IMG/VR virus record: IMGVR_UViG_3300025151_000280
Span: 1 to 25,129 of that record
DNA from: a virus
Length of the DNA stretch: 25,129 bases
Strand: one strand, 5' to 3'
Shown here: one piece after another, positions 1 to 25,129 of the stretch
Numbering within the stretch: the stretch's first letter is position 1
How the letters are laid out: every line of letters starts with the position of its first letter
The notes under the pieces: model-generated
The model's input: only the letters and a program-made list of their open reading frames with translations
Told to the model about the DNA's origin: nothing
The model's database searches: none
Program-made: the position numbers and the translations under genes

Positions 1-701
1 TCTCCACCCAAAGTCATAATTGGATCATCTATTGTTATTGTTGTCGAATTAACCGTCGTAGTAGTTCCATTAACTGTCAAGTTACCAGTAACCGTTAAGT
101 TATCATCAACTTGAACTGTTCCACCAGCTGAGTCTATAACAAGGTTGCCACTAGAAGTGTCAATCTCGCCATCAGCAGTAACACCAACTTTAACATTACC
201 AGCTGTTATACCAGCAACTGTTGGGCTAGAACTTGTATCAATAGCAATTGAAGGCGTAGCACCTTCACCAGAATTATTTGATAAGGCTATACCAGTACCA
301 GCAACTAAACTAGCTACATAGCTACCAGTTGTTTCTGTACCAAGTATTACACCATTATCTTTAATTGTAACGACACCAGAACTTACAGCAAAATTATCTG
401 AGTTAAACTGAGCTATACCTTTAGCACTTGTACTACCAAATATATTAGAGTCAGTTACATTTACTGCTATTTCTACTGAATTATCATCACTACCTGAAGT
501 TACTGTTCCAGTTATGCCATTACCATAAGTAATATCTTGTAGTGTTGGCAAGTGAAACACTTCCACGCTGCTATTGTTATGACGGCCTACATACAGTTTT
601 TTACCAGCTTGACTTAATGCAAGCTCACCACTTAGCAAAGAGCTAGGTGCGCTTGTATCAGTATTGCTACTATGGCGTTTTATCTGAATGGTATTAGCCA
701 T
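1..701 (-). CDS. Tail-fibre-like structural protein, C-terminus cut by window edge
   Basis: About 233 residues are visible, starting at an ATG at 701 and running off the left end, so the C-terminus is missing. The N-terminus (MANTIQIKRHSSNTDTSAPS, then LLSGELALSQ and KKLYVGR) matches the head of many phage tail-fibre and baseplate-associated proteins, where 'GELA' and 'LYVG' strands are typical. The rest is low-complexity and rich in Thr, Ser, Gly, Val and Asn, with beta-helix-like phrases such as NLTVTGNLTVNGTTTTVNST near the visible end. That composition is usual for trimeric fibre shafts. It is the most distal gene seen in the virion operon, after two other small fibre-like genes, and is preceded by a good ribosome site (ggagaaaagt). 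A receptor-contacting role is inferred; the receptor-binding tip would lie outside the window. Confidence 0.72.
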   Translation of the reverse strand, partial: MANTIQIKRHSSNTDTSAPSSLLSGELALSQAGKKLYVGRHNNSSVEVFHLPTLQDITYGNGITGTVTSGSDDNSVEIAVNVTDSNIFGSTSAKGIAQFNSDNFAVSSGVVTIKDNGVILGTETTGSYVASLVAGTGIALSNNSGEGATPSIAIDTSSSPTVAGITAGNVKVGVTADGEIDTSSGNLVIDSAGGTVQVDDNLTVTGNLTVNGTTTTVNSTTITIDDPIMTLGG

Positions 702-713
702 ACTTTTCTCCTA

Positions 714-1004
714 TTAAGTAAATGTTCCACCGTTAAGTGTAGAGACTCCAGCTACAAGGACTTCATTCCAAGAGTCTTCATCTCGAACATAAAAAACATC
801 ATTATCTGAATCATAGTGAAGATCTCCTTCACTGACACCAGAAGTTGGAGCACTTGTACCTGTGGTTACTCCTTGTATTGGCAAACTCTGTATTAATTGG
901 TCTGCACTTCCGTTGTCTATATATAAATTACCATCATCACCTCTAAAGCAAATCTTTGTATAAACATCTTTAATTTTGTTTGGTGCTGATAAAGTTCCAG
1001 CCAT
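714..1004 (-). CDS. Small fibre-like structural protein (96 aa)
   Basis: This 96-residue protein has a beta-strand repeat style common in phage fibre and decoration proteins: GDDGNLYIDNG near residue 22 and GDLHYDSDNDVFYVRDEDSW near residues 60-79. The phrase 'GDLHYDSDNDVFYVR...W' resembles the 'G..yyDt..n.lyvr....W' motif of marine phage fibres. It starts at an ATG with a clear aggagag ribosome site and overlaps the stop of the preceding gene by one base (TAATG), so translation is probably coupled. It lies between another small structural gene and the fibre-like gene at the left edge. A tail or fibre accessory role is inferred from motif and position; no enzyme signature is visible. Confidence 0.6.
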   Translation of the reverse strand: MAGTLSAPNKIKDVYTKICFRGDDGNLYIDNGSADQLIQSLPIQGVTTGTSAPTSGVSEGDLHYDSDNDVFYVRDEDSWNEVLVAGVSTLNGGTFT

Positions 1005-1324
1005 TAATTCTCTCCTGATATTACTAGTTCAGTAAATGTGACTGAAGCAATATTGCTATCTGTAAAATCTTCAGAACCTACTGTTATTGCTGTATATGTA
1101 GGAGTAGATATATTGCTTGTTGCACTTAACGTAGGAGCGTTAGGCCTAGCAGAGGCTATATAGCTAAAATCATCTGGTGCGTCTTGAGGGCTAAAATTAT
1201 CAGCACTGTAAGAATTAAAATATTGATTATCTCCAAGCTCGCTAAATGACCAAGAAATGTCATCCCATTCTGCTAGACCAAAATTATTAGTCGACCAATC
1301 AAATGCTCTAGTGTTTATTGCCAT
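1004..1324 (-). CDS. Hypothetical virion-arm protein (106 aa)
   Basis: A 106-residue acidic protein I do not recognise. The N-terminal half is rich in Trp, Phe and Asp (FDWSTNNFG, WDDISWSFSEL) and the C-terminal half is a Ser/Thr/Ile-rich strand-like segment. There is no signal peptide or membrane segment. Both ends touch their neighbours through one-base TAATG overlaps, so it belongs to a strictly coupled structural operon and is very likely expressed late with the tail genes. A small tail or fibre-associated component is the simplest reading, from position only. Confidence 0.5.
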   Translation of the reverse strand: MAINTRAFDWSTNNFGLAEWDDISWSFSELGDNQYFNSYSADNFSPQDAPDDFSYIASARPNAPTLSATSNISTPTYTAITVGSEDFTDSNIASVTFTELVISGEN

Positions 1325-1947
1325 TAATAAAGTCTTCCACCTTGTGAAGTTCCAAATCTATTTGTACCAGTTCCTCTGCCACCATATCTTTGAACTTCTC
1401 TCCTTTGAGAGGAATTGTATCTTTTAGGCTCCTGTCTCATACTAGGATCATATCTTGTAGGCTCTTGCCTTTGAATAACACCTTCTATTGGATTTTTTTC
1501 TACTTTATCTGTATCTCTGTTTTCCTCAGTAAACATATTAGATGGGCCTAATTCCATTTCATCAGCTTGTCCTTGAGCAAATCTTAAAGCTCTCATTGTA
1601 TTTGGGCCTAACATTCCATCTTCTGTTAAAGCTTTTCCATCAGCTCCTTTAATTCCAGCTGCATTCATAGCTCGTTGCATTTGCAATACCTGCTCATTAT
1701 CTGATGGGTCAAAATCTCGCATCATTTGTTGAGTAAGTCCAAACCCTGTGTTTTTAGCAATTCTTGATTTATCAGCATAATCAGCACGAGGTGACGGGAT
1801 ATCTGCTCTTTCTTCAGCTATATTAAACTGGTCTTGTCCTGTAGGAAGAGCTTCACCTGTTTGCATTCTTGCTTGCGGATTAACCGCTTCTGTTATTCCA
1901 AGGTTTCTGCCAAGCATGCCAAGGAATCCTTTCATTCTTTCACCCAT
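1324..1947 (-). CDS. Virion-arm protein with peptidoglycan-binding-like domain
   Basis: 207 residues. The middle (about 82-125) reads as a PG_binding_1-like three-helix unit: NEQVLQMQRAMNAAG, then LTEDGMLGPNTMRALRFAQ. This follows the family pattern of an LQ-type helix, a DG.xGp.T turn and a closing helix ending in Q. No catalytic domain is attached. The C-terminal tail carries three imperfect Arg/Tyr/Gln repeats (EPTRYDPSMRQ, EPKRYNSSQRR, EVQRYGG), giving a basic, disordered end. The start at 1947 has an ideal aaggag site six bases upstream. Its place among neck and fibre genes suggests a virion component that touches the cell wall during entry, or an internal or ejected protein. Wall binding is inferred from the domain; the basic repeats could instead bind DNA or partner proteins. 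Confidence 0.6.
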   Translation of the reverse strand: MGERMKGFLGMLGRNLGITEAVNPQARMQTGEALPTGQDQFNIAEERADIPSPRADYADKSRIAKNTGFGLTQQMMRDFDPSDNEQVLQMQRAMNAAGIKGADGKALTEDGMLGPNTMRALRFAQGQADEMELGPSNMFTEENRDTDKVEKNPIEGVIQRQEPTRYDPSMRQEPKRYNSSQRREVQRYGGRGTGTNRFGTSQGGRLY

Positions 1948-1957
1948 AATATTCTCC

Positions 1958-2377
1958 TTAAAAATCTACTGGTTTAATGTATTTAACTGTACCAGCTCTA
2001 GCACGATAAGCATAATTCCTACCTTCCCTTACTCCTTTTTCAAATTTCTCATGAAAATATTGAGCTAAAGGTAACTGTTCTGGTTTCTTTTCATAGCCAA
2101 GAGCTATAGCTTTTGCAACTATGTAATCATGAAATTGCCCTGGAAAATCACTAGTAGCTGTCCAAGAAAAACTGTTGCTATTAGGCTCAGTAAACTTAGT
2201 AGCTTTTTTATAATAAAATAAAGTAATCTTCTTACCATGCTGGTCAGCATCAGGAGAATAAAACTTTTCAGCTACAGGATCATATTTAGCAATGCCAATA
2301 GCATCTCTTTCTGTCCACCAAACCCATTTATTAGTAGCATATCTTTTGCTATAATTATCTACATAGGTTCCAGCCAT
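1958..2377 (-). CDS. Probable neck/tail-completion protein (139 aa)
   Basis: A 139-residue protein rich in aromatic and basic residues (NKWVWWTERDAIGIAKYDP, a segment FPGQFHDYIVAKAIALGYE, and a C-terminal YFHEKFEKGVREGRNYAYRARAG helix). I do not recognise a named family. Its length, the mixed beta N-terminus with a long C-terminal helix, and its place just downstream of the capsid and other completion genes are typical of head-tail connector or stopper proteins. Its ATG overlaps the previous stop by one base (TAATG). The role is inferred from gene order, not from a diagnostic motif. Confidence 0.5.
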   Translation of the reverse strand: MAGTYVDNYSKRYATNKWVWWTERDAIGIAKYDPVAEKFYSPDADQHGKKITLFYYKKATKFTEPNSNSFSWTATSDFPGQFHDYIVAKAIALGYEKKPEQLPLAQYFHEKFEKGVREGRNYAYRARAGTVKYIKPVDF

Positions 2378-2667
2378 TATGTCAAGTCCCTTCTTACTGG
2401 TCTTCCAACTAGCTTAGGTATGTTAACATGGTCTGTTGAGCCATCAGCTCCTTCCATATCAACTGATTTTATTTCAAGAATTGATTCATCTAAGGCATAG
2501 TATCTTTGTCCATTATTGCCATCTAAATCAAATTGTGTGGCTCTTTCAAGCATTCTTGTTCTTTGACTGTATTCTTCTTGTGCAGTGTTTAGCATTTTAA
2601 CTATTTCTGTAACTCCAAGGTCAGAATGATGTTGTTGTACTAGTTCAACCATTTCTTTAAGTTTCAT
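2377..2667 (-). CDS. Probable head-completion/adaptor protein (96 aa)
   Basis: A 96-residue protein that begins with two amphipathic helices (MKLKEMVELVQQHH, then VTEIVKMLNTAQEEYSQRT) followed by short strands (YYALDESILEIKSVDM) and a basic end. This helix-helix-strand layout resembles small phage adaptor proteins that sit under the portal, but similarity is only in style. It overlaps the 404-aa gene upstream by four bases (ATGA) and the next gene by one base, so it is translated in a coupled series. Function is inferred from position. Confidence 0.5.
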   Translation of the reverse strand: MKLKEMVELVQQHHSDLGVTEIVKMLNTAQEEYSQRTRMLERATQFDLDGNNGQRYYALDESILEIKSVDMEGADGSTDHVNIPKLVGRPVRRDLT

Positions 2668-3878
2668 TGCCTAACTCCTTCTACTGTTGAATCTGTAATC
2701 CCAGGAGCCATATAAGGTGCCATAAACTCAGCCAATTCTGCTTTTACTACTTGATATTGTCCTTGTAACCACTGGTAATCTGTGGTTAATTTACCAATAA
2801 TAGTAGTATATAATGTAATCTTTTTTTGAACATTAGCATTAAACTCCGCTAAAGCTTCTCCTGCTTGAGCTTGTCTAAGGGCTAATTCAGTTTGAAACTT
2901 TGTACTATTTATACCAGACTTAGCAGATTCTTCAGCTATCTTTGCCTGATAAGTTTGCATATCTACATTAAACTCTTGCATTTCTTTATTAATATCATTT
3001 TGATATTTAGTTAGCCATCCAGTTGCTCTTTGTAGCTCTGAAGCAGCTGTATTTAAAGTGGCTTGAGTCATTTCTTCATCTTCATCGTTAAGCCAATATA
3101 ATGCAGACTCTGCACTGGCCCCATCGTCATCAGCTTTATCAGTTTGAATTAAAGCTTTTACAGTAGCCATAGCATCTGTATACTCAGATGGTAAGCTTGC
3201 CTGAATATCTAAACTTGGGACAGCACCAACATCACTTTCATTAAAAGAAGCTGGTAGATCAGCGGTTACTGTTATTGAAGTACTTAAATCTGTTATATCA
3301 TTAAAAACTGCAGTATCTGCATCTAAATCAGTAGGAAGTTTAGCATTACTAGCTGCCATTTTATTGTGTAATAATTGACCAGCTGCATATAAAACTACAG
3401 CATGATACATCTCAGAGGGGAAATTATCTATAGCACTGTCACTATGAGCTACTGATGTGTCTGGCAATACTATACTTATCTTTACTATTTCGTCATTATT
3501 TGGAACAGGAAGTACATTAAGAACAGCATTGTCAATATAGTAAACTGGTGAATTTTTACTTGCATAATAAATGCTATCTACATTTTTAGCATTGCTTCTA
3601 AAAGCTGCATTTATTGGGCTACACTTCAATTCTTCTCCATTTGTTGCGTCACCATTTCTTCTTACTACATCTATAATTTTTGCATTAGTACTTAGGGTTA
3701 ATGTTCTAGCGCTATCATTTAATGTTTGTAAAGAAGCAAACAAAGGTAGCATATTAGGATTAGTCTTTTCTACTTGATTAATAACCCATTGGACACCATT
3801 AGCTAAGAACTTTGATATTTCAGTGTTCTTGTTAGTGGTAGTACCAGCGTAATATCCTACTTCGTCTACGAATGCCAT
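2664..3878 (-). CDS. Structural neck-region protein with C-terminal coiled coil (404 aa)
   Basis: 404 residues in two parts. Residues about 1-200 form a mixed alpha/beta region with a segment like those in phage head-tail adaptors (PSEMYHAVVLYAAGQLLHNK), where a residue pair resembling 'P..~~~al~~~aA~~ll' marks the helical core. Residues about 240-370 are predicted to be almost entirely helical and Gln/Glu/Ala-rich (EMQEFNVDMQTYQAKIAEES, FQTELALRQAQAGEALAEFN), that is, a long coiled coil. The gene sits in the middle of the virion arm, coupled by TAATG to the gene before it and ATGA to the gene after it. A tail-tube, neck or collar component is likely. It is much too short for a long-tail tape measure, though a short tail-interior role cannot be excluded. 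Confidence 0.55.
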   Translation of the reverse strand: MAFVDEVGYYAGTTTNKNTEISKFLANGVQWVINQVEKTNPNMLPLFASLQTLNDSARTLTLSTNAKIIDVVRRNGDATNGEELKCSPINAAFRSNAKNVDSIYYASKNSPVYYIDNAVLNVLPVPNNDEIVKISIVLPDTSVAHSDSAIDNFPSEMYHAVVLYAAGQLLHNKMAASNAKLPTDLDADTAVFNDITDLSTSITVTADLPASFNESDVGAVPSLDIQASLPSEYTDAMATVKALIQTDKADDDGASAESALYWLNDEDEEMTQATLNTAASELQRATGWLTKYQNDINKEMQEFNVDMQTYQAKIAEESAKSGINSTKFQTELALRQAQAGEALAEFNANVQKKITLYTTIIGKLTTDYQWLQGQYQVVKAELAEFMAPYMAPGITDSTVEGVRQ

Positions 3879-4084
3879 TATCCTGCTTCTTGACCCCTTC
3901 TAGTCCTAGTCATTCTTTCACGTCTGCTCATTTTCTTAGGTTTAGGAGTAGATCTATCTACCTTCTTAGCAGTTGATAATAATTTGCCACGAGACATACC
4001 CATCTTAGATGCGTAGTATTTTATTACTGACATTCTATTGTTCTTCATTGCTGATACTAAAACTTTTGCTACGGCTGCGTTCAT
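3878..4084 (-). CDS. Small, highly basic virion-arm protein (68 aa)
   Basis: A 68-residue protein whose C-terminal half is dense in Arg and Lys (STPKPKKMSRRERMTRTRRG), with an N-terminal amphipathic helix. There are no cysteines or membrane segments. Its ATG overlaps the stop of the 40-aa basic gene upstream by four bases, and its stop overlaps the next ATG by one. Two such cationic proteins in a row directly after the capsid gene suggest a role in the head, for example contacting packaged DNA or acidic scaffold or capsid surfaces. That is inference; no family is recognised. Confidence 0.55.
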   Translation of the reverse strand: MNAAVAKVLVSAMKNNRMSVIKYYASKMGMSRGKLLSTAKKVDRSTPKPKKMSRRERMTRTRRGQEAG

Positions 4085-4203
4085 TTTTTACTCTTTTTAC
4101 TTTTTTTAGATTTAGTGTTTTGTTGGCGTCTGCTATTGTTATTTACTTCTTCTTTTCCAGATTGCCAAGGCCCACCAATTGTATTACTAGTTACTATTTT
4201 CAT
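4081..4203 (-). CDS. Very small Lys-rich protein (40 aa)
   Basis: The ATG at 4203 has a ggagag ribosome site and opens a 40-codon frame that ends at 4081, overlapping the next gene by ATGA. The protein begins MKIVTSNTIGGPWQSGKEEV and ends in a run of Lys and Ser (KSKKSKKSKK). The tight coupling, the good ribosome site and the match to local gene direction argue that it is real despite its size. It lies just beyond the GC-rich hairpin that follows the capsid gene. The poly-basic tail suggests nucleic-acid or acidic-protein contact. No family is recognised. Confidence 0.6.
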   Translation of the reverse strand: MKIVTSNTIGGPWQSGKEEVNNNSRRQQNTKSKKSKKSKK

Positions 4204-4216
4204 ATTACTCTCCAGT

Positions 4217-4240
4217 AAGGGGGGCTAAAGCGCCCCCCTT
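4217..4240 (-). terminator. GC-rich hairpin after the capsid gene
   Basis: A perfect 9-bp stem (aaggggggc / gccccccTT on the plus strand) with a 6-base loop lies in the 48-bp gap between the capsid stop and the 40-aa gene. It is strikingly GC-rich for this AT-rich genome. On the minus strand it is followed by TTACTGGAG rather than a long U run, so it is more likely a leaky terminator or a 3' stabiliser for capsid mRNA than a complete stop. Confidence 0.6.
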
Positions 4241-4251
4241 AAATTACTGAA

Positions 4252-5670
4252 TTATGTGAACTTTAACAAGGAGTGAGTTTCAGGAAGTGAAATCTCAAGA
4301 CCAGCTTCGGTCAATACGATATCTTTCCGTCCGTCAACATTGTTGTTCTGTACATTAGTGATAATCTGCGTGTCTCTCGACGTGCCATTAGCAGCTAATG
4401 GACGATAAGCTACGTTCTTTAGGTCAACCATAACAGCATAGTCTTCCCACATTCCTCTAAATAGAGGCTGCTCAACAAAATGCAAATCACCGTAAAGAGT
4501 ATTTACTTTAGTTACATTATGTCCGAAAGAACCTTTGATGTTTTGGATATCTAAACCATAACCATTTGAACCACCGCTAGTAGTAGCTGTGTGTCCAAGT
4601 GCCATAGTATTACCTAAGAATGAACTACCGCCAAGCTTATTAAAGTATGAAAGAACTTTACGAGAAGCAAGAACTAGCTTGTTACCGCTATTTCCTGATT
4701 CAGGTGAGAACACATCTTCCATAGCATCAATAAAGTCATCATAAGAAGATGAAGCGTAAGTAAAGTGTTTAATTTTACCATAAGCTTCTGTATAAGGTAC
4801 AATACCCCATGTTCTTCTTACTGGGCCTCCAACGCTAGAATCGTCAGATCCTACACCGAAAAGCATTGCATGCTCTAAGTCCATCTTGTGTTCCATTAGT
4901 TTCTCTTGCCATACTCGCTTATACTCATTAGATACACCACGATAGCGGGTAGCTAATGAAGTTCCACTAAAGAGAGAGATAGCAGTTTTAAAAATCTGCG
5001 TATAGCCTTCTCTATCGTAAAACTCGTCTTTCCATCCTTCAGGATCAGTTGAACCTTCAGCAAAAGCTGAACCAACAACTTGACCTTTAAAACCAGCATC
5101 TATACGTAGTAAACCAGCATTATCAGGCGTTAATTGCCCGTTAACACTAGCAGTTGGCACGTACATTGCTTTGATAAATGTCGCATTAATTTGAGCATAA
5201 GTAGCGTTAGTAGTTAAGTCTGGGTCAGCGCTTATTTTATAATAAGCAACCACAGGAACATCACCACCATCGCTTGCGTTTGCATCATACTCTGCAGCAA
5301 TTGCTACAATCTGGTCTTTTAAAAGGAATCCAGGTTGTGTAGCACTTGTTACTTCGCGACCATATGAGTCGTAAAGACAGTCAACTTGAAGGCCAGTAAC
5401 ATTCCATGTATCTGCATGATTAAATGCTTGTGTAACCTTATTAGTCTTTACTTTAAAGTTTCTACGTTGCCACTGATGACGCTGCTCTAAAAATTTAAAA
5501 ACAGGATCGTCAGTAGGCTTTTTAGCTACTTTAGACAAATATGTGAAGAATGGAGACTGCTTAGGAGCGAGTTCAGCAACTCTGTCCCCAAAGTTAAACA
5601 TCCGTCTGGAATGATCAACTGAGGAACTATTCATACCACCACCGCTGGTAGTGCTAAATACGTTTGCCAT
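4252..5670 (-). CDS. Major capsid protein
   Basis: 472 residues, the expected size for an HK97-fold coat protein without a fused scaffold. The N-terminus (MANVFSTTSGGGM...) leads to FNFGDRVAELAPKQSPFFTY, a helix-plus-turn typical of marine phage coat proteins. The remainder is strand-rich with a late loop SGGSNGYGLDIQNIKGSFGH and a C-terminal LVLTEAGLEISLPE-like strand pair. The gene follows portal and scaffold-like genes in the conventional order and is followed by its own GC-rich hairpin, both as expected for the most highly expressed structural gene. The identification rests on size, order and sequence style, not on a single catalytic motif. Confidence 0.85.
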   Translation of the reverse strand: MANVFSTTSGGGMNSSSVDHSRRMFNFGDRVAELAPKQSPFFTYLSKVAKKPTDDPVFKFLEQRHQWQRRNFKVKTNKVTQAFNHADTWNVTGLQVDCLYDSYGREVTSATQPGFLLKDQIVAIAAEYDANASDGGDVPVVAYYKISADPDLTTNATYAQINATFIKAMYVPTASVNGQLTPDNAGLLRIDAGFKGQVVGSAFAEGSTDPEGWKDEFYDREGYTQIFKTAISLFSGTSLATRYRGVSNEYKRVWQEKLMEHKMDLEHAMLFGVGSDDSSVGGPVRRTWGIVPYTEAYGKIKHFTYASSSYDDFIDAMEDVFSPESGNSGNKLVLASRKVLSYFNKLGGSSFLGNTMALGHTATTSGGSNGYGLDIQNIKGSFGHNVTKVNTLYGDLHFVEQPLFRGMWEDYAVMVDLKNVAYRPLAANGTSRDTQIITNVQNNNVDGRKDIVLTEAGLEISLPETHSLLKFT

Positions 5671-5697
5671 AATTTACTCCAATTAGTTTCCGTTTAA

Positions 5698-6639
5698 TTA
5701 ATTAAAAGGGTTTTGTTTATCAAAGTCTCCAATCATGCTATCCATGATACGGTCTTCAATAGAACCCTCGTTTTGTCTATTTTGAGAAGGCATCACACCC
5801 ATAGAAGGAGGTACTTGCTGAGCTCTTTTAACTTGTTGAAATTCCCTAGAAGGAATCGCAGGTTGAGTTGAACTCGTAAGTCCTTTATCTACAGAATACA
5901 ATTTCCAAAGATTATCAATGTTTATAGAATTAGGGTCAGACATAACTCTAACAAAATCATCAGCTGTTTGTGAATCAACATTATATTGAGACATAACATG
6001 AGTCTTGACATTGTTAACTTGTTCTGCTGTCTTAGCCTCTGCTTCACGACGCTGAATATCTGCTTGACGTTCATTCTTCATCTGTTCGCGTTCGTCTTTT
6101 AAAACCGCCATTTGATATTCAAACTGCATATTCTTATAATCATCCATTTCATCACGCCATTGTTGCTCAGCTTGAACAAACCTGGCGCTTTCAGAAGATG
6201 GATCAGACATTGCATCATCCATGTTAAAATTGTATGGTTTTTGTGGCTTCTCTGGTGGGTCTGGGAACGACTCTTCTACAGCTTCTTCTTGCACAGCTTC
6301 AGGCTGGGGTTGAGGTTGAGTTTGTTGTGCAGCTAAACTATTAAACTGTTGCTGCAACTGTTCTTTCTCATTTCTCAACTTATCAGCTTGAGATTGCCAA
6401 TATTGATATCGTACTTCATCGTTACTTTGGTTAACTTCAACAGATGGTTCTTCTTGGGGTTGTTCGGGATTTGCAATTTCCTCTTCAACACTGTCAAAGG
6501 CTTCTGCTACGGAACCTTCCGCACCACCAAAAATGACGTCATCAACTAAAGAGCCCTCATCTTGCAAATCTACCGAGCGTGGTTCTTCCACAGCTGGTGC
6601 ATCTACTTGAGGGGTATCTAGTACTTGCTCTTCTGTCAT
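5698..6639 (-). CDS. Scaffold-like protein
   Basis: 313 residues, strongly acidic and Gln-rich at the N-terminus (MTEEQVLDTPQVDAPAVEEP) with a long predicted coiled coil from about 75 to 215 (YWQSQADKLRNEKEQLQQQF, later EYQMAVLKDEREQMKNERQA). The C-terminal third is less charged and Pro/Gln-rich, ending in a short helix (IEDRIMDSMIGDF). This acidic, helical, low-complexity layout between portal and capsid genes is the hallmark of phage scaffolding proteins, which bind the inner coat surface during procapsid assembly and then leave. No protease domain is seen, so release would be by exit or by another protease. Confidence 0.8.
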   Translation of the reverse strand: MTEEQVLDTPQVDAPAVEEPRSVDLQDEGSLVDDVIFGGAEGSVAEAFDSVEEEIANPEQPQEEPSVEVNQSNDEVRYQYWQSQADKLRNEKEQLQQQFNSLAAQQTQPQPQPEAVQEEAVEESFPDPPEKPQKPYNFNMDDAMSDPSSESARFVQAEQQWRDEMDDYKNMQFEYQMAVLKDEREQMKNERQADIQRREAEAKTAEQVNNVKTHVMSQYNVDSQTADDFVRVMSDPNSINIDNLWKLYSVDKGLTSSTQPAIPSREFQQVKRAQQVPPSMGVMPSQNRQNEGSIEDRIMDSMIGDFDKQNPFN

Positions 6640-6647
6640 TATTTATC

Positions 6648-8837
6648 CTATTCTTTAGATTGCTTCTTCTTAGGGCTTGAAGAAGGTGAATCTGGTTTTG
6701 AGGCTTCTGAAACCTCTTTTTTTACTTGCCCTAAAGCGTCATCTAGGCGTTTCTCAAAAAGAGTGCCAGACATTTTAGCCCTATTCTCAGTTCCCTTCAA
6801 ATTGGACTTCGTTTTTTCGATTTCGGCTTTCATTTTGGCGTGATATACTTCACGCTCTCTCGTTTGCAAGTCTCCTTGCATAGCTTTTATAGTTTCAGTT
6901 GCTTGTTCTAATTGAGACTGCAACTGTTGTATTAAATCTGTTCTTTGCATTACGCCTTCCATATCGAATACTTCTGTTTTCTTCAATACTTCTTGCTTAT
7001 CAATAATACCTTTCTCAAAGGCATCCATATACATTTCAAGCTGTGCCATTCTATTTGTTGGTAAGGTAGAGCCTGTAACGACTACTACGTCATATTTACC
7101 AACGGTAATATCATTAACAACTTTTATTTCTTGAGTCTTATCATCATACAGTCTTTTATTAATAACATAATCACTTATACTGTTATTTGGCTGTATTAAT
7201 CTAAATACTTTTTGAGTAGTATAAAGCTGTTGCATCATTGGAATAGCTATCATGCCAAGTCTGTTAAGACCAGCTTCAATGTCCGCAAGTTTACTTTTCA
7301 TTTTGCGTTGACCAAACTCATCAAGACTTACTGTTGCTTTATATGTATGAGGAGCAACTGAAGAGTTACCCATAGTCATTTCATATAATCCTAATTGATG
7401 GTCTATGTCATTTTTAGCTGTTTGCTCATTTGAATACAGTTCGTTCGGCAAGGGAGTTGGCTGAACTGGTGTTGGCTGCCCCTGATCAAAATCAACCTCG
7501 ATGGCTACTCCAGGCTGGGCCCATTTCTGCTCAAACTCCCTCATATCTACCGAACCTGATGGTATTAAAATTTTTGTGTTTGTGCTTGTAGTAGCATGGG
7601 CGATAATAAGGCTTCTCGTCTTATTGATATATTCCTGCATACCTTTGACCATACGAACATCTGACATGGGATAGGGGGTTCTGGTATGTTGATTCATAAA
7701 GAATACAATAGGATACTTATCTATAGGGAGGATACGAGAATAAAGATGCTTATCGCCCATAATTACACATTGTTTAATTCTTCTAGTTGGGACTGTAACA
7801 ACTTGTATCATTTCGTTTTCCAATAAATCAGCAAAAGTAATTTGTTGTATCTCTGGTTTTTCTGGAAGTTCTAAATTTCCTTCTTCCCTTCCTTGAGCTA
7901 ATTGTTGCTCATATTGCTGACTTAATTGCTGTATTAATAGCTTTGCCTGCTCAGCTTCTGTTATAATGTTTCCATTTATTACCCAAGCTGGTTGCTGTAG
8001 ATATTCTTTATATTCTTCTTCGTCAAGTAAATCTTCATCGCCAGTAAACGTTTCAAAAACCCTGTAATAATCAATCATCAAAGGATAGTATCTTTCATAC
8101 CCTCTAATGTATTCATCGCTTTCACCAAAATTAACTATTGTTTGAGTTCCTGGCTCTTCTGGGAAACTCATTTGACCATCATCTTCACGACCTGTTACTG
8201 GCCTATCTGTTTGATGAGTTTCTGTTGATGCATTTTTTATAGCTTTTTTATACATAGGGTACAAAGCTTTTGCTTGGTCTTTAGTATAAAGTCTTGATAT
8301 AATAATATTCTCTGCGTCATCCGCAAATGGATGTCTAGAATTAGGGTCTATGTAAATATCAAGAGGGTCTACATCGTGAATACAAACCTCACCTTTACCC
8401 ATATCCATCATTGGGTCTACGTAGACCAAAGCTGCTCCCATACCAGTTACATAGTAATCATCAACAACTCTTCTCATCATTGTATTACCTTCTGATATCT
8501 GCCAGATATACTCTAATAATCCATTCATAGCCTGGGCTACTTGATTATCACTGTCTTCTCTGGGGGATACTCTAAATTGAGGCTTGTTTGCAGTTATAAG
8601 TGCTTTTGCTGCTTCTACTGCTGGGTGGATACGGTTAACGACTAGTGGAGCTTGACCTCTTTCTTCTAGAACACGCTTTTGGTCAGATGTCCACTGCTTA
8701 CCAAGTCTAAATTCTTTGTCTTCTTGAGCATGATTTGCCCAAGTTTCACGCTTTTCGGAGTATGTTTTAAACAAATCCTGCGTTTCATCAACGAGTTTTT
8801 TGCCTGTTTTCTGTGATTTTGAAGAGTAAGCCATCAT
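6648..8837 (-). CDS. Portal protein, P22-like
   Basis: 729 residues, the size of P22-type portals. The N-terminus has the expected helical entry (DLFKTYSEKRETWANHAQED, then EFRLGKQWTSDQ and APLVVNRIHPAVEAAKALI) followed by KPQFRVSPREDSD, a region shared by many P22-like portals. A central segment (IDKYPIVFFMNQHTRTPYPM, then SDVRMVKGMQEYINKTRSLI) is the conserved wing/stem region. The end is a long Gln/Glu/Lys helix (about 625-729), matching the barrel helix of this family. It lies between large terminase and scaffold. Two adjacent Met codons (8837, 8834) can serve as start. The protein would form the dodecameric DNA channel at the head vertex. Confidence 0.9.
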   Translation of the reverse strand: MMAYSSKSQKTGKKLVDETQDLFKTYSEKRETWANHAQEDKEFRLGKQWTSDQKRVLEERGQAPLVVNRIHPAVEAAKALITANKPQFRVSPREDSDNQVAQAMNGLLEYIWQISEGNTMMRRVVDDYYVTGMGAALVYVDPMMDMGKGEVCIHDVDPLDIYIDPNSRHPFADDAENIIISRLYTKDQAKALYPMYKKAIKNASTETHQTDRPVTGREDDGQMSFPEEPGTQTIVNFGESDEYIRGYERYYPLMIDYYRVFETFTGDEDLLDEEEYKEYLQQPAWVINGNIITEAEQAKLLIQQLSQQYEQQLAQGREEGNLELPEKPEIQQITFADLLENEMIQVVTVPTRRIKQCVIMGDKHLYSRILPIDKYPIVFFMNQHTRTPYPMSDVRMVKGMQEYINKTRSLIIAHATTSTNTKILIPSGSVDMREFEQKWAQPGVAIEVDFDQGQPTPVQPTPLPNELYSNEQTAKNDIDHQLGLYEMTMGNSSVAPHTYKATVSLDEFGQRKMKSKLADIEAGLNRLGMIAIPMMQQLYTTQKVFRLIQPNNSISDYVINKRLYDDKTQEIKVVNDITVGKYDVVVVTGSTLPTNRMAQLEMYMDAFEKGIIDKQEVLKKTEVFDMEGVMQRTDLIQQLQSQLEQATETIKAMQGDLQTREREVYHAKMKAEIEKTKSNLKGTENRAKMSGTLFEKRLDDALGQVKKEVSEASKPDSPSSSPKKKQSKE

Positions 8838-8850
8838 TAAAACTTAATAT

Positions 8851-10395
8851 TTATAATGTTAACCAGTCAAGTAGTTTATTGCTTTTTATTTCAAGTACTT
8901 CTTTAGGGTCAAAATCATCCTTTTTTACCCTACAAGGCTTAGCTCCTTCAAGCGCAGTCCAAACTGCATCCATAATATCATCATTCTTACCCCTAGGATA
9001 AGATAGAAACTCTTGTTGAGCTGTGAGGTCTTGAGTCCTAAAATAAAACTCGCCTTTAGCAAAGACTGGTACTAATGATAACAATCTTTCGCTCTTTCGG
9101 TTCCGTGGTTTTACACCTTTTTCTAATCCAGGTATATATAAGTTCTTTTCAAGCATCAATGCTCTGGTTGCACTACGTAGTGCTTCTTGATATGCTACTG
9201 TCTCTATTTTCATCCTCTTTGGACGATACTTTTCAAATATGTCGATAATTTTCTGAGGTTGTCTCGCAGGGTCGAGTCTTTCTCTAAAAATGTCAACAAT
9301 GTACTTATTATTGTCAGCATCAATACCAATGGTAGCAATAACAAAATAGTCAGCACGGGCACTAAGACTAGATGCAGGATCAACTCCAGTGTAGAGTTCG
9401 ACTGGTATAATTTTCTTTTCATCGGCTACCTCTCGTGTTAAACATGGTTGTCCATTAATTCTTTCATAGTCATAATGGTGTAATTGTATATAGTCAGGTT
9501 TAAAAGGAGCGTCGTCAGGAGATTGAGCAATATTCATGTATTCTTGATAGAATCCATTTATATTTCCCACACTCTCAAACTCGCTCTTTATTTGCATTAT
9601 TCTATCTTTAGGAAAACGTTGTGGCCATATACTATTTTCATCATCATCCCAGATGCTATACCACAAGGTTTGCCAAGCGGGGCTGTCTTTAGCCCAATAA
9701 AGAAAGCAGTCTTCAGATATAACGGTTCCAATCATTATTATCCTACCCTCATCAGACAATGAAGGTATTACCGCTTCTGTCATCCATTTTCTATTTTTAG
9801 TCCTGGCTTCAGGAGTAAATGCATTTAACTCAGACTCAAAGTCGTCTACGATAATAACATTAGGTCTTGTATCACCCTCAATAAATCCACGAACCCTTTG
9901 CCCTGTACCCACCGCTACAATACGAGTACCATTCTTTAATATAATATCTGTACCAGTCCACCTTTTAGCTGTAGCAGAACTAAAATCACCATAGATTGCT
10001 TTAAAATTCTCACTATGCTCTAAATGGTATTTAATACGAGATAAAAAGTTTATTGACTGAGCTTGAGACTCAGAAACAATAACCATAAACAAATCATCTT
10101 CTGGTTTTTTATGCCCTATTTTGTACAACGGAAAGATAAGTGAGCACACTGTACTCTTAGCTGTTCCACGAGGTGCAGCAATAAGAACACGTTTAGTCTC
10201 ATCATCTTTTAAATATTTATATATATCTCTATGAAACGGGGGCGTGTCTTTAGCTAATGCTTTTGGAAAGCAGTATTTACCAAACCAACCCATATCACGC
10301 TCGAACCCAATCTTTTCTTGTTGCAGAGCGTAAGCTGCTTCATAATCACTTTCTTTTTGTATATCTTGCTGTTCCGCTGTTAGTAGGCTTTCCAT
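8851..10395 (-). CDS. terL: Terminase large subunit
   Basis: 514 residues with both terminase domains. The ATPase part has Walker A at about 74-82 (APRGTAKST) and Walker B at about 180-187 (VIIVDDFE), with the coupling segment IIMIGT near 219-224. The RNase H-like nuclease follows, with candidate metal ligands D339 (GVDPASS), E398 (MKIETV) and the NDDIMDA acidic cluster at 471-477. The protein is the packaging motor: it translocates DNA into the procapsid through the portal and cuts the concatemer. It overlaps the gene before it by one base (TAATG) and precedes portal. All key residues appear intact. Confidence 0.94.
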   Translation of the reverse strand: MESLLTAEQQDIQKESDYEAAYALQQEKIGFERDMGWFGKYCFPKALAKDTPPFHRDIYKYLKDDETKRVLIAAPRGTAKSTVCSLIFPLYKIGHKKPEDDLFMVIVSESQAQSINFLSRIKYHLEHSENFKAIYGDFSSATAKRWTGTDIILKNGTRIVAVGTGQRVRGFIEGDTRPNVIIVDDFESELNAFTPEARTKNRKWMTEAVIPSLSDEGRIIMIGTVISEDCFLYWAKDSPAWQTLWYSIWDDDENSIWPQRFPKDRIMQIKSEFESVGNINGFYQEYMNIAQSPDDAPFKPDYIQLHHYDYERINGQPCLTREVADEKKIIPVELYTGVDPASSLSARADYFVIATIGIDADNNKYIVDIFRERLDPARQPQKIIDIFEKYRPKRMKIETVAYQEALRSATRALMLEKNLYIPGLEKGVKPRNRKSERLLSLVPVFAKGEFYFRTQDLTAQQEFLSYPRGKNDDIMDAVWTALEGAKPCRVKKDDFDPKEVLEIKSNKLLDWLTL

Positions 10396-11201
10396 TATTT
10401 TTCTTCTTCTTGTACTTCTTGCTGTTCTGTTTTGATTTCTGCCTGTTGTAACCCATCAGTTACCTCCGTTTGTTTTGCTTTAAATAGTTTTTTCTTTTCT
10501 TGAATATCTGCAAGAGTTGTTTCTACAGTGGATGCTTCAATCTGCTGAGTTACTGTCATCTTACCTTTATTCTTCATATCGTTCATATCCATTAATTTAT
10601 CTAAAACTGTCATGGCTACTTTGGGATCGCCATCCTTACCCATCTGCTCTCCATCCCAATCCATTACCTTGTCTAATACAGCAGCTAATGCTTTAGCTGT
10701 ATCCATTTTACCAATAGGATATTTCTCAATAATCTTATCTAATTCATCTTTTACCATACTTTGAAAACCTTTTGTTTTAGTTATTTTGGTTATTTCATAT
10801 CTTTTACTATAAGGAAGAGCACCAAAAGCCATATGAATAGCTTTCTTCTTGGTCATCTTTGGTTGGGCTAATAGATACGCTAACTTCTTATATTCATCTC
10901 TATTAATTAAATATTTACCACGATTGTTCTTTCCACTAATAGTATAATTGTTAATTCTGCCTTCAGAGATTACCTTACTATCAGTAGACCTTATAAATGA
11001 CGGGCCCCATGGATACTTTACACTAAGCTTTCCATTTTTAGTCTCTGAACGCTTTAAACATACGGCCACTTCTCCATCAGAGGAGATGCCATACTCTCCC
11101 TCAGAAACTTCATAAGGGTGTTTATACGACAAACCCAGTTCATCCGCTTCTTTTCGTGAATAAACTGGGTATTCTTTCCCAGATACTAGTTCGTATCTCA
11201 C
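10395..11201 (-). CDS. Probable terminase small subunit
   Basis: 268 residues directly upstream of and coupled to the large terminase. Residues about 110-140 (KKLAYLLAQPKMTKKKAIHM) look like the helix-turn-helix segment of a small terminase. The following region is helical (TKGFQSMVKDELDKIIEKYP, AKALAAVLDKVMDWD), and the acidic Gln/Glu-rich tail (QQAEIKTEQQEVQEEEK) matches the C-terminal linker that contacts TerL in known systems. The N-terminal 100 residues are unusual: a beta-rich segment (YPVYSRKEADELGLSYKHPY, ISSDGEVAVCLKRS) absent from typical small terminases. The start is GTG with only a weak ribosome site, so the true start could differ. The assignment is by position and architecture. 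Confidence 0.65.
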   Translation of the reverse strand: MRYELVSGKEYPVYSRKEADELGLSYKHPYEVSEGEYGISSDGEVAVCLKRSETKNGKLSVKYPWGPSFIRSTDSKVISEGRINNYTISGKNNRGKYLINRDEYKKLAYLLAQPKMTKKKAIHMAFGALPYSKRYEITKITKTKGFQSMVKDELDKIIEKYPIGKMDTAKALAAVLDKVMDWDGEQMGKDGDPKVAMTVLDKLMDMNDMKNKGKMTVTQQIEASTVETTLADIQEKKKLFKAKQTEVTDGLQQAEIKTEQQEVQEEEK

Positions 11202-11209
11202 AAATAAAG

Positions 11210-11317
11210 TTACTTGCCTCTTTTGTCGTACACACCACGTACAACCTTAGGGGCTTCAACCTTTACTTTCTTTGCAACTTTCTTTACAGCCTTAGCTGCT
11301 TTTTTTGCTTTAGCCAT
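11210..11317 (-). CDS. Histone-H1-like Lys/Ala-rich small protein (35 aa)
   Basis: A 35-codon frame with a strong aaggag site six bases ahead of its ATG. The sequence opens MAKAKKAAKAVKKVAKKVKV, an Ala/Lys/Val repeat like the tails of bacterial histone-H1-like proteins, and ends VVRGVYDKRGK. The gap is 10 nt to the endolysin stop and 8 nt to the TerS start, so it is a full member of the operon. DNA or RNA binding is inferred from the charge pattern. It may act in DNA condensation or packaging given its position beside the terminase genes. No family assignment is possible at this length. Confidence 0.65.
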   Translation of the reverse strand: MAKAKKAAKAVKKVAKKVKVEAPKVVRGVYDKRGK

Positions 11318-11327
11318 TATTGACTCC

Positions 11328-11816
11328 TTATCTTAAGTATTTGTTGTAAACTTCTACAAAATGCTCAGGATCACCTGCACCCAACTCTGTATTGTAGTAT
11401 TTCTTCCAATAATCAGCTAAACCTTCTACGGTATTAGGCATTCTCTTTGGAACTCTCCAATACTTTAGTCTACAATGCACAATTCCTGCAGCAATATTCT
11501 TTTCTAAAATCTCTTCCCACTTCTTTTCATCAAAATCTTGCCAATGTTTTATATCTACCAAGCTAGCCTCAGCACATTTAGCCATTAATTTTGTACGATG
11601 CTTAAGATAATGGGCAAGATTATCTACAGCAGTAGCGGCTTCCACCTGAAAAAAGGAACGAGCAGGCCCATCCCCCATTTGACGTATGTATTCATAACGG
11701 CTTTCTACAATACCAGTTGCAAGAACTAGATTAACTGCATCTTCTGAGGCGTATTTGTCTCCCATTTTAGAGCAAACGTCCTCAATAAGACCCTTCATTT
11801 GTTTTAAACTAACCAT
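11328..11816 (-). CDS. Lytic-transglycosylase-like endolysin
   Basis: From the ATG at 11816 the protein has 162 residues. Residues about 33-60 read ATGIVESRYEYIRQMGDGPA followed by RSFFQVE, matching the lysozyme-like transglycosylase pattern of a catalytic Glu (E38 in 'VES'), a Gly-rich turn and a Q-x-E segment. Later KNIAAGIVHCRLKYWRVP and GLADYWKKYYNT resemble the 'A..~~~~yy' helices of the fold. A longer frame begins at 11882, but its extra N-terminus lies wholly inside the overlapping zinc-ribbon gene, so 11816 is preferred although its ribosome site is weak. There is no signal peptide, so release would need the holin-like protein encoded upstream. It would degrade peptidoglycan at the end of infection. 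Confidence 0.72.
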   Translation of the reverse strand: MVSLKQMKGLIEDVCSKMGDKYASEDAVNLVLATGIVESRYEYIRQMGDGPARSFFQVEAATAVDNLAHYLKHRTKLMAKCAEASLVDIKHWQDFDEKKWEEILEKNIAAGIVHCRLKYWRVPKRMPNTVEGLADYWKKYYNTELGAGDPEHFVEVYNKYLR

Positions 11817-11937
11817 CTTTTGTTTTTTCCTTATCTTTTTCAACTTCTTTAAGAGCACACCCTGCACAATAGTATACATCATTCATAACTACTGTTGCAG
11901 GCTTATCACAATCTATGCAATGTCTAGGATGAGGCAT
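11809..11937 (-). CDS. Tiny zinc-ribbon protein (42 aa)
   Basis: A 42-codon frame from ATG 11937 encodes a protein with two CxxC pairs: C7-x2-C10 (HCIDC) and C24-x2-C27 (YYCAGC), spaced 13 residues apart. This is the pattern of a rubredoxin-like or ribbon-type zinc site. The tail is highly charged (KEVEKDKEKTKDG). Its stop overlaps the endolysin start by 8 nt and its start overlaps the preceding gene by 14 nt, which supports a real, coupled gene. Zinc binding is inferred from the cysteines. The partner is unknown; similar tiny ribbons are common next to phage lysis genes. Confidence 0.68.
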   Translation of the reverse strand: MPHPRHCIDCDKPATVVMNDVYYCAGCALKEVEKDKEKTKDG

Positions 11938-12049
11938 TTTCTAACCTTGCTTCCTTCCTTGCTCTTCTAAGTTGAGCTTTATATTGTTTAATCTTTTCGG
12001 TCATTTGTCTCTTTAATCTTTTTCTTTGTTTTGCTTCCTTATTAGGCAT
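11924..12049 (-). CDS. Small basic helical protein (41 aa)
   Basis: A 41-codon frame that begins at an ATG overlapping the stop of the holin-like gene by 8 nt and ends inside the zinc-ribbon gene. The protein is almost wholly Lys, Arg, Gln and Ala (MPNKEAKQRKRLKRQMTEKI, then KQYKAQLRRARKEARLENAS) and is predicted to be one long amphipathic helix. Chained overlaps with both neighbours favour translation. The function is unknown; charge suggests RNA or DNA contact or membrane-surface association. Confidence 0.55.
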   Translation of the reverse strand: MPNKEAKQRKRLKRQMTEKIKQYKAQLRRARKEARLENASS

Positions 12050-12347
12050 TTTTTCCGTTAATCCTGCCCTTCAAATATGCTAAATCATCAGTAACATCAT
12101 TGAGTTCACGGACTATGTCTTCTCTATGACGCTGACTTATGTCGTCAGATTTGTTCCATCTGTCTAACATTTTTAGCACTATGCCTTCTACGTTCTCTAT
12201 TGTGGACTCCATTTTACCAATATCCACTCTAATCTGGTCTAAATCCTCGTTTTGAGCTTTTTGGCTTCTTATCAAATTCATTATCATCATAACGAACAGG
12301 GATACTATGACTCCAATAGCACCATATTCTGCGTATGTTTCCATCAT
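12042..12347 (-). CDS. Holin-like single-span membrane protein
   Basis: 101 residues (100 if the second Met at 12344 is used). There is one hydrophobic segment near the N-terminus (about 9-26, YGAIGVIVSLFVMMIMNLI), followed by a charged coiled-coil region (residues about 33-95, QIRVDIGKMESTIENVEGIV). This layout matches small phage holin/haemolysin-type proteins with one membrane span and a cytoplasmic helix. It sits two small genes ahead of the endolysin, the usual lysis order. It could time membrane permeabilisation to release the endolysin. A coiled-coil membrane spacer without lysis function is the alternative. Confidence 0.62.
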   Translation of the reverse strand: MMETYAEYGAIGVIVSLFVMMIMNLIRSQKAQNEDLDQIRVDIGKMESTIENVEGIVLKMLDRWNKSDDISQRHREDIVRELNDVTDDLAYLKGRINGKNA

Positions 12348-12388
12348 ATTTTCTTACCTTCGTTGTTTGGGTATCATTTGTGTACCAG

Positions 12389-12604
12389 TTAGAAAGGGGT
12401 TTCATTTGGATCAGCTTCGCTACCCTGAGCATAAAGCTCTTGCCCTTTCTTCCAAGTATTGTACAGATCAACCACGTTGTCATAGTGCTTTTTCTGTTTT
12501 TCTTTCTTCATAAACCCTGTTATTTCAGCCATTTCAGAGTATAACTTTTGATAATCGAGTTTTCCATTATCTTTAATATAGCTGTTAATATACGTATTAT
12601 TCAA
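12389..12604 (-). CDS. First gene of the virion arm, unknown (71 aa)
   Basis: The frame uses a TTG at 12604 and gives 71 residues: MNNTYINSYIKDNGKLDYQK, then a helical, Lys-rich centre (MKKEKQKKHYDNVVDLYNTW) and an acidic end (GSEADPNETPF). There is no convincing ribosome site ahead of TTG, so initiation could be leaderless, inefficient or at an internal Met (26 or 32). Coding is supported by gene direction, compact packing with the next gene (41-nt gap) and a plausible composition. No family is recognised. As the first gene after the divergent control region it may be expressed before the rest of the arm. Confidence 0.5.
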   Translation of the reverse strand: MNNTYINSYIKDNGKLDYQKLYSEMAEITGFMKKEKQKKHYDNVVDLYNTWKKGQELYAQGSEADPNETPF

Positions 12605-13017
12605 GGATTTTAACCAAAAGCTTATCGTTAGAGTTTACAAAAAAATACGCTTATAATTTATATACAATTATTTATATAAATCAATAATCAAGTATTAGGT
12701 GACACTACTCATGGTAAGTTTGTGTATATCAAGACTTGCAAAAACTACAGAATTTTTTCAAAAAAAAATTTTAGATCAGTGCTACTTATCCCATACCCTA
12801 AAACATGAAAAATTTATTTTAGATTGGGAATACGTGATATACAGGTTGCTACACCCCATCGAAATTCACGGGGTGGGTTGCCTCTCCCGTTGAATTTGCT
12901 GTGGTGTTACAGCAAGTTCTGCCCCCTGCTCATCCCTGCAGGATGTACTTGCAGAATGTATATATCTATTCCATAGTTATACATTCTTCCGATAATCTCA
13001 CATTGGAGTGTACCAAT
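12605..13017. promoter_or_regulatory. Divergent intergenic control region
   Basis: This 413-bp gap separates the two arms, so promoters for both must lie here or nearby. The left half (about 12605-12790) is extremely AT-rich and includes an A/T tract at about 12751-12772 (ttttttcaaaaaaaaatttt), which favours bent, easily melted DNA. The right half (12841-12960) is GC-rich and strongly self-complementary. No convincing sigma-70 promoter could be fixed by eye: a TATACA at 12838 has only a poor -35. A replication origin is possible but unproven, as no iterons are visible. A short frame at 12699-12893 crosses the gap but has no ribosome site and is judged spurious. Confidence 0.55.
12852..12954 (+). 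ncRNA. Structured leader with alternative hairpins
   Basis: Hairpin A pairs cacccc (12852-12857) with ggggtg (12870-12875). Hairpin B pairs aaattcacggg (12862-12872) with cccgttgaattt (12886-12897), 11 bp with one bulge. A and B share bases 12870-12872 and cannot both form. Hairpin C is ttgctgt/acagcaa (12896-12902/12909-12915). D (cctgc 12925-12929/gcagg 12938-12942) and E (ctgca 12936-12940/tgcag 12950-12954) also exclude each other. This lies 64-166 nt upstream of the next gene's ATG, so a switching leader or a small RNA is plausible. No known riboswitch class was recognised. Confidence 0.5.
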
Positions 13018-13398
13018 ATGACACTATCTACAGTAGTTGATAAGGCTACCTTCTCAAATACTGCAAGTGGCACAGTCATTACCCATCCCAAGTCTGGGAA
13101 GGCTATTGACTTTGAGGTAAACCGTGATAAAGATAACAGTGTTATCTACACGACTAACCTCAAAGCTGTCACTCAACAAGTAGACCGCACCTTTCCAGCA
13201 GTATTAACTGCTGATAAAGTCGCGTCAATTGCTCAAGCTTCCAAGAAGCTCAAGCAACCGCTACAAGTTGAGGACAACTGTGACTACAGACTGTCAGGTG
13301 AACCAGTCGAGTTCGAAGCTAACGCCGAACTAGACCTACCTGCCAGTATGCAGGCTACGTACAAGCCTATCGTCTCCAGAGACGCTATAAGCTTCTAG
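13018..13398 (+). CDS. Isolated early gene of unknown function (126 aa)
   Basis: The ATG at 13018 follows a ggag site at 13005-13008 and gives 126 residues. A longer frame from GTG 12901 is rejected because it runs through the hairpin leader and has no ribosome site. The protein is soluble with mixed beta character (TASGTVITHPKSGKAIDFEV, NSVIYTTNLKAV), an acidic region (GEPVEFEANAELDLPAS) and a single Cys. I do not recognise it. Its codons are noticeably richer in G and C than those of its neighbours. It is a stand-alone unit with its own structured leader and a perfect terminator, which points to strong, separately controlled expression. A host-takeover or anti-defence role is possible but is guesswork; a small DNA-binding or virion-unrelated housekeeping role is equally open. 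Confidence 0.75.
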   Translation: MTLSTVVDKATFSNTASGTVITHPKSGKAIDFEVNRDKDNSVIYTTNLKAVTQQVDRTFPAVLTADKVASIAQASKKLKQPLQVEDNCDYRLSGEPVEFEANAELDLPASMQATYKPIVSRDAISF

Positions 13399-13405
13399 TA
13401 GCGAC

Positions 13406-13457
13406 AGATAACCTAGCTCGTTGAGCAAGCAGTGGCACTGCTAGGTTATCTTTTTTT
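13406..13457 (+). terminator. Strong intrinsic terminator
   Basis: A perfect 11-bp stem, gataacctagc (13407-13417) with gctaggttatc (13440-13450), one pair longer if the flanking a/t is counted, has a 22-base loop and is followed at once by seven T residues (13451-13457). It starts 8 nt after the stop of the isolated gene and is the clearest rho-independent terminator in the window. Confidence 0.93.
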
Positions 13458-13458
13458 A

Positions 13459-13488
13459 TTGCGTGTAACTATATAGGATGCGTATATT
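13459..13488 (+). promoter_or_regulatory. Possible sigma-70-type promoter
   Basis: TTGCGT (13459-13464), an 18-bp spacer and TATATT (13483-13488) lie directly after the terminator and before a structured RNA region and the next run of plus-strand genes. The hexamers match the consensus at 4 and 5 of 6 positions. The position is right for restarting transcription, but AT-rich DNA yields chance matches, so confidence is modest. Confidence 0.35.
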
Positions 13489-13531
13489 ATGTATGTATAC
13501 GTTAGTACACGTCTGACAATATTTATATAAC

Positions 13532-13652
13532 TAATTAATAGTAGCAACTGCCAGCGGAAGTTAACTTAAGATGCTGATTGCAGGGTAATCACGTGGCTGA
13601 GAATTATGTCTTGCTGTGGCATAAACGGAGTATTACCAGCTACTATTAATTA
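13532..13652 (+). ncRNA. Multi-branched structured RNA candidate
   Basis: A perfect 14-bp closing stem (taattaatagtagc 13532-13545 with gctactattaatta 13639-13652) encloses 93 nt that can form further helices: ctgc/gcag (13548-13551/13579-13582) stacked on cagc/gctg (13552-13555/13573-13576); ggtaat/attacc (13584-13589/13632-13637); and inside that, ttatgtc/ggcataa (about 13604-13624). The result is a junction-like fold of 121 nt. It begins about 40 nt after a possible promoter and ends 39 nt before the next ATG. It is not a tRNA: there is no T-loop signature and the closing stem is too long. It could be a leader, a processing signal or a free RNA. Confidence 0.5.
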
Positions 13653-13690
13653 TGATCATTAACTAATGTTAATAGAATAGGGAGCAAATT

Positions 13691-13846
13691 ATGAATAAAG
13701 AAATCATAATTAGTAATTATCGTAAGGGTAAACAAGCCATGCAAATGGTTGTTATCCAGAGACCATCAGGTGTGAAGAATAGAAAAGGTGAACCTGGGGT
13801 AATTAGTACAACAGTCCATCGTAAAGCTAATGGTAAGAAAGTATGA
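13691..13846 (+). CDS. Small basic protein (51 aa)
   Basis: The ATG at 13691 follows a gggagc ribosome site and opens 51 codons. The protein is basic and partly strand-like: MNKEIIISNYRKGKQAMQMV, then VIQRPSGVKNRKGEPGVIST and an RKANGKKV end. It has no cysteines or membrane segment. Its stop overlaps the next ATG by four bases (ATGA), so the pair is translationally coupled. No family is recognised; a nucleic-acid-binding or host-factor-binding peptide would fit the charge. Confidence 0.6.
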   Translation: MNKEIIISNYRKGKQAMQMVVIQRPSGVKNRKGEPGVISTTVHRKANGKKV

Positions 13847-13953
13847 AAAAGGATTACATAGAAATAGCATTACGATGGTTCATCATATTAAATGCTTTAG
13901 CAATCTATCATTTGATTGTTGGAGCATTAGCAATTCACATTAATAACTGTTAA
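13843..13953 (+). CDS. Single-span membrane peptide (36 aa)
   Basis: A 36-codon frame starting at an ATGA overlap. Residues about 8-32 are hydrophobic (ALRWFIILNALAIYHLIVGA and onward), enough for one membrane span, with a short charged head (MKKDYIE) and a HINNC tail. Coupling to the gene before it supports translation. It would sit in the inner membrane. Its role is unknown; small early membrane peptides in phages often block superinfection or alter host membrane functions, but nothing here proves that. Confidence 0.58.
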   Translation: MKKDYIEIALRWFIILNALAIYHLIVGALAIHINNC

Positions 13954-13968
13954 ACAAATAATGTAAGT

Positions 13969-14000
13969 CCTATGGTAGGGAAGGGGTTTCCTACCTTAGG
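13969..14000 (+). repeat. Intergenic hairpin element 1
   Basis: cctatggtagg (13969-13979) pairs with cctaccttagg (13990-14000) with one T-T mismatch. The loop can close further through g-t, a-t and a-t pairs to a GGGG tetraloop (13983-13986). It lies between the membrane peptide and the next gene and is not followed by a T run, so it is more likely a processing or stability element than a terminator. Confidence 0.6.
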
Positions 14001-14026
14001 CGTTTATTAAACTTAGGGAGGTGTTT

Positions 14027-14281
14027 ATGGCACCAATGCCAAGAGGGTTAAGCGTAGAAAACCTTAAAAACCGTACACAACGAGGTATGAAGTCAAAGAA
14101 TGAGCGTGAAATAGTAACATTATCTGTTTATGCGTCTTTAAATACAGGATGGGTAGATGGTCAAGGTAAGCTACATAAATTAACACCAGGTGGAGCTGGT
14201 GAGAAACGGATGCAAGCTTTGTTAAGCAGAGCTGAATCCAAAAAGCGTATCAAAAAGATACAGAAATGGAGTAAAAAATGA
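14027..14281 (+). CDS. Small basic protein of unknown function (84 aa)
   Basis: The ATG at 14027 sits 4 nt beyond an agggaggt site at 14015-14022 and is preferred to the GTG at 14021, which overlaps that site. The protein has 84 residues, opens MAPMPRGLSVENLKNRTQRG, carries a strand-like middle (TLSVYASLNTGWVDGQGKLH) and ends in a Lys/Arg-rich helix (SRAESKKRIKKIQKWSKK). The high charge suggests nucleic-acid contact. It heads a run of four coupled or near-coupled genes ending at 15078. No family is recognised. Confidence 0.65.
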   Translation: MAPMPRGLSVENLKNRTQRGMKSKNEREIVTLSVYASLNTGWVDGQGKLHKLTPGGAGEKRMQALLSRAESKKRIKKIQKWSKK

Positions 14282-14297
14282 ATCCAAGGAGAATATA

Positions 14298-14609
14298 ATG
14301 AGTTATTATGACACTACTCACTTGAGAGCTCAATTGTCAAAACAGGCTTACAAAGAGCAATATAGATTGTTCTTACTTAAAAACTGTAGGCAAGAAGTTG
14401 CAATATTAAAGATTGCAGAAGGAATGGCAAATGGTAAATTTAGTCCAAGTCAAATGTTACATAGACTAGAGGAATGTGGAAGAAACATACCTATTACATC
14501 TGTACGCAGAGCTATTTCTGATTTAACCAGAAATGGAGACCTTGTAAAAACAGACAAGCAAGTAATGGGTATCTATGGTAGAAAAGAATATGTATGGAGG
14601 CTAGTATGA
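14298..14609 (+). CDS. Winged-helix DNA-binding protein
   Basis: 103 residues from an ATG with an aaggag site. The C-terminal half reads as a winged helix: a helix SPSQMLHRLEECGRNI, then the recognition-type helix ITSVRRAISDLTRNGDL and a wing (VKTDKQVMGIYGRKEYVWRL). The 'P/T-S-VRRA~~~L...G.L.k.......YGr~~y~W.l' pattern is common among small phage helix-turn-helix proteins. The N-terminus (MSYYDTTHLRAQLSKQAYKE) is helical and may dimerise. It is probably a transcription or replication regulator acting on phage or host DNA. Its stop overlaps the next gene by ATGA. Confidence 0.72.
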   Translation: MSYYDTTHLRAQLSKQAYKEQYRLFLLKNCRQEVAILKIAEGMANGKFSPSQMLHRLEECGRNIPITSVRRAISDLTRNGDLVKTDKQVMGIYGRKEYVWRLV

Positions 14610-14821
14610 CACCGCATTTACATATTACTATCGTATCATTGTCTTTGTTAGCATTGATCAGCTTTTATATAGCATGGTCAATGTATAAATTGCGTGAATT
14701 AAAACAACATATTGACGCAATACATGATTTTGTAAGATTCAAATCAGAACTAGAGTTAGCTAGAGGTAATCCAAGTAAAGCAATTAGTTTATACAGGGAT
14801 TATATCGAAGGTGACGCATGA
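14606..14821 (+). CDS. Membrane-anchored small protein (71 aa)
   Basis: The start at ATG 14606 is chosen because it overlaps the preceding stop (ATGA) and has a ggagg site 5 nt upstream. Residues about 6-26 (HITIVSLSLLALISFYIAWS) form one membrane span at the N-terminus. The rest is a cytoplasmic helical segment (MYKLRELKQHIDAIHDFVRF, then KSELELARGNPSKAISLYRD) whose end resembles a single TPR-like helix pair. It is a bitopic inner-membrane protein of unknown role, coupled on both sides. Confidence 0.62.
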   Translation: MTPHLHITIVSLSLLALISFYIAWSMYKLRELKQHIDAIHDFVRFKSELELARGNPSKAISLYRDYIEGDA

Positions 14822-15078
14822 GTGATGATGTAGAATGCTGTCAAGAGTGCAGCTACTGGGAAAGCAGAGCTGAAATCAACACAGAAAACGAAATCAAAAT
14901 GAAAGTAAAAAAGATTGAGGGAGATACTATAATAGCAGTACCAAAATTAAACATACAAACTAATAAACCTGCTGGTGGAACACATAAAGCCAGCAGAGGC
15001 TTGGATGTGGAAAGAAAACTTGGTATAATAAAGGCTATCATTAGAAAAAGTCGTGGTTGGCTAAATCTCCCTCGATGA
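14818..15078 (+). CDS. Unknown small protein with N-terminal cysteines (86 aa)
   Basis: 86 residues from an ATG that overlaps the previous stop by four bases. Three cysteines cluster at the N-terminus (MSDDVECCQECSYWESRAEI), which could bind a metal with a partner or form a half zinc site. The middle contains a strand pair (MKVKKIEGDTIIAVPKLNIQ) and the C-terminus is basic (RGLDVERKLGIIKAIIRKSR). No family is recognised. It is the last gene before a 260-bp intergenic region full of inverted repeats. Confidence 0.6.
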   Translation: MSDDVECCQECSYWESRAEINTENEIKMKVKKIEGDTIIAVPKLNIQTNKPAGGTHKASRGLDVERKLGIIKAIIRKSRGWLNLPR

Positions 15079-15085
15079 TTTAACA

Positions 15086-15156
15086 TTAGGGTTAAACACA
15101 ACTAATATTAACAAGGTAGTATTGGTTATAAACACATAATAACAGTTTAGCCCTAA
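15086..15156 (+). repeat. Intergenic inverted-repeat element 2
   Basis: ttagggttaaac (15086-15097) pairs with gtttagccctaa (15145-15156) over 12 bp with one G-T wobble. Inside, actaatat pairs with gtattggt over 8 bp with wobbles. It begins 7 nt after a stop codon and lies end to end with the next element. There is no T run and no tRNA signature. Confidence 0.6.
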
Positions 15157-15259
15157 AAATTAGGCTACATATCATAAAACTCATAGATTAACTCCTATTT
15201 GTTTATACGAAGAGTATGTTAATTAACACTTCACATCTCATTATGTAGCCTATAATTTT
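15156..15259 (+). repeat. Intergenic inverted-repeat element 3
   Basis: aaaattaggctacata (15156-15171) pairs with tatgtagcctataatttt (15242-15259), 16 bp with a 2-nt bulge. The enclosed 70 nt include attaac/gttaat. It shares its left boundary with the right end of element 2 and is followed 6 nt later by element 4. The wobble and bulge placement keeps the stem stable as RNA. Confidence 0.6.
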
Positions 15260-15265
15260 CATAAA

Positions 15266-15318
15266 GGGGCAGTCATTCTAAATGCTGTATAGTGAAATTC
15301 ACAGCGTCTGATTGCCCC
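15266..15318 (+). repeat. Intergenic inverted-repeat element 4
   Basis: ggggcagtca (15266-15275) pairs with tgattgcccc (15309-15318) over 10 bp with one G-T wobble. An inner helix pairs atgctgt (15282-15288) with acagcgt (15301-15307). It ends 8 nt before the ribosome site of the following gene, so folding could control access to it. This and elements 2 and 3 fill nearly the whole 260-bp gap. Confidence 0.62.
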
Positions 15319-15338
15319 CTCTCTCCAAGGAGTATATT

Positions 15339-15608
15339 ATGATGGATATTTCAATGAATACTTTAGTTGTTACAACTAAGTATTATAAGGGGATTGTAGA
15401 TGGAGTAAAATTTATTTATGATCCAGAAAACGCACTAAGTTCAGAAAAATGGACATTTGGCTATGATGATAATGACACAAATGACCCAGAATATGAGAAA
15501 CATCAAAGATTATGGGAAAATAAAGCCAAAAGACGCATTATGGATTTAGTAGCAGCAACGACCAAATGGTCAGAACTAGAAAAGGAGGAGTCGGATGACT
15601 CAAATTGA
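15339..15608 (+). CDS. Hypothetical acidic protein (89 aa)
   Basis: The start at ATG 15339 follows AAGGAG at the right distance; the next codon is also ATG. A longer frame from TTG 15312 is rejected because it runs through element 4. The protein opens MMDISMNTLVVTTKYYKGIV and has a strand-rich first half (GVKFIYDPENALSSEKWTFG), an acidic loop (DDNDTNDPEYEKHQR) and a helical end. No family is recognised. It overlaps the next gene by 14 nt. Confidence 0.62.
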   Translation: MMDISMNTLVVTTKYYKGIVDGVKFIYDPENALSSEKWTFGYDDNDTNDPEYEKHQRLWENKAKRRIMDLVAATTKWSELEKEESDDSN

Positions 15609-15792
15609 ATGGTGTATGTTAGCAATAGGATTCTGCTTCGGTGGAATATTTACAACTCTATATTTCGCATACCCGCTTAGAAAGCTTAAAAGACAAGTTT
15701 ATAAGCTAAGAGGTCAAGTTTATTATTGGACAAGACAGATGCCAGTAACCGCTAAACGTGGACGACCTGCTAAATCAAAATCTGTTAAATAA
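15595..15792 (+). CDS. Membrane protein with AT-hook-like basic tail (65 aa)
   Basis: 65 residues beginning inside the previous gene with an aaaggagg site upstream. Residues about 5-26 (EWCMLAIGFCFGGIFTTLYF) form a membrane span. The cytoplasmic part is very basic (YPLRKLKRQVYKLRGQVYYW) and ends TAKRGRPAKSKSVK. The RGRP core is the signature of AT-hook minor-groove binders, so membrane tethering of DNA is conceivable; the match is short and could be chance. It is the gene immediately before the ubiquitin-like protein (21-nt gap) and may be co-transcribed with it. Confidence 0.62.
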   Translation: MTQIEWCMLAIGFCFGGIFTTLYFAYPLRKLKRQVYKLRGQVYYWTRQMPVTAKRGRPAKSKSVK

Positions 15793-15813
15793 CCCTAACG
15801 TACGGAGGTTAAT

Positions 15814-16050
15814 ATGCCAGGAACTAGTGCACCAACTGCACCGACAGTAACTGTCATGTCCTTTCACAATGGTGGAAGGCTTAGGGACATGCAAGGGAAT
15901 ACCCCATCTGAGTTAGCTCAGACTATGGATATCTCTCTTGATGGTGTCGCTATATACGTAGATGATGCTGAAGCCAAGGCTTCTACACCGTTACGAGCTG
16001 GACAAGTTGTTTCTTTCCAAAAGAGCAAAGTGTCATCAGGTAGCAAGTAA
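15814..16050 (+). CDS. Ubiquitin-like beta-grasp protein (Ubl)
   Basis: 78 residues with an acggaggt site ahead of the ATG. After a flexible Ala/Pro/Thr head, VTVMSFHNGGRLRDM looks like the first beta hairpin, NTPSELAQTMDI the helix, and DGVAIYVDDAEA plus STPLRAGQVVSFQKSKVSSG the last strands. The closing segment follows the MoaD/ThiS/ubiquitin pattern 'T.L..G..V.f......G'. The C-terminus is SSGSK, so G76 is followed by two residues; conjugation through Gly would first need removal of Ser-Lys, a job for the JAB peptidase encoded nearby. Lysine acceptors K70, K72 and K78 are present. It opens the cassette with the same order as plasmid PRTRC modules. The fold is inferred from pattern and context rather than strong similarity; an unrelated small protein remains possible. 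Confidence 0.62.
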   Translation: MPGTSAPTAPTVTVMSFHNGGRLRDMQGNTPSELAQTMDISLDGVAIYVDDAEAKASTPLRAGQVVSFQKSKVSSGSK

Positions 16051-16067
16051 CAAGCACGTCTGCTAAG

Positions 16068-16126
16068 AGTATGTACTCGCAAGGTAATGTATCAACCAAT
16101 ACCAATAAGGGCCTTGCAGTCATACT
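16068..16126 (+). repeat. Intergenic inverted-repeat element 5 (inside the Ubl cassette)
   Basis: agtatg-t-act-c-gcaagg (16068-16084) pairs with ccttgc-agt-catact (16112-16126): 15 bp with two single-base bulges around a 27-base loop. It lies between the Ubl stop and the E2-like start. It could set different expression levels for a modifier needed in bulk and an enzyme needed in small amounts; that is inference. No T run follows. Confidence 0.62.
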
Positions 16127-16168
16127 TTAATTAATCAATCTTAAATCTAATAATAAAAGGAGATACAT

Positions 16169-17938
16169 ATGCTGTATTTTAAAAGTATATTGCCTCCAAG
16201 GATAGCTGACGTTGTATCATGTAACAATATTGCAATAGATACTAAAAGCGTTTCTTATGAGAATCGTATTAAAACGTTTTTCTTAAGAGTCTTTGGAAAA
16301 GATAAAGGCTTTATTGAAGATGAGGCATACTGGTCACTACTATGGAAAATGTTAAGTGACCCTAACAATCGTTATGGCATAGTTGCTATTGATGGATATT
16401 CTGATGATCCATTGGGCAAAGAAGACTATGCTTTAATATTAAATATGAAAGAACCTAGATTACGTGCTAGAAACATACATAATCTGGGTACTATATATAT
16501 GAAGTTTGATACTGATGGTAAAACATCGTATTACAATTCAACTACAGATTACTTTGATTTTTTAAATCAAGTACCTGCAAGACATCCTCATATATCAAAT
16601 GGAGAACCTTGTCTAGGTAATTATTCTACTAGACTAAGTAAATCTCAATATGAAGGTAATCCGCTTATGTGGTTAAAAGACATAAATCAATTCTTAAACA
16701 CCTGGAATGCTAATTCTGCGTATTATAACCTTAATACCACTCCAGAGAAAATGATATTTTATCCACGAAATATTAAACTTAAACCAAGAGAAATGTCTAG
16801 TTATAAGTATTTTGGCATTCTTAATAGTGTACAAAGCGATCATCGAACTTTTGCACTAGAGGCTTTAAGAGATGAGCTTATATGGAAAGTAAAATCAACA
16901 GATAGAAGGTCAGAGTTTGCAGTAGCTGGATTTGTAGCATCATTGTGTGGTGATATGTATGATAAATTTGCAGGGAACAGTACTGATGTTTATAAAAATA
17001 GTAAACATGCAGAATATATTGAAGACTTTAGAATCAATACGGGTAAAGTTTCTAGATTAGATAGTATCGGATGGGATATAATTAATACAGGAATAAACGT
17101 ACAAAATGAACAGCCTAGAATGATAGTAAGGTCGGATAATGGTTATATAAAGTTTGTTCAACTTAGCAGTGCTTATCTTAATTATCTTACTAGCACTTAT
17201 TTTGCTGAAGCTCGTTCTGCAATGAAATCAATGGGTTATACAATAGATTATATTATTAAAAGCCCAATTGCTGCAACAAACATACAAAAATACATAATAG
17301 AGATAGCACCTATTATATTAGAGAAATATGTAAAAGAGTATGTACCGATTATTATTGAGCAAAATAAAGTTCTAGCGGATTTAACTGTTAAAAATAAAAC
17401 AAAACGCAGATTAACATGTCATAATCCAGAGATTTATGATGCTGATTTAAATCCAGATACAGTTCATGCAATAGAAACCATATTAAAAGATTATTTTGAT
17501 CATTACAATAATATCAAAAGAAATCTTAAAAGAACATTCAAAAGTATTCTAGATGAGAAATTTTCATCTCTTGACGTTGATGCAATATACGATAAAAAGA
17601 CTGAAGAAGTTTTTGAGGTTAATGCATATCCAAAAGCATATGGAAGACCAGGTTCTTTTGATAATGTAGGTTATTACATGCAACATCAAGGTATTTATGA
17701 TGACGATAGATATAAAAAGCATCTTAAAACATTAGGTATAGAACAATATCCTAAAACGTTTAAAGAACTTATTGTCACTTATGAAAATCTTAAACATAAA
17801 GTACATGTAGAAATGTTAACTGCAAAGCAAGAAACACTAAACAAACAAATAATAAAAGAAGGAGGTATGTTGCATTATGGAAGTAAAGCTAATAATACCG
17901 AAGAAGATAGCACACAAGTACCGCTATCTTTTGACTAG
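16169..17938 (+). CDS. Large protein with E2-like ubiquitin-conjugating domain
   Basis: 589 residues with an aaaggag site. Residues about 50-180 carry the E2-like signature: strands ending in LGTIYMKFDT, a PARHPHISNGEPCLGNY segment and helices MWLKDINQFLNTW. In E2 enzymes 'HPnI..~G.iCL' places the catalytic cysteine, so C148 is the predicted thioester site and H139-P140-H141 the conserved turn. Prokaryotic E2-like families, including PRTRC protein B, share this 'HPH...CLG' form. The remaining 400 residues are unusual: a helical, Lys/Tyr/Ile-rich region with segments such as TYFAEARSAMKSMGYTIDYI and YYMQHQGIYDDDRYKKHLKT and no recognised domain. They may select substrates, in place of an E3. 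The gene overlaps the JAB gene by 62 nt. It would pass activated Ubl from the E1 to targets. Confidence 0.75.
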   Translation: MLYFKSILPPRIADVVSCNNIAIDTKSVSYENRIKTFFLRVFGKDKGFIEDEAYWSLLWKMLSDPNNRYGIVAIDGYSDDPLGKEDYALILNMKEPRLRARNIHNLGTIYMKFDTDGKTSYYNSTTDYFDFLNQVPARHPHISNGEPCLGNYSTRLSKSQYEGNPLMWLKDINQFLNTWNANSAYYNLNTTPEKMIFYPRNIKLKPREMSSYKYFGILNSVQSDHRTFALEALRDELIWKVKSTDRRSEFAVAGFVASLCGDMYDKFAGNSTDVYKNSKHAEYIEDFRINTGKVSRLDSIGWDIINTGINVQNEQPRMIVRSDNGYIKFVQLSSAYLNYLTSTYFAEARSAMKSMGYTIDYIIKSPIAATNIQKYIIEIAPIILEKYVKEYVPIIIEQNKVLADLTVKNKTKRRLTCHNPEIYDADLNPDTVHAIETILKDYFDHYNNIKRNLKRTFKSILDEKFSSLDVDAIYDKKTEEVFEVNAYPKAYGRPGSFDNVGYYMQHQGIYDDDRYKKHLKTLGIEQYPKTFKELIVTYENLKHKVHVEMLTAKQETLNKQIIKEGGMLHYGSKANNTEEDSTQVPLSFD

Positions 17939-18704
17939 ATTCAAAAACACAGAATGGTCAGGCCCAGCATTTTATCGTATTAAAACTAATGATAATGGGT
18001 TTCCAGAAGAGTTTAAAATAGTACATTTCCATCCATTAGACTTAGGTCATGGAACGGCTACTGATTTTGACGCTGGAGATGTGGCATCCATTCTTAAAGA
18101 AACTTATCAAAAGTATCCATCTCTAAAGCATTGCTATATGGGACTGATACACAGCCATCATACAATGGGTGCATTTCTGTCAAGTACAGATAAAGACACT
18201 ATATTAGAAATGGCTCCAACAGAAGGTTTCTACGCTAGTTTAGTCGTAGCAAGTCAAGGTAAAGCAACTGAAGCCTTTGGTTTTAGTTATGTAGATCAAT
18301 ATGGACAAGCACATGCTATGATAATTGACGAAGATAAAATTGATATACAACTACCAGAGTATAAAGTGGAAGATGACTGGATAGAGCAAGCAGATACAAT
18401 TGAAAAGAATAAACCAGTACCACTTAATAATGTTGGAAAACAAACTCAAATATGGCGTCATAATCAAAACACTCAAACAGCAACCGAAATACGTTTAGCT
18501 AAATATTCTAAATCTAAACAAAATAAGATAAGCAAAGTCTTAGATAAGTATGAAGATGGCAAGCTTAATGAAGTTGATGCAGAAGCTAAGCTAGAACGTT
18601 TAGGTTGTAATGAAGTAGACATAATATTCTTTATGGATGATGCAAGTAAAACTCAAGCGTATAACTATGGATATAGCTACGGAGGTTACTATGGAGGATA
18701 CTAG
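17877..18704 (+). CDS. JAB/JAMM-domain metallopeptidase
   Basis: 275 residues. The JAMM site is complete: E26 (TEWSGP) as general base and H92-S93-H94, seven residues, S102 and D105 (IHSHHTMGAFLSSTD), exactly HxH-x7-S-xx-D. Such enzymes cut isopeptide or peptide bonds after Gly of ubiquitin-like proteins and need Zn. Predicted jobs here are to remove Ser-Lys from the Ubl precursor and to release Ubl from targets. After the domain (about 1-155) come an acidic linker, a helical segment (NKISKVLDKYEDGKLNEVDA) resembling short SHOCT-type helices, and an aromatic tail (YNYGYSYGGYYGGY). The ATG lies 11 nt after ggagg, inside the E2-like gene. The start of the E1 gene overlaps its end by 14 nt. Confidence 0.9.
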   Translation: MEVKLIIPKKIAHKYRYLLTRFKNTEWSGPAFYRIKTNDNGFPEEFKIVHFHPLDLGHGTATDFDAGDVASILKETYQKYPSLKHCYMGLIHSHHTMGAFLSSTDKDTILEMAPTEGFYASLVVASQGKATEAFGFSYVDQYGQAHAMIIDEDKIDIQLPEYKVEDDWIEQADTIEKNKPVPLNNVGKQTQIWRHNQNTQTATEIRLAKYSKSKQNKISKVLDKYEDGKLNEVDAEAKLERLGCNEVDIIFFMDDASKTQAYNYGYSYGGYYGGY

Positions 18705-19356
18705 GTTCTTACGCAATAAAGACCTTATCCCTCAGGGTAAGCTTAACAAGATAGCTATTATAGGACTAGGAGGTATCGGCTCACAGCTGGTACCTCTATT
18801 GTCTATTATGGGTTTTAAAAATATTGTAGGTTATGACTACGATACACTTGAAGAACATAACTTGAGTACAACATTGTATCCTCAAACAGCTCTTGGGGTA
18901 AGCAAAGCTGAAATAGCAGGAAATACATCTAAACTATATGCTGTAAATCCTGATGGTATGAAGTTTCACAACGAACCATATACTGAAAAAAGCCCTGCTT
19001 TCCCAAAAATGATTGTTTGTACAGACAATATGGAATCAAGACTGGTAGCTTACAATAAATGGCTAGAACAACCTAATAGGCAACTATTTTTAGATTTGCG
19101 TATGGGTGCTATGGCTATGGAAATTGTTACAACAACTAAAGAACATGATAACTACTTAGATACCTGGGCTCCAACACACGAAATAGGTGAAGAGCCTTGT
19201 ACAATGAAGCATACTATCTTTACAGCTTCAATTGTAGGTGGATTAGGAGTTGATCAGGTCTTTAATGTTGTTGCAAAAAGAGCTTATTATCAGTATATTT
19301 GGTTAGGCTTAATGCCTCTACAAATACGAACAGACAACTTAGTAACTAAAGGATAA
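18691..19356 (+). CDS. E1/ThiF-family adenylating enzyme
   Basis: 221 residues from ATG 18691, chosen because acggaggt lies just upstream; a longer frame from 18637 lies within the JAB gene. The Rossmann start IAIIGLGGIGSQLV gives the ATP loop (G25-x-G27-G28-x-G30). Next come the acidic pair D49/D51 (YDYDTLEEHNL), VCTDNMESR with D112 and R117, and a candidate catalytic cysteine C160 in EEPCTMKHTIFTAS, close to the 'PCT' environment of E1 enzymes. The usual Arg after 'NL' is replaced (NLSTTLYP). It would adenylate the C-terminal Gly of the Ubl, form a thioester and hand it to the E2-like protein. The protein is short, with no separate Ub-fold domain, as in ThiF/MoeB and PRTRC ThiF. It ends 2 nt before the Sak4-like gene. 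Confidence 0.9.
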   Translation: MEDTRFLRNKDLIPQGKLNKIAIIGLGGIGSQLVPLLSIMGFKNIVGYDYDTLEEHNLSTTLYPQTALGVSKAEIAGNTSKLYAVNPDGMKFHNEPYTEKSPAFPKMIVCTDNMESRLVAYNKWLEQPNRQLFLDLRMGAMAMEIVTTTKEHDNYLDTWAPTHEIGEEPCTMKHTIFTASIVGGLGVDQVFNVVAKRAYYQYIWLGLMPLQIRTDNLVTKG

Positions 19357-19358
19357 TT

Positions 19359-20225
19359 ATGGACATTAAAGTAAGAAAAGTGTCTACTGATTGGTCTAAA
19401 TTGCCTCATGGGCTGACTTGGTATTTTATCGGTCAGCCCAAAACGGGCAAGACTACACAGGCTAGTAAGTGGAGCGATAAAGGTTCTAAAGGTGTATTAT
19501 TAATTGATACAGATTTAGGATCAGACTTTGTTAATGAAGCTAATACTGTTACAGTTACATCTTTAAATACTCCTACTAGACCTCAAATGGTTGATGGTAA
19601 GCAAGTAACTAAAGGTGGCAAACCTGTAATAGAAGCTGTCCCTCACGATGAGCGGGGGTATTACCATAGAACTGGTGATGAAACTGGTGAGCCAATGGAA
19701 GTATATTCTATGATAGAAGTATATTTCTGGCTTAAAGAAAACCTAAAATCCCTTCCATACGATACAATCGTTATCGATACTATAGACCACGTTAACAGAT
19801 GGATAGAAGCAGAAGTTTGTGACGAACGTGGACAAGCCGCTATGGGCGAAGGTGCATCATGGGGTGCAGACTGGGCTCAAGCAAGAAAGAAAAATCTTGA
19901 TATCGTCAAGAAATTTCAAACATTATGCAAGCAACTAGGTAGAAACCTAGTATTAATATCGCATGCAAAAACAACTGTCATAACAGATGGAAAAAGTCAG
20001 TTAGGGCCAGAGTTACCACGTGGTCTCTCTTATGCTTTAACTGCATCAGCAGATGTGATAGGGTACGCTACAGCTAGTAAAGAAGATGGAAAATTCTATG
20101 TTTCTTTTAAAGCTTATGATGAAAGAACTGTAGGCAGTAGGCTAAAGCCACTTGCTCAGAAAGTTCTTGATTTTGATTATGGTAGCGTAATGAATGAAAT
20201 CCTAAAATACAAAGAACAGGAGTAA
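19359..20225 (+). CDS. Sak4-like RecA-fold ATPase (single-strand annealing)
   Basis: 288 residues with an aaagga site. Walker A is GQPKTGKTT (25-33), followed by VLLIDTDLGSDFV, the AAA_24/Sak4 form in which the segment after the first Asp is short. Walker B is in YDTIVIDTIDHV (about 129-140), and LVLISHAKTT supplies the sensor-like strand. Sak4 proteins are single-domain RecA relatives that promote annealing with an SSB partner; the SSB-like gene follows 3 nt downstream. The protein probably repairs or recombines replicating phage DNA. It directly follows the E1 gene, so the Ubl cassette and the recombination module appear to be one transcript. Confidence 0.85.
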   Translation: MDIKVRKVSTDWSKLPHGLTWYFIGQPKTGKTTQASKWSDKGSKGVLLIDTDLGSDFVNEANTVTVTSLNTPTRPQMVDGKQVTKGGKPVIEAVPHDERGYYHRTGDETGEPMEVYSMIEVYFWLKENLKSLPYDTIVIDTIDHVNRWIEAEVCDERGQAAMGEGASWGADWAQARKKNLDIVKKFQTLCKQLGRNLVLISHAKTTVITDGKSQLGPELPRGLSYALTASADVIGYATASKEDGKFYVSFKAYDERTVGSRLKPLAQKVLDFDYGSVMNEILKYKEQE

Positions 20226-20228
20226 AAT

Positions 20229-20873
20229 ATGCCGTTTAGAGGTATGAATCCAGTAGCAGATGCTAAGCCAGAATTTACTGGTACACCAAACTGGCTTGGC
20301 TTTCAAGAAGTAGCTATGACTGACGTCTTAGATAGAACAAGTGAGTTCGAAAACTTAGATATGTTTGTTGAAATACATTTTAAGAATGGGAACTCAGAAT
20401 ATCCGTATAAATATGCTTTGCTAGGGACTTTTGATAAAGACCCGCAGGGTAATATTAGCGGAGATAGTGGTCTATTAAAGCGCATAGTCTATCTTTGCGA
20501 TGCTTTAGGATGGAAAGGTGGAGTTAATAAAGAAGGTGAATGGGTTGATGAAAACGATAAGAAAATCGATGACATCGCTGGTTACCTTAACCTTAACTTT
20601 ACTGCTGCTAACTACGGACTTAAAGGAGATGATGTTGATCATGAGAAATATTATATTTTTGTTTATAAGAAATTAAACAAGAAAGATAATAAAGCTTATA
20701 CAACTGTATGTCCTAAAATAGCCCAAAACGAAGATAGGTCAAAAGCTGATTTAGAAAGCTATGTTGACTGGATGAAGGCTAATAAGTACATCGTAGAACA
20801 CAATGAGAAAGCACCAGAAAATGATGTTTCCAATGGTACCGCTGCCAATGGATCACCATTTGACAAATTCTAG
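20229..20873 (+). CDS. Probable single-stranded-DNA-binding protein
   Basis: 214 residues, beta-rich, with an early segment MPFRGMNPVADAKPEFTGTP, a long strand set (MFVEIHFKNGNSEYPYKYAL) and a helical middle. The acidic C-terminal end finishes NGSPFDKF, similar in style to the acidic, aromatic tip of SSB proteins that recruits partners. I cannot point to a conserved OB motif, so the assignment rests on its position between a Sak4-like ATPase and a primase-helicase, its size and its tail. Its stop and the next GTG start share a base (TAGTG). Confidence 0.6.
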   Translation: MPFRGMNPVADAKPEFTGTPNWLGFQEVAMTDVLDRTSEFENLDMFVEIHFKNGNSEYPYKYALLGTFDKDPQGNISGDSGLLKRIVYLCDALGWKGGVNKEGEWVDENDKKIDDIAGYLNLNFTAANYGLKGDDVDHEKYYIFVYKKLNKKDNKAYTTVCPKIAQNEDRSKADLESYVDWMKANKYIVEHNEKAPENDVSNGTAANGSPFDKF

Positions 20874-22696
20874 TGCAACTCTATCACGAAATAGCAATAG
20901 GTAGCCCTCGTAACAGAGGGCTACTTATTCCAGAAGAACAAGTTATAGACGTTTTACTTAAAAAAGGTAGAAACGAAGCTGTATACAAAAGTCTATATTT
21001 ATATGACGAAGAAGGCAAAGAGTATCATAAAATTAAAAAGACATTTAAGGACTTTTTAGGCAAAAGATACATAAGAAATGTACTTATAGACATAGATAAA
21101 AGCCAAAATACAGATGATTATACACTTAATAAAACAAAAAGTGTATTGTTTGAATTAGAAGAACTTGGAGTACAGCAACGTTCTTACCAAATCTATTTTA
21201 GCGGAACTGGATATCATATAGAAATAAGTGAAGAAGTATTTAATTATCCTCAAGGGGATAATGACTTACCATTTATTGTAAAAGAAACAATGAATAATTT
21301 ATTCAGTGACATAGATTTAGCTGTATACAATAGAACGTCAATATATAGATGCGAAAATACTCTTAATCAAAAATCAAATCTATATAAAATACCATTAAGC
21401 CATGAGCAATTGCAAATATGCACAGCTCAGGATATAATGAAAAATGCACAAAGTCAATCAAGCATAGCATTAGATCCTATATGGGGAGATGGTGAATTAG
21501 AAGATAAGGTAATACGAGAAATACCGAAAGTAAGAATACTGCAATCAAATGCAGAACCTACCAATATAGTTCCATGTGTTCAAAAGATGTATAAACTTGG
21601 CCCCGAAGAAGGATCAAGAAATAATACTTTGATGCGAATAGCATCCCATTTCTTTAGACATGGAATACCAAGTGAAGCTGCAAAGGCTGCACTACTACAT
21701 TGGAACAACAATCAATTACAAGACAGTGTAATAATTAAAAAAGTAGAAGACACATATAGCGGTGGATATAAATACGGATGTAAAGATGTGTTAATGGAAA
21801 AACATTGTCAACCTAATTGTATTCATTACAAACGTAAAGATTATCTCGTAGATGTTAAGAGTAGTGACGAACTACAAACAGAGCTAGCATCACGGCTAGA
21901 AACAGATTTTTCTGGACGTGTTATAGATTTAGCTAAGTTATTTGGAGTAGAAGATAAAGACGCAACAATATATCCAGGTGAATTAGTAACTATATTTGGC
22001 TCTACAGGTGCTAATAAAACAGCTTTAGCACAAAACATAGTATTAGGGTACAATGCTGAAGACGATGAAATTAAAAGAGAAGCACAAGTACCTACACTAT
22101 TCTTATCATTAGAATTATCTGGATTTGTAATGCACAGACGAAATCTGCAGATAGTATCAGGGACGAGTAAAGATGAAGTTGTTAAAAACTATCAAAAATT
22201 ATATGAATATCACAAAGAAGAACTAAGTCATATAATTATGCAATCGGTAAGCCCTACAATACAACAAATACAAGAAAAGATAAAGCAATTACAGCCTAAA
22301 TGCGTTGTAATAGACTATATAGACCTAGTAGATGTTCCCTACAATAAACGTGGAGAATACGAAAAGCTAAACTATATCAGTCACAGCTTATCTAATATAG
22401 CGGTAAATGATGACATTATTATAATACAGATATCACAAGTATCTAGAGATTATTCTCGTAATCAAATAATGGACTTATATGCTGCTAAAGGTAGTGGTGC
22501 AATAGAAAACGCATCACGAAAGGTTATAGGTATTACTGGTTCATCAGAAACAGCAGATAAAAAGATGAGCATTTACAAAAATAGTGACGGTGATCTATTT
22601 GAAGTTGAACTACAATGGACACCATCATTCCGTTTAAAGAAAAAGCCTACCATGTATAGCCACGCACTTGGCGGTAGGTTTACAATCCAGGAGTAA
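20873..22696 (+). CDS. AEP primase-DnaB-type helicase fusion
   Basis: 607 residues from a GTG overlapping the preceding stop. The N-terminal primase is of the archaeo-eukaryotic type: D73 and D75 (NVLIDIDKSQN), the S110-H115 motif (FSGTGYHIEIS), D148 with R154 (DIDLAVYNRT) and the basic loop SNLYKIPL. A PriCT-like helical unit (SRNNTLMRIASHFFRHGIPS) and a Cys/His cluster (C303, C312, C316, H318; CKDVLMEKHCQPNCIHYK) follow. The C-terminal part (about 345-607) is a DnaB/RecA-type motor, with Walker A GSTGANKT (376-383), Walker B CVVIDYIDLV and the motif IIIIQISQVSRD. Walker A carries Asn where Gly is usual before Lys. The protein would prime and unwind DNA at the phage fork. Confidence 0.86.
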   Translation: MQLYHEIAIGSPRNRGLLIPEEQVIDVLLKKGRNEAVYKSLYLYDEEGKEYHKIKKTFKDFLGKRYIRNVLIDIDKSQNTDDYTLNKTKSVLFELEELGVQQRSYQIYFSGTGYHIEISEEVFNYPQGDNDLPFIVKETMNNLFSDIDLAVYNRTSIYRCENTLNQKSNLYKIPLSHEQLQICTAQDIMKNAQSQSSIALDPIWGDGELEDKVIREIPKVRILQSNAEPTNIVPCVQKMYKLGPEEGSRNNTLMRIASHFFRHGIPSEAAKAALLHWNNNQLQDSVIIKKVEDTYSGGYKYGCKDVLMEKHCQPNCIHYKRKDYLVDVKSSDELQTELASRLETDFSGRVIDLAKLFGVEDKDATIYPGELVTIFGSTGANKTALAQNIVLGYNAEDDEIKREAQVPTLFLSLELSGFVMHRRNLQIVSGTSKDEVVKNYQKLYEYHKEELSHIIMQSVSPTIQQIQEKIKQLQPKCVVIDYIDLVDVPYNKRGEYEKLNYISHSLSNIAVNDDIIIIQISQVSRDYSRNQIMDLYAAKGSGAIENASRKVIGITGSSETADKKMSIYKNSDGDLFEVELQWTPSFRLKKKPTMYSHALGGRFTIQE

Positions 22697-22698
22697 CA

Positions 22699-23247
22699 AT
22701 GGTAGTAAACAGAAGCACAACTGATCTCATTGGTGAGTTAATCGAGGTTGAGCAAGAACTTGCTATAACACAAGATTCAGAACGACACGATGAGTTACAG
22801 GAGCAACAAACAAAACTCCAAACACAAGTTAAGCACAAAATACAAAACATAGATTATTTTATGGTTGAGCTTAACAAAAGAGAGCATTTAGTTGACGCAG
22901 AAATAGAAGCGCTAAAAGACGAAATAGAAAGACTAAAAACAAGAAGGAAAGGACTAGAACGAACACAGACCTTTTTCAATAAACAGCTATTACCTGCCGT
23001 AATAGAAGAAGTTGGAAATGAAGACGGTGTATACGAAACTGCAACATCTAGATACAAACTCTATGAAACGTTTGGCCCAGTTGAAATTGATGCACATACT
23101 ATATCTAACGATTTTAAGAAAGTTGAAATAGTTGAGAAATTAGATAAAGTAAAAGCTCGAAAAGCAGCAATAGATGCATTTAAAGCTGGTCAAGATATGC
23201 CACCAGGCATTGATATTGGTAAAGTTAAGAGAGTAAAGCGTACTTAG
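22699..23247 (+). CDS. Siphovirus Gp157-family protein
   Basis: 182 residues with a ggagt site. Residues about 5-105 form a helical coiled coil (LIGELIEVEQELAITQDSER, then NKREHLVDAEIEALKDEIER). The C-terminal part is the Gp157 core: SRYKLYETFGPVEIDAHTIS, then KKVEIVEKLDKVKARKAAID and PGIDIGKVKRV. Proteins of this family regularly sit next to phage recombinases, SSBs and helicases and are thought to assist them; a defined activity is not established. It is 2 nt after the primase-helicase, ending the compact replication run before an intergenic inverted repeat. Confidence 0.82.
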   Translation: MVVNRSTTDLIGELIEVEQELAITQDSERHDELQEQQTKLQTQVKHKIQNIDYFMVELNKREHLVDAEIEALKDEIERLKTRRKGLERTQTFFNKQLLPAVIEEVGNEDGVYETATSRYKLYETFGPVEIDAHTISNDFKKVEIVEKLDKVKARKAAIDAFKAGQDMPPGIDIGKVKRVKRT

Positions 23248-23282
23248 TAAAACTATTTGTATGTTACAAAATCTTAACAGTA

Positions 23283-23376
23283 AATTATATAGGGCTCAGT
23301 TGTCCTGTGTTGACATCCTTTTGGATAAACATAAGCAGGCAGTGAGTAAAAACACCAACGCTGAGCCCTTATAATT
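23283..23376 (+). repeat. Intergenic inverted-repeat element 6
   Basis: aattata-t-agggctcag (23283-23299) pairs with ctgagccct-tataatt (23361-23376): 16 bp with one bulged T. The 61-base interior can form cctg/cagg (23304-23307/23336-23339) and an atcc-tttt-ggat hairpin (23315-23326). The stem ends at the base before the HNH start codon. The 9-base arms agggctcag/ctgagccct recur at 25095-25126. Confidence 0.68.
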
Positions 23377-23817
23377 ATGAAGTATGATAAAGAAATGTTT
23401 AAAGAGGTGTTAGAGCCTCATCATCGTACTTATTGGAAGATTGCTTACACAAAGCTACAGAGGAAAATGCAAAGCCTCAAATCCTCCCTTAAGAAACGAT
23501 CCGAAGACAATAACGTATTATTTAAAATTGATATGGAAGAACTTCGGAAGATGTTTTATGAATCATACGGTAAAGGTTGTCGTTACTGTGATAAAAAAAT
23601 GACATTACGCAATATGGTATGTGATCATATTATACCTCTTGCTAAGAACGGTGACAGTACAGTAGACAATCTGCAGCTTATATGTAAGAGCTGCAATACT
23701 AGAAAAGGCCCATTAGATGAGAAAGATTTTATCGAACTTATGTTATGGGTAGAAACACTTAAAAATGAAACAAAAGAATATGTGCTAAGAAAATTAGCAA
23801 AAGGAGGACGTTACTAA
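23377..23817 (+). CDS. HNH endonuclease
   Basis: 146 residues with a classic HNH fold: CRYC (C68, C71), then VCDHIIPLAKNGD (D83, H84), VDNLQLIC (N98) and the second knuckle C103-C106-N107 (CKSCNTRKG). Two zinc cysteine pairs bracket the catalytic His, as in many phage and McrA-like HNH nucleases. The N-terminal 65 residues are helical and basic (KLQRKMQSLKSSLKKRS), likely for DNA contact. There is no ribosome site; the start codon abuts the base of element 6, so translation may be weak or regulated by unfolding. It may be a free-standing homing nuclease or may aid replication or packaging. Its stop overlaps the next gene (TAATG). Confidence 0.88.
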   Translation: MKYDKEMFKEVLEPHHRTYWKIAYTKLQRKMQSLKSSLKKRSEDNNVLFKIDMEELRKMFYESYGKGCRYCDKKMTLRNMVCDHIIPLAKNGDSTVDNLQLICKSCNTRKGPLDEKDFIELMLWVETLKNETKEYVLRKLAKGGRY

Positions 23818-24056
23818 TGAAAGTAACTAAAGAACAAGCAAAGATTATATTAACAGCTTTACAAAACCATAGTGCAGAAGCTTATATTAATGGAAACAAC
23901 GATGAAATGTTAGAGTCTCAAGATATAATAAAAACAATAGAAGAAGAAATGAGTGAAGGAGACGACACCCAAGGTGTCGGTGTTGGCTCCGAAACGGGAA
24001 TAGAAAGAGATTATTATAACCAAGGTAAACCTGACTGTGAGGTGTGCGATGATTAA
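23817..24056 (+). CDS. Unknown small acidic protein (79 aa)
   Basis: 79 residues with an aaaggagg site inside the HNH gene. It is helical and acidic (MKVTKEQAKIILTALQNHSA, then DEMLESQDIIKTIEEEMSEG) and ends KPDCEVCDD, a lone CxxC that could bind metal or join a partner. A perfect 7-bp hairpin (cgacacc/ggtgtcg, 23963-23979) is embedded in the coding sequence. No family is recognised. Its end overlaps the next gene by 8 nt. Confidence 0.58.
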   Translation: MKVTKEQAKIILTALQNHSAEAYINGNNDEMLESQDIIKTIEEEMSEGDDTQGVGVGSETGIERDYYNQGKPDCEVCDD

Positions 24057-24477
24057 TAACCATTATTTTATTGACGAAGAAACAGGTGAAGCTGAAAGTT
24101 ATAAAGACTATATAAAAGAACTACAAGGTGAGCATGCAAATTTAGAGTTAAAGAAAAAAAGAGGGTATAGAGAATATTGGGAAGGACAAGTTGATGGAGT
24201 TTGGTTTATATTTACTCCAAGTTTGTTAGGAGAAGTTCATAAAATAGAATATGTAGTTCCAGAAGACCCAACAGTCAAAGAAAAAATAAACAATAAAAAA
24301 TGGGCAAAAGCAGCCTATTGGCGTATTATAAATTCAGTTAAGTATGGTAGAAAATGGGAAAAGCATAGACCAACTTCATTTTTAAATGAAAAAGGTCGTC
24401 ATAAAATAAAATGGGATGATAAAAATCACATTTTAACAATTAAAAATGATTATGGAAAGATAAAAGATGAACAATAA
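24049..24477 (+). CDS. Unknown protein (142 aa)
   Basis: The start at ATG 24049 is preferred to GTG 24037 because a gagg site lies 6 nt ahead of it. It encodes 142 residues, helical then strand-like: MINNHYFIDEETGEAESYKD, YREYWEGQVDGVWFIFTPSL, and a basic, Trp-rich second half (KWAKAAYWRIINSVKYGRKW). There is no known motif or membrane segment. It overlaps both neighbours. The role is unknown; the basic half suggests nucleic-acid contact. Confidence 0.58.
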   Translation: MINNHYFIDEETGEAESYKDYIKELQGEHANLELKKKRGYREYWEGQVDGVWFIFTPSLLGEVHKIEYVVPEDPTVKEKINNKKWAKAAYWRIINSVKYGRKWEKHRPTSFLNEKGRHKIKWDDKNHILTIKNDYGKIKDEQ

Positions 24478-24862
24478 ACAAGTAATGAAAAATAAAATTA
24501 AGCATTTAGAGAATGCATTAATTGAAGCAGACTTTACATTCCAGGCAATGGAATTAAAAATGAGAGAACTGCAAGAAAAAATAAACAAATACAAAATCAC
24601 CGATGATCCAAAACATCTTATCCAGAACAATGACCTTATTATCGAGCTTATCCAAAAGAGATTAGACATTGGTGCACAAAGATACGGTCAAAACGTACCT
24701 ATACTACCAGAAGACGACATCACAAGGGACAATTTTTACGAAGCAGTTGAAGAAGCGCTAGATTTATGCGTATATTTAACTGCTTTTATGTTAAGATTGA
24801 TGAAAGAAAAAGAGAATTTAGAAATTGAAAGAAACAAATCTAAAAAAAATAGCACAAAATGA
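24467..24862 (+). CDS. All-alpha NTP pyrophosphohydrolase-like (MazG-like) protein
   Basis: 131 residues with a ggaaag site. The N-terminal 55 residues are a coiled coil (KIKHLENALIEADFTFQAME). The C-terminal part has RLDIGAQRYGQNVPILPEDD followed by NFYEAVEEALDLCVYLTAFM, matching phage MazG-like proteins where a 'yGq' helix precedes the E-xx-E-xx-D metal motif (EAVEEALD). Such enzymes split (d)NTPs to (d)NMP and pyrophosphate and can adjust nucleotide pools or host alarmones. Only one acidic helix is clear here, so activity is a prediction. Its end overlaps the next gene. Confidence 0.68.
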   Translation: MNNKQVMKNKIKHLENALIEADFTFQAMELKMRELQEKINKYKITDDPKHLIQNNDLIIELIQKRLDIGAQRYGQNVPILPEDDITRDNFYEAVEEALDLCVYLTAFMLRLMKEKENLEIERNKSKKNSTK

Positions 24863-25037
24863 GTGTGCTAATTGGAGTCTTGGTAACTGCATTGGCTGTG
24901 ATGTATATATTGACACAGGATATTTAGAAAGAAACAACTGGACACCAGTATTCTTATCTATAAAATCCAAAAAAGCAGACAAGCCTTGTACAGTTGACAA
25001 GGGTTGCGAGTATTTTAATAACTTCGTTGTCAAATAA
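24825..25037 (+). CDS. Small cysteine-rich protein (70 aa)
   Basis: 70 residues from TTG 24825, which overlaps the preceding gene by 38 nt. Five cysteines are spaced like a small metal site: CANWSLGNCIGC at about 14-25 and PCTVDKGC at about 54-61. The 'NECANW...GnC.g' form is common among small phage and bacterial proteins of unknown function and suggests zinc or Fe-S binding. The start is uncertain: the ribosome site (aagag) is weak and no ATG is available early. Two hairpins follow its stop. Confidence 0.58.
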   Translation: MKETNLKKIAQNECANWSLGNCIGCDVYIDTGYLERNNWTPVFLSIKSKKADKPCTVDKGCEYFNNFVVK

Positions 25038-25085
25038 GCTGCTGTACTAACTCTAGTTTTATTCTTTTTCCTAGAGAGTAGCTTA
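25035..25085 (+). repeat. Inverted-repeat element 7
   Basis: taagct-gt-act-aa-ctctag (25035-25056) pairs with ctagag-agt-agctta (25071-25085): 15 pairs with two 2-nt bulges and a 14-base T-rich loop (ttttattctttttc). The left arm contains the stop codon of the preceding gene. Only 9 nt separate it from the next hairpin. Confidence 0.62.
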
Positions 25086-25094
25086 TGTCTCAAA

Positions 25095-25126
25095 AGGGCT
25101 CAGTTTTATTTATTTTCCTGAGCCCT
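25095..25126 (+). terminator. Inverted-repeat element 8, possible terminator
   Basis: agggctcag (25095-25103) pairs perfectly with ctgagccct (25118-25126) around a 14-base T-rich loop (ttttatttattttc). The arms are identical to those of element 6 and the loop is nearly the same as that of element 7. The window ends three bases later, so a T run cannot be seen; it may terminate, process or stabilise the transcript. Confidence 0.6.
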
Positions 25127-25129
25127 ATC

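Follow-up and report, generated by a model that had tools for sequence, protein, structure and literature searches.

A chain of predicted RNA domains in and after a small gene of an uncultured marine tailed phage

Genomic context of the locus

The window analyzed here, that is, the whole stretch of DNA examined, corresponds to an IMG/VR virus record of 25,129 bases and represents an uncultured marine tailed phage. Its left part carries minus-strand genes, including terminase- and portal-like ones, and its right part carries plus-strand genes, among them a primase-helicase. A noncoding segment (12808-12905) separates these two blocks and matches 47 loci, several of them from one contig; the better matches show 82-92% identity over 60-96 nt, a conservation far above that of the gap studied here, and the segment is possibly a promoter region or an origin. 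Further to the right (15814-19356), consecutive genes code for a small ThiS-like protein, an uncharacterized protein of 589 aa, a weakly JAB-like protein and a ThiF/E1-like protein. This row could be a phage-borne ubiquitin-like system, with the Pfam ThiS match (E 0.075) lying below the cut-off. The 589-aa protein retrieved no match as a query against viral contigs, and the ThiS-like protein retrieved none from genome contigs and thus offers no clue to the host.

The region of interest is a gap of 260 nt between two small plus-strand ORFs, together with the end of the first of these (Table 1). The product of the upstream ORF has no match in Pfam or PHROG; its N-terminal CCxxCxYWE-like motif is common to the relatives, and in a comparison with the relative L016 over 86 codons, 8 codons have synonymous changes and 23 have nonsynonymous ones. 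The gene downstream of the RNA element varies among relatives while the element keeps its place, which fits a positional rather than a gene-specific role.

Table 1. Features of the locus (window coordinates)
Feature	Position	Strand	Description
Small ORF, 86 aa	14818-15078	+	3' half overlaps the upstream RNA domain (domain 0)
Domain 0 ('PL')	14915-15075	+	Long-range closing helix 14915-14925/15065-15075, 11 bp
Element 1	15086-15156	+	12-bp closing helix, nested 11-bp hairpin
Element 2	15161-15252	+	11-bp closing helix, interior weakly structured
Element 3 (type B)	15266-15318	+	10-bp closing helix, internal loop, 7-bp upper helix
Pyrimidine stretch CTCTCTCC, then AAGGAG Shine-Dalgarno	15319-15332	+	Weak pairing possible
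Downstream gene, 88 aa	15342-15608	+	No known family in Pfam/PHROG

Folding of the intergenic gap

A first-pass annotation of the sequence had described three end-to-end elements in the gap, with stems of 12, 16 and 10 bp. Disjoint stems are indeed found there, and the elements are separated by spacers of 4 and 13 nt. The first and last lengths hold, with the closing stem of element 1 pairing 15086-15097 with 15145-15156 (one G-U) around a nested stem (15100-15110/15117-15127, two G-U), and that of element 3 pairing 15266-15275 with 15309-15318 (one G-U) around an inner helix (15282-15288/15301-15307); in element 2 the uninterrupted helix (15161-15171/15242-15252) is 11 bp, and 16 bp are reached only by admitting bulges. 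As had also been stated, the last element stands just ahead of a ribosome site, its stem ending 8 nt 5' of the AAGGAG at 15327-15332 (start codon 15339 or 15342), and the elements are not simple terminators: no plus-strand site with a stem followed by a U-run occurs within 15079-15338. A search for promoters at the locus gave none that was clear, only weak consensus matches.

Folded as plus-strand RNA, the gap has a minimum free energy of -67 kcal/mol against -41.3 +/- 3.9 for shuffled controls (z -6.6; reached by 0/200 shuffles), and as minus-strand RNA it gives a z of -2.7 (2/200 shuffles). Three non-overlapping stems, each of 10 bp or longer, were obtained in 3/2000 dinucleotide shuffles and in 7/486 other 260-nt segments of the window, so the stem count by itself is weak and the claim is carried by the energy and the homologues. 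The strand comparison bears on a DNA-level explanation, according to which the palindromes have a role in the DNA itself, for instance at an origin, at an operator or at a hot spot of recombination, and RNA folding is a by-product. The negative antisense z and the apparent exchange of modules between phages fit this explanation; however, the stems contain G-U pairs and the sense-strand excess is much the stronger, and we hold it to be quite improbable. In a scan of 150-nt tiles the gap region was not the strongest; the tile at 13126 reached z -7.7 on the plus and -7.8 on the minus strand, and the strongest folding of the window, with z about -8 on both strands, lies at 13051-13275, inside the ORF 12966-13398.

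Other gaps of the operon

A survey of the codirectional plus-strand gaps of at least 70 nt in the window gave sense z values of -3.7 (13847-14020), -4.3 (15079-15311), -2.9 (16051-16168), -3.8 (23248-23376) and -2.3 (13399-13690). The antisense strand also folds well at 13847-14020 and 23248-23376, and part of the signal is therefore not strand-specific. A supposed signal-free gap at 17939-18636 was discarded as an artefact of crude ORF calling, the region being spanned by the 275-aa JAB-like gene. A stretch of phage T7 handled in the same way gave a mean z of -2.1 for the sense and -0.4 for the antisense strand, with its intercistronic hairpins visible.

Several individual structures were noted in these gaps. 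A terminator-like hairpin with a T-run lies at 13397-13460, followed at 13538-13655 by a large hairpin whose closing stem (ATTAATAGTAGC/GCTACTATTAAT) has about 12-14 bp. Ahead of an HNH endonuclease gene (23282-23375) there is a conserved junction-like element with the closing helix GGGCTCAG/CTGAGCCC, a variable middle, a constant CAGTGAGTAAAAACACC and few compensatory changes. Relatives differ in the hairpins of the gap after the ThiS-like gene. Upstream of that gene, the intergenic regions of two of them, L157 (809 nt, -269 kcal/mol) and L159 (601 nt, -174 kcal/mol), are rich in strong stems.

An upstream domain within the preceding gene

Folding of 14850-15360 joins the two strands of the domain 0 (PL) helix, a long-range pairing that spans the 3' half of the ORF before the gap. 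Within this domain there is an inner hairpin (14969-14975/14990-14996), and GGTTGG (15055-15060) immediately precedes the 3' strand of the closing helix. Over 13 distinct sequences 88% of the PL helix cells are paired and 8/11 pairs are changed on both sides, with 22 both-side-change cells against 7.2 +/- 2.2 in shuffled controls (0/500 reach this), a count made on an alignment (A4) with strands placed by hand, the MAFFT alignment (A3) having had rows one base out of register. The inner hairpin covaries as well, in 6/7 pairs (14 cells versus 4.6 shuffled; 0/500). In two relatives (L031 and L132) the ORF is gone and the interior is reduced to 46 nt, yet the PL helix and the type A element described below are kept. 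Sequence comparison among the relatives thus gives evidence of covariation that shows selection for RNA pairing acting on domain 0. The unit delimited by the first-pass annotation is too small, as it missed both this domain and the operon-wide pattern.

Terminal elements in relatives

Relatives were collected from IMG/VR in two scans, a protein scan that took the 10395-11201 gene as query (52 loci) and one that took an alignment of the ThiS-like protein (52 more, partly from the same contigs); a pattern scan with the type A core returned 43 stretches, some of which are chance matches in coding sequence. The common layout is domain 0, then optional hairpins, then a terminal element, with extra hairpins between domain 0 and type A in L016, L041, L061 and L068. 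Comparison of the loci shows that the sets of domains vary between relatives.

The terminal element is in most relatives a three-way junction (type A). Its P2 varies, CAGAGTTTTAGAAACT is near-invariant, and the closing helix, which changes freely, encloses the nearly invariant junction and P3 hairpin. In this closing helix 98.2% of cells are paired, all pairs (8/8) are changed on both sides, and there are 32 both-side-change cells against 10.0 +/- 2.2 shuffled; these were counted on an alignment (A2) in which strands trimmed by hand were attached to the core and the junction and P2 were omitted, and as hand placement is biased towards the structure and the sequences are related, such shuffle counts are not probabilities. 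RNAalifold on a further alignment (A7) recovered the P3 hairpin only, and that with no covariation, because long and short forms differ in the register of the closing helix. The compensatory pattern among relatives shows that type A, which is positionally equivalent to the terminal element of the window, is under selection for RNA pairing.

The window, L063 and L125 have a type B element in place of type A; across the three, 45 of 57 columns are invariant, and the closing helix contains a pair changed from G-C to A-U. Two pattern scans of viral contigs found no further carriers. Element 1 has a probable homologue in L063, within 6015-6124 on the minus strand, with a score of 36 against 2000 shuffles (mean 19.6, sd 3.3, max 37) and a maximum of 25 in other L063 windows. 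Element 2 is supported by folding alone, with no homologue among the collected loci and no match of its closing-helix DNA pattern in viral contigs. The proposal of the first-pass annotation that selection acts on RNA pairing is accordingly borne out by the sense bias and by the covariation seen in domain 0 and in type A of the relatives; for the stems of the gap itself the support is uneven, with two homologues for element 3, one probable homologue for element 1 and none for element 2.

The joint presence of domain 0 and type A or B in all examined relatives, where optional domains may separate the two, could also point to a stable noncoding RNA that is cut from the transcript and acts in trans, these two parts being constant and the other hairpins optional insertions. 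The persistence of domain 0 and type A despite loss of the ORF is in keeping with such an RNA, as is the single exact type A core per record in 6/11 records searched. Most relatives, however, have the 5' strand of the closing helix within a translated ORF, the domains vary in number and there is no clear promoter. We consider a trans-acting RNA the less probable reading, at perhaps one chance in four.

The Shine-Dalgarno region

TCC stands directly 5' of the Shine-Dalgarno sequence in 6/10 elements as compared to 3.6% of 1358 other sites, a contrast whose P value is too small given that the sequences are related, and for which the ten leaders were typed by hand, with L016 (a placeholder) and L056 (shortened) scored as lacking TCC. 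A predicted Shine-Dalgarno hairpin appears to overlap the end of the closing helix in L041 and L054. Hence the terminal element might be a riboswitch-like leader that senses a ligand or protein through the type A junction or the type B loop, its closing helix competing with an SD/anti-SD hairpin. The near-invariant junction and P3 hairpin within a freely changing closing helix, the pyrimidines opposite the Shine-Dalgarno and the overlap in those two relatives are what such a leader might display. Against it, the downstream genes of the relatives are unrelated, the Shine-Dalgarno hairpins are weak in the window, L063, L056 and L016 (-1.9 to -2.5 kcal/mol), and Rfam holds no matching riboswitch or ribozyme; a sensing leader appears unlikely to us, though somewhat less so than the DNA-level explanation.

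Comparison with known RNAs

At the Rfam gathering threshold the window has no match, only weak ones up to E 5, and 25 relatives have none apart from one tRNA in L034. Three stretches searched at relaxed E-values likewise gave no credible match to ribozymes, riboswitches, GOLLD, ROOL or introns; ARAGORN found no tRNA or tmRNA in the window and only a tRNA-Met, in L034, among the relatives. Hammerhead and HDV-like readings made from the letters were dropped for want of the core order. The gap and a type A stretch gave no matches as nucleotide queries against named phages. The motifs are thus absent from Rfam; the literature search was limited, and they may have been described earlier outside it.

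The mRNA of T7 is processed by RNase III (PMC4858673). Its intercistronic RNase III sites (R1.1, R1.3, R3.8 and R4.7) are hairpins located between phage genes of the same direction, in many cases directly before the next ribosome site, and they show a folding excess on the sense strand; hairpins are placed in the same way here. In contrast to the T7 sites, up to four successive domains occur, some multibranched and one overlapping coding sequence, and types A and B have invariant interiors. GOLLD and ROOL are comparable as structured phage RNAs with covariation support (PMC12286853), and GOLLD has one conserved and one less conserved part (PMC12286853). However, GOLLD frequently exceeds 800 nt and ROOL contains several pseudoknots, whereas the domains described here are located partly within a small ORF and partly behind it, and match nothing in Rfam. 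Translational riboswitches and other RNA leaders share the conserved junction beside a possibly sequestered Shine-Dalgarno, but here there is neither a conserved downstream gene nor an Rfam match.

Functional implications

The position, the sense bias and the T7 parallel favor the chain being a set of cis-acting modules in a polycistronic phage mRNA, with a role in processing or stability and possibly in translation, a proposal by analogy to which we give about an even chance. The gap and the end of the preceding gene would then encode four RNA domains in the plus-strand transcript, each closed by its own helix of 10-12 bp, and the chain would act in cis as an intercistronic module, as the T7 RNase III sites do. 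Its helices would be candidate cleavage sites and exonuclease barriers that determine the ends of the mRNA and its half-life. The last domain, beside the pyrimidine stretch and the Shine-Dalgarno, might affect translation of the next gene. Cis-acting modules are also consistent with the PL helix and type A outlasting the ORF in two relatives; moreover, other plus-strand gaps of the operon fold well too, and TCC is enriched beside the Shine-Dalgarno. On the other side, a generic RNase III site needs no invariant type A or B interior, some gaps fold well in antisense and element 2 is without a homologue. In addition, the conservation of the type A and B interiors points to recognition of a specific sequence, and, together with the pyrimidines opposite the Shine-Dalgarno, it suggests a further, more specific component.

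More tentatively, domain 0 and type A or B could constitute an undescribed modular class of phage RNA that overlaps the end of a coding gene and has a sequence-specific core binding a protein or ligand; we regard this as possible rather than probable. If these proposals are correct, a marine phage group possesses RNA families not represented in Rfam, one of which overlaps a protein gene, and several gaps of one operon are filled by RNA modules. They would provide structures, partly backed by covariation, for testing mRNA processing and translation in uncultured phages, and would imply that RNA elements missed by gene callers can hide in the gaps of phage genomes.

Follow-up and report, generated by a model that had tools for sequence, protein, structure and literature searches.

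Four genes set among phage DNA-replication genes encode a putative ubiquitin-like conjugation cascade

Results

A four-gene cassette next to replication genes

The stretch of viral DNA analysed here (the window; 25,129 nucleotides) carries at positions 15814-19356 four consecutive open reading frames that, judging from sequence comparisons and structure models, probably constitute a phage-encoded ubiquitin-like protein-conjugation cascade. The first encodes a beta-grasp Ubl. It is followed by genes for an E2-like protein in which the motif HPHI..C.G is invariant, a JAMM peptidase whose metal ligands are all present and an E1 of the ThiF/UBA type; the catalytic residues are conserved in all four. 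On re-reading of the ORFs, the genes lay where a preliminary description of this DNA had placed them; its interpretation of a complete, phage-encoded Ubl/E2/JAMM/E1 set stands, while the UBC fold around C148 of the E2-like protein is likely rather than proven. The setting of the four genes among DNA-replication genes suggests that viruses may chemically tag proteins during infection.

As the same description had it, the set adjoins phage recombination genes; recombination and replication genes follow immediately downstream of the cassette, and all features given here are on the + strand. The Sak4-like annealing/ATPase gene (19359..20225; phrog_124, 3e-25) follows E1 in the relatives as well. 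Next to it are a putative SSB-like gene (20229..20873), assigned from its position and acidic-aromatic C-terminus and matching no family in the family searches, and a primase-helicase gene with PriCT_1 and DnaB_C (20873..22696). In addition, dN/dS is well below 1 for all four cassette genes in nearly all pairs (about 0.1 for both Ubl and E1, about 0.2 for JAB and about 0.3 for the E2 core), indicating purifying selection. Because the synteny is kept in about 90 loci and dN/dS is well below 1, the cassette represents more than a chance arrangement.

The Ubl, the E1 and the JAMM peptidase

The Ubl gene (15814..16050; 78 aa) is preceded by a Shine-Dalgarno sequence, GGAGG, read at 15804..15808. 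The single Ubl sequence gave only a weak match (Pfam ThiS, E 0.075), but against the PDB the family profile matched ThiS (2e-4), SAMP2 and MoaD. For the AF2 model (pLDDT 78), Foldseek gave matches to ubiquitin/SUMO/TtuB folds with a probability of 1.0. Both results bear out the earlier beta-grasp assignment. Ser75-Gly76 (16036..16041), followed here by SK, is invariant in 31 aligned Ubls. In fact, Ser-Gly occurs in every Ubl listed, at the terminus in some, masked by 1-2 residues in most and followed by long extensions in others, so that the C-terminal glycine is either exposed or exposable. The domain after Ser-Gly is fused to the Ubl in crAss001, cr128 and DAC17 and is encoded by a separate ORF in crAss phage cr106. 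Such extensions, and the separate gene in cr106, would be expected if cleavage after the glycine released the Ubl from a precursor, which suggests that the Ubl may be made in precursor form. We also noticed that the Ubl ends in SG and not in GG, an observation that counts against conjugation.

The E1 gene occupies 18691..19356; the listed ORF begins at 18637, and we corrected the start to 18691, which is conserved among the relatives. The protein matches ThiF (4e-11) and, in the PDB, UBA6/UBA5 (about 6e-12). The GxGGxG of its nucleotide-binding loop (GLGGIGS; 18763..18783) is conserved in the homologues, as is D130, and the catalytic Cys188 (19198..19200; within PCTMKHT) is invariant in 15 homologues including those of crAss and FpV4. 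The JAB/JAMM peptidase (17877..18704; 275 aa) matches Prok-JAB with an E value of 5e-4, weaker than Pfam's curated cut-off requires. In the family alignment, its motif HSH-x7-S-x2-D (H92, H94, S102 and D105; 18150..18191) and E26 are invariant across 17 homologues. The GxGGxG loop and PCT cysteine of the E1 and the full set of metal ligands of the peptidase had been pointed out before, and both are upheld by the profile and structure matches of the E1 and by the conserved residues of the two enzymes. A search for JAB relatives on plasmids found none.

The E2-like protein and its variable regions

The E2-like protein (16169..17938; 589 aa) was studied with an alignment of 35 family members and an AF2 model (pLDDT 86). 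The only invariant columns of the alignment are H139, P140, H141, C148, G150 and W179, and all but the last lie in the active-site motif HPHISNGEPCLG (16583..16618), which aligns on the HPN..C of UBC proteins; an HPN-like motif with a putative catalytic cysteine, HPH[IVL]..C.G, is thus conserved across the family. In hhalign, the E2 core aligned with UBC exactly at HPN..C with a score of 22.1, compared with a maximum of 18.0 in 100 column shuffles, and the AF2 model has a UBC-like topology. Searches of Pfam, PHROG and NCBIfam returned no convincing match, with no E2 family model among the hits, and no UBC match came up when the full-length model was compared by Foldseek with PDB and BFVD, probably because the score is dominated by the helical domain. 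From the motif, the predicted topology and the modest profile match, C148 probably sits in a UBC fold; the Foldseek result is the point on which the earlier E2 assignment was not borne out.

The remainder of the protein is largely a hypervariable domain (residues 191-565; 16739..17863) modelled by AF2 as helices. It diverges fastest, with a median identity of 17% where that of E1 is 72%, and is a candidate targeting module. A pattern scan with the window E2 by itself recovered zero relatives, and they were recovered by scanning with the family alignment instead. The E2s of crAss and FpV4 could be aligned with the marine E2s at the motif only, with low probability.

At its C-terminus the E2-like protein carries QVPLSF, a QxxLxF-like tail (17915..17932) that overlaps the JAB coding region and serves as a lead only. 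A QxxL(x)F motif occurs in 18 of 23 E2 lineages, as QVPLSF, QVHLSF, QIPLFF, QAELF or QSELF, and in most of these lineages its position in the overlapping JAB frame is the same; the FpV4 E2 ends in QVPL, and the crAss E2s are without QxxL(x)F. When JAB was recoded synonymously at random, the motif appeared in 0 to 100% of the stop-free simulations, which were often few, and 8% of other ORF tails match it. Owing to the frame overlap, these simulations and this background, we downgraded the tail as proof of clamp binding. It is conceivable from the sequence, and on the whole improbable, that the phage tags the host replisome, with the tail bringing E2 to the host sliding clamp and Ubl being placed on the clamp or clamp-bound proteins. 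If true, this would be the viral equivalent of PCNA ubiquitylation, and the phages concerned encode no DNA polymerase or clamp that could be recognised: searches of the window and eight relatives found no PolA, Pol III alpha or clamp C-terminal domain, and PolB was not found in the eight relatives, where alone it was searched.

Distribution in phages

The preliminary description had suggested looking for conserved synteny in viral metagenomes. Of 140 loci fetched, most of them on marine IMG/VR contigs and some of them overlapping, 90 have the order Ubl-E2-JAB-E1, and genes for Sak4, an SSB-like protein and a primase-helicase follow closely. An E2 with the invariant cysteine and a JAMM protein are present in all intact loci. 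A diverged version is found in cultured phages of the gut and of fish bacteria, crAss001 (gp79-gp78-gp77-gp76) and Flavobacterium FpV4, in the same order and with primase, UDG, Holliday-junction resolvase and exonuclease genes nearby. A scan of about 85,000 genomes yielded no clear bacterial member; the one strong hit of the genome-contig search, from a Spirochaetia MAG, is best read as a phage contig and groups with crAss001. From these sequence searches, the lineage is widespread and apparently confined to viruses.

Discussion

Relation to known systems

Complete E1-E2-Ubl-JAMM cascades are found in bacterial, archaeal and plasmid operons, and several of them are anti-phage defences. We found no description of a phage-borne Ubl/E2/JAB/E1 set in the open-access literature, to which the survey was confined. 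The PRTRC modules of plasmids (cf. the operons of type 6d in Iyer, Burroughs and Aravind 2006, PMC1779556) share the order Ubl, E2-like, JAB, E1, a parallel drawn in the preliminary description as C-B-A-ThiF and seen in the PRTRC locus that we checked, with an extra gene between C and B. They also share C-x-G at the E2 cysteine and carriage by mobile elements, and two PRTRC Ubl candidates end in a single Gly. However, the phage E2 carries HPH together with a fused helical domain, whereas PRTRC E2s are without the histidine; among the PRTRC models only PRTRC_ThiF hit a window protein, at 19 bits against a cut-off of 145; and in the E1 tree the four PRTRC E1s group among themselves (99/98), with the phage E1 outside. 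Neither ParB-like nor protein E/F partners were recognised among the neighbouring ORFs scanned. The cassette resembles PRTRC modules in order and chemistry but falls outside their family definitions, and it is likewise distinct from Bil and CBASS.

Like the cassette, the anti-phage operon Bil (BilABCD) has Ubl, E2, JAMM and E1 as four separate genes, but there are two Ubl domains in BilA, a CEHH motif in BilB and an inactive adenylation domain with a Cys domain in BilD (PMC11354881), whereas the phage set has a single Ubl, an HPH..C E2 and a short E1. Type II CBASS Cap2/Cap3 and 6A-MBL operons share the E1, E2 and JAB chemistry; E1 and E2 are fused in Cap2 and separate in the cassette, and PADLOC E1-E2 models match the ThiF part only. 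No CD-NTase or MBL partner was seen, and the absence of a CD-NTase or ParB-like partner noted earlier holds among the proteins scanned. Tail-assembly genes of the TAPI/TAPK type are also phage-borne Ubl and JAB domains, but they lie in tail operons and are without E1 and E2 (PMC1779556), while the cassette keeps all four genes in the replication arm. The cyanobacterial plasmid pCRI9333.03 of Crinalium is a mobile element on which E1, small proteins, JAB and an E2 of UBC type occur together, but in another order, with an E2 that matches UQ_con directly and an E1 outside the phage group.

Alternative explanations

Host defence systems employ the same Ubl chemistry (PMC10097602, PMC11153139), and the helical domain of E2 changes very quickly, as happens in arms races; both would fit a cascade, or JAMM and Ubl parts, that strips host conjugates or competes for them and in this way obstructs or takes over the Ubl-based immunity of the host (Bil, type II CBASS). 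We consider this doubtful, since a blocker would not need a full cascade complete with E1 and E2, the cassette lies in three phage groups among core replication genes and not in an accessory region, and it is retained in phages from different environments. It is unlikely that the 589-aa protein is no E2, its HPHI..C.G being by coincidence some metal or structural motif, and that the set is an E1-JAB-Ubl pathway lacking an E2: the missing UBC match in Foldseek and family searches speaks for this, but HPH and C are invariant, hhalign beats the shuffles at the right residues, the topology is UBC-like and the gene has a fixed place between Ubl and JAB.

Very unlikely, in our view, is a ThiS/MoaD-like sulfur carrier for base or cofactor modification with no protein tag. 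The best profile matches of the Ubl (ThiS, MoaD and SAMP2) and the ThiF match of the E1 would agree with it, but an E2 with an invariant Cys and a JAMM protein accompany the Ubl in every intact locus, and the neighbourhood of the cassette showed no recognisable sulfurtransferase or modification enzyme. Moreover, we know of no E2 in ThiS/MoaD pathways. Their operons also contain no JAB (PMC1779556). Least credible is a captured PRTRC plasmid-maintenance module serving genome maintenance, to which the common gene order, C-x-G and a match of the phage E1 profile to PRTRC E1s would point; no ParB/E/F partner was recognised among the ORFs scanned, no PRTRC model was matched above its cut-off, and the isolated clades of the E1 tree count against recent capture.

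A proposed reaction order and its significance

In the conjugation cascade that we favour, the JAMM peptidase would trim the Ubl precursor after the conserved Ser-Gly; E1 would adenylate the Ubl glycine with ATP and then hold Ubl on Cys188, from which it would pass to Cys148 of E2. With no separate E3, E2 would pick the target lysine by its fast-evolving helical domain, and the JAMM enzyme could also take the tag off. The cascade would most likely act in the replication/recombination zone of the phage. Since three phage groups that are only distantly related all keep the cassette among genes of replication and recombination, its target is most likely a protein of phage or host that works in replication, recombination or repair, or else a host defence factor active in that zone.

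If the lineage is indeed restricted to viruses, its retention beside core replication genes in phages of ocean and gut would mean that phages operate a ubiquitin-like signalling of their own; it would also make them one reservoir of Ubl cascade systems. As crAss001 is in culture, a role of a prokaryotic Ubl cascade outside host defence becomes testable.

Identity of the four cassette proteins

The window record is a linear viral sequence of 25,129 bases, and the four cassette ORFs named in the preliminary description (15814-19356, plus strand) are present in it as real ORFs. The E1 claim was borne out, in that the adenylation domain matches ThiF in Pfam (4e-11) and UBA6, UBA5, MccB and SAE2 in profile searches; its identity is unambiguous. 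The JAMM peptidase, described earlier as having a full set of metal ligands, keeps all of them in 17 of 17 homologues, with a weak match to Prok-JAB (5e-4). The single window Ubl was too diverged and short for assignment by Pfam. Its family profile (31 sequences) matched ThiS, SAMP2 and MoaD, and its AlphaFold2 (AF2) model is a beta-grasp with a Foldseek probability of 1.0 to ubiquitin-like proteins, both in agreement with the fold proposed before.

For the 589-aa E2-like protein, family-model searches gave no convincing match. Among 35 homologues, with identity down to ~15%, the only invariant columns are H139, P140, H141, C148, G150 and W179. In hhalign, HPHISNGEPCLG of the E2 core aligned on HPNINSNGSICL of the UBC domains with a score of 22.1, compared with 18.0 for the best of 100 column-shuffled controls, and also above three other families; the UBC reference set was small, comprising five human sequences plus the E2 of the Crinalium plasmid. 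The AF2 model (pLDDT 86) runs from helices through a beta-meander to the active site, which is followed by a pair of helices, ~350 helical residues and a disordered tail. The earlier E2-like claim thus stands in its invariant HPH, C148 and G150 and its alignment on the UBC active site, whereas whole-chain Foldseek with this model did not find UBC, which leaves the UBC/E2 fold an inference.

Selection and gene coupling

As judged from dN/dS among close relatives (Ubl and E1 both ~0.1, JAB 0.2, E2 core 0.3), the cassette genes are under selection. The values for the E2 helical domain are mostly 0.3-0.65, and at a median E1 identity of 72%, this domain is 17% identical and the E2 core 38%, compared with 84% for Sak4 and 78% for the primase-helicase. 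The natural reading is that the E2 would join a catalytic core that is conserved to a module for target recognition that changes fast; the fast change may also reflect relaxed constraint.

In 18 of 23 lineages, the E2 tail has QVPLSF, QVHLSF, QIPLFF, QAELF, QSELF or a sequence like them, and bacterial clamp-binding motifs are similar to QxxLxF and QxxLF. Searches for PolA, Pol III alpha and the clamp in the window and in eight relatives (35-53 kb) were negative, as was a search of these eight for PolB. One of them, G007 (53.4 kb), carries an end repeat of 123 bases and is probably complete. Since the stretch with the motif codes for the N-terminal helix of JAB as well, and JAB coding can produce the motif, clamp binding by the tail stays a lead.

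The E2 and JAB genes overlap by 62 nt. Among relatives, the E1 start is conserved (18691 in the window), and in the window and several relatives the GGAGG Shine-Dalgarno of this overlapping gene lies within Tyr-Gly-Gly-Tyr codons of the JAB tail (18660-18704, plus strand). The Tyr/Gly-rich JAB C-terminus is therefore explained at least partly by this double coding, which argues for coupled expression.

Ubl C-termini resemble precursors

Ser-Gly is kept in every Ubl listed, at or near the end or ahead of an extension. Some Ubls (L079, L083, L095 and L097) end exactly there, most carry 1-2 further residues (SGSK in the window), and some others extend up to ~200 residues beyond. In the crAss-like phages crAss001, cr128 and DAC17, KKIKSG is followed by a fused domain whose C-terminus is conserved, acidic and aromatic; in cr106 this domain is a separate ORF. 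An HNH endonuclease gene lies between the Ubl and this ORF (cr106_1; L003 1677-2880). Such masked or extended C-termini occur in ubiquitin/SUMO precursors and ubiquitin fusions, and by analogy the Ser-Gly tail pattern is theirs. A JAMM peptidase gene accompanies the precursor-like Ubls, and the peptidase would cleave the precursor.

Distribution and biological context

In an IMG/VR scan with the E1 profile, 463 matching stretches encode a relative. The Ubl-E2-JAB-E1 order is intact in 90 of 140 collected loci, some overlapping on the same contig, and most of the remainder are truncated. Sak4, an SSB-like protein and a primase-helicase are encoded 3' of the cassette. Just 5' of the Ubl gene, G007 has an ORF (16236-17111; locus L149) whose cysteine cluster, CLLNCSYCY, is radical-SAM-like. 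The relative G001 carries on the strand opposite to its replication genes a 3,323-aa ORF (20534-30505; locus L141), possibly an internal virion protein.

With tblastn, E1 and JAB were found in cultured phages, namely crAss-like Steigviridae (crAss001, DAC15 and DAC17 among them) and phages of Flavobacterium. The gene order there is again Ubl-containing protein, E2-like protein, JAMM and E1 (gp79-gp76 in crAss001). Their E2-like proteins carry HSH..C.G, and primase, uracil-DNA glycosylase, Holliday-junction resolvase and exonuclease genes are nearby. An uncharacterised gene directly 3' of E1 in crAss phages and Flavobacterium phage FpV4 (gp75 in crAss001; L166 7339-8151, L002 6762-7511, L004 6672-7760) may be a fifth component there.

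The E1 tree contains separate groups of marine phages (98/98), crAss phages (95/93) and PRTRC (99/98); support for joining all phage E1s is weak (76/72). Across ~85,000 bacterial and archaeal genomes, seven ThiF relatives were found, and the sole strong one clusters with crAss001. This hit is a crAss001-like E1 on a contig assigned to a Spirochaetia genome bin (L152), probably a mis-binned crAss-like phage.

No description of such a phage cassette was found in the open-access literature, to which our search was confined. The phage cassette would work like the conjugation of PRTRC, Bil and CBASS, but by the tests made it is a member of none. These genes are best read as a protein-conjugation cascade, and we hold this view with fair confidence. 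As to what the cascade is for, the main alternative is counter-defence; the conjugation cascade most likely has its target in the replication/recombination zone.

Follow-up and report, generated by a model that had tools for sequence, protein, structure and literature searches.

Comparison of one marine phage locus with its relatives suggests that the phage makes a ubiquitin-like modifier in precursor form, as a 78-aa ubiquitin-like protein (Ubl) encoded there. In the scheme that we favor, and to which we assign a probability of about 0.72, a peptidase, most likely the JAB of the same gene cassette, would cut after Gly76 and release Ser-Lys; the free Gly76 carboxylate would be adenylated by the phage E1 (18691-19356), and the Ubl would then be passed as a thioester onto Cys148 of an E2-like protein and joined, in early or replicative infection, to a target of the phage or its host, with JAB also stripping the modifier from its targets. 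Judged from their sequences, Ubl, E2-like protein, JAB and E1 travel together with their catalytic motifs intact; we infer the cut by JAB, the charging of the Gly by E1 and E2, proteins as the targets and the role in infection.

The window, the whole stretch of 25,129 nucleotides that was analysed, is a virus record in which the cassette and the replication genes occupy the plus strand on the right side. The left part carries, on the minus strand, frames for terminase, portal and major capsid; the terminase was matched by tblastn, and portal and capsid are our reading of the order and size of the frames. The features of the cassette and its surroundings are as follows.

15595..15792, plus strand: small gene, 65 aa, just upstream of Ubl; hydrophobic N-terminus by eye
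15814..16050, plus strand: putative Ubl precursor, ubiquitin-like (beta-grasp), 78 aa, end SSG-SK
16039-16041, 16042-16044, 16045-16047 and 16048-16050, plus strand: Ubl codons for Gly76, Ser77 and Lys78, and the stop codon
16169..17938, plus strand: E2-like protein, 589 aa; H139-P140-H141 ... C148-x-G150 invariant
17877..18704, plus strand: JAB/JAMM peptidase, 275 aa; 5′ part overlaps the end of the E2-like gene
18691..19356, plus strand: E1 / ThiF-type adenylyltransferase; the frame is open from 18637, and the probable start codon, preceded by ggagg, is at 18691
19359..20225, plus strand: Sak4-like recombination ATPase, conserved next gene after E1; a replication-module marker, given as context outside the cascade
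20229-20873, plus strand: 214-aa protein of unknown family; context, conserved order after the cassette
20873-22696, plus strand: DnaB/primase-like helicase; context, conserved order after the cassette

Within contig reach, the order Ubl, E2-like, JAB, E1, Sak4-like ATPase, 214-aa protein and DnaB/primase is found in 16/16 of the first homologous viral loci, and the small gene at 15595..15792 is conserved in 13 of these 16. Ubl opens a conserved phage cassette, whose Ubl-E2-like-JAB-E1 order is kept wherever the contig allows. In crAss-like phages, primase and uracil-DNA glycosylase genes adjoin the cassette. Its position in the replication module of two distant phage groups suggests that it acts upon host proteins, or upon replication, at an early stage of infection.

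The Ubl ORF has an ATG start behind a good ribosome-binding site, cggaggttaatatg, and its translation ends in KSKVSSGSK, so that the original prediction had correctly located both the gene (15814-16050) and Gly76, two residues before the end. Relatives came from IMG/VR scans with Ubl, E1 and a crAss-type E1, together with crAss-like and Flavobacterium phages already annotated. Of the 158 Ubl-bearing loci, 72 non-redundant ones remained once near-copies were removed, and locus L126, in which the extension is probably a frameshift artefact, was excluded from the counts. (In L126:3123-3601, the Ubl frame ends in a proline-rich stretch, and a domain resembling the one in the L109 Ubl fusion is encoded in the next frame.) Conservation of Gly76 among homologous C-termini had been proposed as a check, and the outcome is strongly positive: the Gly is invariant in all 72 non-redundant Ubls, and the pair found in place of a terminal Gly-Gly is Ser-Gly in 71/72 and, in L177, His-Gly (1/72). 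Entropy is 0.0 bits at the Gly and 0.1 bits at the Ser, and 3.0-3.7 bits at each of the next four positions. Conservation of the Gly in this alignment is far above chance, and S-G is the exact border between constrained and free sequence. The idea of a single Gly as uncommon has to be qualified: S-G is the rule throughout the family, and a single-Gly precursor is already known in UFM1 (PMC3021533).

Distinct Ubls of the window clade end at the Gly itself or continue with K, S, C, V, Q, Y, R, SK, VS, NK, NI, RV, SSKG or, in several cases, 8-19 residues. Among the non-redundant members of this clade, the tail has 0 residues in one Ubl, 1 in twelve and 2 in five, and single Ubls have 4, 8, 9, 9, 10, 19 and 76 residues, the last being L109 with 76 aa after SG. 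In the crAss/Flavobacterium clade, two non-redundant Ubls have 2 or 3 residues after SG and the rest have 53-185; over all loci, the longest domain fused after SG in crAss-like and Flavobacterium phages reaches 217 residues. On the E1 tree, at least 17 changes of tail-length class are required, of which 14 fall inside the window clade, while SG stays fixed. Before removal of near-copies, a bare SG ending is present in six loci from three lineages, which leave one non-redundant representative. Two near-identical phages, L033 (aaatctggttaatag) and L030 (aaatctggcgtatag), differ in precisely this respect: the Ubl ends SG-stop in the former (ggt taa) and SGV-stop in the latter (ggc gta tag), a switch by point substitutions which indicates that the residue after the Gly is dispensable and that the Gly can be a natural end. 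With natural SG-stop endings in three lineages, the mature Ubl very probably terminates at Gly76.

In crAss-like and Flavobacterium phage Ubls, SG leads straight into another domain, so that the fused Ubl would be usable by E1 only after cleavage behind the Gly. In cr106_1 (L129:3930-4880), the Ubl ends SGKF-stop, an HNH endonuclease gene starts immediately after this stop codon, and a separate ORF behind the HNH gene encodes a relative of the domain that is fused to the Ubl in close neighbours; as read from these frames, cr106_1 is a natural split of Ubl and partner domain at the SG junction. Extension far beyond the Gly had been named in advance as grounds for abandoning the original prediction. 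It is indeed seen in some homologues, but it favors processing rather than refuting it, because whole domains follow exactly after the invariant SG while other homologues stop at the Gly. As to the partners, the SG of cr126_1 (L132:4287-5213) is followed by a linker and then by a ribosomal protein L7/L12 C-terminal domain (PF00542, E 5e-12, residues 158-220), an echo of the ubiquitin-ribosomal protein fusions of eukaryotes. The domain fused to crAss-type Ubls (e.g., L131:4394-5179) has a recurring pattern, IKxxxLxxAxKxxFGKNxTQxxTxxL ... SxxEIxxMF, across 56 tails.

JAB is the best candidate for the protease that acts on the Ubl precursor, because its motif residues are kept and it travels with the Ubl. 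The window copy has the JAMM catalytic Glu and the motif H92-S-H94-x7-S102-x2-D105, in which H92 (codon 18150-18152) and D105 (codon 18189-18191) are the two residues that the original prediction had correctly picked out. E26, H92, H94, S102 and D105 are invariant in nine aligned sequences, the motif is intact in every complete JAB, and an intact JAB is present in every locus long enough to show one. Despite its full JAMM motif, the window JAB falls below the Pfam cut-off; the crAss relative in L131 lies just above it. The argument that the tail by itself implies JAB as the processing enzyme is unsupported as stated, given that a fully intact JAB is retained in 6/6 loci with a bare-Gly Ubl. 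JAB must therefore have a role beyond maturation, most likely deconjugation, and tail removal is not its only, and perhaps not its main, selected function. It is also possible, though in our estimate improbable, that Gly76 is the reactive end but a host peptidase or carboxypeptidase removes the tail, leaving the phage JAB to deconjugation only. The intact JAB beside tailless Ubls fits such an arrangement, as do the unconstrained tail residues, which give no evident specific P1′ recognition, but the 53-217-residue fusions need endoproteolysis exactly after SG, which carboxypeptidase trimming cannot give, and no peptidase other than JAB is constantly found with the Ubl.

The C-terminal end of JAB is itself unusual, with the Gly/Tyr-rich sequence GYSYGGYYGGY (window 18665-18704) encoded by codons in which the ggagg ribosome-binding site and the start of E1 also lie. 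This odd tail was considered as a second Ubl or a target; it is partly explained by the overlapping E1 ribosome-binding site and may in part be a by-product of the gene overlap.

The Ubl model (AlphaFold2, 42 relatives; mean pLDDT 76.8, moderate) is a beta-grasp of the order beta-beta-alpha-beta-beta. Its last strand stops at residue 70, and residues 71-78 are flexible and of low confidence, so that the Gly lies in a flexible C-terminal tail, the location of the reactive Gly in beta-grasp modifiers. The closest solved fold is TtuB (Z 8.0, rmsd 2.1, 63 aligned), and others nearby are MoaD (Z 7.6), SAMP2 with a JAMM peptidase (5lda, Z 6.8), SAMP1 and CysO; Z values of 6.7 to 8.0 are moderate and support the predicted fold class, not a function. 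In a Pfam search, the window Ubl fell below every cut-off.

The E1 matches Pfam ThiF above the cut-off, with an E-value of 4e-11, and contains the expected GxGGxG nucleotide site with catalytic Asp and Cys: GLGGIG (G43..G48), D130 and the candidate catalytic C188, numbered from 18637, are invariant. Its profile matches among solved structures include UBA5, SUMO E1, NEDD8 E1 and MoeB, with UBA5 the best. In the E2-like protein, HPH and the following C-x-G are invariant in 32 sequences that are 13-55 percent identical to the window copy. The model (mean pLDDT 85) has a helix, strands, the Cys motif and then helices, in the order seen in E2 enzymes, and sequence and model together place an HPN-like motif ahead of a putative catalytic Cys after the beta-meander. 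The 589-aa protein gave no database match. With a profile of the E2-like domain, the best-scoring solved sequence was the E2 UBE2W, aligned over exactly the HPH..CxG motif with a non-significant E of 0.21, and a structure search with the whole 589-aa model, in which long helices filled the list, did not confirm a UBC fold. crAss E2-like proteins have H-S-H..C-x-G, and profile comparison aligns both motifs with E 0.006 but a probability of only 6. The C-terminal part of the protein is long, helical and fast-evolving, with a conserved last motif, QVxLSF; in the model, residues 343-466 (window 17195-17566) form long helices that could be a target-binding region.

The constant presence of an E2-like protein with invariant HPH...CxG leads us to favor protein conjugation over sulfur transfer as the probable function. 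A sulfur carrier, in which JAB would expose Gly76 and E1 would adenylate it toward a thiocarboxylate used in biosynthesis or RNA thiolation, with no protein conjugation, might be suspected from the nearest folds (TtuB, MoaD and CysO are sulfur carriers), from the weak Pfam ThiS matches of some Ubl family members and from the small ThiF-type domain of the E1. We consider it less probable still than trimming by the host, as the E2-like protein is a constant member of the cassette, rhodanese, sulfurtransferase and metabolic genes were not seen in the window's gene list, and conjugating SAMPs share the same fold. Least likely of all is a tail that is never removed from a Ubl that acts as a non-covalent scaffold or adaptor, with S-G structural and Gly76 not a reactive terminus: free variation after the Gly is equally expected of such a harmless tail, and the role of the Ubl is read here from sequence and model, but nowhere is the family more conserved than at SG, although it sits in a flexible tail beyond the last strand, a place with little apparent scope for a structural role, and the E1 and E2 motifs are maintained.

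A DNA-level search of annotated phages gave no match, and tblastn against annotated phages gave none with the Ubl; the E1 probe reached cultured relatives. Among bacterial genomes, a first scan gave no relative for the window-clade E1; the crAss-type E1 picked out three MAG contigs, among them one of 12.3 kb and one of 6.8 kb with a Ubl upstream. All four crAss/Flavobacterium proteins fall into PHROGs families of unknown function. In the annotated crAss-like phages L128, L129 and L131-L134, the E1 is named thiamine biosynthesis protein ThiF, the JAB a metalloprotease-domain protein, and the Ubl and E2-like proteins hypothetical, which is probably misannotation. If our reading is correct, labels such as thiamine biosynthesis protein and metalloprotease domain in such phages need revision, and a full E1-E2-Ubl-JAB cycle stands among the core genes of phages that include cultured crAss-like ones, making Ubl conjugation during infection directly testable; natural tail variants are at hand for testing JAB. 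In a broader picture, to which we give even odds, lytic phages, ranging from marine ones to the crAss-like phages of the human gut, have in their replication module a ubiquitin-type conjugation cascade that is complete and self-contained, with a precursor that in many genomes is fused to a separate functional domain; JAB would free modifier and partner and reverse conjugation, and the phage would use the system to reprogram replication or counter host defence.

The individual parts of the cassette and the idea of maturation by JAB are already known; the full cassette in phage replication modules looks like a novel form of such systems. A search of open-access papers found no report of this phage cascade, a weak sign that it is new. 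Iyer, Burroughs and Aravind (2006) predicted JAB processing of tailed or fused prokaryotic Ubls, phage tail proteins included, and for Ubl-E1-E2-JAB operons predicted that JAB both processes and removes the Ubl (PMC1779556). Their bacterial row 6d operons resemble the phage cassette in having a stand-alone small Ubl with a conserved C-terminal Gly, a separate E2-like protein with a conserved Cys, and clustered JAB and E1 (PMC1779556). They differ in being mobile bacterial operons, in an E2 that lacks the usual His, whereas the phage E2-like protein has HPH before the Cys, and in a helical protein of which no counterpart was identified in the phage cassette. BilABCD shares the four functions Ubl, E2, JAB and E1 and a precursor Ubl, BilA, which is processed by JAB to expose a C-terminal Gly (PMC11354881). 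In contrast to the single-domain phage Ubl of 78 aa, BilA consists of two tandem Ubl domains; the Bil E1 has an inactive and an active adenylation domain, whereas the phage E1 is a single ThiF domain of about 220 aa; and BilABCD is anti-phage, whereas this cassette is carried by phage. The tandem Ubl and two-domain E1 of Bil are accordingly absent here, and the BilD model matches in part only (16.7 bits).

Tail assembly proteins I and K of lambda and T1 also combine a phage Ubl with a C-terminal Gly, a fused C-terminal domain and a paired JAB predicted to release the Ubl (PMC1779556). That pair belongs to the tail module, has a JAB fused to NlpC/P60 and lacks E1 and E2, whereas the window has a whole cascade in the replication module, with the JAB next to an E1 and no NlpC/P60 match. 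With the NCBIfam models for PRTRC (A, C and ThiF), window Ubl, E2-like protein and JAB gave no match, and E1 scored 19.2 bits against a cut-off of 144.75. On the tested features, the phage cassette lies outside Bil, PRTRC and the lambda tail pair. SAMP2, TtuB and MoaD have a beta-grasp of the same type, and an archaeal JAMM peptidase, PfJAMM1, binds SAMP2 (5lda), but these proteins end in Gly-Gly and are not known as tailed precursors from a cassette of this kind. UFM1, processed by UfSP1/2, has a short tail after a single conserved Gly, of 17 residues in one lineage (Leishmania; PMC3021533), and its E1, UBA5, is the best solved match of the phage E1 profile; it differs in being eukaryotic and processed by cysteine proteases, and is not homologous as a system. 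The series from bare Gly through short tails to fused domains in these phages repeats the precursor styles of eukaryotic ubiquitin and its relatives.

Follow-up and report, generated by a model that had tools for sequence, protein, structure and literature searches.

We find that a 589-aa open reading frame at positions 16169–17938 (+) of a 25,129-base virus record, the whole of which we call the window, very probably encodes the E2 enzyme of a Ubl cassette. The genes around it are arranged in the order Ubl, E2, JAB/JAMM protease, E1, followed by a Sak4-like gene and a primase/DnaB-like helicase gene. As judged from the sequence, the case is strong that this marine phage encodes a complete Ubl tagging system, with a tag, an activating enzyme, a conjugating enzyme, and a tag remover. 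The length of the conjugating enzyme is typical across a large group of phages. Our overall reading, to which we give an even chance, is that the phage would carry out a reversible Ubl conjugation that works at the host replisome.

The reading frame is open from its ATG start, and AAAAGGAGATACAT directly 5′ of it is a good ribosome-binding site; the strand opposite 16169–17938 has many stops and is without a long frame. A direct search of viral contigs and phage records with the 589-aa protein alone brought up no relative, and the protein gave no meaningful match in Pfam, PHROG, NCBIfam, or PADLOC and no sequence match in the PDB. With the E1 as the query, 30 marine contigs were found that carry the same genes in the same order. 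Alignment-based searches were also employed, where the best 80 of 215 matches and the best 80 of 179 matches were taken as loci, and the distinct marine loci with a cassette E1 number at least 73. Within the fetched DNA, all four genes (Ubl-E2-JAB-E1) are present in order at 45 of these 73 loci; at the remaining marine loci, one or more of the genes is absent from the stretch fetched or not picked up by HMM, and many of the stretches are incomplete. Downstream of the cassette, Sak4 is found at 66 and the primase-helicase at 62 of the 73 loci. A second branch, made up of crAss-like, Flavobacterium, and other Bacteroidota phages, carries E2-JAB-E1 in the same order. One sub-branch has a gap of ~630 bases between JAB and E1 with room for another gene (L089:3342-3972, and similarly L091, L098, and L099). 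A scan of prokaryote genomes with E1 patterns found no cellular copy of the cassette. In the open literature, which does not cover most subscription papers and preprints, we saw no description of such a cassette from marine or crAss-like phages.

The predicted active-site motif of the E2, HPHISNGEPCLG (16583–16618, +), contains the predicted catalytic Cys148 and is invariant in the alignment of relatives. In the first 208 residues, H139, P140, H141, C148, and G150 are the only residues that are invariant across 34 divergent relatives, and beyond the Cys neither a Glu nor a His is conserved in this alignment. The family motif is HPHI..GxPCLG, where the eukaryotic counterpart is HPN...CL, and it reads HPH or HSH rather than HPN. 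Among distinct sequences, the pattern H.H..C.G is present in 53 of 53 marine E2s and in 46 of 50 crAss-like and other E2s (99/103 overall). When the phage E2 profile was compared with one of three eukaryotic E2s, the single match (E 0.015) aligned HPHISN-GEPCLG of the phage E2 to HPNVYPSGTVCLS.

The AF2 model of residues 1–200 (16169–16768, +) has a pLDDT of 86.5. Foldseek alone gave no significant match to this model in the PDB and no E2. When VIA-align was run on Foldseek's candidates, the first 12 rows were UBC9 or UEV (TSG101/Vps23) domains with Z from 3.9 to 4.8, led by UBC9 (Z 4.8) and the TSG101 UEV, and lower rows contained GCN2-RWD, CdnG-E2, and Atg3. Nearly all of the upper rows belong to one superfold, though the Z scores, with a best of 4.8, are low. 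The Pfam Prok-E2 models matched none of the 34 family members at E 0.1. From the conservation, the fold prediction, and the profile alignment, we conclude that the open reading frame is a real gene for an E2-like enzyme, which would use thioester chemistry to conjugate the Ubl. A sequence-only reading of this DNA had placed an HPH...CLG segment in an E2 fold, with Cys148 as the active-site cysteine, and had stated that no E3 is encoded nearby. These points are borne out by the UBC-like model, by the position of the invariant residues (139–150), and by a scan of ten neighboring proteins in which no E3-like domain was seen. That reading of the E2 made no mention of the four-gene Ubl cassette around it or of the clamp-like motifs in its JAMM partner.

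The phage enzyme departs from other E2s in several ways. HPN..G..CL of the eukaryotic E2s UBC9 and UBE2D aligns with HPH..G.PCLG, and the predicted fold is UBC-like, but the phage E2 has His for Asn, a 390-residue C-terminal extension, and no E3 in view. Iyer, Burroughs and Aravind described prokaryotic Ubl/E2/JAB/E1 operons, and in their group 6d the classical histidine is missing from the E2, which instead has a histidine after the Cys (PMC1779556). Unlike the group 6d enzyme, the phage E2 has HPH before the Cys and carries a long extension, and the genes here are on marine and crAss-like phages.

The enzyme had also been called unusually long, which is correct relative to the expected 150–250 residues but not within its own family. 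Distinct marine E2s are 415–731 aa long (n = 53, median 585) and distinct crAss-like and other E2s 277–695 aa (n = 50, median 394). Because the E2s of all relatives are long, a length of 589 aa is normal for this family. In the E2 of crAss-like cr106_1 (L032:3970-5274), residues 268–373 give a weak match to PADLOC Csx1 (E 1.6e-5). The C-terminal extension (residues 201–589; 16769–17938, +) is predicted to be mostly helical and is 14–24% identical to its relatives, versus 31–54% for the E2 domain. E1 and Sak4 are both above the E2 domain in identity (Sak4 mostly 76–96%), and in distant members the E2 domain alone is recognizable. The sequence-only reading assigned the extension to no recognized family, and we likewise found no relative by sequence or structure in the PDB and the profile libraries: residues 201–589 have no sequence relative in the PDB, Foldseek with the full-length model gave no significant PDB match, and VIA-align with that model matched common helical arrangements alone, at residues 370–468. 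The extension had been described as helical and rich in Lys and Tyr; it is 7.0% Tyr and 9.4% Lys, the latter only a little above the 7.3% of the E2 domain. The idea that the extension is an automodification platform is not supported because its lysines are not conserved, K542 being the sole invariant lysine in the family alignment. Since the extension is present in all relatives and is the fastest-evolving part, recognition of a substrate or partner fits better than a conserved modification platform, and a role in binding one or the other is plausible.

That the extension outpaces both the E2 domain and the neighboring proteins in its rate of change is also what would be expected of a host-facing part in counter-defense, where the E2 with its extension would tag, or the JAMM protease would untag, an immune protein of the host, for instance one from CBASS or Bil, and the fold matches include a CdnG-E2 structure. 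However, a full E1/E2/Ubl set exceeds what is needed if host tags were only to be removed, and we found nothing that points directly to an immune target. We consider counter-defense quite unlikely and keep to a phage conjugation system acting at the replisome.

Upstream of the E2, the Ubl gene (15814–16050, +), with the Shine-Dalgarno sequence ACGGAGG 5′ of it, encodes a single β-grasp domain of 78 aa with the C terminus ...KVSSG-SK. Ser75-Gly76 is invariant in 26 relatives. In family members, the Ser-Gly is followed by nothing, by one or two residues, or by a longer tail, as expected if a protease trims the Ubl. In Flavobacterium and Bacteroides phages (L033:3658-4527 and L034:3642-4325), a Ubl-like protein lies directly upstream of the E2, and its ...KSG runs on into a long helical-looking tail rather than one or two residues. 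The Ubl matches profiles of ThiS (2cu3, E 1.3e-4), the closest among Ubls, and SAMP2 (5lda, E 0.017), and Pfam ThiS is found in 5 of the 26 members. The E1 (18637–19356, +), whose true start may be a later ATG, is a ThiF-type adenylating enzyme that matches PF00899 above the cut-off (E 4e-11), with further matches to SAE2, UBA3, and UBA5. Its GxGGxGS nucleotide loop is conserved (GLGGIGS at residue 43), and its predicted catalytic C188, in EPCTMKHT, is invariant.

A Ubl closest to ThiS and an E1 that is a minimal ThiF-type protein would also suit a ThiS/MoaD-like sulfur-carrier relay, in which a thiocarboxylated Ubl would serve the thiolation of nucleobases or cofactors, with the E2-like protein as a scaffold or acceptor. 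ThiS and MoaD end in Gly-Gly, whereas the phage Ubl ends in Ser-Gly. Further against a relay, the HPH..C active site of the E2 and the JAMM protease are strictly co-conserved, and no sulfurtransferase domain was found in the ten proteins scanned. We regard the relay as very improbable, and we return to conjugation and its reversal.

The predicted Ubl processing and deconjugating enzyme is a JAB/JAMM protease of 275 aa (17877–18704, +). In a 15-member alignment, E26, H92, H94, S102, and D105 are invariant and make up the Glu plus HSHx7SxxD zinc site; the zinc motif in the window is HSHHTMGAFLSSTD (18150–18191, +), which is conserved in the JAB alignment. The Prok-JAB profile is found in 15 of 15 members with E down to 1.4e-4, the window protein being below the curated cut-off. 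The JAB gene overlaps both of its neighbors in different frames, the E2 by 62 bases (17877–17938) and the E1 by 68 bases (18637–18704). The E2/JAB overlap is preserved across divergent phages, and it makes both protein ends dual-coded.

The cassette resembles Bil in having Ubl, E2, JAMM DUB, and E1 in one operon and a Ubl with a C-terminal Gly. Its four components correspond one to one to those of BilA-B-C-D (Ubl, E2, DUB, E1; PMC11354881), and PADLOC BilD weakly matches the phage E1 (E 5.8e-4). A phage counterpart of Bil would put the Ubl on virion proteins, for instance those of competing phages, with no link to replication. Bil itself has two Ubl domains in BilA, a CEHH motif in BilB, and, as BilD, a pseudodimer that includes a Cys domain (PMC11354881). 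The CEHH motif, the two-Ubl BilA, and the BilD pseudodimer are not seen in the phage cassette, which instead is phage-borne and has an HPH..C E2, a single 78-aa Ubl, and a 239-aa E1, and its membership in Bil is not supported. A Bil counterpart also leaves the clamp-like motifs described below unexplained, and the cassette adjoins replication genes, not structural ones. We therefore think a Bil counterpart unlikely and continue with the reading that the cassette acts at the host replisome.

Past the cassette, the replication/recombination genes begin with the one for the Sak4-like ATPase (19359–20225, +; phrog_124, E 3e-25), and the primase/DnaB-like helicase is encoded at 20873–22696 (+; phrog_19, E 4.7e-29, and primase families). 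Nearly all relatives conserve, between the Sak4 and primase genes, a 214-aa protein of no known family (window 20229–20873). Farther downstream, two products resemble, by eye, an HNH endonuclease (window 23377–23817) and a nucleotide pyrophosphohydrolase of MazG type (24467–24862). We found no DnaN or PolA in 19 related phage records and no PolIII-alpha or PolB in 11; these records may be incomplete, so a clamp gene could have been missed. With a phage clamp and replicative polymerase not found, the phages are likely to use the host replicase.

The linker of the window's JAB contains a clamp-binding-like motif, QTQIW (18441–18455, +), whose Gln189 is invariant in the 15-member family alignment. 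Clamp-like motifs recur in JAB linkers (QTQIW, QVTLW, QTSLF, QLTLFD), and their position in the linker differs by lineage (QTRLF, QVKLF, QSNLF, QVNMF, QRTLW). They are also present in crAss-like and other distant phage JABs (KQLTLFDD, SQLSLWDL, EQTSLFED, RQAGLFDD), and no clear motif is present in the JABs of L095, L085, L033, and L084. The linker motifs resemble the β-clamp-binding consensus QL[S/D]LF (PMC3716654), and clamp-binding motifs occur at varying sites in clamp clients (PMC4549789). The pattern Q[^P].[LMI][FLW] is found in 10 of 22 JAB linkers at <60% identity versus 1.7 in shuffles, and in 6 of 13 at 50% identity versus 0.8, with 0 of 2000 shuffles as high in either case, though such tests overstate independence because related sequences share ancestry. 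When first letters of the motif are compared, the excess for Q is by far the largest, and the C-terminal parts of the JABs hold 24 motifs versus 1.3 expected. The control proteins E1, Sak4, primase, and Gam have no excess, and the excess for o214 is slight (reached in 22 of 300 shuffles).

A pre-set out-of-sample test on 39 new, mostly crAss-like JABs was weakly positive (10 motifs versus 5.6 expected, 90/2000), and a looser form of the motif in the same JABs gave 16 versus 9.7 (27/2000). With a small or polar central position, the counts are 7 of 15 versus 0.4 for marine JABs and 9 of 38 versus 2.1 for crAss-like and other JABs, a refinement that was taken from the literature consensus and made after the data were seen. 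The C-terminal tail of the E2 also contains a clamp-motif-like sequence, QVPLSF (17915–17932, +), which overlaps the JAB reading frame and is partly constrained; given the JAB and an open frame, its chance is roughly 2–33%, and crAss-like E2s are mostly without it. We dropped this tail as strong evidence for clamp binding and count it as weak support, because the JAB frame partly forces the sequence. From the linker sequences, we infer that the JAB linker may be a docking site for the β sliding clamp. Bacterial β-clamp clients include transposases and Pol V UmuC (PMC4549789, PMC3716654). The phage proteins share with them a short Q-x-x-L-F-like motif that lies in a flexible region and varies in position; they differ in that the candidate clients are a Ubl protease and perhaps an E2.

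In the mechanism that we propose, the JAMM protease would cut any tail off the Ubl so that it ends in Ser-Gly, and the E1 would adenylate the Ubl and hand it via Cys188 to Cys148 of the E2, which would move it onto a lysine of a protein. The JAMM enzyme could take the Ubl off again, which would make conjugation reversible. Because no E3 is encoded nearby, we propose that the 390-residue extension of the E2 would be the part that recognizes the substrate or partner. Docking on the host β sliding clamp would be through the linker of the JAMM enzyme, perhaps joined in the marine branch by the tail of the E2, and the Ubl would be placed on the clamp itself or on proteins bound to it, at the host replisome. 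No other single explanation accounts as well as a replisome role for the gene neighborhood, the clamp and polymerase not being found, and the motif enrichment, and we judge this part of the model to be at, or slightly short of, evenly balanced. In eukaryotes, the sliding clamp PCNA is ubiquitylated and SUMOylated. The likeness to the proposed Ubl conjugation at the clamp is a functional analogy only, with the phage side read from short motifs. The full picture is more tentative and somewhat less than evenly likely: a Ubl machine of marine and crAss-like phages that would dock on the host clamp and modify the replisome, with a fast-evolving extension in the place of an E3 and a parallel in PCNA.

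Among known bacterial Ubl conjugation systems, those to which a role has been assigned mostly defend against phages, so a Ubl cassette that is widespread in phages reverses the usual picture. The cassette gives a handle on crAss-like phage genes that are annotated merely as hypothetical, and the gut-phage branch on Bacteroides thetaiotaomicron (DAC15/DAC17) is a possible laboratory model. If the clamp link is true, Ubl modification at the replication clamp would also have arisen outside eukaryotes.
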